In this document: positions 1 through 64,000 of the stretch, one piece after another
Layout: the number at the start of each line of letters is the position of its first letter
Position numbering within the stretch: position 1 is the stretch's first letter
Source: Rhodanobacter sp.
Lineage (GTDB): Bacteria > Pseudomonadota > Gammaproteobacteria > Xanthomonadales > Rhodanobacteraceae
Assembly (NCBI GenBank): GCA_040371205.1
Contig: AP031382.1
Span: forward strand, 1,361,562-1,425,561
Length of the DNA: 64,000 nucleotides
Direction of reading: 5' to 3'
Position numbers and translations under genes: made by a program
Notes under the pieces: model-generated
What the model saw: the letters and a program-made list of their open reading frames with translations, nothing else
The model's database searches: none
What the model was told of the DNA's origin: nothing

Positions 1-1275
1 GTGGAGTCGGCGATCATTGCGGCGACGCGCACGCGCACCGCGGTGGCGGTGCTGTTCGTGGATCTGGACGCGTTCAAGATCGTCAACGACAGCTACAGCC
101 ACGCCATCGGCGACCGCCTGCTGCAGAAAGTGGCCGAGCGCATCGGCCAGCAGTTGAGCAAGGACGGCGCGGCTGGCCGCATTGGCGGCGACGAGTTCAC
201 CGTGCTGCTGGACAACCTCGAACTTCGCGAGGATGCCGGGCCCGTGGCCGAGCGCCTGCTTGCCAGCCTGGCCGAACCGATCACCGTGGAAGACTGCGAA
301 CTGGCGTTGAGCGCCAGCATCGGCATTGCCGGTTATCCGCTGGACGGCGGCGACGCGGCCACCCTGATCGCCAACGCCGACGCCGCGATGTACTCGGCGA
401 AGAACAGCGAGCGCAACACTTTCCGCTTCTACACGCCGATCATGCAGGCCGATGCGCGCCAGCGCCTGCTGCTGGTGTCGGAGTTGCGCCGTGCATTGGC
501 CGAAGATGAGTTCCGCCTGAATTTCCAGCCCTGCATCGACATGCGCAGCGGACGCATCGTGGCGGTGGAGGCCTTGCTGCGCTGGAGGCACCCCAAGCGT
601 GGCGAGTTGCCGCCGTCGGAATTCATCCCGGTGGCGGAAAGCCTGGGCCTGATCCGCCGCATCGACGAATGGGTGCTGAAGTCGGCCTGCGCGCAGATCA
701 AGGAATGGGATCGCGCCGGCCTGCCGCCGATCCGCGTGGCAGTGAACGTGTCCGCGCGTTGGTTCGGCCACGCCGGTTTCATCACCCACCTCGACCGTAC
801 CCTGCAGGCGCACGGTGTGGCGCCAAGCCGGCTGGCGCTGGAAATCACCGAAGGCACCATGCTCAGGCTGGGCGACGATACCGAGCGCACCATGCATGCG
901 CTGCATACGCTCGGCGTGGAGGTGGCCATCGACGACTTCGGCACCGGCTATTCGTCGATGGCCTACCTCAAGCTGCCTTCGGTGACCAGCCTGAAGATCG
1001 ACCGCTCCTTCGTCACAGGGCTGCCGGACAACGCCAACGACGTGGCCATCGCCGAAGCCATCATGGCGATGGCGCGCAGCCTGGGGTTGCGCACGATTGC
1101 CGAGGGCATCGAGACCGAGGCGCAGCACGAGTTCCTGTTCCATGCCGGTTGCGACGAGGGGCAGGGCTATCTCTACGCCGCGGCCCTGCCGCCGGCTGCC
1201 ATCGAGCGCATGCTCAACACGCGCTCCCGGCCGGGGGCGGCATCGTTGAGTGTGGTGCCGCGGCGGAGCAGTTGA
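1..1275 (+). CDS. GGDEF-EAL cyclic-di-GMP protein, 5' end outside window
   Basis: This is the C-terminal part of a cyclic-di-GMP signalling protein. A GGDEF domain comes first, with an intact GGDEF motif at visible residues 62-66. Its usual opening stretch (LTGLPNR-like) is missing because the gene begins before the window, so the first codon here is not a real start. An EAL domain follows, with EALLR at 190-194, NVS at 249-251, DDFGTGYSS at 311-319, LKID at 331-334, AEGIET at 367-372 and QGY at 388-390. These are the residues expected of a working phosphodiesterase, so c-di-GMP hydrolysis is likely. The GGDEF part could be a cyclase or a GTP-binding regulator. Sensor domains, if any, lie upstream and cannot be seen. 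Confidence 0.93.
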   Translation: MESAIIAATRTRTAVAVLFVDLDAFKIVNDSYSHAIGDRLLQKVAERIGQQLSKDGAAGRIGGDEFTVLLDNLELREDAGPVAERLLASLAEPITVEDCELALSASIGIAGYPLDGGDAATLIANADAAMYSAKNSERNTFRFYTPIMQADARQRLLLVSELRRALAEDEFRLNFQPCIDMRSGRIVAVEALLRWRHPKRGELPPSEFIPVAESLGLIRRIDEWVLKSACAQIKEWDRAGLPPIRVAVNVSARWFGHAGFITHLDRTLQAHGVAPSRLALEITEGTMLRLGDDTERTMHALHTLGVEVAIDDFGTGYSSMAYLKLPSVTSLKIDRSFVTGLPDNANDVAIAEAIMAMARSLGLRTIAEGIETEAQHEFLFHAGCDEGQGYLYAAALPPAAIERMLNTRSRPGAASLSVVPRRSS

Positions 1276-1288
1276 TGGGGCGCTTCAC

Positions 1289-2101
1289 GTGACTCCGGCA
1301 TTCGATCTGGATGCCTATCTGCGGCGCATCGGCCATCGCGGCACGCTCCAGCCGGATTTCTCCACGCTGTGCGCGCTGGCGGCGGCCCATGCGGCGGCGA
1401 TTCCGTTCGAGAACCTCGACCCATGGCGTGGCGTGCCGGTGCTGTTGCAGCCCGCGGCCATCGAGCGGAAGTTGCTGCATCAGGGCCGCGGCGGTTATTG
1501 CTTCGAACAGAACCTGCTGTTTGCCGACGCGCTGCGCGCCGTCGGTTACGTGGTGCAAGGGCTGATCGCACGCGTGCTGTGGAACCAGCCCGAAGACGCG
1601 ATCACCGCGCAGACCCACATGCTGCTGCTTGCAAGCACAAGTGACGGCCGCTGGCTGGTCGACGTGGGTTTCGGCAGCATGACGCTGGCCGGCGCGCTGC
1701 GGCTGGAGCCCGGCGTGGCGCAGCCCACGGCGCTGGAGCCGTTTCGCCTGGTCGAGCGCGACGGGGAGTGGCGTCTGCAGGCCTGCGTGCGCGGCGACTG
1801 GCTCAACGTGTATCGCTTCGACCTGCAGCCGCGCGAGCACGTCGATTTCGCGGTGGCCAACCACTTCGTCTCGACTTTTCCCGATTCGCGTTTCGTGCGC
1901 CACCTGGTCGCGGCGCGCACCGCCGCCGACCGTCGCCTCAGCCTGCTCGACCGCGAGTTCACCGTGCGTCGGCCGGGCCGGGAGCCGGAGCGTCGCACGC
2001 TGCGCGACGGGGCAGAGGTGTGCGACGTGCTGGAGCGCGAATTCCTGCTGCGCCTGCCTGACCGCGACGAACTGGAACGGCGGATCGACCGTCTTTTCTG
2101 A
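1289..2101 (+). CDS. Arylamine N-acetyltransferase (NAT)
   Basis: The product transfers an acetyl group from acetyl-CoA to arylamines or hydrazines in the cytoplasm. With the GTG at 1289 as start it has 270 residues, close to the family norm of about 280. The NAT triad is visible: Cys71 in RGGYCFEQN, His110 in QTHMLLL and Asp125 in VDVGFGS. The reading frame stays open upstream to 1250, but that extension overlaps the GGDEF-EAL gene and lacks family character. The gene starts 13 bases after the preceding stop, so it may be co-transcribed with it. The natural substrate is not evident. Confidence 0.9.
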   Translation: MTPAFDLDAYLRRIGHRGTLQPDFSTLCALAAAHAAAIPFENLDPWRGVPVLLQPAAIERKLLHQGRGGYCFEQNLLFADALRAVGYVVQGLIARVLWNQPEDAITAQTHMLLLASTSDGRWLVDVGFGSMTLAGALRLEPGVAQPTALEPFRLVERDGEWRLQACVRGDWLNVYRFDLQPREHVDFAVANHFVSTFPDSRFVRHLVAARTAADRRLSLLDREFTVRRPGREPERRTLRDGAEVCDVLEREFLLRLPDRDELERRIDRLF

Positions 2102-2107
2102 GATGCC

Positions 2108-2785
2108 TCAGCTCTCCGCCCAGCGCCTGAGCAGGTTGTGGTACGTGCCGGTCAATTGCAGCACCGCGTCGCGGTCGGCGCCGGTGGCGATCAGGCGCTG
2201 GATGGAGGCGTCCAGCTCGAACAGCAGGCGGCGATGGCCGTCGTCGCGCACCAGGCTTTGCACCCAGAAGAACGCGGCCACGCGGGCGCCGCGCGTCACC
2301 GGCTGCACGCGATGCAGGCTGCTGGACGGGTAGATGATGGCGTCGCCGGCGGGCAGCTTCACCTCGTGCTCGCCGTAGGTGTCGCTGACGATCAGCTCGC
2401 CGCCGTCGTACTCGTCCGGTTCGCTGAGGAACAGCGTGCACGAGATATCGCTGCGCAATTGCTCGCCGTTGGGCAGCGCCATCACCGAGCCGTCGACGTG
2501 CATGCCGTATTCGCCGCCGCCTTCGTAGCGATTGAAGCGCGGCGGCAGCGTGCGCAAGGGCAGTGTGGCGGCGTGGTAGAGCGGGTTCGTCGCCAGCGCG
2601 GCCAGTACCACTTCGCCCAGTTGCCGGCGCAGCGGCGAGGCGTCGGGCAACTGCACGTTGCGTTTCACCTGCGCGCCTTGCGCTCCCACGGTTTCGCGGC
2701 CGTCGGTCCAGTCGGCGGCGTCCAGCGCGGCGCGTATCGGCCCAAGCCGGTCCTGGCTGAGGATGTCGGGGATGTGCAACAGCAT
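2108..2785 (-). CDS. piuC: PiuC/YbiX-type Fe(II)/2-oxoglutarate hydroxylase
   Basis: This 225-residue protein belongs to the PKHD-type hydroxylase family. The iron ligands His96 and Asp98 (GMHVDGS) and His158 (SLHRV) are present, and Arg168 sits where the 2-oxoglutarate carboxylate is bound. PiuC/YbiX proteins accompany TonB-dependent siderophore receptors. Here the gene lies 84 bases downstream of such a receptor on the same strand, as in the fiu-ybiX pair of enterobacteria. It is probably iron-regulated with the receptor. The substrate is unknown in the family; a role in handling catecholate siderophores is inferred from context. Confidence 0.92.
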
Positions 2786-2803
2786 GGGTGTGGTTCCTCG
2801 ACG

Positions 2804-2832
2804 CGGAAAGCCTTCCCGTAGGAAGGTTTCCG
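2804..2832 (-). other. Intercistronic hairpin between receptor and piuC
   Basis: The arms CGGAAAGCCTTCC and GGAAGGTTTCCG pair over about 12 bases with one bulged base and a four-base CGTA loop. The hairpin sits in the 84-base gap between the receptor stop and the piuC start. It has no T-run on the coding strand, so it looks more like an mRNA-stability or partial-attenuation element than a full terminator. Confidence 0.45.
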
Positions 2833-2869
2833 AGTGTGCCTGAAACCGCAGGCCGCGGCCTGACGTGCG

Positions 2870-5221
2870 TCAGAAATGGAAATTGGCGGTGAGCATGCCC
2901 GAACGCGGCGTGCCCGGAATGTAGCGGTAGCCGCTCTTGTTGATCGATGCGACGTAGGTCTTGTCGAACAGGTTGTAGAAGTTGAGCTGCAGGTCGAGAT
3001 GCGGATTGATCGTGTAGGTGGCCATCGCGTCGAACACCCAGTACGACTTGGCGTACTGCGGCGTGCCGATGGCGCCGTCGACGCCGCGCTGCATTTCGCC
3101 GGAGTAGCGCGCGCCGCCGCCGATGACGAGGCCGAACGGCAGGCGATAGGTGGTCCAGCTGGTGAACGCGTTCTTCGGCGTGTAGGCCAGCACGTTGCTG
3201 CCGTCGGCGGCGGGTGCGGCTGAGGACGTGGCGCTGCTGACGGCGCCACTGCTGAGGCTGGTGTGCATGCTGGTGAAGCCGGCATTGACCGCCCAATTCG
3301 GGGTGATCTGGCCGATGGCGGTGATCTCGACGCCCTGCACGCGCTTCTGGCCGATCTGGTAGTACAGCAGGGTGGTGGGATCCTGCTCCAGGTCGTCGCT
3401 GACGGTGGTGCGATAGAGCGCGGCGGTCAACAGCAGGTGTTCGTCGAACAGGTTCCACTTGGTGCCCACTTCGGCGGTGCGGGCGCGCTCGGGTTCGAGC
3501 ATCGGGTTGTCCGCGCTCTTGGTGGAGCTGTTCAACGACAGGCTGCTGCCGCCTGGCGGTTGCGCCGCCGTGGACAATGCCGCGTAGACGCTGCCGTTGG
3601 CCGCCGGCTTGTAGATCAGCGCGAGTTGCCAACTGGTGAGGTTGCCGGAGGTATCGGCATCCAGGCCAGGCACGATGGTGCCGGTGGCCAGGTTGCCGCA
3701 GGCCGGGCCGCTCTTGCCGCCGCAGGCGACCGCGCTGTCGAAGTCGGTGTCGTAATGATCGAGGCGTGCGCCGGCGTTGACCTGCCACCGCTCGCCGAAT
3801 TTCAGCGTGTCGAACAGGTAGGCGGCCGCCGTGTCGGTGCTGCCGCGGGTCCAGCCGCCGTTGGGGCCGTAGAGCAGCGCGTTGCCGACCTCGGGACTCG
3901 GAGCGTAGAGGCTGGCCGCGGGCCAGGTGCTGCCGTTCAGCGCGGCGAGTGTGGTGGTGTTGAGCTTTTCCTGGCTCAGCTCGATGCCGGTGCTGAGGTT
4001 GTGGGTGACGGGGCCGGTATCGAAGTTGGCGGTGAGATTGAGCTGGTTGGCGACGATGCGGTTGATCTGGTCCTCGAAGTTCGGGTTGCTGCGCGCCAGC
4101 GTCCAGGTGGACGGATCGGCCGGGTCGGGCGTCTTCAGGTTGGCGGCGGTGGCGGTGAACGAGGTCAGCAGATAGTTCTCCTGCGTGCGGCCCCAGCGCA
4201 GCGTGTCGTGCAGCGATACGTTGTCGGAGAAGTCGTGTTGCAGGATCGCGGTGAACAGGCTCTCGACGGCATGGTCGTGATCCTGGTCGGTGCCGTAGAA
4301 GTTGGCCGGATCGACCGTCGGCGCATCGGCGATGAACGGTCGCGTGGGATCGGGCGAGGAGTAGCCGGGCAGGCCGATGGTCGGCACGCCGCCATCGGGC
4401 ACGTTGTCCTGCTTCACGTGCAGGAAGTCGAGGTACACGCGCGTGGGCGTGTTCAGTCCGAGTGCCAGCGAGGGAGCCACGCCCCAGCGGTCGTTCTTCA
4501 CGTCGTGGCGGCCGGGCACGCCGCTTTTTTGGTCGAGCAGGTTGAGGCGGAAGGCGGCACCGTCGCCGATCTGCCGGTTCCAGTCGGCGGTGGCGCGCTT
4601 CTGGTTGTAGCTGCCGTAGGCGACCGACCCGGACAAGGCGTTTTCGAGCGTGGGTTGCTTGGTCACCATGTTGATGGCGCCGGAAGGCGCGGTGCGGCCG
4701 TATTCCGTGCTGTCCGGGCCTTTGGTCACTTCGACCTGCTCGATGTTGAAGACGTCGCGCGAGAGGGTGTTCAGATCGCGCACGCCGTCCACGAAGACGC
4801 TGCTGGCGGTGTTGAAGCCACGCATGTAGATGGCGTCGCCGGTGTTGGTGGAGCCGTTTTCGCCCAGGAAGAAGGTGCCTACGCCGGGCGTGTTGCGCAG
4901 CGCCTCGGTGAGCGTGGTCGCGCCTTGCTGCTCGATCAGGTCCTTGCCGATCACCTGGATGGTCTGCGGCGTGTCCACCAGCGGCTGGGTGAACTTGGGC
5001 GAGGAGAGCTGCGCGGTAGTGGCGACGCCTTCCACGGTGACGCCTTGCAGGTGCCTGGCCTGGGCGATCTGCGGCGCGTCGTTGGCGGGGGCCGAGGTAT
5101 CGGTCGCGGACGCCATCGACGGTAGCGCCAACGCGAGGCTGGTGGCCAGCGTGGCGGCGGTCAGCGCGGGGGTGTGGTTGCGGCGTGCAACGGGATGCTT
5201 GCGGCTGTTGACGAAACCCAT
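2870..5221 (-). CDS. TonB-dependent catecholate siderophore receptor (Fiu-like)
   Basis: This outer-membrane receptor imports ferric siderophores using TonB energy. I place the start at 5221 (MGFVNSRKHP) because GAGGAG lies nine bases before it; the open frame runs on to 5386 without such a site. The protein has 783 residues. A signal sequence ends near SMASA, followed by a plug domain (QTIQVIGKDLIEQQ, then RGFNTASSVFVDGVRD and GPDSTEYGRTAPSGAIN), then a long beta-barrel ending in an aromatic residue (NFHF). The plug and barrel resemble Fiu/CirA-type catecholate receptors. The piuC gene follows downstream and a Fur-box-like site lies upstream, so iron repression is expected. The ligand itself cannot be read from the sequence. 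Confidence 0.92.
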   Translation of the reverse strand: MGFVNSRKHPVARRNHTPALTAATLATSLALALPSMASATDTSAPANDAPQIAQARHLQGVTVEGVATTAQLSSPKFTQPLVDTPQTIQVIGKDLIEQQGATTLTEALRNTPGVGTFFLGENGSTNTGDAIYMRGFNTASSVFVDGVRDLNTLSRDVFNIEQVEVTKGPDSTEYGRTAPSGAINMVTKQPTLENALSGSVAYGSYNQKRATADWNRQIGDGAAFRLNLLDQKSGVPGRHDVKNDRWGVAPSLALGLNTPTRVYLDFLHVKQDNVPDGGVPTIGLPGYSSPDPTRPFIADAPTVDPANFYGTDQDHDHAVESLFTAILQHDFSDNVSLHDTLRWGRTQENYLLTSFTATAANLKTPDPADPSTWTLARSNPNFEDQINRIVANQLNLTANFDTGPVTHNLSTGIELSQEKLNTTTLAALNGSTWPAASLYAPSPEVGNALLYGPNGGWTRGSTDTAAAYLFDTLKFGERWQVNAGARLDHYDTDFDSAVACGGKSGPACGNLATGTIVPGLDADTSGNLTSWQLALIYKPAANGSVYAALSTAAQPPGGSSLSLNSSTKSADNPMLEPERARTAEVGTKWNLFDEHLLLTAALYRTTVSDDLEQDPTTLLYYQIGQKRVQGVEITAIGQITPNWAVNAGFTSMHTSLSSGAVSSATSSAAPAADGSNVLAYTPKNAFTSWTTYRLPFGLVIGGGARYSGEMQRGVDGAIGTPQYAKSYWVFDAMATYTINPHLDLQLNFYNLFDKTYVASINKSGYRYIPGTPRSGMLTANFHF

Positions 5222-5330
5222 CGTTGAAAGCTCCTCGACGATATTCATGGAAGGCGGTTGCAAGGGGGATTGCCCGTCGCGAGTCGCGATGGCTCGGGCT
5301 GGTCCTGCAGGGCGTGTCGAGGTTAATTCA

Positions 5331-5349
5331 AATAAGAATGATTCGCAAT
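5331..5349 (-). promoter_or_regulatory. Fur-box-like operator
   Basis: Read on the minus strand the site is ATTGCGAATCATTCTTATT, which resembles the Fur consensus built from NATWAT hexamers. It stands out as AT-rich in a GC-rich region and lies about 110 bases upstream of the receptor start. Iron-dependent repression of the receptor-piuC pair is inferred. Confidence 0.55.
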
Positions 5350-5441
5350 AAGATTCAATATGGAAATCGCGTGCGCGCCGACGCAAGGCGGCTGCACGGC
5401 GCTACGCTTGAAAGGATGCAGCCACGAGGAGAATTCAAACG

Positions 5442-6368
5442 ATGCGCATCCTGATCGTCGGAGCCGGCGCCACGGGCGGCTATTTCGGCGGCCGCCTGTT
5501 GCAGGCCGGACGGGACGTGACCTTCCTGGTGCGCGAGCGCCGCGCCGCCCTGCTTGCGGAGCATGGCCTGCGCATCCGCAGCGCGCTGGGCGATGCCGAC
5601 ATCGCCGCACCGCCCACCCTCACCGTGGACACCGTGCGCGGACCGTTCGATCTCGTGCTGCTCGGCTGCAAGGCCTGGGACCTGCCGCAGGCCATCGAGG
5701 ACATCGTGCCCGCCGTGGGCCAGCGCAGCGTGGTGCTGCCCGTGCTCAACGGCATGCGCCAGCTCGAACTGCTCGATGCGCGTTTCGGCGCGGCGCGCGT
5801 GCTGGGCGGCCAATGCGCGATCGCCGCCACGCTGGACGAAGATGGTTGCGTACGGCACCTCAACCGCATGCACAGCCTCGGCTTCGGCGAGCGCGACGGC
5901 GGCGACTCGGAACGCGTGCAACGCATCGCGCAGGCGATGGCGGGGGCGAACTTCGATGCGCGCGCCAGCCGCCATGCCGTGCAGGACATGTGGGACAAGT
6001 GGGTGTTTCTCGCCAGCCTTGCCGGCATCACCTGCCTGATGCGCGCGCCGGTGGGCGACATCGTGGCAGCGCCCGGCGGTCGCGAGGCCACGCTGGCCCT
6101 GCTCGACGATTGCCGCCGCATCGCTGCTGCCTGCGGCCACGAGCCGGATGCGAGGGTGATTGAGCGTGCCGTCGGCATGCTGACCGAGGCGGGCTCCACG
6201 CTCAGCGCCTCGATGCTGCGCGACCTTGAACAGGGTGGCCGCATCGAAGCCGACCACGTGATCGGCGATCTGCTGGCGCGTGGCGAAGCGCACGGGGTGG
6301 AGATGCCGATGCTGCGCCTCGCCTACACGCAGCTGAAGGCGTATGAGGCGCGCAGGGCGCGCAGCTGA
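5442..6368 (+). CDS. panE: 2-dehydropantoate 2-reductase (PanE/ApbA family)
   Basis: The 308-residue protein has an N-terminal Rossmann motif GAGATGGYFGG at residues 7-17 and the family's LLGCKAWDL segment, whose lysine is at the catalytic position. The C-terminal helical domain carries DKWVFLASLAGITCL, which resembles the NxxxN/K-type segment of ketopantoate reductases. The usual reaction is NADPH-dependent reduction of ketopantoate to pantoate for coenzyme A synthesis. Many bacteria hold several PanE-like paralogues that act on other 2-oxo acids, and no pantothenate genes are nearby, so the substrate is uncertain. A GAGGAG site precedes the ATG. The gene is divergent from the siderophore receptor. 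Confidence 0.82.
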   Translation: MRILIVGAGATGGYFGGRLLQAGRDVTFLVRERRAALLAEHGLRIRSALGDADIAAPPTLTVDTVRGPFDLVLLGCKAWDLPQAIEDIVPAVGQRSVVLPVLNGMRQLELLDARFGAARVLGGQCAIAATLDEDGCVRHLNRMHSLGFGERDGGDSERVQRIAQAMAGANFDARASRHAVQDMWDKWVFLASLAGITCLMRAPVGDIVAAPGGREATLALLDDCRRIAAACGHEPDARVIERAVGMLTEAGSTLSASMLRDLEQGGRIEADHVIGDLLARGEAHGVEMPMLRLAYTQLKAYEARRARS

Positions 6369-6408
6369 GCAACCGCGGCGTCCTGCCGGGCGGTGCCGGG
6401 CGCAGATG

Positions 6409-6435
6409 AAAAAACGCCGCGCTTGCGCGCGGCGT
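6409..6435 (-). terminator. Rho-independent terminator of pepO
   Basis: ACGCCGCGC at 6414-6422 pairs perfectly with GCGCGGCGT at 6427-6435 around a four-base loop. On the minus strand the stem is followed by a run of T residues (the A-run at 6409-6414), 48 bases after the peptidase stop. It also lies just past the end of the convergent panE gene. Confidence 0.8.
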
Positions 6436-6482
6436 CGAGAAGCATGCGGGCCGCGACGGAAACCGCCGCGGCCCGCAGGGAC

Positions 6483-8621
6483 TTACCAGATCTTCACCTG
6501 CTTGTCGCCCGAGCGCACCATGGCGTCGCCCGGCTTGCACTGGAAGGCAGTGGCGAAGGCCGTCATGTCCGACGGCGAGGCGATGGCGCGGATCGCGATC
6601 GGCGAATGCGGATCGGTGTTGAGGCGCAACTCGGCCGCCTTCTCGCGCATGCTGCCGCGCCACACGCGCGCCCAGTTGAGGAAGAAGCGCTGGTCTTCGG
6701 TGTAGCCGTCGATCTTCTTGTCGGCCTCGGCCGGATCCTTCTTCAGCGCGGTCTGCAGCGCGTCGTAGGCGATGTTGAGGCCGCCCAGGTCGGCGATGTT
6801 CTCGCCCAGGGTCAGCTTGCCGTTGACGTGCAGGTCGGGCTTGCCGGGGATCGGGGCATAGCCGTCGTACTGCTGCACCAGCGCCGCGGTGCGCGCATCG
6901 AACGCCTTCTTGTCCTGCGGCGTCCACCAGTTGACGCGGTTGCCGTCGCCGTCGAACTGGCTGCCCTGGTCGTCGAAGCCGTGGCTGGACTCGTGGCCGA
7001 TCACCGCGCCGATGCCGCCGTAGTTGATTGCGTCGTCGCCGTGCGCATAGAAGAACGGCGCCTGCAGGATCGCGGCCGGGAAGTTGATGGTGTTGGTGCT
7101 GGGGTCGTAGTAGGCGTTGACCGTCTGCGGGGTCATGCCCCATTCCTTGCGGTCGGTCTTCTTGCCGATGTGCGACAGGTCGAACTGGTAGTTGTACTTC
7201 TGCGCCGCCTGCAGGTTGGCGTACCAGTTGTCCGGGCTGATGGTCAGGCCGGACCAGTTGCGCCACTCGTCCTGGTCGGGGTAGCCGATCTTGGGCAGGA
7301 ACTTGTTCCACTTGTCGATGGCCTTGGCCTTGGTGGCGTCGCTCATCCAGTCGAGGTGCTCGATGCGGTTCTTCAGCGCGTCGCGCACGTTGGTGACCAG
7401 TTCCTCGGCGCGCTGCTTGGCTTCCGGCGTGAAGTACTTGGCCACGTACAGCTCGCCCAGGCCCATGCCCATCGCATGGTTGACGCCGCCCAGCACCTGC
7501 TTCCAGCGCGCCTTCTGCTCCGGCTGGCCGTACAGGGTCTTGCCGTAGAAGGCAAAGCGGTTGTCGCGGAACGCCTTGGACAGCGCGCCCGAGGCATCGT
7601 CGATGGTGTGGAAGCGCAGGTAGGCCTGCCACTCGGAGGCCGGCGCGCTGGCCAGCAGCTTGTCGAACTCGGCGAAGAACTTCGGCTGCGACAGCGAGAA
7701 GCCCTTGTCGATGGTCACGCCCTGGGTCTTGAAGAACTGTTCCCAGCTGAAGTGCGGGGTGACCTTGTCGGCCTCCTTGACGGTGACGAAGTGGTACTGG
7801 TTGTCGAGGTCGCGCATCTCGGTGGGCGCCAGCGAGGCGCCGGCCAGCGCGGTCTCGAACTTCATCACTTCGTCGGCCTGCTTCTTGGCGTCGGCCTCGG
7901 ACACGCCGGTCAGCTCCAGCGTCTTGGCGATGTAGTCCAGGTAGGCGCTGCGCAGGTCCTTGTACTCGGGCTTGAAGTAGTAGTCCTTGGTCGGCAGGCC
8001 CAGGCCGCCCTGCATGGCGTAGCCGATCTGCTGGGTGGCGTCCTTGAAGTCGGCGCCGGAACCGAAGCCGAACACCTGGCCGTTGCCGTCGGCGGCGCTC
8101 TGGTCGAGGTAGTTCACGATCTCGGCGGTGTTCTTCAGGCCGTCGATGGCGGCAAGCTGGGGCTTGATCGGATCGAAGCCGGCCTTCTCGATGGCGGCGT
8201 CGTCCATGCCGGACTTGTACAGCCAGCCGATCTTCTGCTCGACCGAACCGGCCTTGGCGCTGTCGGCGTTCTTGGCGGCGTCCTCGACGAGCTGATGCTG
8301 GTCGTCCAGGCTCTTCTCGGCCAGCTCGGCAAACGAACCCCAGCCGGCCTGGTCGGCCGGGATCGGGTTGGCGGCGACCCACTTCGCGTTGACGAAGCTG
8401 TTGAAGTCCGTGCAGGCCTCGCTGCTCGGACCCAGCTCGCTGACGTCGAACACGCTCTTCGGAGCGGCAGCCGCGGCGGTGCTGGCGGAGGCGGCCGGGG
8501 CAGCCGCGGTGGCGGGCTTGGCCGGCGCCGGGGCGGCGGCCTGTTCGCTCTTGCCGCAGCCGGTCAGGGCCAGCGCGACGGCGGCGGCCAGCGCCAGGGG
8601 CTTCAGGAATTGCTGCGTCAT
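6483..8621 (-). CDS. pepO: M13 (neprilysin/PepO) family zinc metallopeptidase, lipoprotein
   Basis: The protein has 712 residues. It starts with a lipoprotein signal whose lipobox LTGC places the lipidated cysteine at residue 22, followed by an Ala/Pro-rich linker. This points to a periplasm-facing, membrane-anchored enzyme. The M13 hallmarks are present: NAYYDP at 502-507, the zinc motif HESSH at 543-547, a downstream ENIADLGG supplying the third ligand, and a C-terminal CKPGDAMV segment ending in IW. The family cleaves oligopeptides of limited size. An AGAGGG ribosome site lies seven bases before the ATG. The gene is followed by a strong terminator and appears monocistronic. Confidence 0.95.
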   Translation of the reverse strand: MTQQFLKPLALAAAVALALTGCGKSEQAAAPAPAKPATAAAPAASASTAAAAAPKSVFDVSELGPSSEACTDFNSFVNAKWVAANPIPADQAGWGSFAELAEKSLDDQHQLVEDAAKNADSAKAGSVEQKIGWLYKSGMDDAAIEKAGFDPIKPQLAAIDGLKNTAEIVNYLDQSAADGNGQVFGFGSGADFKDATQQIGYAMQGGLGLPTKDYYFKPEYKDLRSAYLDYIAKTLELTGVSEADAKKQADEVMKFETALAGASLAPTEMRDLDNQYHFVTVKEADKVTPHFSWEQFFKTQGVTIDKGFSLSQPKFFAEFDKLLASAPASEWQAYLRFHTIDDASGALSKAFRDNRFAFYGKTLYGQPEQKARWKQVLGGVNHAMGMGLGELYVAKYFTPEAKQRAEELVTNVRDALKNRIEHLDWMSDATKAKAIDKWNKFLPKIGYPDQDEWRNWSGLTISPDNWYANLQAAQKYNYQFDLSHIGKKTDRKEWGMTPQTVNAYYDPSTNTINFPAAILQAPFFYAHGDDAINYGGIGAVIGHESSHGFDDQGSQFDGDGNRVNWWTPQDKKAFDARTAALVQQYDGYAPIPGKPDLHVNGKLTLGENIADLGGLNIAYDALQTALKKDPAEADKKIDGYTEDQRFFLNWARVWRGSMREKAAELRLNTDPHSPIAIRAIASPSDMTAFATAFQCKPGDAMVRSGDKQVKIW

Positions 8622-8748
8622 GGATTTCCCTCTTTCATGGTTGTGGTGCCGCCGTGGCGGCGCATTGCGCGTGCTGGCCGGTCGTGGGCACGGTGCCCCT
8701 CCGGCCTCGACCGATCACGCTAGGCCATTCGTCATGGGCGGCACAGTG

Positions 8749-9423
8749 TCAAAGGTCAGGGGTGGCGGCCGGCAGCCGCTGCGTGGCGGGCAGGTTGCCT
8801 TCCGGCGCCACCGCGCCGCCGGAGATGATGAAGGCCATCGCCTGGTCCATCGTCCAGTCGGTGGGCGTGAGTTCGTTCATCGGCACCAGTTCCAGGTAGC
8901 CGCCGGTGGGGTTGGGCGTGGTGGGGATGTAAACCGCGGCCATCTCGCGGCCGGTGCCTTGCTCGATCAGCGTGCGGGTGACGAAGCCCACCACCTTCAT
9001 GCCCGGACGCGGGAAATCCACCAGCACCACGCGCTGCGTGCCGCCGGGCTTGTTCTGCAGCACTGCGGTCAGTTTCTTGGTGCCGCCGTAGATGGTCTGC
9101 ACCAGCGGGATGCGCTGCAGCAGCGCGTCGAAGGCATCCAGCAGGCGCTTGCCGATCACCCGGTTCGCCAGCCAGCCCACCGAGTACAGGCCGCCCAGCG
9201 TCAGCAGTAGGGCGAACACGTAGACCAGCCAGGTCTCGCCGTTGAGCGTGTCGCGCGCATGCGGCGCCAACAGGCCCAGTGCCTCCATCAATGCCGTCAC
9301 CATCGGCGCGCCGATGCCGGCCAGCAGGCCCAGCACGAACTTGAAGACCAGCAACGTGACCCATAGCGGCAGGAAGGTGAGCAAGCCGGTGATCAGATAG
9401 CGTTTGACGCGCAAGGGTGGCAT
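8749..9423 (-). CDS. DUF502 inner-membrane protein
   Basis: The 224-residue protein has the DUF502 layout. A basic N-terminus (RVKRYLITG) leads into a first membrane helix, and a second helix follows (YVFALLLTLGGLYSVGWLA). A soluble C-terminal half contains IYGGTKKL and VVLVDFPRPGMKVVGFVTR. The family is widespread in bacteria and lacks an agreed function; links to membrane integrity or transport have been suggested. I chose the ATG at 9423 because family members begin close to this RYxxTG segment. An ATG at 9456 would add eleven residues. The start lies opposite the divergent sigma-factor gene, so the two share an upstream region. Confidence 0.85.
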   Translation of the reverse strand: MPPLRVKRYLITGLLTFLPLWVTLLVFKFVLGLLAGIGAPMVTALMEALGLLAPHARDTLNGETWLVYVFALLLTLGGLYSVGWLANRVIGKRLLDAFDALLQRIPLVQTIYGGTKKLTAVLQNKPGGTQRVVLVDFPRPGMKVVGFVTRTLIEQGTGREMAAVYIPTTPNPTGGYLELVPMNELTPTDWTMDQAMAFIISGGAVAPEGNLPATQRLPAATPDL

Positions 9424-9549
9424 GGCAATTCGCCCGAAGTGCGGAGGATCGGCCATTGTAGTCAGTGGCCACGGCCCGATTGGGTGCACTGTGATTTTTT
9501 CCGTGTCCGTGCGAATCATCTGGACAACGACGGAAACGCGTGGACGGAC

Positions 9550-10071
9550 ATGGGCGGCAGGGCGGACCAGCAACGATTCGAGGCGCTGTGGCGCGAGCAC
9601 CGGGGCATCGTGCTCAAGGTGGCCAGCGTCTATGCGCGCGGCGCCGAGGAGCGGCGCGACCTGGCGCAGGAGATCGGCGCGCAGTTGTGGCGCGCCTTTG
9701 CGAGCTACGACGAACGGCGCGCGAAATTCGGCACGTGGCTCTACCGCATCGCGTTGAACGTGGCGATCTCGCACTTGCGCCGCTCGGGTGGCGAGGCCGC
9801 GCGCTTCGAGCCGCTGGACGAGATGCATCTGGAAACCGTCGCGGGCGAAACCGCCATGGAGCCGGACGAACGCCTGGTTGCGTTGTATGCCTTCATCGGC
9901 GAACTGGATGCTCTCAACCGTGCGCTGATCCTGCTGTACCTCGAAGACAGGAGCTACGCCGAGATCGCCGACGTACTCGGCATCAGCGCCACCAACGTGG
10001 CCACCAAGATCAACCGCATCAAGACGCGGCTGCGCGGACGGATGACCGCCGCGGCCACTACCGGAGCATGA
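9550..10071 (+). CDS. ECF-type RNA polymerase sigma factor
   Basis: The 173-residue product has a sigma-2 region (RDLAQEIGAQLWRAF and FGTWLYRIALNVAISHLRR) and a sigma-4 helix-turn-helix (RSYAEIADVLGISATNVATKINRIKTRL). This is the domain pair of extracytoplasmic-function sigma factors. The ATG at 9550 gives the normal N-terminus; the frame is open further upstream to 9439 without recognisable family sequence. Its stop overlaps the start of the next gene by ATGA, so the pair is translationally coupled. The downstream membrane protein lacks a zinc anti-sigma motif but is the obvious candidate partner. The signal is unknown. Confidence 0.88.
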   Translation: MGGRADQQRFEALWREHRGIVLKVASVYARGAEERRDLAQEIGAQLWRAFASYDERRAKFGTWLYRIALNVAISHLRRSGGEAARFEPLDEMHLETVAGETAMEPDERLVALYAFIGELDALNRALILLYLEDRSYAEIADVLGISATNVATKINRIKTRLRGRMTAAATTGA

Positions 10072-10739
10072 CGATGGAACTCGACGAGATGAAGTTGGCG
10101 TGGCAGGCCATGGGGCAGCAGTTGGAGCGGCAGAATGCGCTGCAGTTGGAGTTGTTGCGACAAGGGCGAGCCGACCGCCTGCACCGGTACCTGCGACCGC
10201 TGGCTTGGGGGCAGGCGCTGCTCATCGTGCTTGGCGTTGCCATCATGCTGTGGGGCATCAGCTTCTGGTCGACACACCTGGACATCTGGCAGGCGGCGGC
10301 TTGCGGCATCTTCATGCAACTGTTCGGCACCTTGGCCTTTGCGTTTCCGGTCCGCTTGCTGGTGATGCAACAAGGTATCGACTACGCCGCGCCGGTGCTG
10401 GAAATCCAGCGCCGCCTTGCGCAGATGCGCGCATGGCGAGTGAAGGTGGAGGCGCCGGTGTTCACGGTGCTGGGAGGTGTGGTCTGGATACCGGCCTTGC
10501 TGATGCTGGCGCAGTACGAAGGGGATTCCTTCGGGTTGAATCCGTGGCAGCACATGCGGCCTGGCGTAATGGCCTGGCTGTTCTTGAGCGTGGCTGTTGC
10601 CGTTGGCTTGGTGTTTCTGGCCCGGTTCGCGGTGCGCCGGCTAGGTCATGGCAGCTGGCTGGAAAACAGCCTGGCGGGAGGATCTATCGTCAAGGCCGAA
10701 GCGGCGCTGGATGAGATGGCACGCTTTGAACGGGAGTAA
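10068..10739 (+). CDS. Four-helix membrane protein, putative anti-sigma partner
   Basis: I do not recognise a named family. The 223-residue protein starts with a charged amphipathic stretch (about residues 1-40). Two membrane helices follow (ALLIVLGVAIMLWGISFW and a second near IFMQLFGTLAFAF), then a charged loop, then two more helices (VFTVLGGVVWIPALLML and AWLFLSVAVAVGLVFLA). The C-terminal tail is cytosol-like and acidic. The start codon overlaps the sigma-factor stop (ATGA), which suggests a stoichiometric partner. By analogy with other ECF sigma-membrane protein pairs it could hold the sigma factor at the membrane, but no sequence motif proves this. Confidence 0.75.
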   Translation: MTMELDEMKLAWQAMGQQLERQNALQLELLRQGRADRLHRYLRPLAWGQALLIVLGVAIMLWGISFWSTHLDIWQAAACGIFMQLFGTLAFAFPVRLLVMQQGIDYAAPVLEIQRRLAQMRAWRVKVEAPVFTVLGGVVWIPALLMLAQYEGDSFGLNPWQHMRPGVMAWLFLSVAVAVGLVFLARFAVRRLGHGSWLENSLAGGSIVKAEAALDEMARFERE

Positions 10740-10800
10740 ACCTGCCCGATAACCCCGCCGTGACGGCTCTGCATTTCGGCCTGCGCCTGAATGACAGACT

Positions 10801-11253
10801 TCAGCGCGCCTTGGGCTTCAACCGCACATAAAGCTGCTTGCGCACACGCGCGACCACGTCGCCGGAGGCGGTGGTGATCTCGTTCTCGAACCAGCGCAGC
10901 ACCTTTTCGCCGCCGGCCGCCGCTTCGCGCAATTCGGCCAGCGTGGCGTCGTCCAGGTGGAAATGCGCATAGACGTCCTCGCGGCCGGGCGCCACGAAGT
11001 CGATGGCGCCGGCCTTGTCCCACACGTAGTAGTCCGGGCCGAGCCGGTGCATTGCCAGCAGCATCCAGAAGGGATCGGCCATCGCAAACAGGTTGCCGCC
11101 GAACTGGCTGCGCACGTAGTTGCGGTTCCACGGGCGCAAGCGCAGCACGATCTTCGCCTCGCTGTAGTCCTCGCTGAGCGACTGCACGCGGATGCTGTTG
11201 AACAGGAATGGCGGCCAGAGGTTCAGCAGCCGGCGAAAGGTGGATGCGCGCAT
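10801..11253 (-). CDS. DUF4442 hot-dog-fold protein
   Basis: This 150-residue protein matches the DUF4442 pattern, with an early NLWPPF segment, RNYVRSQFGGNLFAMADPFWM in the middle and a C-terminal strand KQLYVRLKP. The family has a thioesterase-like hot-dog fold related to the YiiD C-terminal domain and is thought to act on acyl-CoA or acyl carrier protein esters. No specific substrate is known. The gene converges on the membrane protein at 10739 and reads towards it, while its 5' side faces the end of the thioredoxin-like gene on the same strand. Confidence 0.82.
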   Translation of the reverse strand: MRASTFRRLLNLWPPFLFNSIRVQSLSEDYSEAKIVLRLRPWNRNYVRSQFGGNLFAMADPFWMLLAMHRLGPDYYVWDKAGAIDFVAPGREDVYAHFHLDDATLAELREAAAGGEKVLRWFENEITTASGDVVARVRKQLYVRLKPKAR

Positions 11254-11325
11254 GAGGGTACGGAACGGGGGAGTTGCTCCGTACTTTAGCGTATGTTTTG
11301 GTGGTGGCCAGCCAGTCCGCGGGAA

Positions 11326-12204
11326 TCAGAACAGCAGCGAGGCCATCCGGCGGCGGTAGCGACCCACCAGCTCGGCGTCGTCCAGCGTGGCGAAGGCGGC
11401 GATCAGGCGCTTTTTCGCGGCGCCATCGTTCCAGTCGCGGGCCTTTTCGAGGATGGCGAGGAACTGCTCGAGGCCGGCGGCCGGGTCGTTGCCCAGCAGC
11501 AGGCGCACGCCGAGCAGGTCGCGAGCCGCCCAGTCGGCCGGATCGGCCTGCACGCGCTGTTCGAGTTCGGCTTGCGCGGGGGCGTTCTTCAGCGAACGCG
11601 CCAGGTCGAGCTGGTGGCGCAGGCGCACGGCGCGGGCATCGGTGGCGAGGTTGGCGGGCAGGGCGTCGAGTTCGACGGCGGCGGCCTCGCTGTGGCCGGC
11701 CTGCACCAGAGCGGCGGCAAGCTCCAGTTTGAGTTCGGCGCGCTCGGGTTCGGCGGCGATGGCTTGCTGCAGGCGGTTGATCGCGGCCTCCGGCGTTTCG
11801 GCAGGCGCTTCGGCCTCGTCGGGTTCGTCGCCTTCGCGCGGCTGTACGTGGCGATCCAGGAATTCGCGCAGCTCGCCCAGCGGCAGCGCGCCGGCGAAGC
11901 CGTCGGCGAGCTGGCCGTCCTTTACCAGCACCACGGTGGGCACGCTGCGGATGCCGAACATCGCGGCGAGTTGCTGGTTCTTGTCCACGTCCACCTTGCC
12001 GAGGCGGAACGCGCCCTTGTACTCGGCGGCCAACTGTTCGAGCAGCGGCCCCAAGGTCTTGCAGGGGCCGCACCACGTGGCCCAGAAATCCACCAGTACC
12101 GGCGTGTCCAGCGAGGCGTTGAGCACGTCGGCTTCGAAGTTCTGTTCGGTGACGTCGAAGACGTGGTCGAGAGGGGCGTCGGTCACGGCGGATTCCGTCG
12201 GCAA
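11326..12204 (-). CDS. cnoX: CnoX/YbbN-like thioredoxin with TPR region
   Basis: The protein has 292 residues. An N-terminal thioredoxin domain (about residues 10-120) carries WCGPC in the active site and the cis-proline segment SVPTVVLV. A C-terminal helical region of tetratricopeptide type follows (TPEAAINRLQQAIAAEPERAE onwards). This arrangement is that of CnoX/YbbN, a holdase that protects proteins from bleach damage and passes them to GroEL/ES. The Escherichia coli protein lacks a full CXXC pair, whereas this one has it, so it may also be redox-active, as reported for some homologues. It is cytoplasmic and divergent from the pqi operon. Confidence 0.9.
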   Translation of the reverse strand: MPTESAVTDAPLDHVFDVTEQNFEADVLNASLDTPVLVDFWATWCGPCKTLGPLLEQLAAEYKGAFRLGKVDVDKNQQLAAMFGIRSVPTVVLVKDGQLADGFAGALPLGELREFLDRHVQPREGDEPDEAEAPAETPEAAINRLQQAIAAEPERAELKLELAAALVQAGHSEAAAVELDALPANLATDARAVRLRHQLDLARSLKNAPAQAELEQRVQADPADWAARDLLGVRLLLGNDPAAGLEQFLAILEKARDWNDGAAKKRLIAAFATLDDAELVGRYRRRMASLLF

Positions 12205-12297
12205 AGATGAAGGCGGTTGAAATGGTGCGCGCCGTCCAGCATATCAAGCCCGCGCCGGATCGCCCCGCGGCGCGAACGGATTTGCGAGAATCGCCGG

Positions 12298-12942
12298 ATG
12301 GAGCTGTCTCCGCCAGATATCCCGACCGACACGACGGCAGTGCATGCCCTGCTGATCTGCGAGCATTGCGACACCGTGCATCGACGCTGTCCGCTGGCGC
12401 GGGGCCAGGTGGCCGAGTGCGCGCGTTGCGGCGCGGTGCTGGAGCGCTGCCGCGGGATGGGCGCGAACGCCTTGCTGGCGCTGATCCTCACCGCGCTGCT
12501 GGTGTTCGCGCAGGCCACGCTGTGGCCCATCGTGACGCTGGGACTCAACGGCCAGTACGTGGACGCGACGCTGTGGGACGTGATCCACACCATGTGGATC
12601 GACCATTCGCAGGTGGTGGCGGCGCTGGCGGCGCTCACGCTGTTCGTCTTCCCCATGTGCAAGATCTTCATGCTGGGTTGGCTGCTGCTGTACGCGCGCA
12701 GCGGCCGCCGCGCGCCGGGCTTTCGCCGGTTGATGGTGACGCTGCACTACCTGGGGCCGTGGACGATGAGCGAGGTGTTCGTGCTCGGCGCGCTGGTGTC
12801 CATCGTCAAGGCGCATCTGTATTTCGACGTGCAGCCCGATCCGGGCATCTACGCCTACGCGGCGTTGATGTTGCTGATCACGGTCTTCGCGGGCGTGGAC
12901 CTCACGCGCCTGTGGGACGAGACCAGCGAGGATTCGCCGTGA
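12298..12942 (+). CDS. pqiA: PqiA-domain membrane protein, first half
   Basis: The 214-residue protein carries one PqiA domain. It begins with a zinc-ribbon-like segment of paired cysteines (CEHCDTVHRRC and CARCGAVL) and has four predicted membrane helices. In Escherichia coli PqiA is one protein of about 417 residues with two such domains; here the second half is a separate gene whose GTG start overlaps this stop. PqiA/LetA proteins work with MCE proteins in lipid transport between the inner and outer membranes. The ATG at 12298 is preferred over the open frame at 12217 because the family sequence begins just after it. Confidence 0.88.
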   Translation: MELSPPDIPTDTTAVHALLICEHCDTVHRRCPLARGQVAECARCGAVLERCRGMGANALLALILTALLVFAQATLWPIVTLGLNGQYVDATLWDVIHTMWIDHSQVVAALAALTLFVFPMCKIFMLGWLLLYARSGRRAPGFRRLMVTLHYLGPWTMSEVFVLGALVSIVKAHLYFDVQPDPGIYAYAALMLLITVFAGVDLTRLWDETSEDSP

Positions 12943-13571
12943 GCGCCCTGCCGCGCGCCGGCGAGCTGGGCCTGATCGGCTGTCCGGTCTGCGGGCAGGT
13001 CTGCGATGCGGCCGGCGCGGACGGCGGCGCGCTGGCCTGCCCGCGCTGCGGTTCGACCCTGCACCGGCGCAAGCCGGCGGTCTACGCACGCTGCTGGGCG
13101 CTGCTGATCGCCGCGTTCCTGATGTACATCCCGGCCAACGTACTGCCGATCATGCGCACGGCGAGCCTCGGCGACATCGACGACAACACCATCCTCAGCG
13201 GCGTGGTGGAGCTGTGGGTGAAGGGCTCGCCAGGGCTGGCGGTGATCGTGTTCTGCGCCAGCATCATGGTACCGATGCTGAAGTTCCTCGCGCTGGGCAC
13301 CCTGCTCATCACCTGCCGCCGAGGCAGCCGCTGGGCGCGGCGGCAGCGCGCCCAGCTCTATCGCCTGGTGGAACTGATCGGTTACTGGTCGATGCTGGAC
13401 GTGTTCGTGGTGGCGTTGCTCACCGCGCTGGTACGCTTCGGCCTGTTCAGCCTGGTGGAGCCGCTACCGGGCGTGGTGTTCTTCGGCCTCACCGTGGTGC
13501 TGACCATGTTTGCCTCCATGTGTTTCGATCCCAGGCTGATCTGGGACGGCAAGGAAGATTCCGATGACTGA
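12939..13571 (+). CDS. pqiA: PqiA-domain membrane protein, second half
   Basis: This 210-residue protein is the second PqiA domain of the pair. It starts with its own zinc-ribbon (CPVCGQVCDAA and CPRCGSTLHRR) and continues with the typical segment IPANVLPIMRT and several membrane helices. The start is a GTG at 12939 that overlaps the preceding stop, so translation is coupled. Its 3' end overlaps the start of the MCE gene by eight bases. Together the two halves reproduce the topology of the usual single-chain PqiA. Confidence 0.9.
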   Translation: MSALPRAGELGLIGCPVCGQVCDAAGADGGALACPRCGSTLHRRKPAVYARCWALLIAAFLMYIPANVLPIMRTASLGDIDDNTILSGVVELWVKGSPGLAVIVFCASIMVPMLKFLALGTLLITCRRGSRWARRQRAQLYRLVELIGYWSMLDVFVVALLTALVRFGLFSLVEPLPGVVFFGLTVVLTMFASMCFDPRLIWDGKEDSDD

Positions 13572-15228
13572 CGAGCTGGCCGGTGCCTTGCCGCGCCCGG
13601 TGCTGCGCAAGCAGCGCAGTAATTCATGGCTGATCTGGCTGGTGCCGATGCTGGCCGCGATCGTGGGCCTCTCGCTGGTGGTGAACGCCTGGCTGCAGGC
13701 CGGGCCGGAGATCACCATCATGTTCCAGACCGCGCAGGGGCTGGCCGAGGGCAAGACGCCGGTGAAGTACAAGGACGTGGTGATCGGCAAGGTGGAGAAG
13801 ATCCGCCTCAGCGCCGACCGCAACCACGTGCTGGTAAAGGTGGCGCTGGACAAGAGCGCCAAATCGTTCGCCACGGCGGGCACGCGCTACTGGGTGGTGC
13901 GTCCGCGCATCGGGCTGGGCGGCGTCTCCGGCGTGGATACGCTGTTCTCCGGCGCCTACATCGGCGCCGACACCGGCGATTCGAGCAAGCCGCAGGAGGA
14001 GTTCAAGGGTTTGGAGAACCCGCCGGCGGTGACCCACGGCGAGCCCGGCAAGAGCTTCGTGCTGCATGCCGACGACCTCGGCTCGCTGGACATCGGCTCG
14101 CCCGTCTACTTCCGCCGCATCCAGGTAGGGCGCGTGGTGTCCTACAAGCTGGACAACGACGGCAAGGGCGTGACTTTCGCGGTATTCATCGACAGTCCGA
14201 ACGACCGCTACGTGGACGGTTCCACCCGCTTCTGGAACGCCAGCGGCGTGGACGTGTCGCTGGGCGCGGACGGCCTCAAGCTCAACACGCAGTCGATCGC
14301 CGCGGTGCTGGCCGGCGGCGTGGCCTTCCAGGATCCAGGCGGCCCGCACGACAGCACGCCGGCGGCCGACGGCACCAATTTCCGGCTGTTCGCCGACCAG
14401 TCCTCCGCGATGGCGCCGCCGGATGGGCCGCCGAGTTATATCCGCATGCGCTTCGACCAGTCCCTGCGCGGGCTGGCCGTGGGCGCGCCGGTGGAATTCC
14501 TCGGCATGAATTTCGGCAAGGTGGTCTCGGTGCGCATGGACTACGACGCCAAGACGCAACGCTTCCCCATCGTCGTCGGTGCCTTGGTCTATCCCGAGCG
14601 GCTGGGGCAGGCGCACGAAAAGCTGGTGGCGCTGGCGAAGCGGCGCGGCGACAACGCCGACCTCTCGCACATGATCGGCACGTTGGTCGAGCATGGCCTG
14701 CGCGCGCAGGCGCGCACCGGCAACCTGCTCACCGGCCAGCTCTACATCGCGCTGGATTTCCTGCCGCATGCGGTCAAGGCGGACTACAACCCCGATGCGC
14801 GTCCGCTGGAGATCCCCACCGCGCCCGGCAGTTTCGACAAGTTGCAGGAGCAGATGGCCGACATCGTGGCCAAGCTGGACAAGGTGCCGTTCGACCAGAT
14901 CGGCAACCACCTCAACGACTCGCTGGCCAGCCTCGACGCCACGCTCAAGCAGGTGAACGGCCAGACGCTGCCTGCGTTGAACGACACTTTGCACGATGCG
15001 CGCAAGACGTTGGGCACGGCCAGCGACACGTTGTCCGCCGATTCGCCGCTGCAGCGGAACTTGGGCCAGTCGATGCAGGAGTTGCAACGCACGATGCGCT
15101 CGCTGCGCGTGCTCACCGACTACCTCGGCGTGCACCCTGAGGCCTTGCTGCGCGGCCGTCGGGCCGATCCTGCGGAGGCCGCGCCGAAAGCGCCGCCCGC
15201 CGCCCAACCGAACAGGAGCCAGCCATGA
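13564..15228 (+). CDS. pqiB: PqiB, three-MCE-domain intermembrane transport protein
   Basis: The 554-residue protein has one N-terminal membrane helix (about residues 22-45) and then three MCE domains. They begin near GPEITIMFQTAQGL (about 47), GKSFVLHADDLGSLDIGSPV (about 162) and IRMRFDQSLRGLAVGAPVEF (about 295). A long helical C-terminal tail follows. This matches PqiB, which forms a syringe-like hexamer spanning the periplasm and conducts phospholipids between membranes. It is in an operon with both PqiA halves upstream and the lipoprotein PqiC downstream, with overlapping ends throughout. Confidence 0.95.
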   Translation: MTDELAGALPRPVLRKQRSNSWLIWLVPMLAAIVGLSLVVNAWLQAGPEITIMFQTAQGLAEGKTPVKYKDVVIGKVEKIRLSADRNHVLVKVALDKSAKSFATAGTRYWVVRPRIGLGGVSGVDTLFSGAYIGADTGDSSKPQEEFKGLENPPAVTHGEPGKSFVLHADDLGSLDIGSPVYFRRIQVGRVVSYKLDNDGKGVTFAVFIDSPNDRYVDGSTRFWNASGVDVSLGADGLKLNTQSIAAVLAGGVAFQDPGGPHDSTPAADGTNFRLFADQSSAMAPPDGPPSYIRMRFDQSLRGLAVGAPVEFLGMNFGKVVSVRMDYDAKTQRFPIVVGALVYPERLGQAHEKLVALAKRRGDNADLSHMIGTLVEHGLRAQARTGNLLTGQLYIALDFLPHAVKADYNPDARPLEIPTAPGSFDKLQEQMADIVAKLDKVPFDQIGNHLNDSLASLDATLKQVNGQTLPALNDTLHDARKTLGTASDTLSADSPLQRNLGQSMQELQRTMRSLRVLTDYLGVHPEALLRGRRADPAEAAPKAPPAAQPNRSQP

Positions 15229-15833
15229 GCCGCCTGCGTCCGATACTCGCCGGCGCATTCGCGCTGGGCCTAGCCGGCTGCGCATCCGCGCCGGTGCATT
15301 ACTACACGCTGGTGACGCCGGCCGCTGCCGGCGGGCACGATGCGGCCGCGCCGTATCCGTTCGAGCTGTCGCCGGTCGACGTGCCCGCGCGGGTGGACGT
15401 GCCGCAGCTGGTGGTGCGCACGGGCGGGCAGGGCATGCAGTTGCTGGACGGCCAGCGCTGGATCGCGCCGCTGGGCGACGAGATCCGCGGCGCCTTGTCT
15501 GCCGATCTTGTCGATGCGCTCGGCGTGCCGGACATGAGCGGCCTGCCCGGTGACGGCCGGCCGCGCCTGCGCATCACGGTCGACGTGCGCCGTTTCGAGT
15601 CGATGCCGGGCCAGCGGGCGTTGATCGAGGCGGCCTGGAGCCTGCGCCTTGCCGGCGGTTCCGGCAGGCAGGATGCGCTTTCCTGTGTCAGCACGGCCAG
15701 TACGCCGGTGGGCGCCGGTTACGACGCGCTGGTGGCCGGTCACCAACAGGCACTGGCCTCGCTGGCCGCCCGCATCGCCATCGCGGCGCGTGCCTATGAG
15801 GCTGGCGACAGGCCTGCCTGCCCCGCCGGGTGA
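15225..15833 (+). CDS. pqiC: PqiC, outer-membrane lipoprotein of the Pqi system
   Basis: The 202-residue protein has a lipoprotein signal with lipobox LAGC (cysteine at about residue 19) and the start of the ABC-type transport auxiliary domain (VHYYTLVTP). PqiC is thought to anchor the end of the PqiB tunnel at the outer membrane. Its ATG overlaps the pqiB stop by four bases, so it is the last gene of the operon. The match is to the YmbA/PqiC family; the exact boundary of the domain was not computed. Confidence 0.88.
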   Translation: MSRLRPILAGAFALGLAGCASAPVHYYTLVTPAAAGGHDAAAPYPFELSPVDVPARVDVPQLVVRTGGQGMQLLDGQRWIAPLGDEIRGALSADLVDALGVPDMSGLPGDGRPRLRITVDVRRFESMPGQRALIEAAWSLRLAGGSGRQDALSCVSTASTPVGAGYDALVAGHQQALASLAARIAIAARAYEAGDRPACPAG

Positions 15834-15870
15834 GGCGCCTGCCGGCGGGGATGGGCGGGCATTCTGCTAA

Positions 15871-19081
<3,211 letters not shown>

Positions 19082-19082
<1 letters not shown>

Positions 19083-20098
19083 TGCCGCTCGCCCCCGCGC
19101 AATGGCCGAAGGCGCTGGCCGCCGATCGGCTGGCGCCTGTCTACCTGCTCGCGGGCGAAGAACTGCTGGTGCTGGAAGCGGCCGACGCGCTGCGCGCGCG
19201 CGCGCGTGAACTGGGCTATGCCGAGCGTGAGGTGCTCGAAGTCGAACAACGTTTCGACTGGGACGACCTCGCGCGCGCCGCCGCCGGCATGTCGCTGTTC
19301 GCCACGCGCCGCCTGCTCGACCTGCGCCTGCCCACCGGCCGTCCCGGCGTGGAAGGCGCCAAGGCCATCAACGAGTTCTGCGCCAATCCGCCCCCCGACG
19401 TCACCCTGCTGATCACCGCGATGGAGTGGAGCAGCAAGCACGACGGCGCCTGGAGCAAGAAGCTCGACGCCGCCGGCGTCATGGTGGTGTTCAACGCGCC
19501 CAGGCCCAACGAGTGGGCCGCGTGGATCGGCGCGCGGCTCGCCTCGCGCGGGCTGGGCGCCACGCCCGATGCGGCGGCCCTGCTGGCCGAGCGCGTGGAA
19601 GGCAACCTGCTCGCCGCCGCGCAGGAGGTCGACAAGCTCGCCGTGCTGCGCGCCGGCGACAGCCGCCGCATCGACGCCGCCGCGATGGAAAACCTGGTCG
19701 CCGACAGCGCCCGCTACGACGTATTCAAGCTGGTCGACGCCGCGCTGGCGGGCGAGGGCGCGCGGGCGCTGCGTATCCTCGCCGGCCTGCGTGCCGAGGG
19801 CGACGAGCTGATCGCGATGATAGGTTGGCTGGTGAACCAGTTGCAGTTGGCGTTGCGGCTTGCCAATGCGCTGGACCTCGCCGCGCAGGCCCGCGCCGAG
19901 CGCTTGTGGCCGGCGCGCGAACAACTGTTCCGCAAGGCGTTGCGCCGTGCGCCGCGCGAACACTGGCTGGCGTGCCTCGCGCGCGCCTCGCGCATCGACC
20001 GCATCGCCAAGGGGCGCGAGCAGGGCGATGCCTGGCGCGAGGCCGAGCGGCTGATCGCGGCGATGGCCGAGCCGCGGGCGGCGCGGGCGCTCGCATGA
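19082..20098 (+). CDS. holA: DNA polymerase III delta subunit
   Basis: HolA is the clamp-loader subunit that opens the beta sliding clamp. The 338-residue length fits. Family features include the early PVYLLAGEELLVLEAADALR segment, the ALLAERVEGNLLAAAQEVDKLAVL segment typical of the third domain, and the DARYDVFKLVDAAL-like stretch (here DSARYDVFKLVDAAL). It follows lptE with a one-base overlap, as in many Gammaproteobacteria. The next gene, nadD, is separated by 388 bases because a repeat element sits in the gap. Confidence 0.96.
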
Positions 20099-20204
20099 TC
20101 GCCCACTCGCCTGCTTCGCTCCCTCTCACCATTCGGGAGAGGGTTGGGGTGAGGGGCGGGTGCTCGCGACAAACTTTCGTTTTGATATCCGGGCTCGCCT
20201 GCGG

Positions 20205-20466
20205 CGGGCTTTCGGTCGCCTGCCGACGCCCGAGCCACCTTTCTTTGCTGGCCCTCGCCGCCGCCTGGAGCGGTGGCGAACAGCGAAGCTGGCCCGAAGG
20301 GCGCAGGGCAGGATGCCCGGAGTCAAGCAAGGTGGCCCAAAGAATAGGCCTGATTCAATACGCCGGGAGTACAAGCAGGCTGTGCCGAGGACGTTGGAAC
20401 CACGCCTGCCTACACGATAGACGACGCGGCCACGCCTCGCCGTATCTGGAAACTGAGGGAAGGTTG
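20205..20466 (+). repeat. Interspersed repeat, divergent copy between holA and nadD
   Basis: The 388-base gap 20099-20486 holds no convincing gene. From about 20205 the sequence (TTCGGTCGCCTGCCGACGCC, then a CTTTCTTTGCTGGCC segment) matches the reverse complement of the right half of the repeat near 47 kb. The match continues through AATAGGCCTGATTCAATACG and CACGCCTCGCCGTATCTGGA, ending near 20466. Relative to that copy about 80 bases are inserted in the hairpin loop region. The first 100 bases of the gap are GC-rich and unassigned. Confidence 0.75.
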
Positions 20467-20486
20467 GCTCCACTGGAGGCTGTGCG

Positions 20487-21125
20487 ATGACCACCTGTCC
20501 GCTTGCGATCTTCGGCGGCACCTTCGATCCCGTGCACATCGGCCACCTCACCGTGGCGTGGGAGGCCGCGGAGTTGCTGGATGCGGAGGTGCGCTTGATG
20601 CCGGCCAACGTGCCGCCGCACCGGCCGGCGCCGCTGGCTTCCGCGGCGGAACGCGTGGCGATGCTGCGCGCGGCGCTGGCAGGACAGTCGCGGCTGGTGC
20701 TGGACGCGCGCGAGCTGGAGCGCGAAGGACCTTCGTACACCGTCGACACCTTGCGCGAGTTGCGCGCGGAGCAGGGCGAGCGGCCATTGGTGCTGCTGCT
20801 CGGTGCCGACGCCTTTGCCGGCCTGCCGGGCTGGCACCGCTGGCGCGAACTGTTCGACTTCGCGCACATCGGCGTGTTGAGCCGGCCCGGCGTGGAGGCC
20901 GAATGCCCTGCGGAGCTGGCCGGGGAAGTCGCCGCGCGCCGCGTCGACGACGTGGCGGCGCTGCGTGCGCAGCCTTGCGGCAAGCTGATCGAGCTCGCGG
21001 TGACGCCGCTGGAAGTCTCCGCCACCCGCATTCGCGAACTGCTCGCCGCGGGACGTGATCCGCGCTATCTGTTGCCGGTGGGGTTGTTTGATGATCCGGT
21101 GCTGTTGGCGCCCTATCGTCGCTGA
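20487..21125 (+). CDS. nadD: Nicotinate-nucleotide adenylyltransferase
   Basis: NadD joins nicotinate mononucleotide and ATP to form deamido-NAD in NAD synthesis. The 212-residue protein opens with GGTFDPVHIGH, the nucleotidyltransferase signature, and carries the late SATRIRELLAAGRDPRYLLP segment with the ISSTxIR-type motif (here SATRIR). In most relatives rsfS and rlmH follow directly. Here they lie 18 kb downstream, because a transposon and a sigma-factor module occupy the interval. Confidence 0.97.
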   Translation: MTTCPLAIFGGTFDPVHIGHLTVAWEAAELLDAEVRLMPANVPPHRPAPLASAAERVAMLRAALAGQSRLVLDARELEREGPSYTVDTLRELRAEQGERPLVLLLGADAFAGLPGWHRWRELFDFAHIGVLSRPGVEAECPAELAGEVAARRVDDVAALRAQPCGKLIELAVTPLEVSATRIRELLAAGRDPRYLLPVGLFDDPVLLAPYRR

Positions 21126-21147
21126 AGCGGTTTTGCTGGATGCAAGG

Positions 21148-21192
21148 CGGTTTCGAGCGCCTGTCGGCGCCCGAGTTACTTTTCTCTGCGTG
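21148..21192 (+). repeat. Left remnant of interspersed repeat split by transposon
   Basis: GCGGTTTCGAGCGCCTGTCG followed by GCGCCCGAGTTACTTTTCTC is the end module of the interspersed repeat. It breaks off inside the conserved hairpin, after GTTACTTTTCTCTGCGTG. The missing half of the hairpin (GCCAGAGAAAAGTAAC) is found at 33077-33092, 11.9 kb away. This piece and 33071-33622 were therefore one repeat before insertion. Confidence 0.85.
21187..21192. repeat. Target-site duplication, left copy (TGCGTG)
   Basis: TGCGTG immediately precedes the left terminal inverted repeat and occurs again immediately after the right one at 33071-33076. The preceding base is C in both places, but on the right that C belongs to the inverted repeat. 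Confidence 0.75.
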
Positions 21193-21218
21193 GCGCTAAG
21201 CGGTGGCTGTTGCACAAG
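21193..21218 (+). repeat. Left terminal inverted repeat of the transposon
   Basis: This 26-base sequence opens with GCGCTAAGCGGT and ends with GCTGTTGCACAAG. It matches the reverse complement of 33045-33070 at 23 of 26 positions, with differences at repeat positions 8, 13 and 22. Confidence 0.8.
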
Positions 21219-21455
21219 AGCGCCCGGTCCAGATGAGATTTTGATTTAGGTAATTGATAAAAAAGGCTATTTGGATCGCCTCAAGTATCCCTGGCGAAGT
21301 TGGGAACGCTTAAGGGTCCGCGATCAGTCCGCCAGCAGCGCCATCATCGACTGAAGCCACCTAATTACGCCGGATTCGACTAACGCGCACGGTTGATCGA
21401 CCACGCTTGAGCGCGTTGACACCCGAGCGAACACCTCACGTTTCAAATAGGCCAT
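21219..21455. other. Gene-free left subterminal region of the transposon
   Basis: I see no gene in these 237 bases. The stretch is AT-richer than its surroundings, for example GATTTTGATTTAGGTAATTG from about 21237. It could hold transposase-binding sites or degraded sequence, but I find no clear internal repeat. Confidence 0.5.
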
Positions 21456-22199
21456 TCAGAGCGACCGTCGGTCGACCGTTCCGACACCAGCCAGTGAACA
21501 GATGTGCAGCTCGGCTGACCTGTGCCCATCCTCGTCCGTTTCAATGGAGGCAAGCCAGAACCAGGGAGGTCTGCAACTGCACTGATGACCGCAATCATCA
21601 TCATCGTCTTCGGGAGGAGCCAATATGTCGTTGCAGGCAAGACACCACACATGGAACCTTCCGCAACGATCGCACTTTCCGACATAGTGCACGGAACGGA
21701 CGTACGTGGGCTCCGAAGAGTGAAGCGGCTGAAGGGCCATCGTCAATTCCGGATAGCCGTTCCAAAAGACGCGGCCGCGCTCGCAACCCCTTCTCTGGCA
21801 GTGCGGCCAAGTCGATGGGTCGAAGTTCTCTAAACGATCCAACGGCACGATGCGAATGGAAACAGCGGCCTGAGCCCTATTTCCCGCAGCCTTGGTGTAA
21901 CCGGTCGGACTTACTAGGTAACCATGGGTCGCGCCGACATCCTCCATGAGCCCCCTGAAACTCTCCACATCCTTGACATCAATTTTCCGCGATCTCTTCT
22001 TTGCATCCACGATTATGCGTCGGCTGTTGTCCGTGTCATGCCTTGTCTCGATCAGCACGTCGATCTGTCTACGCACCCCCGTGATCCTGCCGACGATATG
22101 CGCGTTTGGTGTAACGCAGAGATCGGTCTCTAGCTGGTCAGCCATCATCCGCGCCACCAGCCGCTCGTACAGCTCCCACTCCGGCATCTCTTGATTCAT
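21456..22199 (-). CDS. Mrr-like restriction endonuclease with zinc ribbon
   Basis: The 247-residue protein has an N-terminal PD-(D/E)xK nuclease fold of the Mrr type. Visible features are ELYERLVARM at 9-18, the catalytic Asp47 in RQIDVLIE and the DAK motif at 65-67 in IIVDAKKR. A typical GYLVSPTGYTKAA strand follows at 93-105. The C-terminal half has a zinc-ribbon-like set, CDRC at 176-179 and CLAC at 186-189, with further cysteines near 203-209. Mrr-type enzymes cut modified or foreign DNA. The start at 22199 (MNQEMPEWEL) is preferred to 22259, which abuts the divergent vsr start. It is the outermost gene of a Dcm-Vsr cluster and may be its nuclease. Confidence 0.8.
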   Translation of the reverse strand: MNQEMPEWELYERLVARMMADQLETDLCVTPNAHIVGRITGVRRQIDVLIETRHDTDNSRRIIVDAKKRSRKIDVKDVESFRGLMEDVGATHGYLVSPTGYTKAAGNRAQAAVSIRIVPLDRLENFDPSTWPHCQRRGCERGRVFWNGYPELTMALQPLHSSEPTYVRSVHYVGKCDRCGRFHVWCLACNDILAPPEDDDDDCGHQCSCRPPWFWLASIETDEDGHRSAELHICSLAGVGTVDRRSL

Positions 22200-22259
22200 T
22201 GGCACGTTCCGACCCTGGCGATACAGAATTCGATACGAACTGGAGACAACCGATCCCAA

Positions 22260-22739
22260 ATGGACACAGTTTCACCAGCCGTCCGCAGCCGGATGATGAG
22301 CAGAATCCGAGGGAGCGACACCGCCCCCGAGCTGGCAGTACGCTCTTGTGCCCACAGGCTCGGATTACGCTTCAGGCTGCACGTACGGAACCTCCCCGGC
22401 CGCCCTGATCTCGTGTTTCCAAGGCATAGGAAGATAATCTTCGTTCATGGCTGCTTCTGGCATAGACACGACTGCAAATGGTCCACCATGCCGAAGACTC
22501 GCCAGGAATTCTGGCAGAAGAAGTTCGTGGCCAACCAGTCGAGGGACAGACGGAACATTGCTGCGCTTGAAGCCGATGGCTGGGCCGTGTATGTGGTCTG
22601 GGAATGCGAGACCCAGGACATGGCTGCATTGGAGATCAGGCTGGCAAAGCTATTCTGTCTCGACATTCCGCCTGCCTCTCCACTGGGTCGGGCTCGGCCA
22701 TTTCAACGGCCTTCAGGTGCTCCACGATCGTCTCGATGA
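22260..22739 (+). CDS. vsr: Very short patch repair endonuclease Vsr
   Basis: Vsr nicks 5' of the T in T:G mismatches made by deamination of 5-methylcytosine, and so guards a cytosine methyltransferase site. The 159-residue protein shows the family opening RSRMMSRIRGSDTAPELAVR, the catalytic GRPDLVF aspartate, and the zinc/catalytic block FVHGCFWHRHDC. The later VWECE segment is also present. The ATG at 22260 is preceded by GGAGA; the frame extends upstream without family sequence. Its 3' end overlaps the convergent methyltransferase gene by 104 bases, an unusually deep tail-to-tail overlap. Confidence 0.95.
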   Translation: MDTVSPAVRSRMMSRIRGSDTAPELAVRSCAHRLGLRFRLHVRNLPGRPDLVFPRHRKIIFVHGCFWHRHDCKWSTMPKTRQEFWQKKFVANQSRDRRNIAALEADGWAVYVVWECETQDMAALEIRLAKLFCLDIPPASPLGRARPFQRPSGAPRSSR

Positions 22740-23649
22740 CTGTCGCGCAGATTCCGTTGCCGCACAGTTTGACCTTCTCACGCCGCGTCCCTACCGGAAA
22801 GGCATGTGCATCGGGCAGCGACATGGCCCTTGCCAGCTCCGAAGGTTGCAGCATCCGGATCATGTACCGTCCGCGCCGTTTCCGCACAAGAGCGAACCGG
22901 TCGATCGTGGTAACCGTCCGCAAAGGCTGGTCCAGAGTCTGCCAGCTCCGCTCTCCACCGGATCCGTAATAGACGAGCAGGAATTCCGCATCACGGCCTA
23001 GTGTCCTGATCGCATTTCTTGCTCTTGCCACGGTGCTCGCCGCACGCCCCGCAACGAAAAGGGGTTGCTCGGACCACGTCCCGTCAGGATCCAAGATGTC
23101 CCTGACTGTTCTGACGGGCGTACAGGGCAGCGGCGTGATCGGTGGGGGCTGCATGTCCAATCCACCGATCAGGAACAATCTGACTCGCGCTTGCGGAGCA
23201 CCAAACTGGGCAGCATTGATCACTTCCTCGCGCACCTGATAGCCGAGCTCCGACAACGTGTTGTGAAGCTCCCGGTAGCGTGGCCAAGCCCTCATTTCCT
23301 TGACATTCTCCATCACGAACCAGCGCGGCCGAAGCGCTGCGATCCACTCGATCGTATGCAGTGCGGTCTCACGGCTGCCCTCATCACGCACAGCAGCCCC
23401 CTTCGCAACCGAGTGGTTAGTGCACTCGGGTGACGCAAGCAGAAGGTCCACACCTCCCGGCTTCGCGTACAGCAACGGGTCAATTTCCTCGATGCGGCGG
23501 TTCAGCACCGTCGCGGATGGGAAATTGCGGCTGTAGGTCTGACAGGCGATATCCCAGAGATCCACAGCGACCAGCGGCTGCAGTCCCGCATTGACTGCCC
23601 CACGGGCGCCTAGTCCGCCTCCACAGAACAGATCCACGAATGTTTTCAC
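22636..23649 (-). CDS. DNA cytosine-5 methyltransferase with variant motif IV
   Basis: The 337-residue enzyme methylates cytosine C5 in DNA. Motif I is DLFCGGGLGARG at 6-17. The catalytic cysteine is Cys76 in LASPECTNHS, so the usual PCQ is replaced by PEC. Motif VI is MENV (113-116), motif VIII QARVR (153-157), a motif IX-like block is QPLRTVTT (241-248), and motif X is GNGICATV (297-304). The target-recognition region between VIII and IX is short, about 80 residues. The adjacent Vsr suggests that methylated sites suffer deamination repair. Whether it pairs with the Mrr-like nuclease in restriction, or marks self for the neighbouring ATPase operon, is not known. Confidence 0.92.
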   Translation of the reverse strand: MKTFVDLFCGGGLGARGAVNAGLQPLVAVDLWDIACQTYSRNFPSATVLNRRIEEIDPLLYAKPGGVDLLLASPECTNHSVAKGAAVRDEGSRETALHTIEWIAALRPRWFVMENVKEMRAWPRYRELHNTLSELGYQVREEVINAAQFGAPQARVRLFLIGGLDMQPPPITPLPCTPVRTVRDILDPDGTWSEQPLFVAGRAASTVARARNAIRTLGRDAEFLLVYYGSGGERSWQTLDQPLRTVTTIDRFALVRKRRGRYMIRMLQPSELARAMSLPDAHAFPVGTRREKVKLCGNGICATVIETIVEHLKAVEMAEPDPVERQAECRDRIALPA

Positions 23650-23777
23650 GATGGATTCATCTTGTACATTATTGGGAAGCGAGCCTACCAGGCCCGTTTC
23701 GGCATGACCAGGTGGTTACAGGGGCATTGTGATCGGTTCCGCTCCCGGACCGCCAGAGACAGCCATCAGGAGAGGCA

Positions 23778-25976
23778 ATGCCCAGACTTCGGCCACGAGC
23801 CAGGATTGTCAGAACCATCGGTGACCAATTGATCAGTGGTCCCGAAGCGGCGTTGATCGAACTGGTCAAGAACGCCTTCGATGCCGATTCTCCGTCGGTC
23901 CACATCACGATCTCGCCTCCGGCTGACGGTATCTGGACAGGCGGCAACGGGACCATAACGGTCTCCGACGCGGGCCACGGCATGTCCGGCAATGACCTGC
24001 TGGAAAAGTGGTTCGAGCCTGCCACCAGCGACAAAGTCGAGCGACGGCTAAGCCCCAAAAACCGCACGATGCTCGGCGCCAAGGGGGTAGGGCGTTTTGC
24101 TACAGCGCGACTCGGCAAGCGATTGCACCTGCGAACTGCCAGGAAGATTCCTGGCCGCCGGCTGGAGATCAGCGAGATCGACGTGAACTGGGATCACTTC
24201 GAGCAAGCGACGTATCTCGATCAGGTCGACATCCCCATATCGACCAAGCCCGGTGGACGAGGGGAAGCCCAGGGTACGCGCCTGCAAATCTACGCCCTGC
24301 GCGACAAGTGGACGAAAAAACAGCTTGAGCAGCTGATACGCGAGCTGCGGAGGCTTGCCTCCCCGATCAGGACAAGGGAAGACGAATTCCGGATATACCT
24401 GGACCTGTCCGGTTTTAACGAGGATACCTACGGATTCGACGGCCAATCCCTCGTATCTGGGCCGCTGGCAGGCATCGAGGAGGAAAGCGGGCAACAGGAT
24501 CCCACAGAGATCCGACCATTTGGAATCGACCGCGTCTTCCACTACATGGTCAAAGGGACCTTCGATCCGAAGGGCCGCTTCAAGGGCACCTTCGTCAACC
24601 AGCGAGGAGATGGCAAGGCGCAGCCGATCGACATGCCGGCCTCCGAGCTCCAGCCGGAGGAGGCTTCCTGCGGCAAGGTAAATCTGCGCCTGAACATCTA
24701 TGACCGCGAAGGGGACGCCGTCGTTGAACTCTTCGAGAAACTCGGTCTGGGGAGCATCGGCAGACTCGATGCGAAGCGCGTGCTCGACGAGAACATTGGC
24801 ATCGGCATATACAAGAACGGCTTTCGCATCAGACCTTACGGCGATGCCGAAACCGACTGGCTCGAACTGGAGCGGATGAGGGTACAGAATCCTTCCCGCA
24901 AACTCGGTCTGAACCAAGTCTGGGGACTGGTGGAAATCCAGGGGGAGCAGGAATCCGGATTGGTCGAGCGCAGCAGCCGCGAAGGGCTCGAACACAATGG
25001 GGCCTTCGAGCGCCTGAAGCGTCTCGTAACCGAACTGCTGGCCCAAATCGAATCCATTCGCCAGGACTTTCGCCAGACGGCCGGCCTGAGTCGCAAGAGT
25101 ACCGTCGATACCGGCGAAATGCGGAACCGAGCGAACCTGAGGGCAACCACCCGCGCGGTCGCCGACCTTCCCCTTCGTTATCGCAATCGGCTCGAACGCG
25201 CCATCAAGCAGGACAGCGTTGCACTGAAGACGTCGATTGCGGAGCTCGAAACTTATCAGCAAGTGCTGGCTTCACGTTCCACCCTGGGCCTTGTCGTCTC
25301 TCAGGTCCTGCACGACGGACGGCGGTACCTCTCGGATATCTCGACTCGCTCCAAACGCCTGGCCGATGGTGCGCCACGGCTGGAGGAACAGTCCCCTTTC
25401 GGCTCGCATTTCAGAACCAGCTTCGGCAAGGAGGCGAAGTCAGTCCACAGCTCAGCGGGACAGCTCAGCAAGCTCTTCAAATCGCTCGATCCCATATCGG
25501 GGAAAAAGCGGGGGCGCCCCAAGACCTTCAGTGTGGAAGAGATCATCGATCGTTGCATTAACCTCTACGGCGACGCCCTCGGCCAGCTGTCGATCGAAAC
25601 TGACATCCAGAGCGCCGGCAATACCGCACTCGTCACCGGATACGAGTCCGACCTGATGGCAGCGGTGCTCAACATCATCGACAACGCCGTGCACTGGCTC
25701 GGGAGCAGTCCTGCGCGCCCGCGCAGAATCCGGTTCGCCATCAGCCAGTCCAGGCAGTACGTCCGCCTAGCCATATCCAACAACGGTCCGGTAGTCGCGG
25801 AAAGATTTCACGCAAACCTGTTCAATCCGGGATTTTCTCTGAAGACAGAAGGTTCCGGCATCGGCTTGGCCATAGCCCGGGAGGCCATGCGGGCAAGCAA
25901 GGGAGACGTCGCCTTCGACTCCGAAGCGGAGGAGACGACATTTGTGATCGAGATGCGGAGAGCCCCAGCCAAATGA
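23778..25976 (+). CDS. Dual-GHKL ATPase / histidine-kinase-like protein
   Basis: The 732-residue protein carries two GHKL-fold ATPase domains. The N-terminal one is Hsp90/MutL/MORC-like: ELVKNAFDAD at 28-37, SDAGHGM at 63-69 and GAKGVGRFA at 100-108. A long middle region ends in a coiled helical stretch (about 405-500). A possible H-box follows, with His512 in QVLHDGRRYL. The C-terminal domain is of the histidine-kinase type: NIIDNAVHWL at 632-641, SNNGP at 667-671, FNPGFSLK at 682-689 and GSGIGLAIA at 692-700. AGGAG precedes the ATG. It overlaps the response-regulator gene by ATGA. GHKL ATPases of this kind are known beside Dcm/Vsr restriction clusters. I infer a sensor that signals to the regulator. 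Confidence 0.85.
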   Translation: MPRLRPRARIVRTIGDQLISGPEAALIELVKNAFDADSPSVHITISPPADGIWTGGNGTITVSDAGHGMSGNDLLEKWFEPATSDKVERRLSPKNRTMLGAKGVGRFATARLGKRLHLRTARKIPGRRLEISEIDVNWDHFEQATYLDQVDIPISTKPGGRGEAQGTRLQIYALRDKWTKKQLEQLIRELRRLASPIRTREDEFRIYLDLSGFNEDTYGFDGQSLVSGPLAGIEEESGQQDPTEIRPFGIDRVFHYMVKGTFDPKGRFKGTFVNQRGDGKAQPIDMPASELQPEEASCGKVNLRLNIYDREGDAVVELFEKLGLGSIGRLDAKRVLDENIGIGIYKNGFRIRPYGDAETDWLELERMRVQNPSRKLGLNQVWGLVEIQGEQESGLVERSSREGLEHNGAFERLKRLVTELLAQIESIRQDFRQTAGLSRKSTVDTGEMRNRANLRATTRAVADLPLRYRNRLERAIKQDSVALKTSIAELETYQQVLASRSTLGLVVSQVLHDGRRYLSDISTRSKRLADGAPRLEEQSPFGSHFRTSFGKEAKSVHSSAGQLSKLFKSLDPISGKKRGRPKTFSVEEIIDRCINLYGDALGQLSIETDIQSAGNTALVTGYESDLMAAVLNIIDNAVHWLGSSPARPRRIRFAISQSRQYVRLAISNNGPVVAERFHANLFNPGFSLKTEGSGIGLAIAREAMRASKGDVAFDSEAEETTFVIEMRRAPAK

Positions 25977-27049
25977 CCGATGCCGCCCACATCCTGAAGG
26001 TACTCATCGTCGAAGACGACGATTCCAAGATCGACGAGTGGATCGACGCCATCGCCGCACACAACGCCGATGCCGGGAACAAGGGATTTCAGGTTGAACA
26101 CGTCGTATCCAAATCCGTGCCCGACGCAAAGCGGAAGCTCGATTTCCACCGGTTTGACGCTGCGGTGGTCGATCTCCGATTGCAGGTCGAAGAGGGTGTC
26201 ACGGAAAACAACAGCCACGGCAACGAACTGGTCCGCCATATCATCGCCACACAGCCTCTCGGTGTGGTTGTGCACACAGGACAGCAGTCCGAAGCCGATA
26301 GGGATGGCTATGGTGTTCCCCAAGTCCAGATCATGGACAAGGGAGATGGCCTCGACCAGGTCTTCGAATGGCTGGCCAAGCACATGGACATGTTCCTCCA
26401 GCTTCGCATGGCCAGGGCGGCATTTGACCGGGAAACGGCTAGGGTGTTCTTCCAGTCCATCTGGCCTCGCTGGAAGCACTGGACCAACGGTGGTGCGGAG
26501 AACGGGGTTGCATTGGCAGACGTTGTTGCCCGTCATGTCGTCGCCCATGTCCATGATGCCCTGTTGAGTGCGGGCGGTGATGCCACTCACCCCGAGGAGT
26601 CGTATTTCGTTCCACCCCTGAAGAGCCGTCTGGATACGGGCGATCTCCTTGATTTCGACGGAAGGACCTGGATCGTGGTCAGCCCTCGCTGTGATCTGGC
26701 CAATCAAGGAAAGGTCAGGACAGTGCTTCTCGCCGCGTGCGAGGACATTTCCGGAAAATGGGGGTTACTCAACGCCGCGGGTAAGGAAAGGGAGCGCAAC
26801 AGGGTGATCCAGCATGAACAGTCTCCGAAGCAACACTTCCTGTTTCCATTGCGTGACCTGAGCTCCAATCAGCGTGGCCCGTGGATGATCCAGTTCCACG
26901 ACATATTGGCCCTTCCCGCAGAACAGGCATTGAAGGAGTTACCTAGCCTCCGTTTCGCCTCGCTCTCTCCGCTCTTCGTTCCGTCCCTGGTCGAGAGGTT
27001 CGGCGGCTACTTCAGCCGCATTGGCACTCCAAGCTTCTCAAGCGATTGA
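25973..27049 (+). CDS. Response regulator with unknown C-terminal domain
   Basis: The 358-residue protein begins with a receiver domain (about 8-140) that has every phosphotransfer residue: the acidic pocket EDDD at 14-17, phospho-acceptor Asp67 in VVDLRL, Thr102 in VVHTGQ and Lys123 in MDKGD. There is no DNA-binding output domain that I recognise. The C-terminal part (about 200-358) contains LDFDGRTWIVVSPRCDLAN at 226-244 and later FLFPLRDL and FHDILALP. The start overlaps the ATPase stop by ATGA, so the two are almost certainly partners. The C-terminal domain may be an effector or an adaptor to the third protein. Its function is unknown. Confidence 0.85.
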   Translation: MTDAAHILKVLIVEDDDSKIDEWIDAIAAHNADAGNKGFQVEHVVSKSVPDAKRKLDFHRFDAAVVDLRLQVEEGVTENNSHGNELVRHIIATQPLGVVVHTGQQSEADRDGYGVPQVQIMDKGDGLDQVFEWLAKHMDMFLQLRMARAAFDRETARVFFQSIWPRWKHWTNGGAENGVALADVVARHVVAHVHDALLSAGGDATHPEESYFVPPLKSRLDTGDLLDFDGRTWIVVSPRCDLANQGKVRTVLLAACEDISGKWGLLNAAGKERERNRVIQHEQSPKQHFLFPLRDLSSNQRGPWMIQFHDILALPAEQALKELPSLRFASLSPLFVPSLVERFGGYFSRIGTPSFSSD

Positions 27050-27064
27050 TTGGGTCACAGAAGC

Positions 27065-27871
27065 ATGACCCAGTCCCGTCGTCCGCTCACAAGTCTTCTC
27101 CTGGTGGAGGAACGGCTTCTCGAAGCCGAATACTTCACAGGTCTGATGCGAAGACGTGGAGGCGCCGAGTTCGGATACTGCCTCAATGCCTTCGTGTCCG
27201 CCTCCCGGAGCGTCACCTTTCTGATCCAGAAAGAGATGGCGCGAGTCTCCGGTTTCGATGCATGGTGGAGCGGACAGCAGAAGGCAATGTCGCGTGATCC
27301 GGCGATGCGATTCTTCCTGGAGCTGCGCAACTATTCGCAGAAGGAGGGACGCATCTCGCTGGTTGGCGTCAGGCGTGGCCATGGCTCGTCCCGACGCTGG
27401 AGCCACTGCTTCGCTGGAACCGAGGATCAGGTTCCGGACTCGCTTCTGCACAGGGACGTCACAGATTGCTGCAGGGAACATCTCGCCAAACTGGCACAAG
27501 TGGTGATTGCCTGTACGGAGCGCTTTCCCTTCCATGCCTGTCCTCGGATGGCACTCACCCCGGAAGGAATGCAGGCATTGGGACTTTCCGTAGATGACCT
27601 GGGCATGCTGGTCGGGCTCGATCCTTCCTGGGTCAGGACTGCGGAATTGCCTTTGGAAGACCTGTTGCGGATCCTGAGAGCGCAAGTCGATGGCCTGGAC
27701 ACCCGCGAACTCGGACGGCTGGCCCGATGGACTCCCAGAAGAACAGGCTGCAATGGCGCAGCGGATCCTTTCGGCGAGGAACTGCAGAGGCGCTTGGTAG
27801 ATCAGCTGGAAGGCCCGGAGCGGCAAGCGGATACCTTTGCCCTGCTTGCTGAAATGCTGCTGCGGAACTGA
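27065..27871 (+). CDS. Unknown protein of the ATPase-regulator operon, HEPN-like features
   Basis: The 268-residue protein starts 15 bases after the regulator stop, so it is the third gene of the operon. I cannot name its family. The N-terminal half is helical: LEAEYFTGLM at 19-28, YCLNAFVSASRSVTF at 38-52 and FFLELRNYSQKEG at 83-95. The AFxSAxRSVTF pattern and the following RN segment recall HEPN-type RNase or toxin families. However, the RX4-6H catalytic histidine is not present where expected (Lys93 and Glu94 stand there). A second half near 165-215 looks like a helical, helix-turn-helix-like region. It could be the effector of the system. This is inference from order and partial resemblance. 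Confidence 0.7.
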   Translation: MTQSRRPLTSLLLVEERLLEAEYFTGLMRRRGGAEFGYCLNAFVSASRSVTFLIQKEMARVSGFDAWWSGQQKAMSRDPAMRFFLELRNYSQKEGRISLVGVRRGHGSSRRWSHCFAGTEDQVPDSLLHRDVTDCCREHLAKLAQVVIACTERFPFHACPRMALTPEGMQALGLSVDDLGMLVGLDPSWVRTAELPLEDLLRILRAQVDGLDTRELGRLARWTPRRTGCNGAADPFGEELQRRLVDQLEGPERQADTFALLAEMLLRN

Positions 27872-28017
27872 ACGGCCCGCTGGCGGGGACCATCCGTAAG
27901 AGGACCAGTCCTGGCATGCGCTCGACGTTGCCTTACCCGAGATGAACCAGGGCGATCCCGTGGCCCGCCCCGCATGGGGGCAGAGCTGTCTGACAGGGTC
28001 TCCATGTGCACGACAGG

Positions 28018-28048
28018 ATGACGCATCTGGCAACAGGCGTGATATAAA
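28018..28048 (+). promoter_or_regulatory. Possible promoter of the abiE operon
   Basis: ATGACG at 28018-28023 and TATAAA at 28043-28048 are separated by 19 bases, which is longer than ideal. They lie about 40 bases before the abiEi start in a 216-base gap that otherwise holds nothing I can assign. AbiEi proteins repress their own promoter in known cases, so an operator may lie here. Confidence 0.35.
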
Positions 28049-28087
28049 ACCTCGGCCAGTTCTGCATTCATCCCAGGATACATATCA

Positions 28088-28708
28088 ATGCCCTTCCCGG
28101 CATCGACCCAGCGCCAACAGGCGATTTCGCTGCTGAGCAGTCACGGAATGACGCGCCTGCGCGAATTCCTCGAAGCAGGAATCACGGCGGCGACCATCTC
28201 TCGACTCGAGCGGGAAGGCATCATCGTGCGACTGACTCGGGGGCTGTACCAGCTCGCCGACGCCTCGCTCAACGAGCACCAGTCGCTGGTGGAAGCATCC
28301 AAGCTGATCCCCCGGGGAGTGATCTGCCTCTCCTCGGCGCTGGCCTTCCATGGCCTGACCGACCAGATGCCTTCCCGCGTCTGGGTGGCACTGGCCAGAA
28401 AGGACTGGCGACCACGCATTGCCTATCCTCCCGTCCGCATCGTCCGCTTTCCGCCTGCGCTGCTTTCGACCGGTATCGAACTCCATTCCATCGAAGGCAT
28501 TTCCGTTCCGATCTTTGGTGTCGCCAAAACGGTGGTCGACGCTTTCAGATACCGCCGGACCATCGGCGAGGTCGTGGCTGTCGAAGCGGTACGGGAGGCT
28601 CTGCGACAACGCAAGACCACTCCTGCCGAAATCGCCCGTTTCGCTGAACAGGCACGCATCTGGAAAGTGGTGCAACCCTACCTGACCGCGCTGACCCACA
28701 ATGCCTAA
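28088..28708 (+). CDS. abiEi: AbiEi-family type IV antitoxin
   Basis: The 206-residue protein starts with a winged-helix segment (FLEAGITAATISRLEREGIIVRL at about 27-49, followed by RGLYQLA). It continues with the AbiEi domain marked by LSSALAFHGLTDQMP and VAKTVVDAFRYRR. AbiEi antitoxins repress the operon and counter the AbiEii nucleotidyltransferase without binding it stably, which is why the pair is called type IV. The gene overlaps the toxin gene by eight bases. An AGGA site lies nine bases before the ATG. AbiE systems give abortive phage resistance in some hosts. Confidence 0.9.
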   Translation: MPFPASTQRQQAISLLSSHGMTRLREFLEAGITAATISRLEREGIIVRLTRGLYQLADASLNEHQSLVEASKLIPRGVICLSSALAFHGLTDQMPSRVWVALARKDWRPRIAYPPVRIVRFPPALLSTGIELHSIEGISVPIFGVAKTVVDAFRYRRTIGEVVAVEAVREALRQRKTTPAEIARFAEQARIWKVVQPYLTALTHNA

Positions 28709-29576
28709 GCCGCTGACCAACATCGGAGCATCAGTGCGCGCCCGTCTGCTGAATCTCGCCCGCCAGACCCATCGCCCCCTTGATCCATTGCTCACCCGCT
28801 ATGCACTGGAACGCCTGCTATACCGGCTCAGTCGATCGGCATACCGGGACCGCTACGTTCTCAAGGGCGCCATGCTCGTCACCACGTGGTTCGACAGCCC
28901 ACACCGCGCCACCCGCGATATCGATTTTCTGGGCTTCGGTGATCCCGCGGTCGATGTCCTGGTGTCGCGATTCCGGGAGATCGCCGCTATCGCCATCGAT
29001 GACGGTGTCGAATACGGCATCGAGGCATTGAAGGCGGAGTTGATACGGGAGGATCAGGACTACGGCGGCGTGCGCCTGCGGACGACCGCCACGCTTGCCG
29101 GCGCGAGGATCCCCATTGTCATCGATATCGGCTTCGGCGATGCAACGGAGCCGGGTCTGCAGGAGATAGAGCTGCCCGTCCTGCTCGACATGCCCGCTCC
29201 AAGCCTGTTCGCCTACCCTCCCGAGACGGTCATAGCGGAGAAGTTCGAAGCGATGGTCAAGCTCGGACTCGCCAACTCCCGTCTGAAGGACTACTACGAC
29301 GTCTGGGCGCTGTTCGGGACGCGTGAATTCGATGACAAGCGGCTTTCCGATGCCATCGCCGCCACGTTCGAGCGCCGCGGAACGCCATTGCCGACCACAA
29401 CGCCCGATGCCCTTTCCTCCGATTTCGCTGCCAATGCGTCCAGAAAGAGCCAATGGGATGCGTTCAAGCAGAACGTCGAGCAAGAGGCACCAGCTCTCGA
29501 CACGGTGGTAGCCGAACTGGAAGGACGGCTGATGCCGCTCGTCCGATCCCTTCTGCCCCCCTTCCCGCATCAATGA
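28701..29576 (+). CDS. abiEii: AbiEii nucleotidyltransferase toxin
   Basis: The 291-residue protein has the AbiEii nucleotidyltransferase layout. The LKGAMLV segment at 54-60 leads to the catalytic pair Asp73 and Asp75 in TRDIDFLG. Further motifs are VIDIGFGD, the ETVIAEKFEAMV lysine helix and RLKDYYDVWAL. Related toxins (MenT and JHP933-like enzymes) add nucleotides to tRNA acceptor ends or otherwise stop growth. All motifs look intact, so the toxin should be active. It overlaps abiEi by eight bases, the usual antitoxin-first order. Confidence 0.92.
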   Translation: MPKPLTNIGASVRARLLNLARQTHRPLDPLLTRYALERLLYRLSRSAYRDRYVLKGAMLVTTWFDSPHRATRDIDFLGFGDPAVDVLVSRFREIAAIAIDDGVEYGIEALKAELIREDQDYGGVRLRTTATLAGARIPIVIDIGFGDATEPGLQEIELPVLLDMPAPSLFAYPPETVIAEKFEAMVKLGLANSRLKDYYDVWALFGTREFDDKRLSDAIAATFERRGTPLPTTTPDALSSDFAANASRKSQWDAFKQNVEQEAPALDTVVAELEGRLMPLVRSLLPPFPHQ

Positions 29577-29616
29577 GCTTCCGGTGCTGGTTTTCAAGCG
29601 ATGCGGACGTCACCGA

Positions 29617-29850
29617 TCAAACAAACACGCCGGCTTGCATCTGCCGTAAAAGCCGGATCAATAGGTCGCATCCTTCATGCGTATGCAGATAATCGGCTGG
29701 CGTCTTCCCACCCAGGGCAGGCAGCGCTTGCTTCGACCAATCATCTATCCAGGCGGCAGCATCAAAATCGCGTGGCTCGCCGCTCTCCTTCACAATCGCC
29801 TGAACTACTGAGATAAGTTTGGCCCGATTAGCTCGTTCGTCGCTCTTCAT
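29617..29850 (-). CDS. MbcA/ParS/Xre-type antitoxin toxin-binding domain, stand-alone
   Basis: This 77-residue protein matches the C-terminal toxin-binding domain of MbcA/ParS/Xre antitoxins (formerly DUF2384). Visible are the ALPALGGKTPADYLHTHEG stretch and the final LLIRLLRQMQAGVF helix. The usual N-terminal helix-turn-helix is missing; only a short charged helix precedes the domain. AAGGAG lies eight bases before the ATG, a strong ribosome site. The normal partner would be a RES-domain toxin, but the neighbouring upstream gene on the same strand shows no RES motif. It may be an antitoxin for that unknown protein or an orphan. Confidence 0.75.
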   Translation of the reverse strand: MKSDERANRAKLISVVQAIVKESGEPRDFDAAAWIDDWSKQALPALGGKTPADYLHTHEGCDLLIRLLRQMQAGVFV

Positions 29851-29907
29851 GATGAATTCTCCTTGATCTGAGCATGGCTATTTCGTCATGTCGCTTGAGT
29901 TTATTCG

Positions 29908-30753
29908 CTAGCGCTCGCGTCGGCGCTCCCGAGCCATTTGTTGCCTTTTTACTTCAGATCCTCGAATTAACTTGGCATCTAAGATAGGGTCCTCGAAATC
30001 GAAGGGACGATCTGTTTGCAGATCTAGAGGCCTTCGTTCTCGACTTGCCCCATAGGCAGGATCAGCCGTGTGGCGGGCGATCACCGACCAGTCAACATCA
30101 AACATGGCCTCAGATAGTGGAACTCGGGCGCGTATCTGATTGATGCAATCCTTTAAAAGTTCCGTGGACGGCGCCATCCACGGCAATCTCAGGATAGCGG
30201 GGAGAACTCGGTACATGTTTTTAGAGAGCTCGATGTGTGATAAGCCATCGCCTTCTACTTCCGCCTGTCTGACAAGGGCAACGATAGCGGTCAGGCTCCA
30301 TATGCTACCTATACCTACAAGCCCATCGGAGTCATCCGGGCGAACAGAAAAGCAACGCGAAGCGGTTCCAGGGAAGTGCCACTCCCATCCGTAGTCGTTT
30401 TCCTTGCGCATGGATCTAATCACTGTCACGGCGAAGGTAGGTGGCAATGGTCGATCTGCGAGGAGCTCGTACAGCGGAAGGTCGAACATGGCCTCCGTTC
30501 CTGGCAATAGCTTTTCTAGCGCCATCGCTGAATAGCGAGATGGCAGTGTGACTCCCGCTTTCCATTTCAGCGCCAGGTTGGATTCAGATCGGCCGCGCTG
30601 AATGAAGCGCTCGAAAAAGGCCTTGGTGTCCAGGCCACTCGCCCATTGCGCGTGATCGAGCCAGATCGCTCCGCGTAGCCTGCGCCAAGCAGTCTGTCGT
30701 GGTGGCGCCTCTCTGGAGAGCTTACGCAGCAGGTCAAGGACAGTTTCGTGCAT
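29908..30753 (-). CDS. Hypothetical protein upstream of the MbcA-like gene
   Basis: I do not recognise this 281-residue protein. It opens with a helical basic segment (VLDLLRKLSREAPPRQTAWR), has a tryptophan-rich patch (IWLDHAQWASG) and carries a LALKWKAGVTLPS stretch that looks like part of a helix-turn-helix. It ends in a very basic tail rich in Arg (RQQMARERRRER). There is no signal peptide or membrane segment. It is transcribed first, 57 bases ahead of the MbcA/ParS-like gene, so the two may form an operon and possibly a toxin-antitoxin pair. The base composition is lower in GC than the flanking chromosome, in keeping with transfer. Confidence 0.65.
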   Translation of the reverse strand: MHETVLDLLRKLSREAPPRQTAWRRLRGAIWLDHAQWASGLDTKAFFERFIQRGRSESNLALKWKAGVTLPSRYSAMALEKLLPGTEAMFDLPLYELLADRPLPPTFAVTVIRSMRKENDYGWEWHFPGTASRCFSVRPDDSDGLVGIGSIWSLTAIVALVRQAEVEGDGLSHIELSKNMYRVLPAILRLPWMAPSTELLKDCINQIRARVPLSEAMFDVDWSVIARHTADPAYGASRERRPLDLQTDRPFDFEDPILDAKLIRGSEVKRQQMARERRRER

Positions 30754-30857
30754 CGGTCAACTTTGGGATCAATTCTCTGTTCAAACTTGACAGCCCACTT
30801 GGCTGACAGACTGAACGATACTGCGGCGGACATCCATTGAAGTAAATAGCCAGCGCG

Positions 30858-31133
30858 ATGAATGCCGCGAGAAGTCATGCTCCATCAGCTGGGTCAAAAA
30901 GAGAGATGGCTTTGCGGGCCCGCTATGGCGAACTTTTGGGTCTGGCTGATCTTGCCATCGCCCTCCGTTACCCCAGCGTGCAGGCCGTACAAAAGGCGCG
31001 CATCCGGGGCACGTTAAAAGTTCCGACGTTCCAGATTCCTGGACGGCGCGGCTGGTATTCCACAGTTCGTGCGGTTGCTGAGTACCTGGATCAACTGGAC
31101 ACCAATTGCCCTCAGCCAAGGAGCAGCAAATGA
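30858..31133 (+). CDS. Small DNA-binding-like protein (91 aa)
   Basis: The central part (about residues 19-80: RYGELLGLADLAIALRYPS, then VQAVQKARIRGTLKVPTF) looks like an excisionase- or plasmid-type winged helix that reads a short DNA site. It ends with RRGWYSTVRAVAEYLDQL. Similar short proteins occur on mobile elements of xanthomonads and pseudomonads. It could control the transposon's own genes. No partner is evident. It is divergent from the 281-residue gene, with 104 bases between them. The family assignment is by resemblance only. Confidence 0.6.
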   Translation: MNAARSHAPSAGSKREMALRARYGELLGLADLAIALRYPSVQAVQKARIRGTLKVPTFQIPGRRGWYSTVRAVAEYLDQLDTNCPQPRSSK

Positions 31134-31176
31134 GCAGCTAGACCTGAAGCGAGCGCGCATCCGCGCCGGGCCAAAT

Positions 31177-31212
31177 AAAAAGCCCAGCTCCTCTGGTAAG
31201 GAACTGGGCTTT
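31177..31212 (-). terminator. Strong hairpin, terminator-like on the minus strand
   Basis: AAAGCCCAG at 31179-31187 pairs with CTGGGCTTT at 31204-31212. Read on the minus strand the stem is followed by TTTTTATTTGG, a good terminator tail; on the plus strand the tail is weak (TTTGTGG). It could insulate the left cargo from transcription that enters from the transposase side. No minus-strand gene ends just upstream of it. Confidence 0.6.
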
Positions 31213-31384
31213 GTGGTGCTAAGCAGTTGGTCTCTGCAACGCCATAGTGACCCCCTCGACACATCTTGTCAACGCGTCTCGTGGCGCGATCGGGAGGGCC
31301 TTGCCCGGAATCCATACCGGCTACCACGCCGGCGGGGAGGCTCTGTCTCTCCGACAGGTTGGTGGTCCGCACATTGGCGGGCAT

Positions 31385-32578
31385 ATGGCAAACAATCCCA
31401 CACGCGGCGCTGCTCGCCGTGCCTTTTCAAAAAAACTTCAGGGAATGAGTGAAGACCAGGCCGAGATGATTTTGGCCAACGCCCGATGGGGTTCGGAAGA
31501 TCACCAAGGCTGCCCGCGGTGCGGCACTTTCGCCGTGCACTACCGCCGACGCACGCGCCGTCAGTGGCGATGCCGGATCACCGGTTGCGGTCACGTCTTC
31601 AGCGTTACGAGTGGAACCCGACTCGACAATCACAAACTGCGGTTCCTTCAAATTCTCCGACTCATAGTGTCGTTCGAAGCCTCACCCAAAGGCGTAACGC
31701 TTGCCCGCGTCGCTAACGACGTCGGAATGACGGAAAAGAGCGCGCAGCAAAACCTGTTTAAGGTAAGGGAGGTAATCCGTGACTTCGCCGATCTTTCTCC
31801 ACTCAGCGGCCTAGTCCACATTGACGGAGCTCACCTATGTGGAAAGCTTCGCAAATCCAACCGACGCCTCAAGGCTACCGCTGACGACATTCTTAGTAGG
31901 CATGGCACAGGCGCAATACGTGCTCGTGCACGGAAGATCAATGCGCGCACCCAAGCCAATCTACGCCGTATCAAAAAAAAGCGTGTCGTCATAGCGCTAG
32001 TGGAAGCCTTGCCCGCCAGCAGTCCCGTGCCAGGCGCTTCCGCGAATGCGCCGCGCGGCATATGCCGCGTGATTCCTGCCGTGTGCTACTCGGAGAATCC
32101 AGAGAATGCCATGGAGCTTGCTCGCCGCTACATCAGGCCTGGAAGCATTGTCTTCTCCGATGAAAATCCCGCGTACTCGCGATTCGGCGAGATTTTCGAT
32201 CATCACGTCGTCAACCACTCGTTGGAGTATTCCACGTCTGACGGTGTGTCAGACAATCTCGCGGAGTCGCACTTCTCACGTGGAAGAAGAGCAGAATACG
32301 GGACACACCACGGCTTTCGGCCGGAATATCTCGAGTTTTATATGTGGGAAATGGCTTGGCGCGAAATGCGCCGAAGAAATACGCAAGAAGAGAACGTTGC
32401 CATTCTGCTTCAAAATCTGTTGTCCAAGGGGCTCTCGACTTATGGTCGCGGATACCACGGCGGCAATCGACGCCGCGATCGACGTGCAGTACGTAGGGAA
32501 ATTGTCATGGATCGACCTCAGGCCACTCTGGCAACTGCCAAAGTCGGGGCACGGATCGATCGACAAAAGGATGCCTAA
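31385..32578 (+). CDS. IS1595-family (ISXO2-like) DDE transposase
   Basis: The 397-residue protein has an N-terminal zinc ribbon (Cys43, Cys46, Cys63, Cys68) and then the ISXO2-like DDE domain. Likely catalytic positions are Asp147 in VHIDGAH, Asp259 in VFSDENPAY and the NLAESHFSRGRRAEYGTHHGF block starting at 291, whose glutamate is at 294. I start it at the ATG 31385 (MANNPTRG). The frame opens earlier, at 31247, without family sequence. All motifs appear intact. No separate short inverted repeats flank this gene alone, so it is probably the transposase of the 11.88-kb element. The C-terminus overlaps the convergent 168-residue gene by 74 bases. Confidence 0.88.
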   Translation: MANNPTRGAARRAFSKKLQGMSEDQAEMILANARWGSEDHQGCPRCGTFAVHYRRRTRRQWRCRITGCGHVFSVTSGTRLDNHKLRFLQILRLIVSFEASPKGVTLARVANDVGMTEKSAQQNLFKVREVIRDFADLSPLSGLVHIDGAHLCGKLRKSNRRLKATADDILSRHGTGAIRARARKINARTQANLRRIKKKRVVIALVEALPASSPVPGASANAPRGICRVIPAVCYSENPENAMELARRYIRPGSIVFSDENPAYSRFGEIFDHHVVNHSLEYSTSDGVSDNLAESHFSRGRRAEYGTHHGFRPEYLEFYMWEMAWREMRRRNTQEENVAILLQNLLSKGLSTYGRGYHGGNRRRDRRAVRREIVMDRPQATLATAKVGARIDRQKDA

Positions 32579-33011
32579 CTAGGCGACCATCCCGCGCCAT
32601 GGCACATAGCCGTACCCTGAGTTGTTGGCGAATAAACGCCAGCTCTTCCTCGGTGGGTGATGCACGCAACTCCTCGAGAAGTGCTGCAAGTAACTCCGGG
32701 GTGGAAGCTGTTTTGTTCTGAGCACAGGACAGCGTTCGACGAATAGTACGACTCATCTGCCCGTAAGAAACTACTTTTCGAGTTTGCGGACGAATGGGCC
32801 GCAACTCCGACGGGTCGATACGAACGTCGTGAAGCCGCATTGCTCCTTCAACGGAGAGCTTCTGCCGTTGGAGAGCCTGGATCTCGCTTTTGCAGGCCGA
32901 GGCCTGCCCCATATGAGCTGCAAGCTGCTCGCACTTTCTGTCGATCTGACCAGAAAGGCGAACGTGCTTATCTATCAGCCACTTAAGTGAACTCGGAGTG
33001 CTTGGGCGCAT
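32505..33011 (-). CDS. Conserved-looking hypothetical protein next to transposase
   Basis: This 168-residue protein begins MRPSTPSSLKWLIDKHVRLSG. It continues as a coiled-coil-like helix to about residue 55, then RIDPSELRPIRPQTRKV, and ends in a helical C-terminal region (ELLAALLEELRASPTEEELAFIRQQLRVRL). That last region resembles a winged-helix domain found in mobile-element proteins of beta- and gammaproteobacteria. It has no enzyme motif that I recognise. It starts 34 bases inside the right inverted repeat and converges on the transposase gene. A role as an accessory or regulator of transposition is plausible but unproven. Confidence 0.65.
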   Translation of the reverse strand: MRPSTPSSLKWLIDKHVRLSGQIDRKCEQLAAHMGQASACKSEIQALQRQKLSVEGAMRLHDVRIDPSELRPIRPQTRKVVSYGQMSRTIRRTLSCAQNKTASTPELLAALLEELRASPTEEELAFIRQQLRVRLCAMARDGRLVRHPFVDRSVPRLWQLPEWPEVDP

Positions 33012-33044
33012 ATTAAAATCTTAGGCACCAAGACCTCAGGCCGT

Positions 33045-33070
33045 CTTGGGCAACAGCTACCGTTTAGCGC
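33045..33070 (-). repeat. Right terminal inverted repeat of the transposon
   Basis: Read on the minus strand the sequence begins GCGCTAAACGGT and ends GCTGTTGCCCAAG. It matches the left end at 21193-21218 at 23 of 26 positions. Confidence 0.8.
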
Positions 33071-33622
33071 TGCGTGGCCAGAGAAAAGTAACCAAAAGAG
33101 AGGCCACCCCGATGGCGCGCCCTCCAGGCATCCTGCCTTCCGGGTGCGCGGGTGGGCTGCGGGGTTTTTCGACGGGACTCCTGTCCCGGCGAAAAACTGG
33201 CCCGCATCCTTGCGGGCCATCCTGCGGACTTTCCTTCGCCCACCCGCCGCGCCATAGGGGCCCCGGAAAAGCGGCGCGCTCCCAGCGCGCAGAAGCAACA
33301 GCAACAGCAACAGCAACAGCCGCGAGCTTGCAGGGCTTCGACTTCTGGCGCGCACGATGCGCGCCTGCTCTTCCGGGGCCCCTGGGCGACGGTGAGGCGG
33401 GGACGATCAGGCCGCGCAGCGAGCGAGCCCAAGGAGGGGCTCGCCTTTTCGCGCGGGCAGGAGCCCGCTCGAAAAGCCCGGCCCCGCCTCACGGACTTGC
33501 CGGGCAGGACGCCCGGCAAGCGACGCCCCGAGGTGTCGTTTCCTCTTGGTTACTTCTCCTTTGGACAAGCAAAGGAGAAGTAACTCGGGCGCCGGCAGGC
33601 GCTCGAAACCGCTTTGAAGCGC
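33071..33622. repeat. Interspersed repeat, main part to the right of the transposon
   Basis: The gene-free gap 33012-33686 holds the rest of the repeat split by the transposon. It starts with the right target-site copy TGCGTG (33071-33076) and the second half of the broken hairpin. GC-rich modules centred on a GGGGCCCC-type core follow. It ends at 33541-33614 with TTGGTTACTTCTCCTTTG, a short loop, CAAAGGAGAAGTAACTCGGG and GCGCCGGCAGGCGCTCGAAA. The last 270 bases match, inverted, the left half of the copy at 47 kb. Open frames inside it on both strands look like by-products of GC-rich repeat sequence. Confidence 0.8.
33295..33320 (+). repeat. (GCAACA)4 microsatellite inside the repeat
   Basis: Four perfect copies of GCAACA are followed by GC. 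The equivalent place in the 47-kb copy has one unit only (GAAGCAACAGCC), so the number varies between copies and the tract probably slips in replication. Confidence 0.8.
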
Positions 33623-33686
33623 GCATGGACATGTGGCACTTCGAGCTCGAAGTCATCCCCGGTGCAAACAAGTAACGGTACGCAGC

Positions 33687-34304
33687 TCACCCCGTCCGCG
33701 CCACGAACCGCAACGCCACCGAGTTCATGCAATAGCGCAATCCCGTCGGCTGCGGCCCGTCGTCGAACACGTGGCCGAGGTGGCTGCTGCAGCCGGCGCA
33801 GCTGATGGCGGTGCGCTCCATGCCGAAGCTGTCGTCGCGGGCCTCGATCACGTTCCGCTTGGCGATGGGTCGCCAGAAGCTGGGCCAGCCGGTGCCGGAG
33901 TCGAATTCGGTGGCGGCGTCGTAGAGCGCGGTGGCGCAGGCCACGCAGCGGAACAGGCCGGGTTGCGCGGGACGCTCGTGCGGGCCGCTGAAGGCGCGCT
34001 CGGTGCCGTCGCGGCGCATCACGTCGAACGCCAGCGGCGACAGGCGTGCGCGCCATTGCGCATCGGTGAGCACCAGCCGATGCACGTTGCAGGCGCCGAG
34101 GTTGCGGCCGTCGTCGGCAAAGCATTCCAGCATCACGTCGCCGGGCTGGTCATGTATCAACGACGGCGGACCACCTAGTGCGCCGGCGGCGAGCAGGCGG
34201 GGCAGGGCGAAGCTGCCGCCGACCGCGAGCAGGGCGCCGCCGCTCACGGCGGCGCGCAGGAAGCGGCGGCGATCCATCGCGAGGGTTTCGTCGATGCGGG
34301 TCAT
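33687..34304 (-). CDS. msrB: Peptide-methionine (R)-S-oxide reductase, Tat-exported
   Basis: MsrB reduces the R form of methionine sulfoxide. The 205-residue protein starts with a twin-arginine signal (RRRFLRA at 12-18 followed by a hydrophobic stretch), so it acts in the periplasm. The MsrB domain has zinc cysteines Cys120/Cys123 and Cys169/Cys172, the SGTGWPSF segment and the catalytic Cys192 in RYCMNSVALRF. It lies downstream of dipZ, which would supply electrons across the inner membrane. Together they form a periplasmic methionine-repair system under the neighbouring sigma factor. An internal ATG at 34277 would still keep the Tat motif. Confidence 0.94.
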   Translation of the reverse strand: MTRIDETLAMDRRRFLRAAVSGGALLAVGGSFALPRLLAAGALGGPPSLIHDQPGDVMLECFADDGRNLGACNVHRLVLTDAQWRARLSPLAFDVMRRDGTERAFSGPHERPAQPGLFRCVACATALYDAATEFDSGTGWPSFWRPIAKRNVIEARDDSFGMERTAISCAGCSSHLGHVFDDGPQPTGLRYCMNSVALRFVARTG

Positions 34305-34368
34305 GGCAGGCCTCCATCGCCCATGCGCGTGGGCGTTTGCAACTGCGTGCGGCACGGGCTGCGTGCTT

Positions 34369-34399
34369 CCGCGATCGAGTGCGTCGCACTCGATCGCGG
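34369..34399 (-). other. Intercistronic 13-14-bp hairpin between dipZ and msrB
   Basis: CCGCGATCGAGTG at 34369-34381 pairs perfectly with CACTCGATCGCGG at 34387-34399. It lies in the 161-base gap between the dipZ stop and the msrB start and has no T-run on the coding strand. It may stabilise or partly separate the two messages rather than end transcription. Confidence 0.6.
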
Positions 34400-34465
34400 C
34401 AACGGGTCTGGACAGGCGGCCGGCCCGTCGGCGTGCAAGCCTGCGGGCCGGCCATCCGGCAGGGA

Positions 34466-36193
34466 TCAGCCGAAGGTGAACGCGTAGGCGTGCACGCCGG
34501 GGTCGAGGAAGGTGATGGTGAAGGTGCGTTCGCCGTTGCCGTGGGCCTGGCGCACCAACTGGTACAGGCGCTGCGCGCTGACGGTGCCGTTGCCGTCCGC
34601 GTCGGTGTCCACGCCGTGGTCGGCGCCGGGCGCATGGCCGTCCAGCGTGACGCGGAAGCGCACCGGCTTGCCGTCGCTGCCGGGGCCGAGCACCAGGTGC
34701 AGGTCGCGGCCGCGGAAGCGGTAGGTGATGGAGCCGTTGGCTGCGTCCAGCGTGGCCTCCTGCGGACGCACGGTCCAGCGGCCGTCCAGCGCCCACTGGT
34801 TGGTGGACAGCGTGGCGGGTGCGCGGTAGTCGGACGCATCGTCGTGCGCGACCTCGCCGCCGGCGAAGTTGTCGGCGCGGGCGTAGCCCACGTAGGTTTC
34901 CGGCGAGCGGTCGTAGTCGTTGGAGATGGCCGCTTCCGCGCCCTTCGCGCCGGGCTGCACGTAGCCGCCGGGCAGGTCGGTGTGGCCGGCTGCGGCGAGC
35001 AGCTGGCGGATCACGTCTTCGTCTTCGGCATAGCCGCCTTCGCCGAAGCTGTGGTGGCGGATGCGGCCCCGCGCATCGATGAAATATTCGGCAGGCCAGT
35101 ACTCGTTGCTGAAGCCCTGCCAGATCGCGTAGTCGGAATCCAGCGCCACCGGGTAGGTCACGCCCAGGCGCTGCACCGCCGCCGCCACGTTGGCGCGGTC
35201 CTTCTCGAAGGCGAACTCGGGCGAATGCACGCCGATCACCACCAGGCCGTGGTCCTTGTACTTGTCGTACCAGGCTTCGACGTAGGGCAGCGAGCGCAGG
35301 CAGTTGATGCAGGAGTAGGTCCAGAAATCCACCAGCACCACCTTGCCGCGCAGCATTTCCGGCGTGAGCGGTGTGCTGTTGAGCCAGCCGGTGGCGCCGG
35401 CCAGCGAGGGCAGCGTGCCTTCCACCGGCAGATCCGCGCCGGGCTTGGGCGCGGGCGCCGCCATGGCGCTCGGCATCGGCCGCACGGCGTCGATCAGCTT
35501 CTGTTCGAGGCCGTTGGTGCCGGCCAGCGAGACGCGGGTGAGTACGCCGGTGTCCACGCCGGAGGCGATGGCCGCCACGCCGGCCAGCACCAGCACGCCC
35601 AGCGTGCGGCGCACCCATTGGCCCGCGCCCAGCGAGCGCTTCATCAGCGAGAACACCTTGCCGCCCACCGCCAGCGCCAACGCCAGCGAGGTGGCCGCGC
35701 CCAGCGCGTAGGTGAGCAGCAGCAGGGTGGTGGTGACGCTGGCGCCCTTCAGTGCCGCGCCGGTCAGCAGCAGGCCGAGGATGGGCCCGGCGCACGGTGC
35801 CCACAGCAAGCCGGTGGCGATGCCGAGGCCGGCTGCGGCCCACACGGATTCGCCGTCGCCGTCCGTGCGCTGCGAGAGCCGGTTGCCCAGCGCCACGAAC
35901 GGCCGCGTCAGCCACTCCGCGACATGTGTGGAAAGCAGGGTGAGGCCGAGCAGGGCCAGCACCACCAGCGCCACGGCGCGGCCGTACTGGTTGGCGTGCA
36001 CCGCCCAGCCGCCGCCCACGGCGGCCAGCGTGGCGACCAGCGCGAAGGTGGCTGCCATGCCGATCAGCATCGGCAGGCCGCTTTTCAGGAACGGACGGTC
36101 GGCGCGCGCGAACACGAAGGGCAGCACCGGCAGGATGCAGGGGCTGAGGATGGTGAGCACGCCGCCGAGGTAGGCAAGGATCAGCAGGAGCAT
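34466..36193 (-). CDS. dipZ: DipZ: CcdA/DsbD-type transmembrane reductase fused to thioredoxin
   Basis: The 575-residue protein moves electrons from the cytoplasm to the periplasm. A CcdA/DsbD membrane domain comes first, with its paired cysteines at Cys19 (LSPCILP) and Cys134 (WAPCAGP). A periplasmic thioredoxin-like domain follows, with active site CINC at 295-298. A C-terminal beta-sandwich domain of the DipZ type ends in FLDPGVHAYAFTFG. The start at 36193 (MLLLILAYLGG) places the first helix correctly; the frame extends to 36244 without support. A sigma-F-type promoter lies about 30 bases upstream. The msrB gene follows, so methionine sulfoxide repair is the likely outlet for the electrons. 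Confidence 0.93.
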   Translation of the reverse strand: MLLLILAYLGGVLTILSPCILPVLPFVFARADRPFLKSGLPMLIGMAATFALVATLAAVGGGWAVHANQYGRAVALVVLALLGLTLLSTHVAEWLTRPFVALGNRLSQRTDGDGESVWAAAGLGIATGLLWAPCAGPILGLLLTGAALKGASVTTTLLLLTYALGAATSLALALAVGGKVFSLMKRSLGAGQWVRRTLGVLVLAGVAAIASGVDTGVLTRVSLAGTNGLEQKLIDAVRPMPSAMAAPAPKPGADLPVEGTLPSLAGATGWLNSTPLTPEMLRGKVVLVDFWTYSCINCLRSLPYVEAWYDKYKDHGLVVIGVHSPEFAFEKDRANVAAAVQRLGVTYPVALDSDYAIWQGFSNEYWPAEYFIDARGRIRHHSFGEGGYAEDEDVIRQLLAAAGHTDLPGGYVQPGAKGAEAAISNDYDRSPETYVGYARADNFAGGEVAHDDASDYRAPATLSTNQWALDGRWTVRPQEATLDAANGSITYRFRGRDLHLVLGPGSDGKPVRFRVTLDGHAPGADHGVDTDADGNGTVSAQRLYQLVRQAHGNGERTFTITFLDPGVHAYAFTFG

Positions 36194-36220
36194 GGTGGTG
36201 GTTCCGGGTTGAGGTGTGCT

Positions 36221-36251
36221 GGTGATTCGTTGCCATCGAGCCAACGGTTAC
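36221..36251 (-). promoter_or_regulatory. Sigma-F-type promoter of dipZ-msrB
   Basis: On the minus strand GTAACC (36251-36246) and CGAAT (36229-36225) are spaced by exactly 16 bases, with CACC following. The divergent promoter at 36267-36297 has the same GTAACC-N16-CGAATCACC pattern. It matches the GTAACC-N16-CGAA sequence reported for sigma-F of Caulobacter. The dipZ start is about 30 bases downstream. Confidence 0.8.
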
Positions 36252-36266
36252 ATCGTCCGATACGAG

Positions 36267-36297
36267 GTAACCGCAGCGATGGATGCGTCGAATCACC
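36267..36297 (+). promoter_or_regulatory. Sigma-F-type promoter of the sigma factor-nrsF operon
   Basis: GTAACC at 36267-36272, a 16-base spacer and CGAATCACC at 36289-36297 repeat the pattern of the divergent dipZ promoter in the opposite direction. This implies that the sigma factor drives its own gene. Confidence 0.8.
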
Positions 36298-36393
36298 GGA
36301 AGGAACCGCAACCGGGACGAATAACTCTTGACCGCCGACGGCACCTTGGTATGGGATGGCGGCTTCGCCCCGCGATGGGATTGCCGCGCTTCC

Positions 36394-36975
36394 GTGTCCA
36401 CCGAACCCGCCAGCGCCAACGAACAGGCCGAGCGTCAGCGCGCCGCGTGGATGGCTGCCGCGCAGGCGGGCGACCGCCGCGCCTACGAACGCGTGCTGGC
36501 CGGTTCGGTGGCGCTGATCCGCGCGGTGGCGCGCCGGCAGGGCGTGGGTACGGACGCGCTGGACGACGTGGTGCAGGAAACCCTGCTCACGGTGCATCGC
36601 GTGCGCCATACCTATGACGCGTCGCGCTCCTACGATGCCTGGCTCAGCGCCATCGCCGCGCGGCGCGCCATCGATGCGCTGCGCAGCCACGGCCGGCGCG
36701 ACCGGCGCGAACTGCACGACGACATCGCGCTGGATCAGCACCCCGACCGCGACGACGCGAGCATGGACGCCGAACGCCGCCAGCAGGCGCGGCGCCTGCG
36801 CGAGGCCATCGCGCAGCTGCCGCCGGGCCAGCGCGAGGCGGTGGAACAACTCGGCCTGCGCGAGCGCTCGCTGGCCGAGGCCGCCGAGCACACCGGCCGC
36901 AACGCCGGTGCGCTGAAAGTGAACCTGCACCGCGCCCTGAAGGCCCTGCGCGGTCGCCTGCACGGAGATTCCTGA
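36394..36975 (+). CDS. sigF: Sigma-F-like ECF sigma factor paired with NrsF
   Basis: The product has 193 residues from the GTG at 36394 (MSTEPASANEQAERQRAAWM); a TTG at 36328 would add 22. The sigma-2 region is marked by DALDDVVQETLLTVHRVRH and SYDAWLSAIAARRAIDALR. The sigma-4 region is LPPGQREAVEQLGLRERSLAEAAEHTGR and the following VNLHRALKALR. NrsF follows five bases later and is the membrane anti-sigma of this group. Known members respond to chromate, cadmium or hypochlorite-type oxidation. Three promoters of the expected sequence lie around this locus. Here the likely regulon is itself, nrsF, dipZ-msrB and the Met/Lys repeat protein. Confidence 0.9.
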   Translation: MSTEPASANEQAERQRAAWMAAAQAGDRRAYERVLAGSVALIRAVARRQGVGTDALDDVVQETLLTVHRVRHTYDASRSYDAWLSAIAARRAIDALRSHGRRDRRELHDDIALDQHPDRDDASMDAERRQQARRLREAIAQLPPGQREAVEQLGLRERSLAEAAEHTGRNAGALKVNLHRALKALRGRLHGDS

Positions 36976-36980
36976 GCGTC

Positions 36981-37628
36981 ATGTCCGAACCACGCCACCA
37001 GATCCTGATCGACGCGCTCGGTGCCGAGCTGGTGCCCGTGCGGCGCCTGCTGCCGCCGTGGCGCCGAACGCTGGGTTGGCTGGCGCTGGTGGCGCTCATC
37101 GCCGCCGGGCTGTTCGCGCATTACGGCGACCAGCCCATGCTGCGTCGCTGGGCCGGTGCGCCGGATCTGGCCTGGGCGGCGCTTGGCGCGGTGCTCACGA
37201 CGATCACCGCCGCCTGGGCGGCGTTCGCGCTGGCCGTGCCGGGGCGCGCGCGCGCCTGGGCCTGGCTGCCGCTGCCGCCCGCGCTGCTGTGGATCGGCGC
37301 CAGCGGCCTGGGTTGCCTGCGCACCTGGCTGGCGCCGGGCACCAGCATCGCCACCTTGCACCAGTCGGCCGACTGCTTCGTCTTCATCGTCTCCTTCTCG
37401 ATTCCGCTGTCGGCGGTGCTGGTGTGGCTGCTGCGCCGCGCCTGCCCGCTGCGCCCCGTGCTCACGGCGATGCTGGTGGGGCTGGCCAGCGCCGCGGCGT
37501 CGGCCAGCCTGTTGGAGATCTGCCATGCCTTCGATGCCGCCGCCACCGACCTGCTGACCCATGCGCTGGCGGTGGGCATCGTGATCGCGGCGAATGCGGC
37601 GATGGGCGGCCGGCTGTTGTCGAGGTAA
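36981..37628 (+). CDS. nrsF: NrsF (DUF1109) membrane anti-sigma factor
   Basis: The 215-residue protein fits the NrsF/DUF1109 family, with six predicted membrane helices and a short cytoplasmic N-terminus that ends PPWRRTLGW. Cysteines lie at 112, 132, 155 and 181. In the Caulobacter protein two cysteines, at nearly the same positions as 132 and 181, are needed for release of the sigma factor by metals or oxidants, as I recall the literature. The gene starts five bases after the sigma-factor stop. Its own stop codon lies within the -35 box of the next promoter. Confidence 0.9.
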   Translation: MSEPRHQILIDALGAELVPVRRLLPPWRRTLGWLALVALIAAGLFAHYGDQPMLRRWAGAPDLAWAALGAVLTTITAAWAAFALAVPGRARAWAWLPLPPALLWIGASGLGCLRTWLAPGTSIATLHQSADCFVFIVSFSIPLSAVLVWLLRRACPLRPVLTAMLVGLASAAASASLLEICHAFDAAATDLLTHALAVGIVIAANAAMGGRLLSR

Positions 37629-37650
37629 CCGGCCGCGTGCCTGCGACGAA
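37625..37650 (+). promoter_or_regulatory. Sigma-F-type promoter of the MXKDX repeat gene
   Basis: GTAACC at 37625-37630, a 16-base spacer and CGAA at 37647-37650 form the third copy of the sigma-F pattern in this locus. The -35 box overlaps the nrsF stop codon. Expected initiation, about 37655-37660, falls in the left arm of the terminator hairpin that follows. Confidence 0.75.
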
Positions 37651-37651
37651 G

Positions 37652-37688
37652 AAAGGGACGGAGGCGAGCCGCTCGCCTCCGTCCCTTT
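37652..37688 (+). terminator. Terminator of the sigma factor-nrsF operon
   Basis: AAAGGGACGGAGGCGAG at 37652-37668 pairs perfectly with CTCGCCTCCGTCCCTTT at 37672-37688 (17 base pairs, three-base loop), and the right arm runs into TTTT. A transcript from the nrsF side would form the whole stem and stop. One starting at the promoter at 37625-37650 would lack part of the left arm and could read through. Confidence 0.8.
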
Positions 37689-37707
37689 TCCATTCGAGGA
37701 TCAGCCC

Positions 37708-38022
37708 ATGAACGCACGCACGCTAGCCGCACTCGCGCTTTCCGCCGCCGTCGGCGCCTTCGCCTTCGCGCCTGCCCATGCGCAGGATGCGATGGCTGCC
37801 AGTTCCAGCTCCGCCATGTCGCACGATGCCATGCAGTCCAAGGATGCCATGCACAAGGACGGCATGAAGATGAAGAAGGACGCGATGAAGTCCAAATCCA
37901 TGCATCACGACGGCATGATGAAGAAGGACGGCGCGATGAAAATGAAGAAAGACGATGCGATGAAGATGAAGCAGGACGACACGATGAAGAAGGATGCCGG
38001 CGACGCGATGAGCGGCGGCTGA
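37708..38022 (+). CDS. Pentapeptide MXKDX repeat protein, exported Met/Lys-rich
   Basis: The 104-residue protein has a signal peptide that should be cut after APAHA. The rest is almost wholly Met, Lys, Asp, Ser and His in short repeats of the form MxKDx (for example MQSKDAMHKDGMKMKKDAM). NCBI family naming includes a pentapeptide MXKDX repeat protein with this pattern, often beside DUF1109 genes. Its role is unproven. The many surface methionines could serve as a sacrificial oxidant sink repaired by the nearby MsrB-DipZ, or bind copper-type metals. GAGGA precedes the ATG, and a sigma-F-type promoter precedes the gene. Confidence 0.85.
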   Translation: MNARTLAALALSAAVGAFAFAPAHAQDAMAASSSSAMSHDAMQSKDAMHKDGMKMKKDAMKSKSMHHDGMMKKDGAMKMKKDDAMKMKQDDTMKKDAGDAMSGG

Positions 38023-38115
38023 GGCGCCCGCGGCATGGCGGGCGCCGTCGTCCGTCATGCCGCCTTGCCGGCGGACGGCGGATAATGGCGCGGTTCTCCG
38101 CCGCGGGCGACGCGC

Positions 38116-39189
38116 ATGGTTTCCTTTGCACAGCAGTTCGGCATCGAGCATCCCCTGGTCCAGGCGCCGATGGCTGGCGCCAGCACGCCGCAGATGGCGG
38201 CCGCCGTCTCGGAGGCGGGCGGCCTGGGTTCGCTGGGCGTGGGCTATGCCGAGCCGCAGGCCATCGTCGACCAGGCAGCGCAGACCCGCGCGCTCACCGG
38301 CCGCCCGTTCGCACTCAACCTGTTCGTGCTGCCCGACGATGTCGAGCCGGACATGGCGGCGGTGGCGCGCGCCCGTGCGCGACTGGATGCGCTGATGGAA
38401 CGCGAAGGACTGGCCGTGCGCACCACGCTGCCGACGCGCTGGGCGCCGCGCTTCTCCGACCAGTTCGCCGCCTTGTGCGAGGCGCGGCCCGCGGTGGCCA
38501 GCTTCGCGTTCGACCTGCTCACGCCGGCGCAGATGCAGGAGCTGAAGCGCCGCGACATCCGCGTCATCGGCACCGCCACCACGGCGGCGGAGGCGCGTGC
38601 CTGGGCCGAGCGAGGCGCGGACGCGGTGTGCGTGCAGGGCGCCGAGGCGGGCGGCCATCGCGGCGGTTTCCTGCCTGCCGGCGACACGCCGCTGATCGGC
38701 CTGTTCGCGCTGATTCCGCTGGCCGTGGCGGCCTGCGACGGCGTGCCGGTGATCGCCGCAGGCGGCATCATGGACGGCGCCGGCATGCTCGCCGCCGAAG
38801 TGCTGGGTGCGGCGGCCAGCCAGCTCGGCACGGCCTTCCTCGCCTGTCCCGAATCCGCCGCGGCGGAAGCGTGGAAGCGCGACCTGGTGACGGCGGAAGA
38901 CCATCGCGTCGGCACCATCCGCAGCTTCTCCGGGCGTGCCGCGCGCGGCTTGCGCAACCGCTACGTCGAGGCGATGGAAGCGCTTGCGGACGAGTTGCCC
39001 GCGTATCCCGTGCTCAACGCGCTCACCGCGCCGTTGCGGCGTGCGGCCGCCGCGGCCGGTCGCGCGGATCTCGTTTCCGAATGGTGCGGCCAGGCGGCCG
39101 CGCGGGTGCGTCCGCAACCCGCCGCCGAACTGGTGGCGCGGCTGATGCACGAATACCGGCTGGCGCGTCGCGCCGTCGCGCCGCATTGA
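38116..39189 (+). CDS. Nitronate monooxygenase / FMN-dependent 2-nitropropane dioxygenase family
   Basis: The 357-residue protein is a TIM-barrel flavoenzyme. It opens with HPLVQAPMAGASTPQMAAAV and has SLGVGY early on. It contains the GADAVCVQGAEAGGHRG block with the active-site histidine, and the phosphate-binding VPVIAAGGIMDGAGM and GAAASQLGTAFL strands. Members oxidise nitronates or act as enoyl reductases; the true substrate here is not shown. It follows the sigma-F module on the same strand but has its own gap of 93 bases. It ends just before rsfS. Confidence 0.88.
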   Translation: MVSFAQQFGIEHPLVQAPMAGASTPQMAAAVSEAGGLGSLGVGYAEPQAIVDQAAQTRALTGRPFALNLFVLPDDVEPDMAAVARARARLDALMEREGLAVRTTLPTRWAPRFSDQFAALCEARPAVASFAFDLLTPAQMQELKRRDIRVIGTATTAAEARAWAERGADAVCVQGAEAGGHRGGFLPAGDTPLIGLFALIPLAVAACDGVPVIAAGGIMDGAGMLAAEVLGAAASQLGTAFLACPESAAAEAWKRDLVTAEDHRVGTIRSFSGRAARGLRNRYVEAMEALADELPAYPVLNALTAPLRRAAAAAGRADLVSEWCGQAAARVRPQPAAELVARLMHEYRLARRAVAPH

Positions 39190-39217
39190 CGTCGGCGCCG
39201 GCAGCGGGCGTTATACT
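39186..39217 (+). promoter_or_regulatory. Possible sigma-70 promoter of rsfS-rlmH-maf
   Basis: TTGACG at 39186-39191 and TATACT at 39212-39217 resemble -35 and -10 boxes, although the 20-base spacing is longer than usual. It lies 47 bases before the rsfS start. A separate promoter makes sense because these genes are no longer joined to nadD. Confidence 0.4.
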
Positions 39218-39264
39218 GGTAATGCGCCGCACCGGCGCGTGATTCCGCACCGAGGCACCCCCTC

Positions 39265-39651
39265 TTGAGCACCAACCGCAAGATCAAGGCCGACTCGACG
39301 GCCGAACTGCGCAAGACCGTCGTCGCCGCGCTGGAAGAGCTGAAAGCCAAGGACGTCCGCGAGATCGACGTGCGCGGCAAGACCTCCATCGCCGACCTTC
39401 TCGTGATCGCCTCCGGCACCTCCGCGCGCCACGTCAAATCCATCGCCGACGAAGTGGTGAAGTTCGCCAAGAAGGCGGGCGTGATGCCGCTGGGCGTGGA
39501 AGGCGAGCAGGAGGCCGAGTGGGTGCTGGTCGACCTCGGCGACGTGATCGTGCACGTGATGCTGCCGCGCATCCGCGAGTTCTACGGCCTGGAGCGGCTG
39601 TGGACGGTAGGCGACCGCGAGCAGGACGTCGACGCCGCGCAAGCCGGCTGA
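39265..39651 (+). CDS. rsfS: Ribosomal silencing factor RsfS
   Basis: RsfS binds ribosomal protein uL14 and keeps the subunits apart when nutrients are scarce. The 128-residue protein has the family core: VVAALEELKAKDVREIDVRG, then TSIADLLVIASGTSARHVKSIADEV, and EWVLVDLGDVIVHVM near the end. The start is a TTG at 39265; no ATG or GTG fits better. rlmH follows nine bases later. In most relatives this gene follows nadD directly. Confidence 0.95.
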   Translation: MSTNRKIKADSTAELRKTVVAALEELKAKDVREIDVRGKTSIADLLVIASGTSARHVKSIADEVVKFAKKAGVMPLGVEGEQEAEWVLVDLGDVIVHVMLPRIREFYGLERLWTVGDREQDVDAAQAG

Positions 39652-39660
39652 CCAACAGCC

Positions 39661-40131
39661 ATGCGCGCGCGCCTGATCGCCGTCGGCGAGCGCATGCCCG
39701 CCTGGGTGGCGGAAGGTTTCGCCGAATACCGCAAGCGGCTCTCGCACGAGTTGCCGTTGGAACTGGTCGAACTGAAACCCGGCGCGCGCGGCAAGGGCCG
39801 CGACGACGCCAAGGCCATGCTGGACGAGGGCGAGGCGATCCTTGCCGCGTTGCCGCGCGACACGCATGCGGTGGCGCTGGACGGCCGCGGCAAGACTTGG
39901 TCGAGCGAGGAACTGGCCGCGCAACTGGCGTCGTGGCGCATGGCCGGCCGCGACCTCGCCTTCCTGATCGGCGGCCCCGACGGCCACGCGCCCGCCGTGC
40001 TGGCGCGCGCCGACCAGCGCTGGTCGTTGGGCCCGCTCACCCTGCCGCACATGCTGGTTCGGCTGGTGCTGGCCGAGCAGCTCTATCGCGCCACCACCAT
40101 CGTGGCGGGCCACCCCTACCACCGGGCCTGA
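39661..40131 (+). CDS. rlmH: 23S rRNA pseudouridine-1915 N3-methyltransferase RlmH
   Basis: RlmH methylates pseudouridine 1915 in helix 69 of 23S rRNA. The 156-residue protein is of normal length and has the SPOUT knot features LIGGPDGH and LTLPHMLVRLVLAEQLYRA, ending in GHPYHRA, the usual C-terminus. It lies nine bases after rsfS, a standard pair. Confidence 0.97.
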   Translation: MRARLIAVGERMPAWVAEGFAEYRKRLSHELPLELVELKPGARGKGRDDAKAMLDEGEAILAALPRDTHAVALDGRGKTWSSEELAAQLASWRMAGRDLAFLIGGPDGHAPAVLARADQRWSLGPLTLPHMLVRLVLAEQLYRATTIVAGHPYHRA

Positions 40132-40143
40132 GCAGGAGGCAGC

Positions 40144-40593
40144 ATGACTGTCCAGATACATCGCGCGACGCTCCACGACCTCGACGTGTTGGTGCCGCTG
40201 TTCGACGGCTACCGCCAGTTCTACGGCAAGCCGTCCGACGAGCCGGGCGCGCGCGAATTCCTTACGGCACGCATGCGTTTGAACGAGTCACTGATCCTCA
40301 TCGCGCGCGACGGAGATGGCGCAGGCGCCGGTTTCACCCAGCTCTATCCGTTGTTTTCCTCGGTGCGCATGGTGCGCACCTGGTTGCTCAACGACTTGTT
40401 CGTGGCCGCGCATGCGCGGCGGCGAGGCGTGGCTAAGGCCTTGCTCGAAGCGGCGGCGGAGCACACGAAGAAACTGGGTGCGGCCAGCCTGTCGCTTTCC
40501 ACCGCGCACGACAACCGGCCGGCGCAGGCGCTGTACGAGTCGCTGGGCTGGCAGCGCGACCTGGAGTTCCGCGAGTACAACCTCACGCTCTGA
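40144..40593 (+). CDS. GNAT-family N-acetyltransferase
   Basis: The 149-residue protein has a GNAT acetyl-CoA site ([19 protein letters not shown], an R-x-x-G-x-A-type loop) and the later [18 protein letters not shown] segment typical of small-molecule or peptide acetyltransferases. The N-terminus reads [16 protein letters not shown]. It is placed between rlmH and maf with gaps of about 12 bases, so it is probably in their operon. The substrate is unknown. Confidence 0.88.
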
Positions 40594-40604
40594 AGGATCG
40601 CCGC

Positions 40605-41177
40605 ATGCTTTATCTCGCCTCGCAGTCGCCGCGCCGCCGCGAACTGCTCGCCCAGCTCGGCGCCGATTTCTGCGTGGTCGACGTGGACGTGCCCGAACTG
40701 CGCGCCGCGCAGGAATCGCCGCGCGAGTACGTGAACCGCGTCGCCCGCGACAAGGCGCGCGCTGGGCTGGCTGCGCTGGCTGGCATGCCCGATGCCGTGG
40801 TGCTGGGCGCCGATACCGAAGTGGTGCTGGACGACGAAGTGTTCGGCAAGCCGCGCGACGCGCAGGATGCCGCGGCGATGCTGCGCCGGCTGTCCGGTCG
40901 CATCCACTCGGTGATTTCGTCGGTGTGGTTGATCGGTGCGCAAGCGGAGCGCAACGCCTGCAGCGTGTCGCGCGTGCGCTTCGCCGAACTGGACGATGCT
41001 GCCATCGAGGCCTATGTCGCCACCGGCGAATCCTTCGGCAAGGCCGGCGCCTACGCCATCCAGGGACGCGGCGCGGCGCTGGTGGAGCATCTGGAGGGCA
41101 GCTACTCCGGCGTGATGGGCCTGCCGCTGTTCGAGACGGCGCGGCTGCTGCGCGAGGCGGCGATCTATCCGGGGTGA
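40605..41177 (+). CDS. maf: Maf-family nucleoside triphosphate pyrophosphatase
   Basis: Maf proteins hydrolyse non-canonical or canonical nucleoside triphosphates such as dTTP/UTP or 7-methyl-GTP. The 190-residue protein opens with [13 protein letters not shown] and has VARDKARAG and [19 protein letters not shown], where the catalytic aspartates and glutamates lie. [20 protein letters not shown] follows, pointing to the YhdE-like (dTTP/UTP) group. It overlaps the convergent CPBP gene by 13 bases. Confidence 0.93.
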
Positions 41178-41971
41178 TGCAGCGACACGAACATGGCCAG
41201 CATCGCCAGCAGGTTGTTGCAGCCGTGCGCGATCACCGAAGGCCATAGCGACCCCGAGCGCAGCCGCAGCCACGCCAACACCACGCCCAGCAAAGCGAGG
41301 TTGGGCAGGGCGTACCACAGCCAGTGCAGGTCGGGCAGGTGCACCAGGGCGAACAGCGCAGCGCTGGCCAGCATGGCGCCGGGGCTGCGCAGGCGGCGCA
41401 GCAGGGCGGAGAGCAGCACGCCGCGGAACAGCAGCTCCTCCACCACCGGGCCGATGCTCACCACCACCAGCGTCAGCGCGATGCGGAAGCCGAGGCCGGC
41501 GTCGCCGCCGATTTGCTTGACGTCCTGCGGCACGGCGTGGCCGCGGGCGATCAGTTCGGTGAGCTGCCCGCCGATCCACGGCATGGCCAGGCCGGCCACG
41601 GTGGCCACGGCGCACCAGGCTGCGCCGGGCAGGGTGAAACCGAAACCCGGCGGCTCCGCTTGCGACCACAGGTTCGGCCAGAGGCGGTGTACCAGCCACA
41701 GGGTGATGGCGGCATCGCCCAGCAGCACGGTCACCACCAGCACGCTCTTGATGTCACCGCCCGTGATCGCGGCGAGCATCGCGTGCATGCCGGCATCGTG
41801 GCGGGCCATGCCGAACGCGACGCCGAGCAACAGGCCCGCCAGCAAGCCGATGGCCGCCTGCAGCGCGAAATACAGCACGATCATGCCCAGCGCTCCGCCT
41901 ATGCCCGGCAGCCGCGCTGTTGTTGCGGGTGCAGGCATGGAGGACGGCAAGCTGTGGCGTGGTGCATCCAT
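41165..41971 (-). CDS. CPBP-family intramembrane metalloprotease
   Basis: The 268-residue protein has several membrane helices and the three CPBP motifs: EELLFR at 178-183, FALVH at 207-211 and HGCNN at 249-253. CPBP (CAAX protease and bacteriocin-processing) enzymes cleave substrates within the membrane. Bacterial members are linked to bacteriocin immunity, signalling or unknown roles. The start at 41971 (MDAPRHSL) has GAGG upstream; an open frame extends to 42070. There is no neighbouring peptide gene to suggest a bacteriocin. Confidence 0.88.
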
Positions 41972-42149
41972 CGGACGAAGAGCCTCGTGAAACGGCGGAA
42001 CGCGCGGTGCCGCGTCGCGTGCCCGCATCTTGGCGGCTGCGCGCAAACCGGCGCAACCGCCATCCGGCATGGTGCTACGCTCCGATCCGGCGGGAGGCGA
42101 CAGCGGCGCAGGTCAAACGCCGCGGCCGGCGCCGCCAGAGGGGAGAGCC

Positions 42150-42929
42150 ATGGGCGAAGATTTCCCGCGCGGCGCCCACGAGCGCCAGCGTCCGGTCGTC
42201 GAATTTCCCGACGTGTTCTTCGAACGGTTGCTGGCCGACGGCGACGTGCATACGGGCGATGCCGTGCTCGACCTGCAGTGCGGCGGCAGCAACGTGTCGC
42301 GCGGCCTGGCGCGGCTGGGTTGCGCGCTGACCGGGATCGATCATGCCGCGCATGCCCTGAATCGCGCCGCCGAACTCGATCGGCGCGCGGGGGTGACGGT
42401 GACGCACCAGCGCACGCGCGTCGAGAACGCGGACTTTGCGCCGGCCTCGTTCCACGCGATCGCCGCCGCGCAGTGCTGGCAGTCCTGCGAGCGCCCGCGC
42501 ACGCTGGCACGGGCGCGCGAGTGGCTGCGCCCCGGCGGACGCCTGCTGGTCGCGCAATACGAATGGCTGCCGTTGAACGACAACGTGGTGCAGGACAGCG
42601 AGCGCCTGATCCTGGCCTGCAATCCGGGCTGGACGGCGCACAGCGGCAGCGGCCTGCATCCCGGCTGGTTGCGGGAAATCGCCGAAGCCGGATTCGTCGA
42701 CCTGCGCACCTGGTCGGTGGACCTGAGAGTGCCGTGCGACCACGTGACGTGGCGCCGGCGCGTGCGCGACAGTCCGGCGGTGCTGGCGGTGAACGACGAG
42801 GCGCGCCTGCAACGTCTGGACGCGGCGTTGAGGGCCATGCTGATCGAGCGCCACACGCTCGAACCGATGACCGTGCCGTACCGGTTGTGGACGGTGGTCG
42901 CGAGCACGCCCGGCAGCATGCCGTGCTGA
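42150..42929 (+). CDS. Class I SAM-dependent methyltransferase
   Basis: The 259-residue protein contains a SAM-binding motif I of slightly unusual form, VLDLQCGGSNVSRGLARLG, with GIDHAAHAL as the second strand and LRPGGRLLVAQYEW after the fourth. This is the UbiE/type-11 methyltransferase layout. The start at 42150 is supported by AGAGGGGAGA just before the ATG; the frame extends to 42030 without support. The target is unknown. Confidence 0.85.
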   Translation: MGEDFPRGAHERQRPVVEFPDVFFERLLADGDVHTGDAVLDLQCGGSNVSRGLARLGCALTGIDHAAHALNRAAELDRRAGVTVTHQRTRVENADFAPASFHAIAAAQCWQSCERPRTLARAREWLRPGGRLLVAQYEWLPLNDNVVQDSERLILACNPGWTAHSGSGLHPGWLREIAEAGFVDLRTWSVDLRVPCDHVTWRRRVRDSPAVLAVNDEARLQRLDAALRAMLIERHTLEPMTVPYRLWTVVASTPGSMPC

Positions 42930-42988
42930 GGCGGCGGCCGCGCCTTGTATAGTTGACGGCCCTTTCCAGCATTGCGCCGCCCGTCCCC

Positions 42989-44530
42989 ATGTTCGCCTTC
43001 GACTGGCTGACCGATCCCGCCGCCTGGGCCGGACTCCTCACCCTGGTGGTGCTGGAGATCGTGCTAGGCATCGACAACCTGGTGTTCGTCGCGATCCTTT
43101 CGGACAAGCTGCCGCCGCAGCGGCGCGACCATGCGCGGCTGCTGGGCCTGGGCTTTGCGTTGGTGCTGCGCCTGTTGCTGCTGGCGGCGATGTCGTGGCT
43201 GGTGCGGCTCACCGCGCCCATCGTGGAATGGCATGGCCTGGCCTTGTCCTGGCGCGACATCATCCTGCTCGCGGGCGGCGGCTTCCTGTTGTTCAAGGCC
43301 ACGCTGGAGCTGCACGAACGGCTGGAGGGCGGCGACGAACACGCCGAAAGCGGCCGCGCGCGGGCACGCTTCTGGCCGGTGGTGGCGCAGATCGTGGCGT
43401 TGGACCTGGTGTTTTCGCTGGACTCGGTGATCACCGCGGTGGGCATGGCCAGCCAGCTCTCGGTGATGATGATCGCCGTGGTGATCGCGGTGCTGCTGAT
43501 GATCCTGGCCAGCAAGCCGCTCACCGCCTTCGTCAATGCACGGCCCACGGTGGTGATCCTGTGCCTGTCGTTCCTGCTGATGATCGGCTTCAGCCTGATC
43601 GCGGAAGGCCTCGGGTTCCATATCCCGAAGGGTTACCTGTACGCCGCGATCGGCTTCTCCATCGTGATCGAGGCCTTCAACCAGACCATGCGCCGCAACC
43701 GCCAACGCAGCCTGCTGGCCAGCGCGCGCACGCTGCGCGAGCGCACGGCGCAGGCGGTGTTGCGCCTGCTCGGCACCGGCGGCGCGGAAGAGGAGGCCGC
43801 GCCCGCGGCGGCGGACGGCAGCGGCGGCGCGGTGTTCGGCAAGGACGAGCTGGCGATGGTGCAGGGCGTGCTCGACCTCGCGCACCGGCCGGTGCGCTCG
43901 ATCATGACGCCGCGACCGGAGATCAACTGGATCGACCCGCGCGAGGATGCCGCCAAGCTGCGCGTCGAAGTCGCGGCCTGCGGCCATCACTGGGTGCCGC
44001 TGGCGGAAGACGATCTCGACCAGCTGGCCGGCGTGGCCACGTCGCACGACCTGCTGGCCAGCCTGCTGGAGCACGGTCGCATCGACGTCGAACGGGTGGC
44101 GCGCAAGCCGATGACCGTGCTGGAGTCGCTGAGCGTGCTGCGCCTGATCGACGAGTTCCGCCGCTCGCCGCTGCAGGTGGCGCTGGTGGTGGACGAATAC
44201 GGCAGCGTGCTCGGCATGGTCACGCCGGCCGACGTGTTGGCGACCATTGCCGGCGAGTTCAACGACGCCGCGGGCGGCGATCCGGCCGCCGTGCGTGAGA
44301 GCGACGGCGCGTGGCTGTTCGACGCCAGCCTGGATCTGCGTCGGGTGGGGCATCTGCTGGGTCGCCGCCTGGGCGGCGACGACGACTTCGCCAGCCTGGC
44401 CGGTTACGCGCTGCAGCGGCTGGGGCGCCTGCCCGTGCCGGGTGAACGCTTCGGCAGCGAAGGCCTGCAGTTCGAGGTCGTCGCGATGGACGGCGCGCGC
44501 ATCGAGCGGCTGCGCGTGGCGCCGCCCTGA
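42989..44530 (+). CDS. TerC-family membrane protein with CBS pair and CorC domain
   Basis: The 513-residue protein joins three parts. A TerC membrane domain has [16 protein letters not shown] and [18 protein letters not shown] with their conserved acidic residues. A CBS-pair region runs from about 295 to 420 ([17 protein letters not shown] and [20 protein letters not shown]). A CorC/HlyC transporter-associated domain closes it ([15 protein letters not shown] onward). This matches YoaE/YegH-type proteins. TerC relatives have been linked to metal export, including manganese at the site of protein secretion, but this fused type is little studied. Confidence 0.9.
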
Positions 44531-44558
44531 TCCCGCTGCGCCCGCCGGGGCAGGCGGC

Positions 44559-45659
44559 TCAATGCAGCCCTTGCCAGATCGCGTGCAGCAGTTCGCCGCT
44601 GGGATCGCTGCCCTGTTCCCAGTACATCAGTCCACCGAGGTGCTGCGCCTTCACGTAGGCCGCCTTGGCGGCGATCGACTGCGGGTCGTCGTAGCTGATG
44701 AAGCGGCGGGTCTTGGCGTTCCACAGCCAGGGCGCGTCGGCCTTCGCGTCCCAGTAGCGCACGTAACCGTTGCGGTCGATGAAGTCGGCCTTGAGTTCCG
44801 GCCAGTCGTGGCCGCCCTGGTAGTGGCCGTACTTCTGGAACAGGCCGTGATGGGCCGGGTCGACGTCGGCGAACTCGCGGCCGTAGAACGCCACGCCGGG
44901 CACCAGCTTGGCGGCGGGCACGCCCGCGGCGAGGAACTGCCGCACCGCGCGCGACAGCGTGCGCGCATCGGCCGGCGCCAGCGCCGACGCGTGCAGGCCG
45001 GTGTGGTGGCAAGTGGTCGGCGTCATCGCGTTGCAGAAGTCGTAGGTCATCATGTTGAACCAATCCAGCGACGGCGCCACCGCGGCGAGGTCGATGCCGT
45101 CCACGAACGGGCCGTCGGCCGCGGCGATGGTGAGCAGGTAGTGCCTGCCGTGGCCGGCGCGATCCAGCGCGCTGCGCAGCGCCTTGAGCAGCGCGGTGAA
45201 GTGTTCGCGGTCCTGCGGGCTGGAGGCGATGCCGGACTCGTGGTGGCCGGGGTATTCCCAATCCACGTCGAGGCCGTCGGCGTGCGTGTCCACCAGCAGC
45301 GCGGCGGCGCTGTCGGCGAAACGCTGGCGGCTGGCCGCCGTCATCGCCGCCTCGGAGAAGCCGCCCACGGTCCAGCCGCCTACCGACACCATCACGGTGA
45401 GCTTCGGATGCGCGGCCTTCAGCGCGATGCGTTGCTGCAGCAGGGCACGGGCTGCGGGAGCCAGCACCACGCGGCCGTCGGCCGGATGCGCGAACGCGAA
45501 GATCAGCGTGTCGATGCGATCCACGTCGGCCGCGGGGATCGGGTGGTGCGCGGTGTCGTAGGCCACCACGCGGTAGTGTTCGGAAGCGGCGCGTGCGAGC
45601 AGCGGGCAGGCGAGCATCGCCAGCAGGGGGAACAGGGCGAGGCGCAGGCGCAATGGCAT
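44559..45659 (-). CDS. Secreted GH18 glycoside hydrolase (chitinase-like)
   Basis: The 366-residue protein has a signal peptide ending near LARAA and a glycoside hydrolase family 18 barrel. The SVGGW strand is at 92-96 and the catalytic DGLDVDWEY at 128-136, with acid Glu135. It also has FNMMTYDF and a late GLMYWEQGSD strand. The active-site residues are intact, so it should cut chitin or related N-acetylglucosamine polymers outside the cytoplasm. No carbohydrate-binding module is visible. It is convergent with the TerC gene. Confidence 0.92.
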   Translation of the reverse strand: MPLRLRLALFPLLAMLACPLLARAASEHYRVVAYDTAHHPIPAADVDRIDTLIFAFAHPADGRVVLAPAARALLQQRIALKAAHPKLTVMVSVGGWTVGGFSEAAMTAASRQRFADSAAALLVDTHADGLDVDWEYPGHHESGIASSPQDREHFTALLKALRSALDRAGHGRHYLLTIAAADGPFVDGIDLAAVAPSLDWFNMMTYDFCNAMTPTTCHHTGLHASALAPADARTLSRAVRQFLAAGVPAAKLVPGVAFYGREFADVDPAHHGLFQKYGHYQGGHDWPELKADFIDRNGYVRYWDAKADAPWLWNAKTRRFISYDDPQSIAAKAAYVKAQHLGGLMYWEQGSDPSGELLHAIWQGLH

Positions 45660-45759
45660 CGGGAGGGTTCCGCAACGGGGGAGTCCCGATCATCGCAGCG
45701 CTTCGGCGGTGCGGCCAGTGCGAATTACACTGGAAGCCGGAGTTGCCCGAGTGCCTTGC

Positions 45760-45933
45760 GTGAACCCAGCCGACTACCCCGACGATCCGCCGCCGCAGCC
45801 GCCGACCGAGCCCGATCCCGGCGAGTGCTGCGGGAATGGCTGCGATCCGTGCATCTTCGACCTGTACGGCGACCAGTTGGCGTATTACCGCACCGCGCTG
45901 GCCGCGTGGAAGGCGCGGCATCCGGACGCGTGA
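45760..45933 (+). CDS. Small oxidoreductase-like domain protein
   Basis: This 57-residue protein carries the short oxidoreductase-like (PF09791-type) signature: DPGECCGNGCDPCIFDLYGD followed by YYRTALAAW. Its four close cysteines could bind a metal or form disulfides. I start at GTG 45760; a GTG at 45751 and an ATG at 45709 are in the same frame. The domain is found as a stand-alone protein in proteobacteria and its function is not established. It lies 63 bases before the luciferase-like gene. Confidence 0.72.
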   Translation: MNPADYPDDPPPQPPTEPDPGECCGNGCDPCIFDLYGDQLAYYRTALAAWKARHPDA

Positions 45934-45996
45934 GCGGTATTGGCAAGCACGCTTCCAGCCCCCAGATCGGTGGGCATCGTGCCATCGGATGCCGCC

Positions 45997-46977
<981 letters not shown>

Positions 46978-47030
46978 CCCGCATCTTGTCTGTCGAAACG
47001 GGTCTTTGATTCTGCGTGTCCGTTATTTTC

Positions 47031-47552
47031 AAAGCGGTTTCGAGCGCCTGCCGGCGCACGGGTCACTTCTCTTTTGCTTGTCCAAAGGAGAAGTGACCAA
47101 GAGAAAACGACACCCCGAGGCAGCGCTCTCCGGGCATCCTGCCCTGCGAGTGCGTGAGACGTGGCCGGGCTTTTCGAGCGGGCTCGTGCCCGCGCGAAAA
47201 GGCGAGTCCATCCATGGCCTCGCCCGCTGCGCGGCCTGATCGACCCCGTCTCACCGCCGCTCAGGGGCCCCGAAGAGCAGCGCGCTCCCAGCGCGCAGAA
47301 GCAACAGCCAGAGAAAACAAAGCCAAGGCGGCGCGCAGCACCGCGAGGCTTTGTGCCCTCAGTGTCCAGATACGGCGCGGCGTGGTCGCGCCGTCTATCG
47401 CATAGGCGGAAGTTGTTCCCAAATCCTCGACACAGCCGGCTTGTGGTGTCGGCGGATTGAACCAGGCCATTCTCTCTTGGTTACTTCTCTTTGGGCCAGC
47501 AAAGAGAAGTAACTCGGGCGCCGGCAGGCGACCGAAACCGCTCTGTCGCTTG
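47031..47552. repeat. Interspersed repeat, complete copy with inverted hairpin ends
   Basis: The gene-free gap 46978-47645 holds the most complete repeat copy. Its left end (AAAGCGGTTTCGAGCGCCTG at 47031, then the hairpin TCACTTCTC...GAGAAGTGA) and right end (TTACTTCTCTTTG, GGCCAG, CAAAGAGAAGTAA at 47479-47511, then GCGCCGGCAGGCGACCGAAA) are inverted copies of each other. The left 250 bases match the inverse of 33351-33620. The segment 47357-47475 matches the inverse of 20340-20466. Short open frames inside are not convincing genes. Confidence 0.82.
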
Positions 47553-47645
47553 CGGAAGAGCGAAAGCAGAACTTCGTTCTCCAACCATTCTTTCCGAACG
47601 GGAAAAGAGACTTTCGCGAGAGCGAGGGCGCGCCTTGTAATTTAA

Positions 47646-48095
47646 TTACTGCCCCACACCCACCAACTTCACATCGAACACCAACGAGGTATTGGGCGGG
47701 ATCACGTCGCTGGCGCCACGTGCGCCATAGCCGAGTTCAGCGGGAATCAGCAGGGTGCGCTCGCCGCCGACGCGCATGCCGGCCACGCCCTGGTCCCAGC
47801 CCTGGATGACCTGACCCTGGCCCAGCGGAAAGGAGAACGGCTTGCCGCCGTGGTCGGCAGTGCTGTCGAACTGGGTGCCGTGCTTGTCCTTGGCGCGGTC
47901 GTCGTACAGCCAGCCGGTGTAGAGCACCTGCACGGTCATGCCGGGCTTGGCCTCGGCGCCGGTGCCGAGCTTGGTGTCGATCATGCCGAGCTTGTCCACC
48001 TGGCCGTGGCTGACCGGCGCGGCGGGCGGTGGGATGCGGTTGCAGGCGGCGAGGGCAAGGACGCAGGTGGCAAGCAGGGCGAGGCGATGGCGCAT
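47646..48095 (-). CDS. FKBP-type peptidyl-prolyl isomerase, lipoprotein
   Basis: The 149-residue protein has a lipoprotein signal with lipobox LAAC and an FKBP domain. Visible are VQVLYTGWLYDD, GTQFDSTADHGGKPFSFPLG, VIQGWDQGVAGMRVGGERTLLIP and YGARG, ending in VFDVKLVGV. It should speed proline isomerisation in the periplasm. I use the ATG at 48095 (MRHRLALL); the frame opens further upstream, but the signal begins here. The gene is monocistronic between a repeat and a divergent-end GST gene on the same strand. Confidence 0.93.
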   Translation of the reverse strand: MRHRLALLATCVLALAACNRIPPPAAPVSHGQVDKLGMIDTKLGTGAEAKPGMTVQVLYTGWLYDDRAKDKHGTQFDSTADHGGKPFSFPLGQGQVIQGWDQGVAGMRVGGERTLLIPAELGYGARGASDVIPPNTSLVFDVKLVGVGQ

Positions 48096-48145
48096 GAGTG
48101 GATATCCGCGATGACAAAGGCTCATCATCGCAGATCGCCCGTGCT

Positions 48146-48883
48146 TCAGGCCGCCAGTGCCTGTTGCCACGCGTGCGCCGGATAGTAGAAGCGCATCATG
48201 CGCGCCACGTAGGCGACCAGGTTCGGATGGCGCTCGGCGGCCGTGCGCAGCGGCGAGTCGAAGAACGGCGTGAGCACGGCGGCGAGCATGCCGAAACCGG
48301 TGGCGTCCACGCCGTGCGGCCGGTCGCCGAACAGGTAATCCTGCTCGCCGAGCAGCACGGCCAGCGCGTCGATGGAGCGGGTGCCCAACACGGCGATCTG
48401 TTCGCGCGAATGGCGGCCGAGGCCGTGCGCATGCAGCTCGTTCTGCCTGGCGGCCTGCATGTTCTCGCGCAGCTGCTGGCGAGCCTCCTCCGGCGCGCGG
48501 TCGACGAAATGCGCGGGGCCCTTGGCGAAATTGTCGGCGTCGATCCAGCGGAACCACACCATTGCCCAGTACAGGTGGTCTTCCAGCAGGCGTTCGACGG
48601 CCCAGGCCTCGGCGCGCTGGCGCGCATCGAGGCCGGCGTCGAGATCCGCGTCGTAGGTGCGCTCCAGATGGGCGCGGATGAAGCTGGAGTCGCAGACGAT
48701 CTCGCCCGCATCGTCGATGTACGGCAGTTTGCCCTTGGGCGCTTCCGGCGGGATGGCGAACACCTTGCGGTAGGGCAGGCCGGCCATCTGCAGCTGAACC
48801 TCGGTCTTGGTGACGAAGGGGCTGGGGTCGGGCAGGCCGAAGGCGGGGGCGCAACCGTACAAGGTGATCGGGGGCGTGGTCAT
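48146..48883 (-). CDS. Glutathione S-transferase family protein
   Basis: The 245-residue protein has an N-terminal thioredoxin-like GST domain (ITLYGCAPAFGLPDPSPF, and later KLPYIDDAGEIVCDSSFIRAHLE with its Ser-rich glutathione site). An all-helical C-terminal domain follows, containing LFGDRPHGVDATGFGMLAAVL. The pattern is closest to the metaxin/FaxB-like GST group. The substrate is unknown. It is divergent from the OPT transporter gene and 50 bases from the FKBP gene on the same strand. Confidence 0.88.
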   Translation of the reverse strand: MTTPPITLYGCAPAFGLPDPSPFVTKTEVQLQMAGLPYRKVFAIPPEAPKGKLPYIDDAGEIVCDSSFIRAHLERTYDADLDAGLDARQRAEAWAVERLLEDHLYWAMVWFRWIDADNFAKGPAHFVDRAPEEARQQLRENMQAARQNELHAHGLGRHSREQIAVLGTRSIDALAVLLGEQDYLFGDRPHGVDATGFGMLAAVLTPFFDSPLRTAAERHPNLVAYVARMMRFYYPAHAWQQALAA

Positions 48884-49049
48884 GGCGAAGCTCCGGGGTT
48901 TGGACGGGGCTCAGCGTGGCGGAGAGCTGCTGACAGCCTGTTGTCAGCAGTCGCGGACGCGCGGCGTTTGCCGCCGCAACGCCGAAAGATGGGCAGAAGG
49001 GCCCAATCCACGCTATCGTGCGCGCCAGCGTCCATCGGGGAGTACCAGC

Positions 49050-51047
49050 GTGAATCCATCCGCATCCAGCGCGTCCTCGCGCGCCGAACTGACCTTGCGC
49101 GGCCTGGTCATCGGCATCGTCATCACGGTGGTGTTCACTGCGGCCAACGTGTTCTTCGGCCTCAAGGCCGGCCTGACCTTCGCCACTTCGATCCCGGCGG
49201 CGGTGATCTCGATGGCGATCCTGCGGGCGATGAAGAACTCCACGATCCAGGAGAACAACATCGTGCAGACGGTGGCCTCGGCCGCCGGCACGCTGTCCTC
49301 GATCATCTTCGTGCTGCCGGGCATGATCATGATTGGCTGGTGGGCCGACTTCCCGTTCTGGACGTCGTTCGCCATCTGCGCGCTGGGCGGCATCCTGGGC
49401 GTGATGTATTCCATCCCGCTGCGCCGCGCGCTGGTGACCGATACCGATTTGCCGTATCCGGAAGGCCTCGCCTGCGCCGAAGTGCTCAAGGTGGGCACCG
49501 GCGAAGACGCGGATGCCGGCAGCGCGGAAGAAAGCCGCGCCGGCCTGCTCGCCGTGCTGTGGGGTTCCATCGTCTCGGCCGTGTTCGCCGTGGTGGTCGC
49601 CACGCAGGTGTTCGCGTCGGATTTCGTGCGCAACTTCCGCGTGAACGACAAGGGCGCGGTCAGCGGCTTCGATTTCAACCTTTCCTTCGCGCTGTTCGCC
49701 ATCGGTCATCTGGTGGGCCTGTCGGTGGGTATCGCGATGCTTATCGGCGCCGTCATCGGCTGGGGCTGGGGCGTGCCGCATTACTCGGTGCTGGGCGACA
49801 TGAGCCAGTCCGTGGCGGATCTCGCCAACGCCACCTGGAGCCACAAGGTGCGTTTCGTCGGCGCCGGCGCCATCGGCGTGTCGGCGATCTGGACGCTGGC
49901 CAAGCTGGTGAAGCCGGTGATCAGCGGCCTGGCTTCGGCAATGGCGGCGTCGCGCGTGCGCAAGTCCGGCAAGGCCGATTCGCTGCCGCGCACCGAGCGC
50001 GACATCCCGATCGGCATCGTGGGCCTGGTCACGCTGGCGTGCTTCGTGCCGATCGCCTGGCTGCTCGGCTACTTCGGTTCGATCAGCGGGCTGGGCGACC
50101 AGGTTGCAGTGCTCGCCATCGGCGGCGTGGCCTTCGTGGTGCTGATGGGCTTCTTCGTGTCCACCGTGTGCGGCTACATGGCCGGCCTGATCGGTTCGTC
50201 CAACAGCCCGCTGTCGGGCGTGGGCATCCTCGTGGTGATCGCCGCCGCGCTGCTGCTGGTGGCGTTCGTGAAGCCACACGTCGGGCCGGAGGAAGGCAAG
50301 GCGCTGGTGGCGTTCGCGCTGTTCATCACCTCGGTGGTGTTCACGGTGGCGGCCATCGCCAACAACAACCTGCAGGATCTCAAGACCGGCCAGCTCGTCG
50401 ACGCCACGCCGTGGCGCCAGCAGGTGGCGCTGGTCATCGGCGTGATCGCCGGCGCCGCGGTGATTCCGCCGGTGCTGAACCTGCTCAACAAGGCCTACGG
50501 CTTCGTGGGCGTGGCCGGTGCCGGCGCGCATGCGCTGCCGGCGCCGCAGGCGGGGCTGATCTCCGCGCTGGCGCAGGGCGTGATCACCAACAACATCGAC
50601 TGGAGCCTGATCGTCACCGGCATCTGGATCGGCGTCGGCATCATCGTGATCGACGAAATCCTCGCGCGCACCACCAAGCGCATGCGTGTGCCGCCGCTGG
50701 CGGTGGGGCTGGGCATCTACCTGCCGACCGTCAGCACCTTGATGGTGGTGGTGGGTTCGGTGGTGGGCTGGTTCTTCGACCGCCGCGCGGATCGCCGTTC
50801 GAAGAAGCCGGAGGCCACCAAGCAGCTCGGTGTCCTGCTCGCTTCGGGCCTGATCGTGGGCGAGAGCGTGATGGGCGTGATCATCGCGTTCATCGTCGGC
50901 ATCTCCGGCAAGGCAGCGCCGCTGGCGCTGGTGGGCGCAGGCTTCGGCGAGGCGGCGCAGTGGATCGGCGGCATCGTGTTCGTGGCCAGCGTGTTCCTGA
51001 TGTACCGCTGGATCGCGCGCCAGGGGCAGGGTGCGCCGACGCGCTGA
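49050..51047 (+). CDS. OPT-family oligopeptide transporter
   Basis: The 665-residue protein is a many-helix OPT/YSL transporter. It begins with ELTLRGLVIGIVITVVFTAAN, NVFFGLKAGLTFATSIPAAVIS and DTDLPYPEGLACAEVLKVG, which are family hallmarks, and continues to a last helix near FLMYRWIAR. Members import oligopeptides or metal chelates with protons. The start is GTG 49050, preceded by GGGGAG; the frame opens further upstream to 48807, over the GST gene. The substrate is not evident. Confidence 0.92.
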   Translation: MNPSASSASSRAELTLRGLVIGIVITVVFTAANVFFGLKAGLTFATSIPAAVISMAILRAMKNSTIQENNIVQTVASAAGTLSSIIFVLPGMIMIGWWADFPFWTSFAICALGGILGVMYSIPLRRALVTDTDLPYPEGLACAEVLKVGTGEDADAGSAEESRAGLLAVLWGSIVSAVFAVVVATQVFASDFVRNFRVNDKGAVSGFDFNLSFALFAIGHLVGLSVGIAMLIGAVIGWGWGVPHYSVLGDMSQSVADLANATWSHKVRFVGAGAIGVSAIWTLAKLVKPVISGLASAMAASRVRKSGKADSLPRTERDIPIGIVGLVTLACFVPIAWLLGYFGSISGLGDQVAVLAIGGVAFVVLMGFFVSTVCGYMAGLIGSSNSPLSGVGILVVIAAALLLVAFVKPHVGPEEGKALVAFALFITSVVFTVAAIANNNLQDLKTGQLVDATPWRQQVALVIGVIAGAAVIPPVLNLLNKAYGFVGVAGAGAHALPAPQAGLISALAQGVITNNIDWSLIVTGIWIGVGIIVIDEILARTTKRMRVPPLAVGLGIYLPTVSTLMVVVGSVVGWFFDRRADRRSKKPEATKQLGVLLASGLIVGESVMGVIIAFIVGISGKAAPLALVGAGFGEAAQWIGGIVFVASVFLMYRWIARQGQGAPTR

Positions 51048-51113
51048 CGGCGTTCACCGCTTGCAACATGGCGTGCCTTAAAATCCGTCGTCCCCAGGGA
51101 AAACGAGCGTCGC

Positions 51114-53720
51114 GTGGAGCCGCAGGAAAAAGTCGAGAAAGTGCCACGCACGGATGATGTATTGAATCCGCCGGGTGAGCGGACGGCGATGCTGCGCCGC
51201 GTGGCCGGCCCGTTGCTGTCGGTGGGCATGCTGGTGCTGGCGATGTGGGCGCTGCACCTGCTGGCGCGCCACGTCACCTATCACGAGATCCGCGAGTACG
51301 TGGCCAGCGTGTCGCGCGCCCGTCTGCTGCTGGCCATCGTGCTGACCATGCTGGGCTTCGGCGCGATGTCGCTGTACGACCGCTTCGGCCTGGAGTCCAT
51401 CGGCAAGTCGCTGCCGTGGCGGCGGGTGACCCTGATCTCGTTCATCAGCTATGCCTTCAGCAATGCGGTGGGCATGTCGTTCCTGGTCTCGGGCTCGATC
51501 CGCTACCGCTTCTACCTGCAGAACGGCCTCTCCACCACCGAGATCGCCAAGCTGGTGCTGTATTGCACGCTGAGCTTCTGGCTGGGCCTGCTGGCGCTGA
51601 CCGGGGTGACGCTGTTGGTGGTGCCGTTGCCGGCCGGCATGCCGATGGCGGATTGGCGGATCCCGCTGGCGCTCGCGCTGGCGGCGGTGCCGTTGGCATG
51701 GATACTCGGCGGCTTCGTCCGCCGGCCGCTCACGCTGTGGCGCTGGCGCGTGCTGCTGCCGCGCCCGTTGCCGGCGCTGCGCCAGGTGCTGGTGGGGGCG
51801 CTGGATTGGTGGCTGGCGGCGGCGGTGATGTACGTGCTGATGCCGGACAGCCTGCACGCCACCTTCGGGCATTTCCTGGCGATCTTCGTGATCGCGCAGA
51901 TCGTGGGCCTGATCAGCCACGTGCCGGGCGGCCTGGGCGTGTTCGAGACGGTGATGCTGGCCGGCTTCCACGCCACCGACGACAAGCATCTGGCCGCGCC
52001 CATCCTCGGTGCGCTGGCGATGTTCCGCGTCGTCTACTACCTGATGCCGCTGTGCGCGGCGACCATGCTGGTGCTGCAGCGCGAGGCGCGCGGTTTCCGC
52101 CGGCAATCGCTGTGGTCGCCGTGGTTCACCGGCCTGCTGCCCTCGTTCTTCGCGGGGCTGACCCTGGTGTCGGGCGCGGTGCTGCTGTTCTCTGGCGCCA
52201 CGCGCGCGCTGCCGGACCGCATGGAGATCCTGCGCGACGCGCTGCCGCTGTCGGTACTCGAGGTCTCGCACTTCCTGGCCAGCGTGATCGGCATGATGCT
52301 GCTGATCCTCGCGCGCGGCCTGCAACGGCGGCTGGACGTGGCCTATTGGGCGACCCTGGTGCTGCTGGTGGTGGGCGCGGTGTTCTCCCTGCTCAAGGGC
52401 ATCGACTACGAGGAAGCCTCGATGCTGGCCCTGCTGGCGATGGCGCTGGCGCCGGCGCACCGGCTGTTCTACCGGCGCGCCTCGCTGTTCGGCGGGCACT
52501 TCTCGTGGGGCTGGATCGTGGCGATCCTCGCCGTGTTCGGCTGCACCACCTGGCTGGTGATGTTCAGCTACAAGCACGTGGAATACAGCAACAGCCTGTG
52601 GTGGGAGTTCAGCTTCCACGAGGGCGCCTCGCGCGCGTTGCGCGCCCTGGTGGGCGCGGCCGCGGCCGGCCTGCTGTTCGCCCTGGCCAGCCTCATCAAG
52701 CCGCGCCGCCTGCGCCGCGCGCCGCCCAGCGAGGTGGAACTCGAGCGGGCGCTGCCGCTGATCCGCAACTTCCACTCCGCGCAGGCGCACCTGGCGCTGA
52801 TGGGCGACAAGCGCCTGCTGTTCGACGCCGACGGCAAGGCCTTCCTGATGTACGACACCGCCGGCCGCAGCTGGGTGACCATGGGCGACCCGGTCGGCGA
52901 GGACGAGGACGCGCGGCGCGAGCTGGTGTGGACCTTCATGGAGCAATGCGAGCGCGCGGGCGGCTGGCCGGTGTTCTACCAGGTCAGCCCGGCCGACCTG
53001 GACATGTACCTCGAAGTGGGCATGAACCTGCTGAAGATCGGCGAGGAGGCGCGCGTGCGCCTGGAGCACTTCAACCTCGACGGCAAGTCGAAGAAGACGT
53101 TGCGCGGCACCCTCAACAAGCTCGCCCGCGACGGCCTGCGGCTGGAGATCATCCCGGCCGACGCGGTGGCGCCGCTGCTGCCGCGGTTGAAACAGATTTC
53201 CGACGCGTGGCTCAGCGACAAGAACGCGCGCGAGAAGCGTTTCTCGCTGGGCTCGTTCGATCCGCGCTATCTCGTGCGCACGCCGATGGCGCTGGTGTGG
53301 CAGGGCGAGCAGTTGCTGGCCTTCGCCAACCTGTTCCTCACCGAGACGCGCGAGGAAGCCTCGCTGGACCTGATGCGCTTCACGCCCGAAGGGCCGTCCG
53401 GCCTCATGGATTTCCTGTTCGTCGAACTGATGCAGTGGGCCAAGCAGCACGGCTACCGCTGGTTCAACCTCGGCATGGCGCCGCTGGCCGGCCTCACCAG
53501 CCGGCGCCAGGCGCCGCTGTGGAACCGGTTCGGCGCGCTGGTGTTCGGCCGCGGCGAACGCTTCTACAATTTCCAGGGCCTGCAGCGCTACAAGGACAAG
53601 TTCGATCCCGAATGGGAACCGCGCTACATGGCCGTGCCGGGCGGCATCGCGCTGCCGGTGATACTTGCCAACGTGGCCGGCCTGATTTCCGGCGGCATTA
53701 CCGGTGTGGTGCGTCGATGA
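51114..53720 (+). CDS. mprF: MprF-type phosphatidylglycerol lysyltransferase/flippase
   Basis: The 868-residue protein has an N-terminal membrane flippase domain with more than a dozen helices (VSGSIRYRFYLQNGLSTTE and HVPGGLGVFETVML are typical). Its C-terminal cytosolic DUF2156/GNAT-like synthase domain begins near LERALPLIRNFHSAQAHLAL and includes KLARDGLRLEI and YRWFNLGMAPLAGL. MprF transfers an amino acid, usually lysine, from aminoacyl-tRNA to phosphatidylglycerol and moves it to the outer leaflet, which lowers the effect of cationic peptides. The start is GTG 51114. Its stop overlaps the VirJ/AcvB-like gene by ATGA. Confidence 0.93.
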   Translation: MEPQEKVEKVPRTDDVLNPPGERTAMLRRVAGPLLSVGMLVLAMWALHLLARHVTYHEIREYVASVSRARLLLAIVLTMLGFGAMSLYDRFGLESIGKSLPWRRVTLISFISYAFSNAVGMSFLVSGSIRYRFYLQNGLSTTEIAKLVLYCTLSFWLGLLALTGVTLLVVPLPAGMPMADWRIPLALALAAVPLAWILGGFVRRPLTLWRWRVLLPRPLPALRQVLVGALDWWLAAAVMYVLMPDSLHATFGHFLAIFVIAQIVGLISHVPGGLGVFETVMLAGFHATDDKHLAAPILGALAMFRVVYYLMPLCAATMLVLQREARGFRRQSLWSPWFTGLLPSFFAGLTLVSGAVLLFSGATRALPDRMEILRDALPLSVLEVSHFLASVIGMMLLILARGLQRRLDVAYWATLVLLVVGAVFSLLKGIDYEEASMLALLAMALAPAHRLFYRRASLFGGHFSWGWIVAILAVFGCTTWLVMFSYKHVEYSNSLWWEFSFHEGASRALRALVGAAAAGLLFALASLIKPRRLRRAPPSEVELERALPLIRNFHSAQAHLALMGDKRLLFDADGKAFLMYDTAGRSWVTMGDPVGEDEDARRELVWTFMEQCERAGGWPVFYQVSPADLDMYLEVGMNLLKIGEEARVRLEHFNLDGKSKKTLRGTLNKLARDGLRLEIIPADAVAPLLPRLKQISDAWLSDKNAREKRFSLGSFDPRYLVRTPMALVWQGEQLLAFANLFLTETREEASLDLMRFTPEGPSGLMDFLFVELMQWAKQHGYRWFNLGMAPLAGLTSRRQAPLWNRFGALVFGRGERFYNFQGLQRYKDKFDPEWEPRYMAVPGGIALPVILANVAGLISGGITGVVRR

Positions 53721-54538
53721 GCATGACAAAGAGAGGCAAGCGGATGATGTGGTCGGGTGTGGGTGCGTGCGTGCTGGGGCTGGCCTTGTTGATCTGGACG
53801 CCGTTTTCCAAGCCCAGCCTCGAACAGTCCACCATCGTGCTCACGCCTGCGGCCGGAGTGCAGGCGCCGGCGGGCAAGGGCGACGTGCTCACCATCCTGT
53901 ATTCCGGCGACGGCGGCTGGGCCGACCTCGACAAGCAGCTCGGCAACGCCTTCGCGGCGGATGGCATTCCGGTGCTCGGCGTCAACGCGTTCAAGTATTT
54001 CTGGCGCGGCCGCGACCCGGACAAGTGCGCCGCCGAACTCGATGCGCTGATGACCAAGTACCTGGCCAAGTGGCACAAGCGCCGCGTGTGGCTGGTGGGT
54101 TTCTCCTTCGGCGCCGACGTGCTGCCCACCTTCATCGACAAGCTCAGCCCGGCCAACCGCGCGCGCATCACCCAGCTGGTGCTGCTCTCGCCCAGCCGCG
54201 ACGCCAGCTTCGAGATCCAGTTCGAGGGCTACATGATCACGCAGGGCCGCTTCAAGGCCTTCGTGAAGACCGTGCTGGAGAAGTTCAACAAGGTGCCGCA
54301 CTACAACGCGCTGCCGCCGGTGGTGGCGATCAAGCACCAGTTCCCGGTGGTCTGCTACTACGGCAAGGAAGAGGCCGACGACGCCCTGTGCACCGACCCC
54401 GGCCTGCCTGCGTGGGTGACCGTGCACGCCAAGAACGGCGACCACCATTTCGAGGGCGGCTACCAGCCGCTGGCGGCGCAGATGGTGGAGGAACTGCCCG
54501 CGGCAAGCTCCACCGCGGCGCCGCCCGCACAGCCGTGA
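53717..54538 (+). CDS. virJ: AcvB/VirJ-family serine hydrolase, coupled to mprF
   Basis: The 273-residue protein has an N-terminal membrane anchor or signal (MMWSGVGACVLGLALLIW) and an alpha/beta-hydrolase domain. The YSGDGGWADLD oxyanion-type strand is at 62-72, the nucleophile elbow GFSFGAD at 128-134 has Ser130, and a late NGDHHFEGGY carries the histidine. This is the VirJ domain. In Agrobacterium the homologue AcvB sits beside the MprF-like LpiA and has been described as a hydrolase of lysyl-phosphatidylglycerol. Here the ATGA overlap with mprF points to the same balance of making and removing the modified lipid, in the periplasm. Confidence 0.88.
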   Translation: MSMTKRGKRMMWSGVGACVLGLALLIWTPFSKPSLEQSTIVLTPAAGVQAPAGKGDVLTILYSGDGGWADLDKQLGNAFAADGIPVLGVNAFKYFWRGRDPDKCAAELDALMTKYLAKWHKRRVWLVGFSFGADVLPTFIDKLSPANRARITQLVLLSPSRDASFEIQFEGYMITQGRFKAFVKTVLEKFNKVPHYNALPPVVAIKHQFPVVCYYGKEEADDALCTDPGLPAWVTVHAKNGDHHFEGGYQPLAAQMVEELPAASSTAAPPAQP

Positions 54539-55602
54539 GCGCCGGCTTCGCCGCCGACGCGCCCGAGGCGGCGCTGTCCGCCCTGTTCGTGCCCTTCGAC
54601 AGCGGCGTGCTGAAGCTTCCGCCGGATGGCCGTGCGCTGTGCCTGCGCGCCCGCGCCGGCGTGCGCCTGCGCGAAACCGCGCAACCGGGCTGGCTGTGCG
54701 AGCAGAGTTTCCTTCCTTTCGCCGACGAGCTTGCGCGTTGCGGCCTGCGCGTGGGCGAAGCGTCGCCCGGCGAAACCTTTCCGCTGGTCTTGCTGCTGCC
54801 GCCGCGCCAGCGCGACGAGGCGCGTGCGCTGTTCGTCCGCGCACTCGACCACCTTGCGCCCGGCGGCACCCTGGTAGCCAGCATGGCCAAGGCCGAAGGC
54901 GCGAAGTCCGGCGAGGCGGATCTCGCTCGCCTGGCGGGTTCGGTGGGCAATCTCTCCAAGCATCACTGCCGCGTGTTCTGGACCACGCCGAAGCCGGACG
55001 ACGTGGACCGCGCCTTGCAGGACGCGTGGCGCGCACTGGACGCGCCGCGCGAAACCGCCGACGGCTGGTGGAGCCGTCCGGGCCTGTTCGCGTGGGATCG
55101 CGTGGATCGTGCTTCTGCTTTGCTCGCCGCGCATTTTCCCGAAGACTTGCACGGCCGCATGGCCGATCTCGGGGCAGGGTATGGCTATCTCTCCGCGCAA
55201 CTGATCGAACGCTGCCCGCGCCTTGCGGCATTGGACATGTACGAAGCCGAAGAGCGCGCCTTCGGGCCTTTGCACCGCAACGTGGGCCATGCCGTGGCCA
55301 AGGCCGGTCGCGGATTGCACATGAACGTGTATTGGCATGACGTCACCCGTGGGTTGCTGGATCGCTACGACGTCATTGTCAGTAATCCCCCGTTCCATCT
55401 CGGTCGCGCGGACCTGCCGCAACTCGGCCGCGCCTTCATCGCCAGCGCTGCCGATGCGCTGACGCCGCAGGGCCGCCTGCTGATCGTGGCCAACCGCCAC
55501 CTGCCTTACGAGGCGCTGCTCGGCGCGCGCTTCGCCGAGGTGCGCCAGCTCGCCTTGCAGGACGGCTTCAAGGTGATCGAGGCCCGCGGGGTGCGTGCAT
55601 GA
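54535..55602 (+). CDS. rsmC: RsmC-like rRNA guanine-N2 methyltransferase
   Basis: The 355-residue protein has two methyltransferase-like domains, as in RsmC. The N-terminal one is degenerate, and the C-terminal one carries a SAM site (MADLGAGYGYLSAQLIERCP) and the amino-methyltransferase motif SNPPFH. RsmC makes m2G1207 in 16S rRNA. The GTG start overlaps the preceding stop (GTGA) and the gene's end overlaps rsuA by four bases. The RsmC identity is by layout; RlmG-type activity is possible. Confidence 0.87.
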   Translation: MSAGFAADAPEAALSALFVPFDSGVLKLPPDGRALCLRARAGVRLRETAQPGWLCEQSFLPFADELARCGLRVGEASPGETFPLVLLLPPRQRDEARALFVRALDHLAPGGTLVASMAKAEGAKSGEADLARLAGSVGNLSKHHCRVFWTTPKPDDVDRALQDAWRALDAPRETADGWWSRPGLFAWDRVDRASALLAAHFPEDLHGRMADLGAGYGYLSAQLIERCPRLAALDMYEAEERAFGPLHRNVGHAVAKAGRGLHMNVYWHDVTRGLLDRYDVIVSNPPFHLGRADLPQLGRAFIASAADALTPQGRLLIVANRHLPYEALLGARFAEVRQLALQDGFKVIEARGVRA

Positions 55603-56312
55603 AACTGGTCAAGCTGATCGCCAACCTCGGCTACGGCAGCCGCAAGGACGTGGCGTGGATGTTCCGCGAGGGCCGCATCACCGATGCCGATGGCGAGGTG
55701 CTCTACGCCGACGACAAGGTGGAGCACGCACAGATTCGCATCGACGGCGAGCCGCTCGACCCGCCGCCCGGCCTGGTGCTGATGATGCACAAGCCGCTGG
55801 GCGTCACCTGCTCGCGCAAGGACCCCGGTCGCGTGGTCTACGACCTGCTGCCGCCGCGCTACCGTGTGCGCGAACCCGCGTTGTCCACCGTGGGCCGGCT
55901 CGACCGCGACACCTCGGGCCTGCTGCTGTTCACCGACGACGGCGCGCTGCTGCACCGGATCATCTCGCCCAAGGCCGAGGTGGCCAAGGTCTACGAAGCC
56001 ACCCTGGCGCAGGACCTGCGCGGCGACGAAGCCGCGCTGTTCGCCAGCGGCACGCTGCTGCTGGAATCCGAAACCACGCCGCTGGCACCTGCCATGCTGG
56101 AAGTGCTCGGCCCGCGCCACGCGCGCCTCACCGTCACCGAGGGCCGCTACCACCAGGTGCGCCGCATGTTCGCCGCCACCGGCAACCACGTCGAAACGTT
56201 GCAGCGCGTGGCCATCGGCACGCTCGCGCTGGACGGACTGGCGCCGGGGGCGTGGCGCGCGCTCGATGATGGAGAGGTCGCGAGGATCTTCGTTGCGGCG
56301 CCGGCCGGTTGA
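55599..56312 (+). CDS. rsuA: 16S rRNA pseudouridine synthase RsuA-type
   Basis: The 237-residue protein starts with an S4-like RNA-binding segment (VKLIANLGYGSRKDVAWMFREG). It carries the pseudouridine synthase motif VGRLDRDTSGLLLFTDDG, whose aspartate is catalytic, and RYHQVRRMFAATGNHV near the end. RsuA isomerises U516 of 16S rRNA. The ATG overlaps the rsmC-like stop, so two rRNA-modification genes end this operon. A bidirectional terminator follows. Confidence 0.94.
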   Translation: MKLVKLIANLGYGSRKDVAWMFREGRITDADGEVLYADDKVEHAQIRIDGEPLDPPPGLVLMMHKPLGVTCSRKDPGRVVYDLLPPRYRVREPALSTVGRLDRDTSGLLLFTDDGALLHRIISPKAEVAKVYEATLAQDLRGDEAALFASGTLLLESETTPLAPAMLEVLGPRHARLTVTEGRYHQVRRMFAATGNHVETLQRVAIGTLALDGLAPGAWRALDDGEVARIFVAAPAG

Positions 56313-56391
56313 CCGGCGGTCGCGAAACCCGGTGGCGCGCGTCCTGACGTCGCGCGCGTGGTGGTCCGCCGACGCTGCCAGGGCGTAGGCC

Positions 56392-56420
56392 AAAAAAATG
56401 CCGCCCGAGGGCGGCATTTT
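56392..56420. terminator. Bidirectional terminator between rsuA and tRNA-Ala
   Basis: AAAATGCCGCC and GGCGGCATTTT pair over eleven bases around CGAG, with an A-run before and a T-run after. It can end both the rsuA operon on the plus strand and the tRNA transcript on the minus strand. Confidence 0.85.
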
Positions 56421-56427
56421 CTGTGTT

Positions 56428-56503
<76 letters not shown>

Positions 56504-56558
56504 GAAAGGGATGGGCATCATAGCCACTCGGACAGGGGCGGGCAAGACTGCCCTGCGT

Positions 56559-57671
56559 TCAGCCGGGCAGCAGGCCGGGCAGGCGTTCGCGCAGCACGTC
56601 GCCGCGCCAGCCGTCGAGGAAGTCCGGCCACTCGGCGGTGACCACGTATTCCTCCAGTACCTTGCGCGGGCAGAGCAGGCCGGGGGGCAGGTCGAGTTCG
56701 GCGGCGCGTTCGTCGATCAGCGTCTTCATCGCGCCCAGCGCTTTCTTCGCCTCGCCCTGCGGATGGGCGGGGATGGGCCGGGTGGCGGCGATTTCGCCGG
56801 CGTCGACGGGCTCGCGCAGCAGGGCGAACAGTTCGTTGCGCTGGGCGCTGCGCAGGGCGCGCTGGCCGCGGCTGCGCTGTTCCAGTTCGGCGAGGCTGGC
56901 GGGCGGCTGCTGGGCGAGGCTCAGCGAGAGCGCGTCGTCGAGCAGCCAGGGGCGCGGGCGGTCCAGCGTGCGTGCGCTGCGGTCGCGCCACAGCAGGATG
57001 CGGCGCAGCCGTGCCTGCTGCTCCATCGGCCATTCGGCGGCGCCGCGCAAGGCGCGTTGCGGTTGCGGATCGCCGTCGCGGCGGCTGGCGCGACGCTTCA
57101 GGCGTTCGCAGTCCTCGGCAGACCATGCGCTGCGGTCGCGCTGGCGCAGGCGCTCGGCGAGTTGGGCGTGGATGGATTCGAGGTACACCACGTCCAGCGC
57201 CGCGTAGCTGCGCTGCGAGTCGGTGAGCGGGCGCTGCATCCAGTCCGAGCGCGTTTCGCCCTTGTCCAGTTCGTCGCCGCAGAGTTCTGCGACCAACGCG
57301 CGGTAGCTGATGCCAAGCCCCATGCCGGCGAAGGCGGCGGCAATCTGGGTGTCGAACAGCGTGCGCGGGCCGTCGGGCAGCAGCGGCGCCAGCGTTTCCA
57401 GGTCCTCGCCGGCGCTGTGCATCACGGTGACGGCGTCGCCGTCGCCCAGCTTCGGTTGCAGCGCGTCGCCGATGGCGAAGGCCAGCGGGTCGACCAGCGC
57501 GTGGCGGCCCAGGCAACCCAGCTGCAGCAGGGCGAGCTGCGGATGGAAGCTGTCGCGGCGCATGAATTCGGTGTCCATGCCGACCACGGCGCCCGCCGGC
57601 ACGGCGTCGAGCCAGGCTTGCAGCGCGGCGTGGTCGGCGATCCAGTCGGCGGTGGCGTCGGGCAGGGGCAT
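56559..57671 (-). CDS. rnd: Ribonuclease D
   Basis: RNase D is a 3'-5' exonuclease that trims tRNA and other stable RNA. The 370-residue protein has the DEDD motifs: [23 protein letters not shown] and [12 protein letters not shown]-terminal HRDC region follows ([19 protein letters not shown] onward and [11 protein letters not shown]). I choose the ATG at 57671 because GAGGA lies six bases before it; the ATG at 57677 abuts that same site and the frame opens to 57788. It is divergent from the FGE-like gene. Confidence 0.93.
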
Positions 57672-57771
57672 GCGCATTCCTCGAAATCGCGGGGGCGTGG
57701 ATTGCCCCGTCACCGGAGGTGACATAAGGTGGGCGGCGCACGATAACAGGCCGATCCGGGAACGCCCAAGC

Positions 57772-59712
57772 ATGCCGAGCAACGACACGCTGCAACGTCA
57801 ACGCAATTTCGGCGGCATGGTGGGCATCGTCGTGTTGGCGCTCGGCCTGGGTTACCACTTCTTCCCCAATCTGTTCCATGCAGAGCCGGACGTGGCCGTG
57901 CGGCGCAGCGTGCCGGTGCTGCCGGCAAGCGCGGCGGGCGGCGCGGCGATGGCCAACCAGCCGGCCGCCGAAGAGTTGAATGCCGGGCCGCCGCTCACCC
58001 TGGCGCCCACCGCGGTGATCGCCGCCCGGCTGGCGCGCGAGGATGCGGATCTGCCGAAGCAGCTCACCCCCGATCCGCCGAAACTGCGCGCGCTGCTGGA
58101 GCGGGCCGACAAGGCGCTCGCCGCCGGCCATCTGACCGGCGACGCGGACAGCGCCGCCGCGCTCTTCGTGCAGGCGGTCAAGGACAAGGCGGACAGCCGC
58201 CGCGCCGCGCAGGGCGTGATCGACGTGCGCGCGCGGCTGGTGGCGCAGACCGAGCGCGAAATCGCACTGGGCGATGCCGAGGATGCGGGCGAGCACCTGG
58301 CGGCGTTGCAGCAGCTGCCCGGCAGCGACGACGCCGTCGTGCGCCTCACGGCCGCACTCAACACGCTGGCCGAAGTGCGCCCGTTGCTGGTGAAGGCGGC
58401 GGGCCTGTTGCAGCAGGGCAAGGTGGACCAGCCCGTCGGCCACAGCGCGTTGGACATCTACCGCGAGGTGCAGCGTCGCGATCCGCAGAACGCGGTGGCC
58501 GAGCAGGGCATCCTGGACGTGCAGCACGCGGTGCTGGATCGCGCGCTGGCCGCAGTGGCGAAGAACGATTTCGCCGATGCGGACAAGGTGCTTGCCGAGG
58601 CGCAGGCGATCCGGCCCGGTTCGCAGCAACTGCACGACGTGCGCCAGCGCGTGGACAACATGCGCAATGCGCGCGCCAGCGTCGTGCTGAGTCAGGCCAG
58701 TTCCGCGCTTGACGCAGGCAACATCGCCTTGGCCAAGCAGCTCGCCGCGCAGGCGCAGGCGATCAGCCCGCAAGTGGCCGGCCTCGCCGCGTTCAACCAG
58801 CAGCTGCTCGACGCGCAGCTCTACGACAGCCACAAGCCGGGGCAGGTGTTCAGCGACCGCTACGTGGACATCGCGGGGCAATCGCCCGCGATGGTGGTGA
58901 TCCCCACCGGCACCTTCCTGATGGGCGCCACGAACAGCGACGACGGCCGCAACGCGAGCGAACTGCCGCAGCACATGGTCGGCATCACGCAGGGTTTCGC
59001 CATGTCGCGCAGCGCGATCACCGTGGGCCAGTTCCGCGAATTCGTGCGCGCGAGCGGCTACGTGCCCGATTCGGTCAAGCATGGCGGCGCCAGCGTCTAC
59101 GACGAGCGCAGCGGCACGATGCGCGACGACGGCAGCGCCACCTGGCAGGACGACTACGCCGGCCACAAGGCCGCGGAAAACCTTCCGGTGGTCAACATTT
59201 CGTGGGCCGACGCCAAGGCCTATGCCGACTGGCTCAGCCAGCGCACCGGCAAGACCTACCGCCTGCCCAGCGAAGCCGAGTTCGCCTACGCGTTGCGCGC
59301 CGGCACCACCACGCGCTACTGGTGGGGCGACGGCACGCCCAAGAGCAAGGTGGAGAACCTCACCGGCTCGCGCGACCGGTCGCCCAGCGGCCGCCGCTGG
59401 AGCCACGCCTTCCGCGATTACGGCGACGACTACTGGGGGCCGGCGCCGGTGATGAGTTTCGCGCCCAACCCGTTCGGCCTCTACGACATGGGCGGCAACG
59501 TCACCGAATGGACCGCCGACTGCTGGCACGACAACTTCATTCGTGCTCCGGTCGACGGCACCGCGTGGATCAATCCGGGCTGCGGCACGCGCGTGTTGCG
59601 CGGCGGATCGTGGGGCAGTTCCCCCGAACAGGCGCGTTCGGCATGGCGGCAGGGCGTCGATGCCGGCACGCGCAGCGGGCGCGTGGGTTTCCGTGTGGTG
59701 CGCGACCTGTAA
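57772..59712 (+). CDS. Membrane-anchored formylglycine-generating-enzyme-like (SUMF1) protein
   Basis: The 646-residue protein has one N-terminal membrane helix (about 15-31: MVGIVVLALGLGYHFFP). A long helical repeat region follows, of tetratricopeptide character (about 90-370), and then a C-terminal FGE/SUMF1 domain. The domain shows MVVIPTGTFLMGA, NISWADAKAYADWLS, LPSEAEFAYALRAGTTTRYWWGD, GGNVTEWTADCW and VLRGGSW. FGE activates sulfatases, but many bacterial relatives do other jobs, and no sulfatase is nearby. The repeats and anchor suggest a periplasmic protein that binds partners. Catalytic ability is uncertain. Confidence 0.87.
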   Translation: MPSNDTLQRQRNFGGMVGIVVLALGLGYHFFPNLFHAEPDVAVRRSVPVLPASAAGGAAMANQPAAEELNAGPPLTLAPTAVIAARLAREDADLPKQLTPDPPKLRALLERADKALAAGHLTGDADSAAALFVQAVKDKADSRRAAQGVIDVRARLVAQTEREIALGDAEDAGEHLAALQQLPGSDDAVVRLTAALNTLAEVRPLLVKAAGLLQQGKVDQPVGHSALDIYREVQRRDPQNAVAEQGILDVQHAVLDRALAAVAKNDFADADKVLAEAQAIRPGSQQLHDVRQRVDNMRNARASVVLSQASSALDAGNIALAKQLAAQAQAISPQVAGLAAFNQQLLDAQLYDSHKPGQVFSDRYVDIAGQSPAMVVIPTGTFLMGATNSDDGRNASELPQHMVGITQGFAMSRSAITVGQFREFVRASGYVPDSVKHGGASVYDERSGTMRDDGSATWQDDYAGHKAAENLPVVNISWADAKAYADWLSQRTGKTYRLPSEAEFAYALRAGTTTRYWWGDGTPKSKVENLTGSRDRSPSGRRWSHAFRDYGDDYWGPAPVMSFAPNPFGLYDMGGNVTEWTADCWHDNFIRAPVDGTAWINPGCGTRVLRGGSWGSSPEQARSAWRQGVDAGTRSGRVGFRVVRDL

Positions 59713-59823
59713 ATTTGTCGCGCCGCAACTACACCAAACGCCTAAATTTCGCGTAGATTGTGCAGGCCGCACGGCCATCGCCTCACTGGGGGCGGTGCCT
59801 CAACCATCACTCAATGGATGCCC

Positions 59824-60213
59824 ATGGCTACCAAGACCACTGCCAAGAAAGCCCCCGCCAAGGCCGCTAAACCGGCGCCGAAGGCTCCCGCCGCCGTCAA
59901 GCCGATCGGCGACACGCTGAGCAAGTCCGGCCTGATCGCCCACATCGCCCAGCACGCCGGCGTCGAAGCCAAGCACGTCAAGGCCGTGCTCGCCTCGCTG
60001 GAGCACGTCGTGCTCGGCTCCCTGCACAAAAAGGGCGTCGGCCAGTTCACCCTGCCGGGCCTGTTCAAGGTCAACGCGGTGAAGGTGCCGGCCAAGCCGA
60101 AGCGCACCGGCATCAACCCGTTCACCAAGCAGGAACAGGTGTTTGCCGCCAAGCCGGCCACCGTGAAGGTGAAGGTGCGTCCGCTGAAGAAGCTCAAGGA
60201 CGCCGCGCTCTGA
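59824..60213 (+). CDS. HU-family DNA-binding protein with Lys/Ala/Pro-rich N-terminal tail
   Basis: The 129-residue protein begins with a tail of about 27 residues made almost only of Lys, Ala, Pro and Thr. An HU/IHF fold follows: KSGLIAHIAQHAGVEAKHVKAVLASLEHVV, GVGQFTLPGLFKVNAVKVPAKPKRTGINPFTK, and VKVKVRPLKKLKDAAL at the end. HU compacts and bends DNA. The tail recalls histone H1-like tails and the C-terminal tail of actinobacterial HupB, but here it is at the front, a form common in xanthomonads. A strong hairpin follows the gene. The start may be 59818 instead. Confidence 0.92.
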   Translation: MATKTTAKKAPAKAAKPAPKAPAAVKPIGDTLSKSGLIAHIAQHAGVEAKHVKAVLASLEHVVLGSLHKKGVGQFTLPGLFKVNAVKVPAKPKRTGINPFTKQEQVFAAKPATVKVKVRPLKKLKDAAL

Positions 60214-60222
60214 GCGCCGCGT

Positions 60223-60252
60223 CGCCGGCCGGCCATCGCCGGCCGGCGTTTG
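60223..60252 (+). terminator. Terminator after the HU gene
   Basis: CGCCGGCCGG at 60223-60232 pairs with CCGGCCGGCG at 60239-60248 around CCATCG, and TTTG follows. The T-run is short. Confidence 0.6.
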
Positions 60253-60347
60253 CTTGATGGACAAGGACACGGGCCGCGCATGCGGCCCGTGTCGTATCCG
60301 GTGTTCGGCATGGCCAGCGGGCATCGCAGTGCGCTGCCCTTGCGCCG

Positions 60348-61193
60348 TCACACGATGGGTACCTGGTTGACGTTGTTCTTCGGGTCCGCCCAGAACGCCT
60401 CGTTCGCGAAGCGGCCGAAGATCTCGCGCGGCAGGATGGACTGGCGCTCGACGGCCTCCACCTTCGGCCGCACGGAATGCAGGCCGGGCATGCCGACGCG
60501 GGCGTCGAACTCGTCGGCGCGGTATTCGATGCGGTCGAAATCGTGTTCGAACCAGGGTTCGCCGAGGAACCGATAGACCGCGCGCATCGCCGCGGCCGGG
60601 TCGCGCACCAGGCTTTCGTAGGTCAGCATCAGCAGGTGGTCCCGCGCGTGCGGGCCGTAGAACGCGTCCTTGGTGGCCTGGTAGGCGAAGCCCACCATGC
60701 CGCGCGGGTCGGTCAACGCCTCGACGCGCGAGTACACCGTGGTGTTGGTGTCGAAGCGGAACACCTTGCTGACGCTGACCGGTTGCCGGCGCACCAGCCG
60801 CTCCATGCTGTCCAGCACCCAGGCGAGCTGGCGCACGCAGGCGATCACCTTCACGCCGGGAAACAGCGTGTCCAGCAGCTGCATGCGGCTGCACCACAGG
60901 CGGCTGGTGTCGAACACCACCTCGGCGCCTTCCTGCGGCGCATAGAAATTCTCGACCAGGCCGCGCAGCAGCGAGGCGCGCTGTTCGTCGGAGACGTCGA
61001 ACGAAAAATCGTTCTTGCTGCTCGCCTCCGCGATCACCACGCCCATGATGTCGGCCAGCGGGCTGGTCATGCCGGCGCGGAAGCGCGGATTCTGGTTGAG
61101 GATGGCGGCCAGCAGGGTGGTGCCGGAGCGCGGCAGCCCAGAGATGAAGTGGAATTTCCGCAGCGGCTTGCTGGCGTCGGGTGCAGTGGGCAT
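60348..61193 (-). CDS. Sulfotransferase family protein
   Basis: The 281-residue protein opens with GLPRSGTTLLAAIL, the PAPS-binding loop of sulfotransferases. It continues with RQLAWVLDSMERLVRR, which resembles the 3'-phosphate-binding segment, and later carries LLMLTYESLVRDPAAAMRAVYRFLGEPW, a hallmark of the family. It transfers sulfate from PAPS to an unknown acceptor, perhaps a glycan or lipid. A GC-rich hairpin (60269-60294) lies just past its end. It reads in the same direction as the GNAT, LacI and GH2 genes. Confidence 0.9.
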   Translation of the reverse strand: MPTAPDASKPLRKFHFISGLPRSGTTLLAAILNQNPRFRAGMTSPLADIMGVVIAEASSKNDFSFDVSDEQRASLLRGLVENFYAPQEGAEVVFDTSRLWCSRMQLLDTLFPGVKVIACVRQLAWVLDSMERLVRRQPVSVSKVFRFDTNTTVYSRVEALTDPRGMVGFAYQATKDAFYGPHARDHLLMLTYESLVRDPAAAMRAVYRFLGEPWFEHDFDRIEYRADEFDARVGMPGLHSVRPKVEAVERQSILPREIFGRFANEAFWADPKNNVNQVPIV

Positions 61194-61268
61194 GCCGATG
61201 GTTTCCTGATGGGTGGCTCGAATCGGCCGATGAGCGTCCGCCCGTCCGGTGAAAGGCGGGCGGGCCTG

Positions 61269-61724
61269 TCAAATCGTTCTCGTAAAAAACATGCTGAAGC
61301 TATTTGGCGAATAGTCGCCGAAGGGCCCGCTGCGTACAAAGCCGGCCTGCTCATACAGCGCATGCGCCGGGGCAAAAGCCGCCGTGGAGCCGGTTTCCAG
61401 GCTCACTCTCGAATAGCCTCTGCGCCTGGCCTCGGCCAGGATGGCGTCGAGGATTTCCCGGGAAACGCCTTTGCGCAAATGCCCTGCGGCCGTGCGCATG
61501 GATTTTATTTCGCCGTGCGCGGCATCGAGTTCCTTCAAGGCGCCGCAGCCCATGAGTTCCGTTTCGTCCCAGGCAGTCCAGAACGTGATCTCCGGCACTT
61601 TCAATCCGCCCAGATCCAGTGCGAACACGTTCCCGGGAGGCGAATGGACGTGCATGCCCGCCAAGTGCTCCCGAAGCAGGGCGTGGACCTTGGGATGGGT
61701 CAGATCATCGATGACGATTTTCAC
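61269..61724 (-). CDS. GNAT-family N-acetyltransferase (PA4534/YoaP-like size)
   Basis: The 151-residue protein from the GTG at 61724 (MKIVIDDLTHPKVHALLREHL) is a small GNAT acetyltransferase. The acetyl-CoA site region is RTAAGHLRKGVSREILDAILAEARRRGYSRVSLETG, and the C-terminus has FAPAHALYEQAGFVRSGPFGDY, both typical. An ATG at 61772 would add sixteen residues without family sequence. The substrate is unknown. It lies between the sulfotransferase and the LacI gene. Confidence 0.85.
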   Translation of the reverse strand: MKIVIDDLTHPKVHALLREHLAGMHVHSPPGNVFALDLGGLKVPEITFWTAWDETELMGCGALKELDAAHGEIKSMRTAAGHLRKGVSREILDAILAEARRRGYSRVSLETGSTAAFAPAHALYEQAGFVRSGPFGDYSPNSFSMFFTRTI

Positions 61725-61814
61725 GTGATGGTCCGCTTGAACATGGTCAGCCGGGACGGCCGGTCGCGGCATCGGCGACCGGATTGGATGGCCTGGTGAT
61801 GGTACTCGGGCCGT

Positions 61815-62822
61815 TCAAGGCGGCGGCGCGGTCGAGGCGCGTATGCGCATTTCGTAGCCGACCTCGACCATGCGGGCGTCGCCCTTGTCCTGCACGCGCA
61901 GCAGCAGCTCCTCGGTGGCGCGCCGGCCCATCTCGCGCACGGGCTGGTGCACGGTGGTCAGCGGCGGCCAGACCTGGGTGGCGATGTTGGTGTCGTCGAA
62001 GCCGCAGATGGAGATTTCGCCGGGCACCGCCACGCCGGCTTCAGCGGCGGCCCAGATCGCGCCGGTGGCCATGTCGTCGTCCGCCGCGAAGATGGCGGTG
62101 GGGCGCTGCCGCAGCGCCAGCAGCTGGCGCGTGGCGGCCACGCCGGATTCGAAGGAGAAACGGCCCTGCACCATGTAGGCGGGGTTTTCCTGCAATCCGG
62201 CGCGCTGCATGCCGTCGCGGAAACCGGCGAGGCGCCAGACGCCGCCGCCGTGCTTGGGATCGCCGATGATGTGGGCGATGCGCCGGTGGCCGAGCGACGC
62301 GAGGTATTCCACCATCGCCGCGGCCGCTTCGCGCTCGCGCAGCATCACGCCGATGCAGTCCTCGCCGTGGAGCGGGGCGATCGAGGCGAACGGCAGGCAG
62401 GCCTTGCGCAGGTGTTCGAGCAGCTGCGGGTGGTCGGTGATCGGCGGGGTGAGGATCAGCCCGTCGGGCCGGTGCCGCGACAGGATGTCCTCGACGCGCG
62501 CGACGAGATCCGGCGCCGTCGAAACCAGCGGCTGCACCATCATGCTGTAGTGCTGCGCCTCGCAGGCCGCCAGCACGCCGGCCTGCACTTCCATGATGTA
62601 GCTGGGCGACAGGTTGTCGTACAGCAGGCCGATCATGAAGGAGCGGTTGGTCGCCAGGCTGCGCGCCGAGGTGAGCGGGCGGTAGTTGAGCTCCGCCATC
62701 GCCGCCAGCACGCGGTCGCGCACGGCGTCGCGCACGTTGGGCTCGTTGTTGAGTACCCGCGACACGGTTTTTTTCGAGGTGCCCGAGGCGCGGGCGACGT
62801 CGTTGATGGTCACGCGCGTCAT
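61815..62822 (-). CDS. LacI-family transcriptional regulator
   Basis: The 335-residue protein begins with a LacI helix-turn-helix (TINDVARASGTSKKTVSRVLNNEPNVR). The hinge helix residues (YRPLTSARSLAT) follow, then a periplasmic-binding-like sensor domain (GLLYDNLSPSYIMEVQAGV onward to DDTNIATQVWPPLTTVHQPV). It represses or activates sugar genes in response to a ligand. It sits 41 bases downstream of the GH2 gene on the same strand, so it may be in the same operon and respond to chitosan- or mannose-type sugars. The ligand is not shown by sequence. Confidence 0.93.
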   Translation of the reverse strand: MTRVTINDVARASGTSKKTVSRVLNNEPNVRDAVRDRVLAAMAELNYRPLTSARSLATNRSFMIGLLYDNLSPSYIMEVQAGVLAACEAQHYSMMVQPLVSTAPDLVARVEDILSRHRPDGLILTPPITDHPQLLEHLRKACLPFASIAPLHGEDCIGVMLREREAAAAMVEYLASLGHRRIAHIIGDPKHGGGVWRLAGFRDGMQRAGLQENPAYMVQGRFSFESGVAATRQLLALRQRPTAIFAADDDMATGAIWAAAEAGVAVPGEISICGFDDTNIATQVWPPLTTVHQPVREMGRRATEELLLRVQDKGDARMVEVGYEMRIRASTAPPP

Positions 62823-62863
62823 GGATGCCAGCCTGGATTCAACGATGCGCTCCCGGTGTCGGC

Positions 62864-64000
62864 TCAATCGGATGGCTTGGAGGCGGCCTGCACGCTCCGG
62901 CGCGGAACGTTCCAGCCGTCCACCTCGACCTGCGGCGCGGTTGTGTCCTGCGCCGCATAGCGTGCAGTCAACACCAGCGACTCGCCGGGCCACAGTGTGA
63001 CGTCATTGTCGCTCCAGCGTATCGGCAGCGCGAGGCCGCCGTGTGCGCCGCGGCGGATCGCCGCGTGCAGTAAGAGTGCCACGGCCCTGGACGACGCGGG
63101 CACCGACAGCGTCACGGTGGTGACCTCCTCGTCGCCCTCGCGCCGCGTCGTTGCGCGGATGTCGTTGGTCGCTGCCGGCAGCGACTTCAGCGCGGTCAGG
63201 TCGGCGTACCCGGTCAGCGGCGTGAGATACCAGTTGGAGTGCGCCCAGTCGAGCACGTCCGGCTGCGTGGAGAGCCAGTAGACGTTGCGGCTGACCGGCT
63301 TGCCGGCGGCATCGGAAAGTTCCAGCTCGATGAAGTAGGTGCGCGACAGGCCGGCAACGGCCGGCAGCGCCAGCAGTTGCCGCGCGCGGTTGCCGGCGAG
63401 GTCGATGCCTTGCACGTGCTTCCGGTAACGCACGCGGCCGTCCAGGTTGCGCACGCGGATGTCGGCCTGCAGGCCGTGCGCGTCGGCCAGCGTGTGGTTC
63501 ACCAGCACGACGGCGTTCGTGTCGTAGGCGTACTGGATGTGCAGCGGCTCGTTGGCCTTCTTGGCGCCGTAGTACGCGCCGGCCGGGTTGAGGTAGTAGT
63601 CGTACAGGTGCCAGTGCAGCGAAGGCCAGGCGTTGTTGAGCATCCAGTAGATCACGCCGGTGGAAGGGTTGGCCGCGTCCATGTGCGCGTTGAACGCCTC
63701 GAACTGCGCGCGCACGTTGTCGTAGTTGTCGAGTTGGGCCTTGGCGACATAGTCGGCCAGGCTGGTGGGGGCGCCGTAGCGGTGCGCCAGCGCCTCGTCG
63801 AACGCCGTCAGCACGGCGAACGGCGACCAGTCCGCCGAGGCGTGGTACTGGCGCAGCATGGGGTACTTCCACAGTGCCTCCTGCTCCTGCGGCGACAGCA
63901 TGCGCTCAAGGTCTTCCAGCCGCGGGATGGTGGCGCCCGCGCTGACCTCGGAGTCGAATCCGAACGCGCCGCCGAGCTTGTCGGCGTACCAGTACGAGGG
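62864..64000 (-). CDS. GH2 exo-beta-D-glucosaminidase/beta-mannosidase-like, 5' end outside window
   Basis: The visible 378 residues are the C-terminal part of a glycoside hydrolase family 2 enzyme. The frame stays open to the window edge, so the gene begins beyond 64000. Near its visible start is GFDSEVSAGATIPRLEDL, which resembles the nucleophile region of exo-beta-D-glucosaminidases such as CsxA. GVIYWMLNNAWPSLHWHLYDYY follows and then beta-sandwich domains. It would remove glucosamine or mannose units from chain ends in the periplasm or outside. A LacI regulator lies just downstream. Confidence 0.85.
   Translation of the reverse strand, partial: PSYWYADKLGGAFGFDSEVSAGATIPRLEDLERMLSPQEQEALWKYPMLRQYHASADWSPFAVLTAFDEALAHRYGAPTSLADYVAKAQLDNYDNVRAQFEAFNAHMDAANPSTGVIYWMLNNAWPSLHWHLYDYYLNPAGAYYGAKKANEPLHIQYAYDTNAVVLVNHTLADAHGLQADIRVRNLDGRVRYRKHVQGIDLAGNRARQLLALPAVAGLSRTYFIELELSDAAGKPVSRNVYWLSTQPDVLDWAHSNWYLTPLTGYADLTALKSLPAATNDIRATTRREGDEEVTTVTLSVPASSRAVALLLHAAIRRGAHGGLALPIRWSDNDVTLWPGESLVLTARYAAQDTTAPQVEVDGWNVPRRSVQAASKPSD

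Follow-up and report, generated by a model that had tools for sequence, protein, structure and literature searches.

A putative ECF16-type sigma factor circuit for the protection and repair of periplasmic methionine in Rhodanobacter sp.

Comparative sequence analysis indicates that a compact gene cluster of Rhodanobacter sp. very probably encodes an ECF16-type sigma/anti-sigma circuit that protects and repairs periplasmic methionine. The cluster lies in a 64-kb window (the whole stretch of DNA analysed, positions 1361562-1425561 of a 3.48-Mb single-contig genome) and comprises msrB and dipZ on the reverse strand, a divergent promoter region, sigF and nrsF on the forward strand, and then metK. 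A sequence-only reading had joined the sigma factor, NrsF, electron supply, MsrB and a methionine-rich peptide in one circuit, and the comparison with relatives supports this proposal: the divergent promoter pair recurs in 40 of 40 loci, and a third predicted promoter occurs in 15 of the 17 loci that carry a methionine-rich gene beside nrsF versus none of 21 that do not.

The msrB gene (33687..34304, reverse strand) encodes a peptide-methionine (R)-S-oxide reductase (SelR, E=7.6e-44; TIGR00357 above cut-off) with a putative export signal of the RRRFLRAA type at its N-terminus, recognised by eye. The protein contains two CxxC pairs, a terminal RYC and two extra cysteines in its N-terminal part; the CxxC pairs and the RYC fit a zinc-binding MsrB, and the two extra cysteines could resolve the disulfide. 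The neighbouring dipZ (34466..36193, reverse strand) encodes a membrane protein with a DsbD/CcdA-like part and a thioredoxin-like domain (Thioredoxin_10, E=1.5e-51; Redoxin, 7.5e-11), the DsbD_TM match (4.6e-6, 26.5 bits) lying slightly below its cut-off of 27.1. Exactly four cysteines are found in DipZ, namely C19 and C134 in the membrane part, and C295 and C298, which form the CINC pair of the thioredoxin-like domain; this is the arrangement that a predicted electron relay would need.

On the opposite strand, sigF (36328..36975) starts with TTG, a position occupied by methionine in eight of the nine family orthologues aligned, and its ECF sigma factor product holds regions 2 and 4 only, according to general sigma70 profiles (r2, 1.4e-10; r4_2, 9.3e-11). 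Directly downstream, as expected for ECF16 systems, nrsF (36981..37628, forward strand) encodes a predicted membrane anti-sigma factor (PF06532, DUF1109; E=5.5e-20, 72.5 bits, cut-off 26.8). The gene labelled metK in this analysis (37708..38022, forward strand) encodes a predicted exported peptide rich in Met, Lys and Asp, which scores E=2.8e-8 and 33.6 bits with the MXKDX profile TIGR02953, short of the cut-off of 41; following a signal peptide assigned by eye, its predicted mature part has 79 residues, 16 of them methionine.

Anti-sigma factors of this kind carry two conserved cysteines, C131/C181 in Caulobacter and C129/C179 in Bradyrhizobium. C132 of the present NrsF is matched in 11 of 11 aligned NrsF proteins, in an alignment that includes 10 distant NrsF and leaves the Caulobacter and Bradyrhizobium sequences outside it. 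The second conserved cysteine stands here in the order C-H (C181-H182, window positions 37521-37526) versus H-C in seven of the 10 distant NrsF aligned, and a simple pattern applied to 44 ORFs returned H-C in 23, C-H in five and neither in 16. The shifted cysteine corresponds to the proposed stress-release residue of Bradyrhizobium OsrA, in which replacement of C129 gives constitutive activity and the C179S variant is not released by peroxide (PMC3420878).

MsrP is absent from this genome by profile search (NF003767), as is exported MsrA by protein search, so that by known enzymes only the R form of the sulfoxide would be repaired in the periplasm. Rfam gave no match at gathering score across 33500-38500. 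Around the cluster, an inverted repeat, ttacttctccttt...aaaggagaagtaa, lies at 33550-33583 downstream of msrB, the pattern made of its right arm and beyond occurring once in the genome, and an ORF at 31247-32578, a few kb away, resembles an insertion-sequence transposase by eye.

The promoter motif GTAACC-N16-CGAA has exactly three matches in the window (mean of 100 shuffles: 0.02), and these are the three that the sequence-only reading had pointed out for their exact spacing. The first, P1 (36226..36251, reverse strand; -35 GTAACC, -10 CGAA, spacer 16), is the predicted sigF-type promoter of dipZ-msrB; the second, P2 (36267..36292, forward strand), that of the sigF-nrsF operon, which would imply autoregulation; and the third, P3 (37625..37650, forward strand), that of metK. 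As had been described, P1 and P2 stand back to back and both continue downstream as CGAATCACC; their -35 elements are 15 bp apart. The continuation of P3 differs (CGAAGAAAG), and its -35 element shares bases with the TAA stop codon of nrsF (37626-37628). From the end of the -10 element to the start codon, the distance is 32 nt for dipZ, 35 nt for sigF and 57 nt for metK. When scored with a matrix built from 60 sites in 23 other genomes, the core columns of which are fixed by the selection of those 60, the three sites reach 35.5, 32.7 and 31.4, while the next-best place in the window reaches 12.6. The site set prefers G-A-N before GTAACC, and G before and T after CGAA, and its spacer is poorly conserved. 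The match to the sigma-F-binding sequence of Caulobacter, which had also been proposed, holds, since the same motif is given in PMC3511200, and the three sites fit the ECF16 target promoter quoted as tGTAACc-N16-CGAA in PMC3420878.

The genome-wide motif search that the sequence-only reading had suggested was run and yielded one extra site before a catalase-family gene, with no enrichment: in the whole 3.48-Mb genome the exact motif has six matches and its reversed control likewise six, and the loosened form GTAAC-N17-CGAA has seven versus 21 for its reversed control. Genome-wide enrichment was therefore dropped as proof, and lone sites elsewhere are weak evidence. The three sites of the cluster fall within 1.43 kb, versus 0.0025 expected at the genome's own match density. 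Motif counts alone would prove little, and it is the comparison among relatives that appears to decide the case.

NrsF was sought in 61 genomes and gave a match in 26, with a close orthologue in 24, this genome included. In every one of these 24 genomes of the family, a divergent pair corresponding to P1 and P2, counted at least as GTAAC-N17-CGAA, lies between dipZ (or msrB) and sigF. Named loci with a close nrsF, mainly from Rhodanobacter, Dyella, Frateuria and Fulvimonas, numbered 25, nine of them shared with the 24-genome set; the 16 further loci all have the pair, which brings the total to 40 of 40, the present locus included. At L046 dipZ is missing from the locus and msrB stands directly under P1, and L251, L259 and L260 look alike.

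The distribution of P3 follows that of the methionine-rich gene. Such a gene lies beside nrsF in 16 of the 24 family genomes, with P3 in 15 of these 16, and P3 is found in none of the eight family genomes without it. Two of the 16 further loci break off too close to nrsF for a judgement, and 13 of the remaining 14 have neither the gene nor P3. The exceptions, with the gene beside nrsF but no P3, are L045 and L250. Taken together, 15 of 17 loci with the gene beside nrsF have P3 versus 0 of 21 without (Fisher 8.8e-9, a value that overstates independence, as the loci are related); the criterion for 'Met-rich' differed slightly between the two locus sets. Over the 15 loci, P3 lies anywhere from -1 to 273 nt from the nrsF stop, and in L118, the one such genome seen, metK lies away from nrsF and the site accompanies it. 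By these comparisons, P3 appears to go with metK and not with position, and the three sites are supported as promoters served by a single ECF16-type sigma factor.

In the stretch from P3 to the metK start codon, a feature absent from the sequence-only reading was observed, namely a 17-bp stem-loop with a 3-nt loop, followed by a short T run (TTTT; 37652..37688, forward strand). The 57-nt metK leader folds at -35.8 kcal/mol, with none of 300 shuffles as low. The Bradyrhizobium ecfF transcript starts 6 nt after its -10 (PMC3420878); by analogy, the 5' end of the metK mRNA is predicted near 37656, within the opening bases of the stem, and starts from P1 and P2 would lie near 36220 (reverse strand) and 36298 (forward strand). 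Out of 17 leaders folded, eight were surpassed in stability by at most 10 of 300 shuffles and nine were not, with L051, L054 and L226 showing nothing. Fifteen leaders were aligned, from which L042, L046, L049 and L050 were left out as out of register, while L054, L226 and L206 stood outside the alignment; across the 11 leaders that could be aligned, the stem is paired in 89.7% of cells, both partners differ in four of its pairs, and the covariation score was reached by shuffles in seven of 500 cases, slid versions being lower. These data are moderate evidence for a kept stem, with modest covariation.

The hairpin may simply terminate the sigF-nrsF transcript or form its end structure, with no special role for metK, and to this we would give somewhat less than an even chance. 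A G+C-rich stem of 17 bp followed by TTTT downstream of nrsF is what such a structure would look like, and the 150 nt that follow nrsF can also fold stably in the absence of metK: when the best window in this interval was taken in 23 loci lacking P3, it was very stable in five (L038, L251, L253, L254 and L256; at most one of 200 shuffles, a best-of-many figure). This control ruled out the stem after nrsF as a peculiarity of metK loci. What is peculiar to the metK leaders is a stem directly after the P3 -10, whatever the distance to nrsF, and the hairpin begins a few nt from that -10 even where P3 lies 273 nt from nrsF (L036, L043), which speaks against a plain terminator, as does a scan for terminator-like sites that did not list the hairpin. 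The leader of L118, which lies away from nrsF, folds alike, but 61 of 300 shuffles do at least as well.

That P3 and the hairpin form one device is, in our estimation, quite unlikely. Long sigF-nrsF transcripts would then be halted at the hairpin or processed there, whereas sigF-dependent transcripts begun inside it would escape and carry a protective 5'-terminal stem. Were this so, expression of the sacrificial peptide would be strictly sigF-dependent, post-transcriptionally boosted and set apart from basal sigF-nrsF transcription. More generally, the leader hairpin may add a control layer for the sacrificial peptide.

The regulon had been described as local, a restriction that does not stand, as sites also precede a catalase-family gene in this genome and exported MsrA in relatives. 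The further exact site in this genome (1328991-1329016) lies 69 kb from the cluster and 31 nt before the catalase-family gene (PF00199, 5e-30), the product of which has an N-terminal hydrophobic stretch by eye. The two remaining genome sites look like chance occurrences, L061 being inside long ORFs and L062 overlapping a start codon.

MsrA was searched by protein and not by motif, in order to avoid circularity, in 37 genomes, and the DNA upstream of the 30 best loci was inspected. The exported MsrA of the relatives has a lipobox-like LLGAC, recognised by eye, and is missing from two of the 24 sigF genomes, the present one and G008. The site precedes it in 22 of 22 loci of sigF genomes (21 exact, one with GTAACT) versus none of eight loci from genomes without this sigF (Fisher 1.7e-7, relatedness ignored). 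With 57-63% identity to the query, three of these eight count as clear orthologues, and the other five are at 41-50%. Distant relatives of the regulator occur in three of the eight site-less genomes (G020, NrsF at 35%; G024 and G025, sigma at 34-37%), so that the site seems to follow this sigma factor and not any relative. For the catalase-family gene, the site was seen in 12 of the 15 loci that come from sigF genomes (eight exact, one with a mismatch, three with a 15-nt spacer, one of which also has a mismatch) and in one of five from genomes without sigF; that one assembly is 87% complete and may simply miss sigF.

Sixty-one scattered sites were also inspected (three in this genome, 48 in other members of the genus and 10 in other genera, these 10 chosen by eye for GCGAA). 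Among the sites listed, at least 15 of the 61 precede exported MsrA (nine read in frame, all 15 confirmed by place), at least six a catalase-family gene, at least one metK (L118) and at least one a second msrB (L091). Sites listed before trxB (L075, L103) and dsbD (L089, L120), one of each pair scanned and one found by eye, point to a possible extension of the regulon to electron supply; with two genomes each, these are leads only. The loci L067, L082 and L106 hold related secreted-protein genes, each with GTAACC-N16-CGAA 14-92 nt before the start chosen by script.

In the circuit as we propose it, NrsF would hold SigF at the membrane until it is released by an oxidant that acts from the periplasm and resembles hypochlorite or otherwise oxidises methionine, upon which SigF would raise its own operon and its targets. 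The methionine-rich peptide would be oxidised in place of other proteins, as a sink, and MsrB would reduce the (R)-methionine sulfoxide again with electrons passing from the cytosol to the membrane cysteines C19/C134 of DipZ, on to its CINC pair and from there to MsrB. NrsF would then shut the circuit off. The candidate inducing stresses, namely hypochlorite, peroxide, chromate and cadmium, are borrowed from other species.

This type of circuit is already known from Caulobacter, Brucella, Azospira and Bradyrhizobium. EcfF-OsrA of Bradyrhizobium japonicum similarly combines an ECF16 sigma factor with a DUF1109 anti-sigma factor, GTAAC-type promoters and autoregulation, and among its targets are peptide-methionine sulfoxide reductases as well as a DsbD-like protein accompanied by a membrane thioredoxin. 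It differs in that its promoter spacing is N14-15, its targets are spread over seven transcription units, several of them hypothetical proteins, and Table 3 of the report names no methionine-rich peptide (PMC3420878). The BcrS-AbcS-BcrXQP system of Brucella melitensis (ECF16), which is induced by HOCl, shares the back-to-back TGTAACC/CGAA promoters, a DUF1109 anti-sigma factor, and an MXKDX peptide together with a methionine sulfoxide reductase system, but there repair is performed by MsrPQ homologues with quinone electrons, in contrast to MsrB with DipZ here (PMC8315932). SigF-NrsF-MrpX-YedYZ of Azospira suillum likewise joins a sigma factor, NrsF and a methionine-rich peptide in a periplasmic methionine cycle; its reductase is instead YedYZ and it is set within perchlorate reduction islands, two of which are noted to have exported MsrA and MsrB (PMC4623255). 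Caulobacter crescentus sigma-F/NrsF has the GTAACC-N16-CGAA promoter, NrsF and a small regulon in common with the present system, yet its targets are DUF692, DUF2063, DUF2282 and DoxX genes and YedY, and msrA expression was unchanged (PMC3511200). In Haemophilus influenzae RpoE2-HrsE, an ECF sigma factor also raises a periplasmic methionine sulfoxide reductase with a link to HOCl, although it belongs to Group 13 and has a 67-aa cytoplasmic anti-sigma factor, another type of regulator (PMC7907618).

In MrpX/BcrXQP-type operons the partner is an MsrP(Q)/YedYZ reductase, whereas this genome lacks MsrP and has MsrB and DipZ instead. DipZ-MsrB stands where MsrPQ would, under the same regulator class, and the cluster would represent a compact, testable periplasmic methionine repair system running on thiol electrons and not on the molybdoenzyme MsrPQ, a route to which relatives add exported MsrA. 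As far as our searches go, the parts list and the host group are new: no report of this combination was found in the literature searched, in which coverage of subscription journals was mostly missing. With these findings, the Rhodanobacter family would join the hosts of ECF16-type methionine sulfoxide circuits, and the regulon can be predicted in these genomes from the promoter rule.

A circuit that mainly answers metal stress (copper, chromate or cadmium), with the peptide as a metal binder and not an oxidant sink, is possible but unlikely. Methionine binds copper. Caulobacter sigma-F responds to chromate and cadmium and not to the doses of peroxide, paraquat and diamide tried in that report (PMC3511200), and many NrsF loci elsewhere adjoin DUF692/DUF2282 genes by eye, a type linked to copper-binding bufferins (PMC12452194). 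The targets seen here nevertheless comprise a thiol relay with its methionine sulfoxide reductase as well as a catalase-family gene, joined by MsrA in relatives, and the DUF692-like type sits in two family genomes that lack this sigF. In these two, L121 (G024) and L122 (G025), a DUF692/DUF2282-like cluster recognised by eye is accompanied by an ECF sigma factor 34-37% identical to SigF and by three GTAACC-N16-CGAA sites each; an NrsF-like protein, also by eye, was seen in L122 only.

It is very improbable that only P1 and P2 are real and that P3 arises by chance from the nrsF stop codon (GTAACC contains TAA), with metK transcribed by read-through from sigF-nrsF, for although the -35 overlaps this stop in seven of the 15 P3 loci, the present one included, and the P3 -10 lacks the T usual after CGAA at P1/P2 sites, P3 sits 3 to 273 nt past the stop in the other eight, is absent in all 21 loci without the methionine-rich gene and accompanies metK in L118, where nrsF does not adjoin, and a strong hairpin separates nrsF from metK. 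Reading of metK from the sigF operon only was accordingly dropped, given the co-occurrence of P3 and metK.

Across the phylum, NrsF exceeds the Pfam cut-off in 75 of 398 genomes. Forty of these loci, picked for family diversity, were inspected: at least one GTAAC-N17-CGAA occurs in 32 of the 40 stretches and none in eight. The neighbours of NrsF vary, by eye and clustering, from DUF692/DUF2282-like genes to methionine-rich peptides with DUF1223-like genes and to DsbD with peroxiredoxin-like genes; MsrA-like ORFs are present in four and DipZ-like ORFs in two of the 40 stretches. One locus from another family of the same class, L226, holds a methionine-rich peptide and an exported MsrB, each with its own site, followed by DipZ and an MsrA-like ORF, much as in the present cluster, although a search in front of its sigma gene gave no site. 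By its gene content, the present cluster type appears to exist outside the family, in one of the 40 loci. In L242 and L243, the sigma gene has DsbD-like and peroxiredoxin-like ORFs as neighbours, which may represent another target set.
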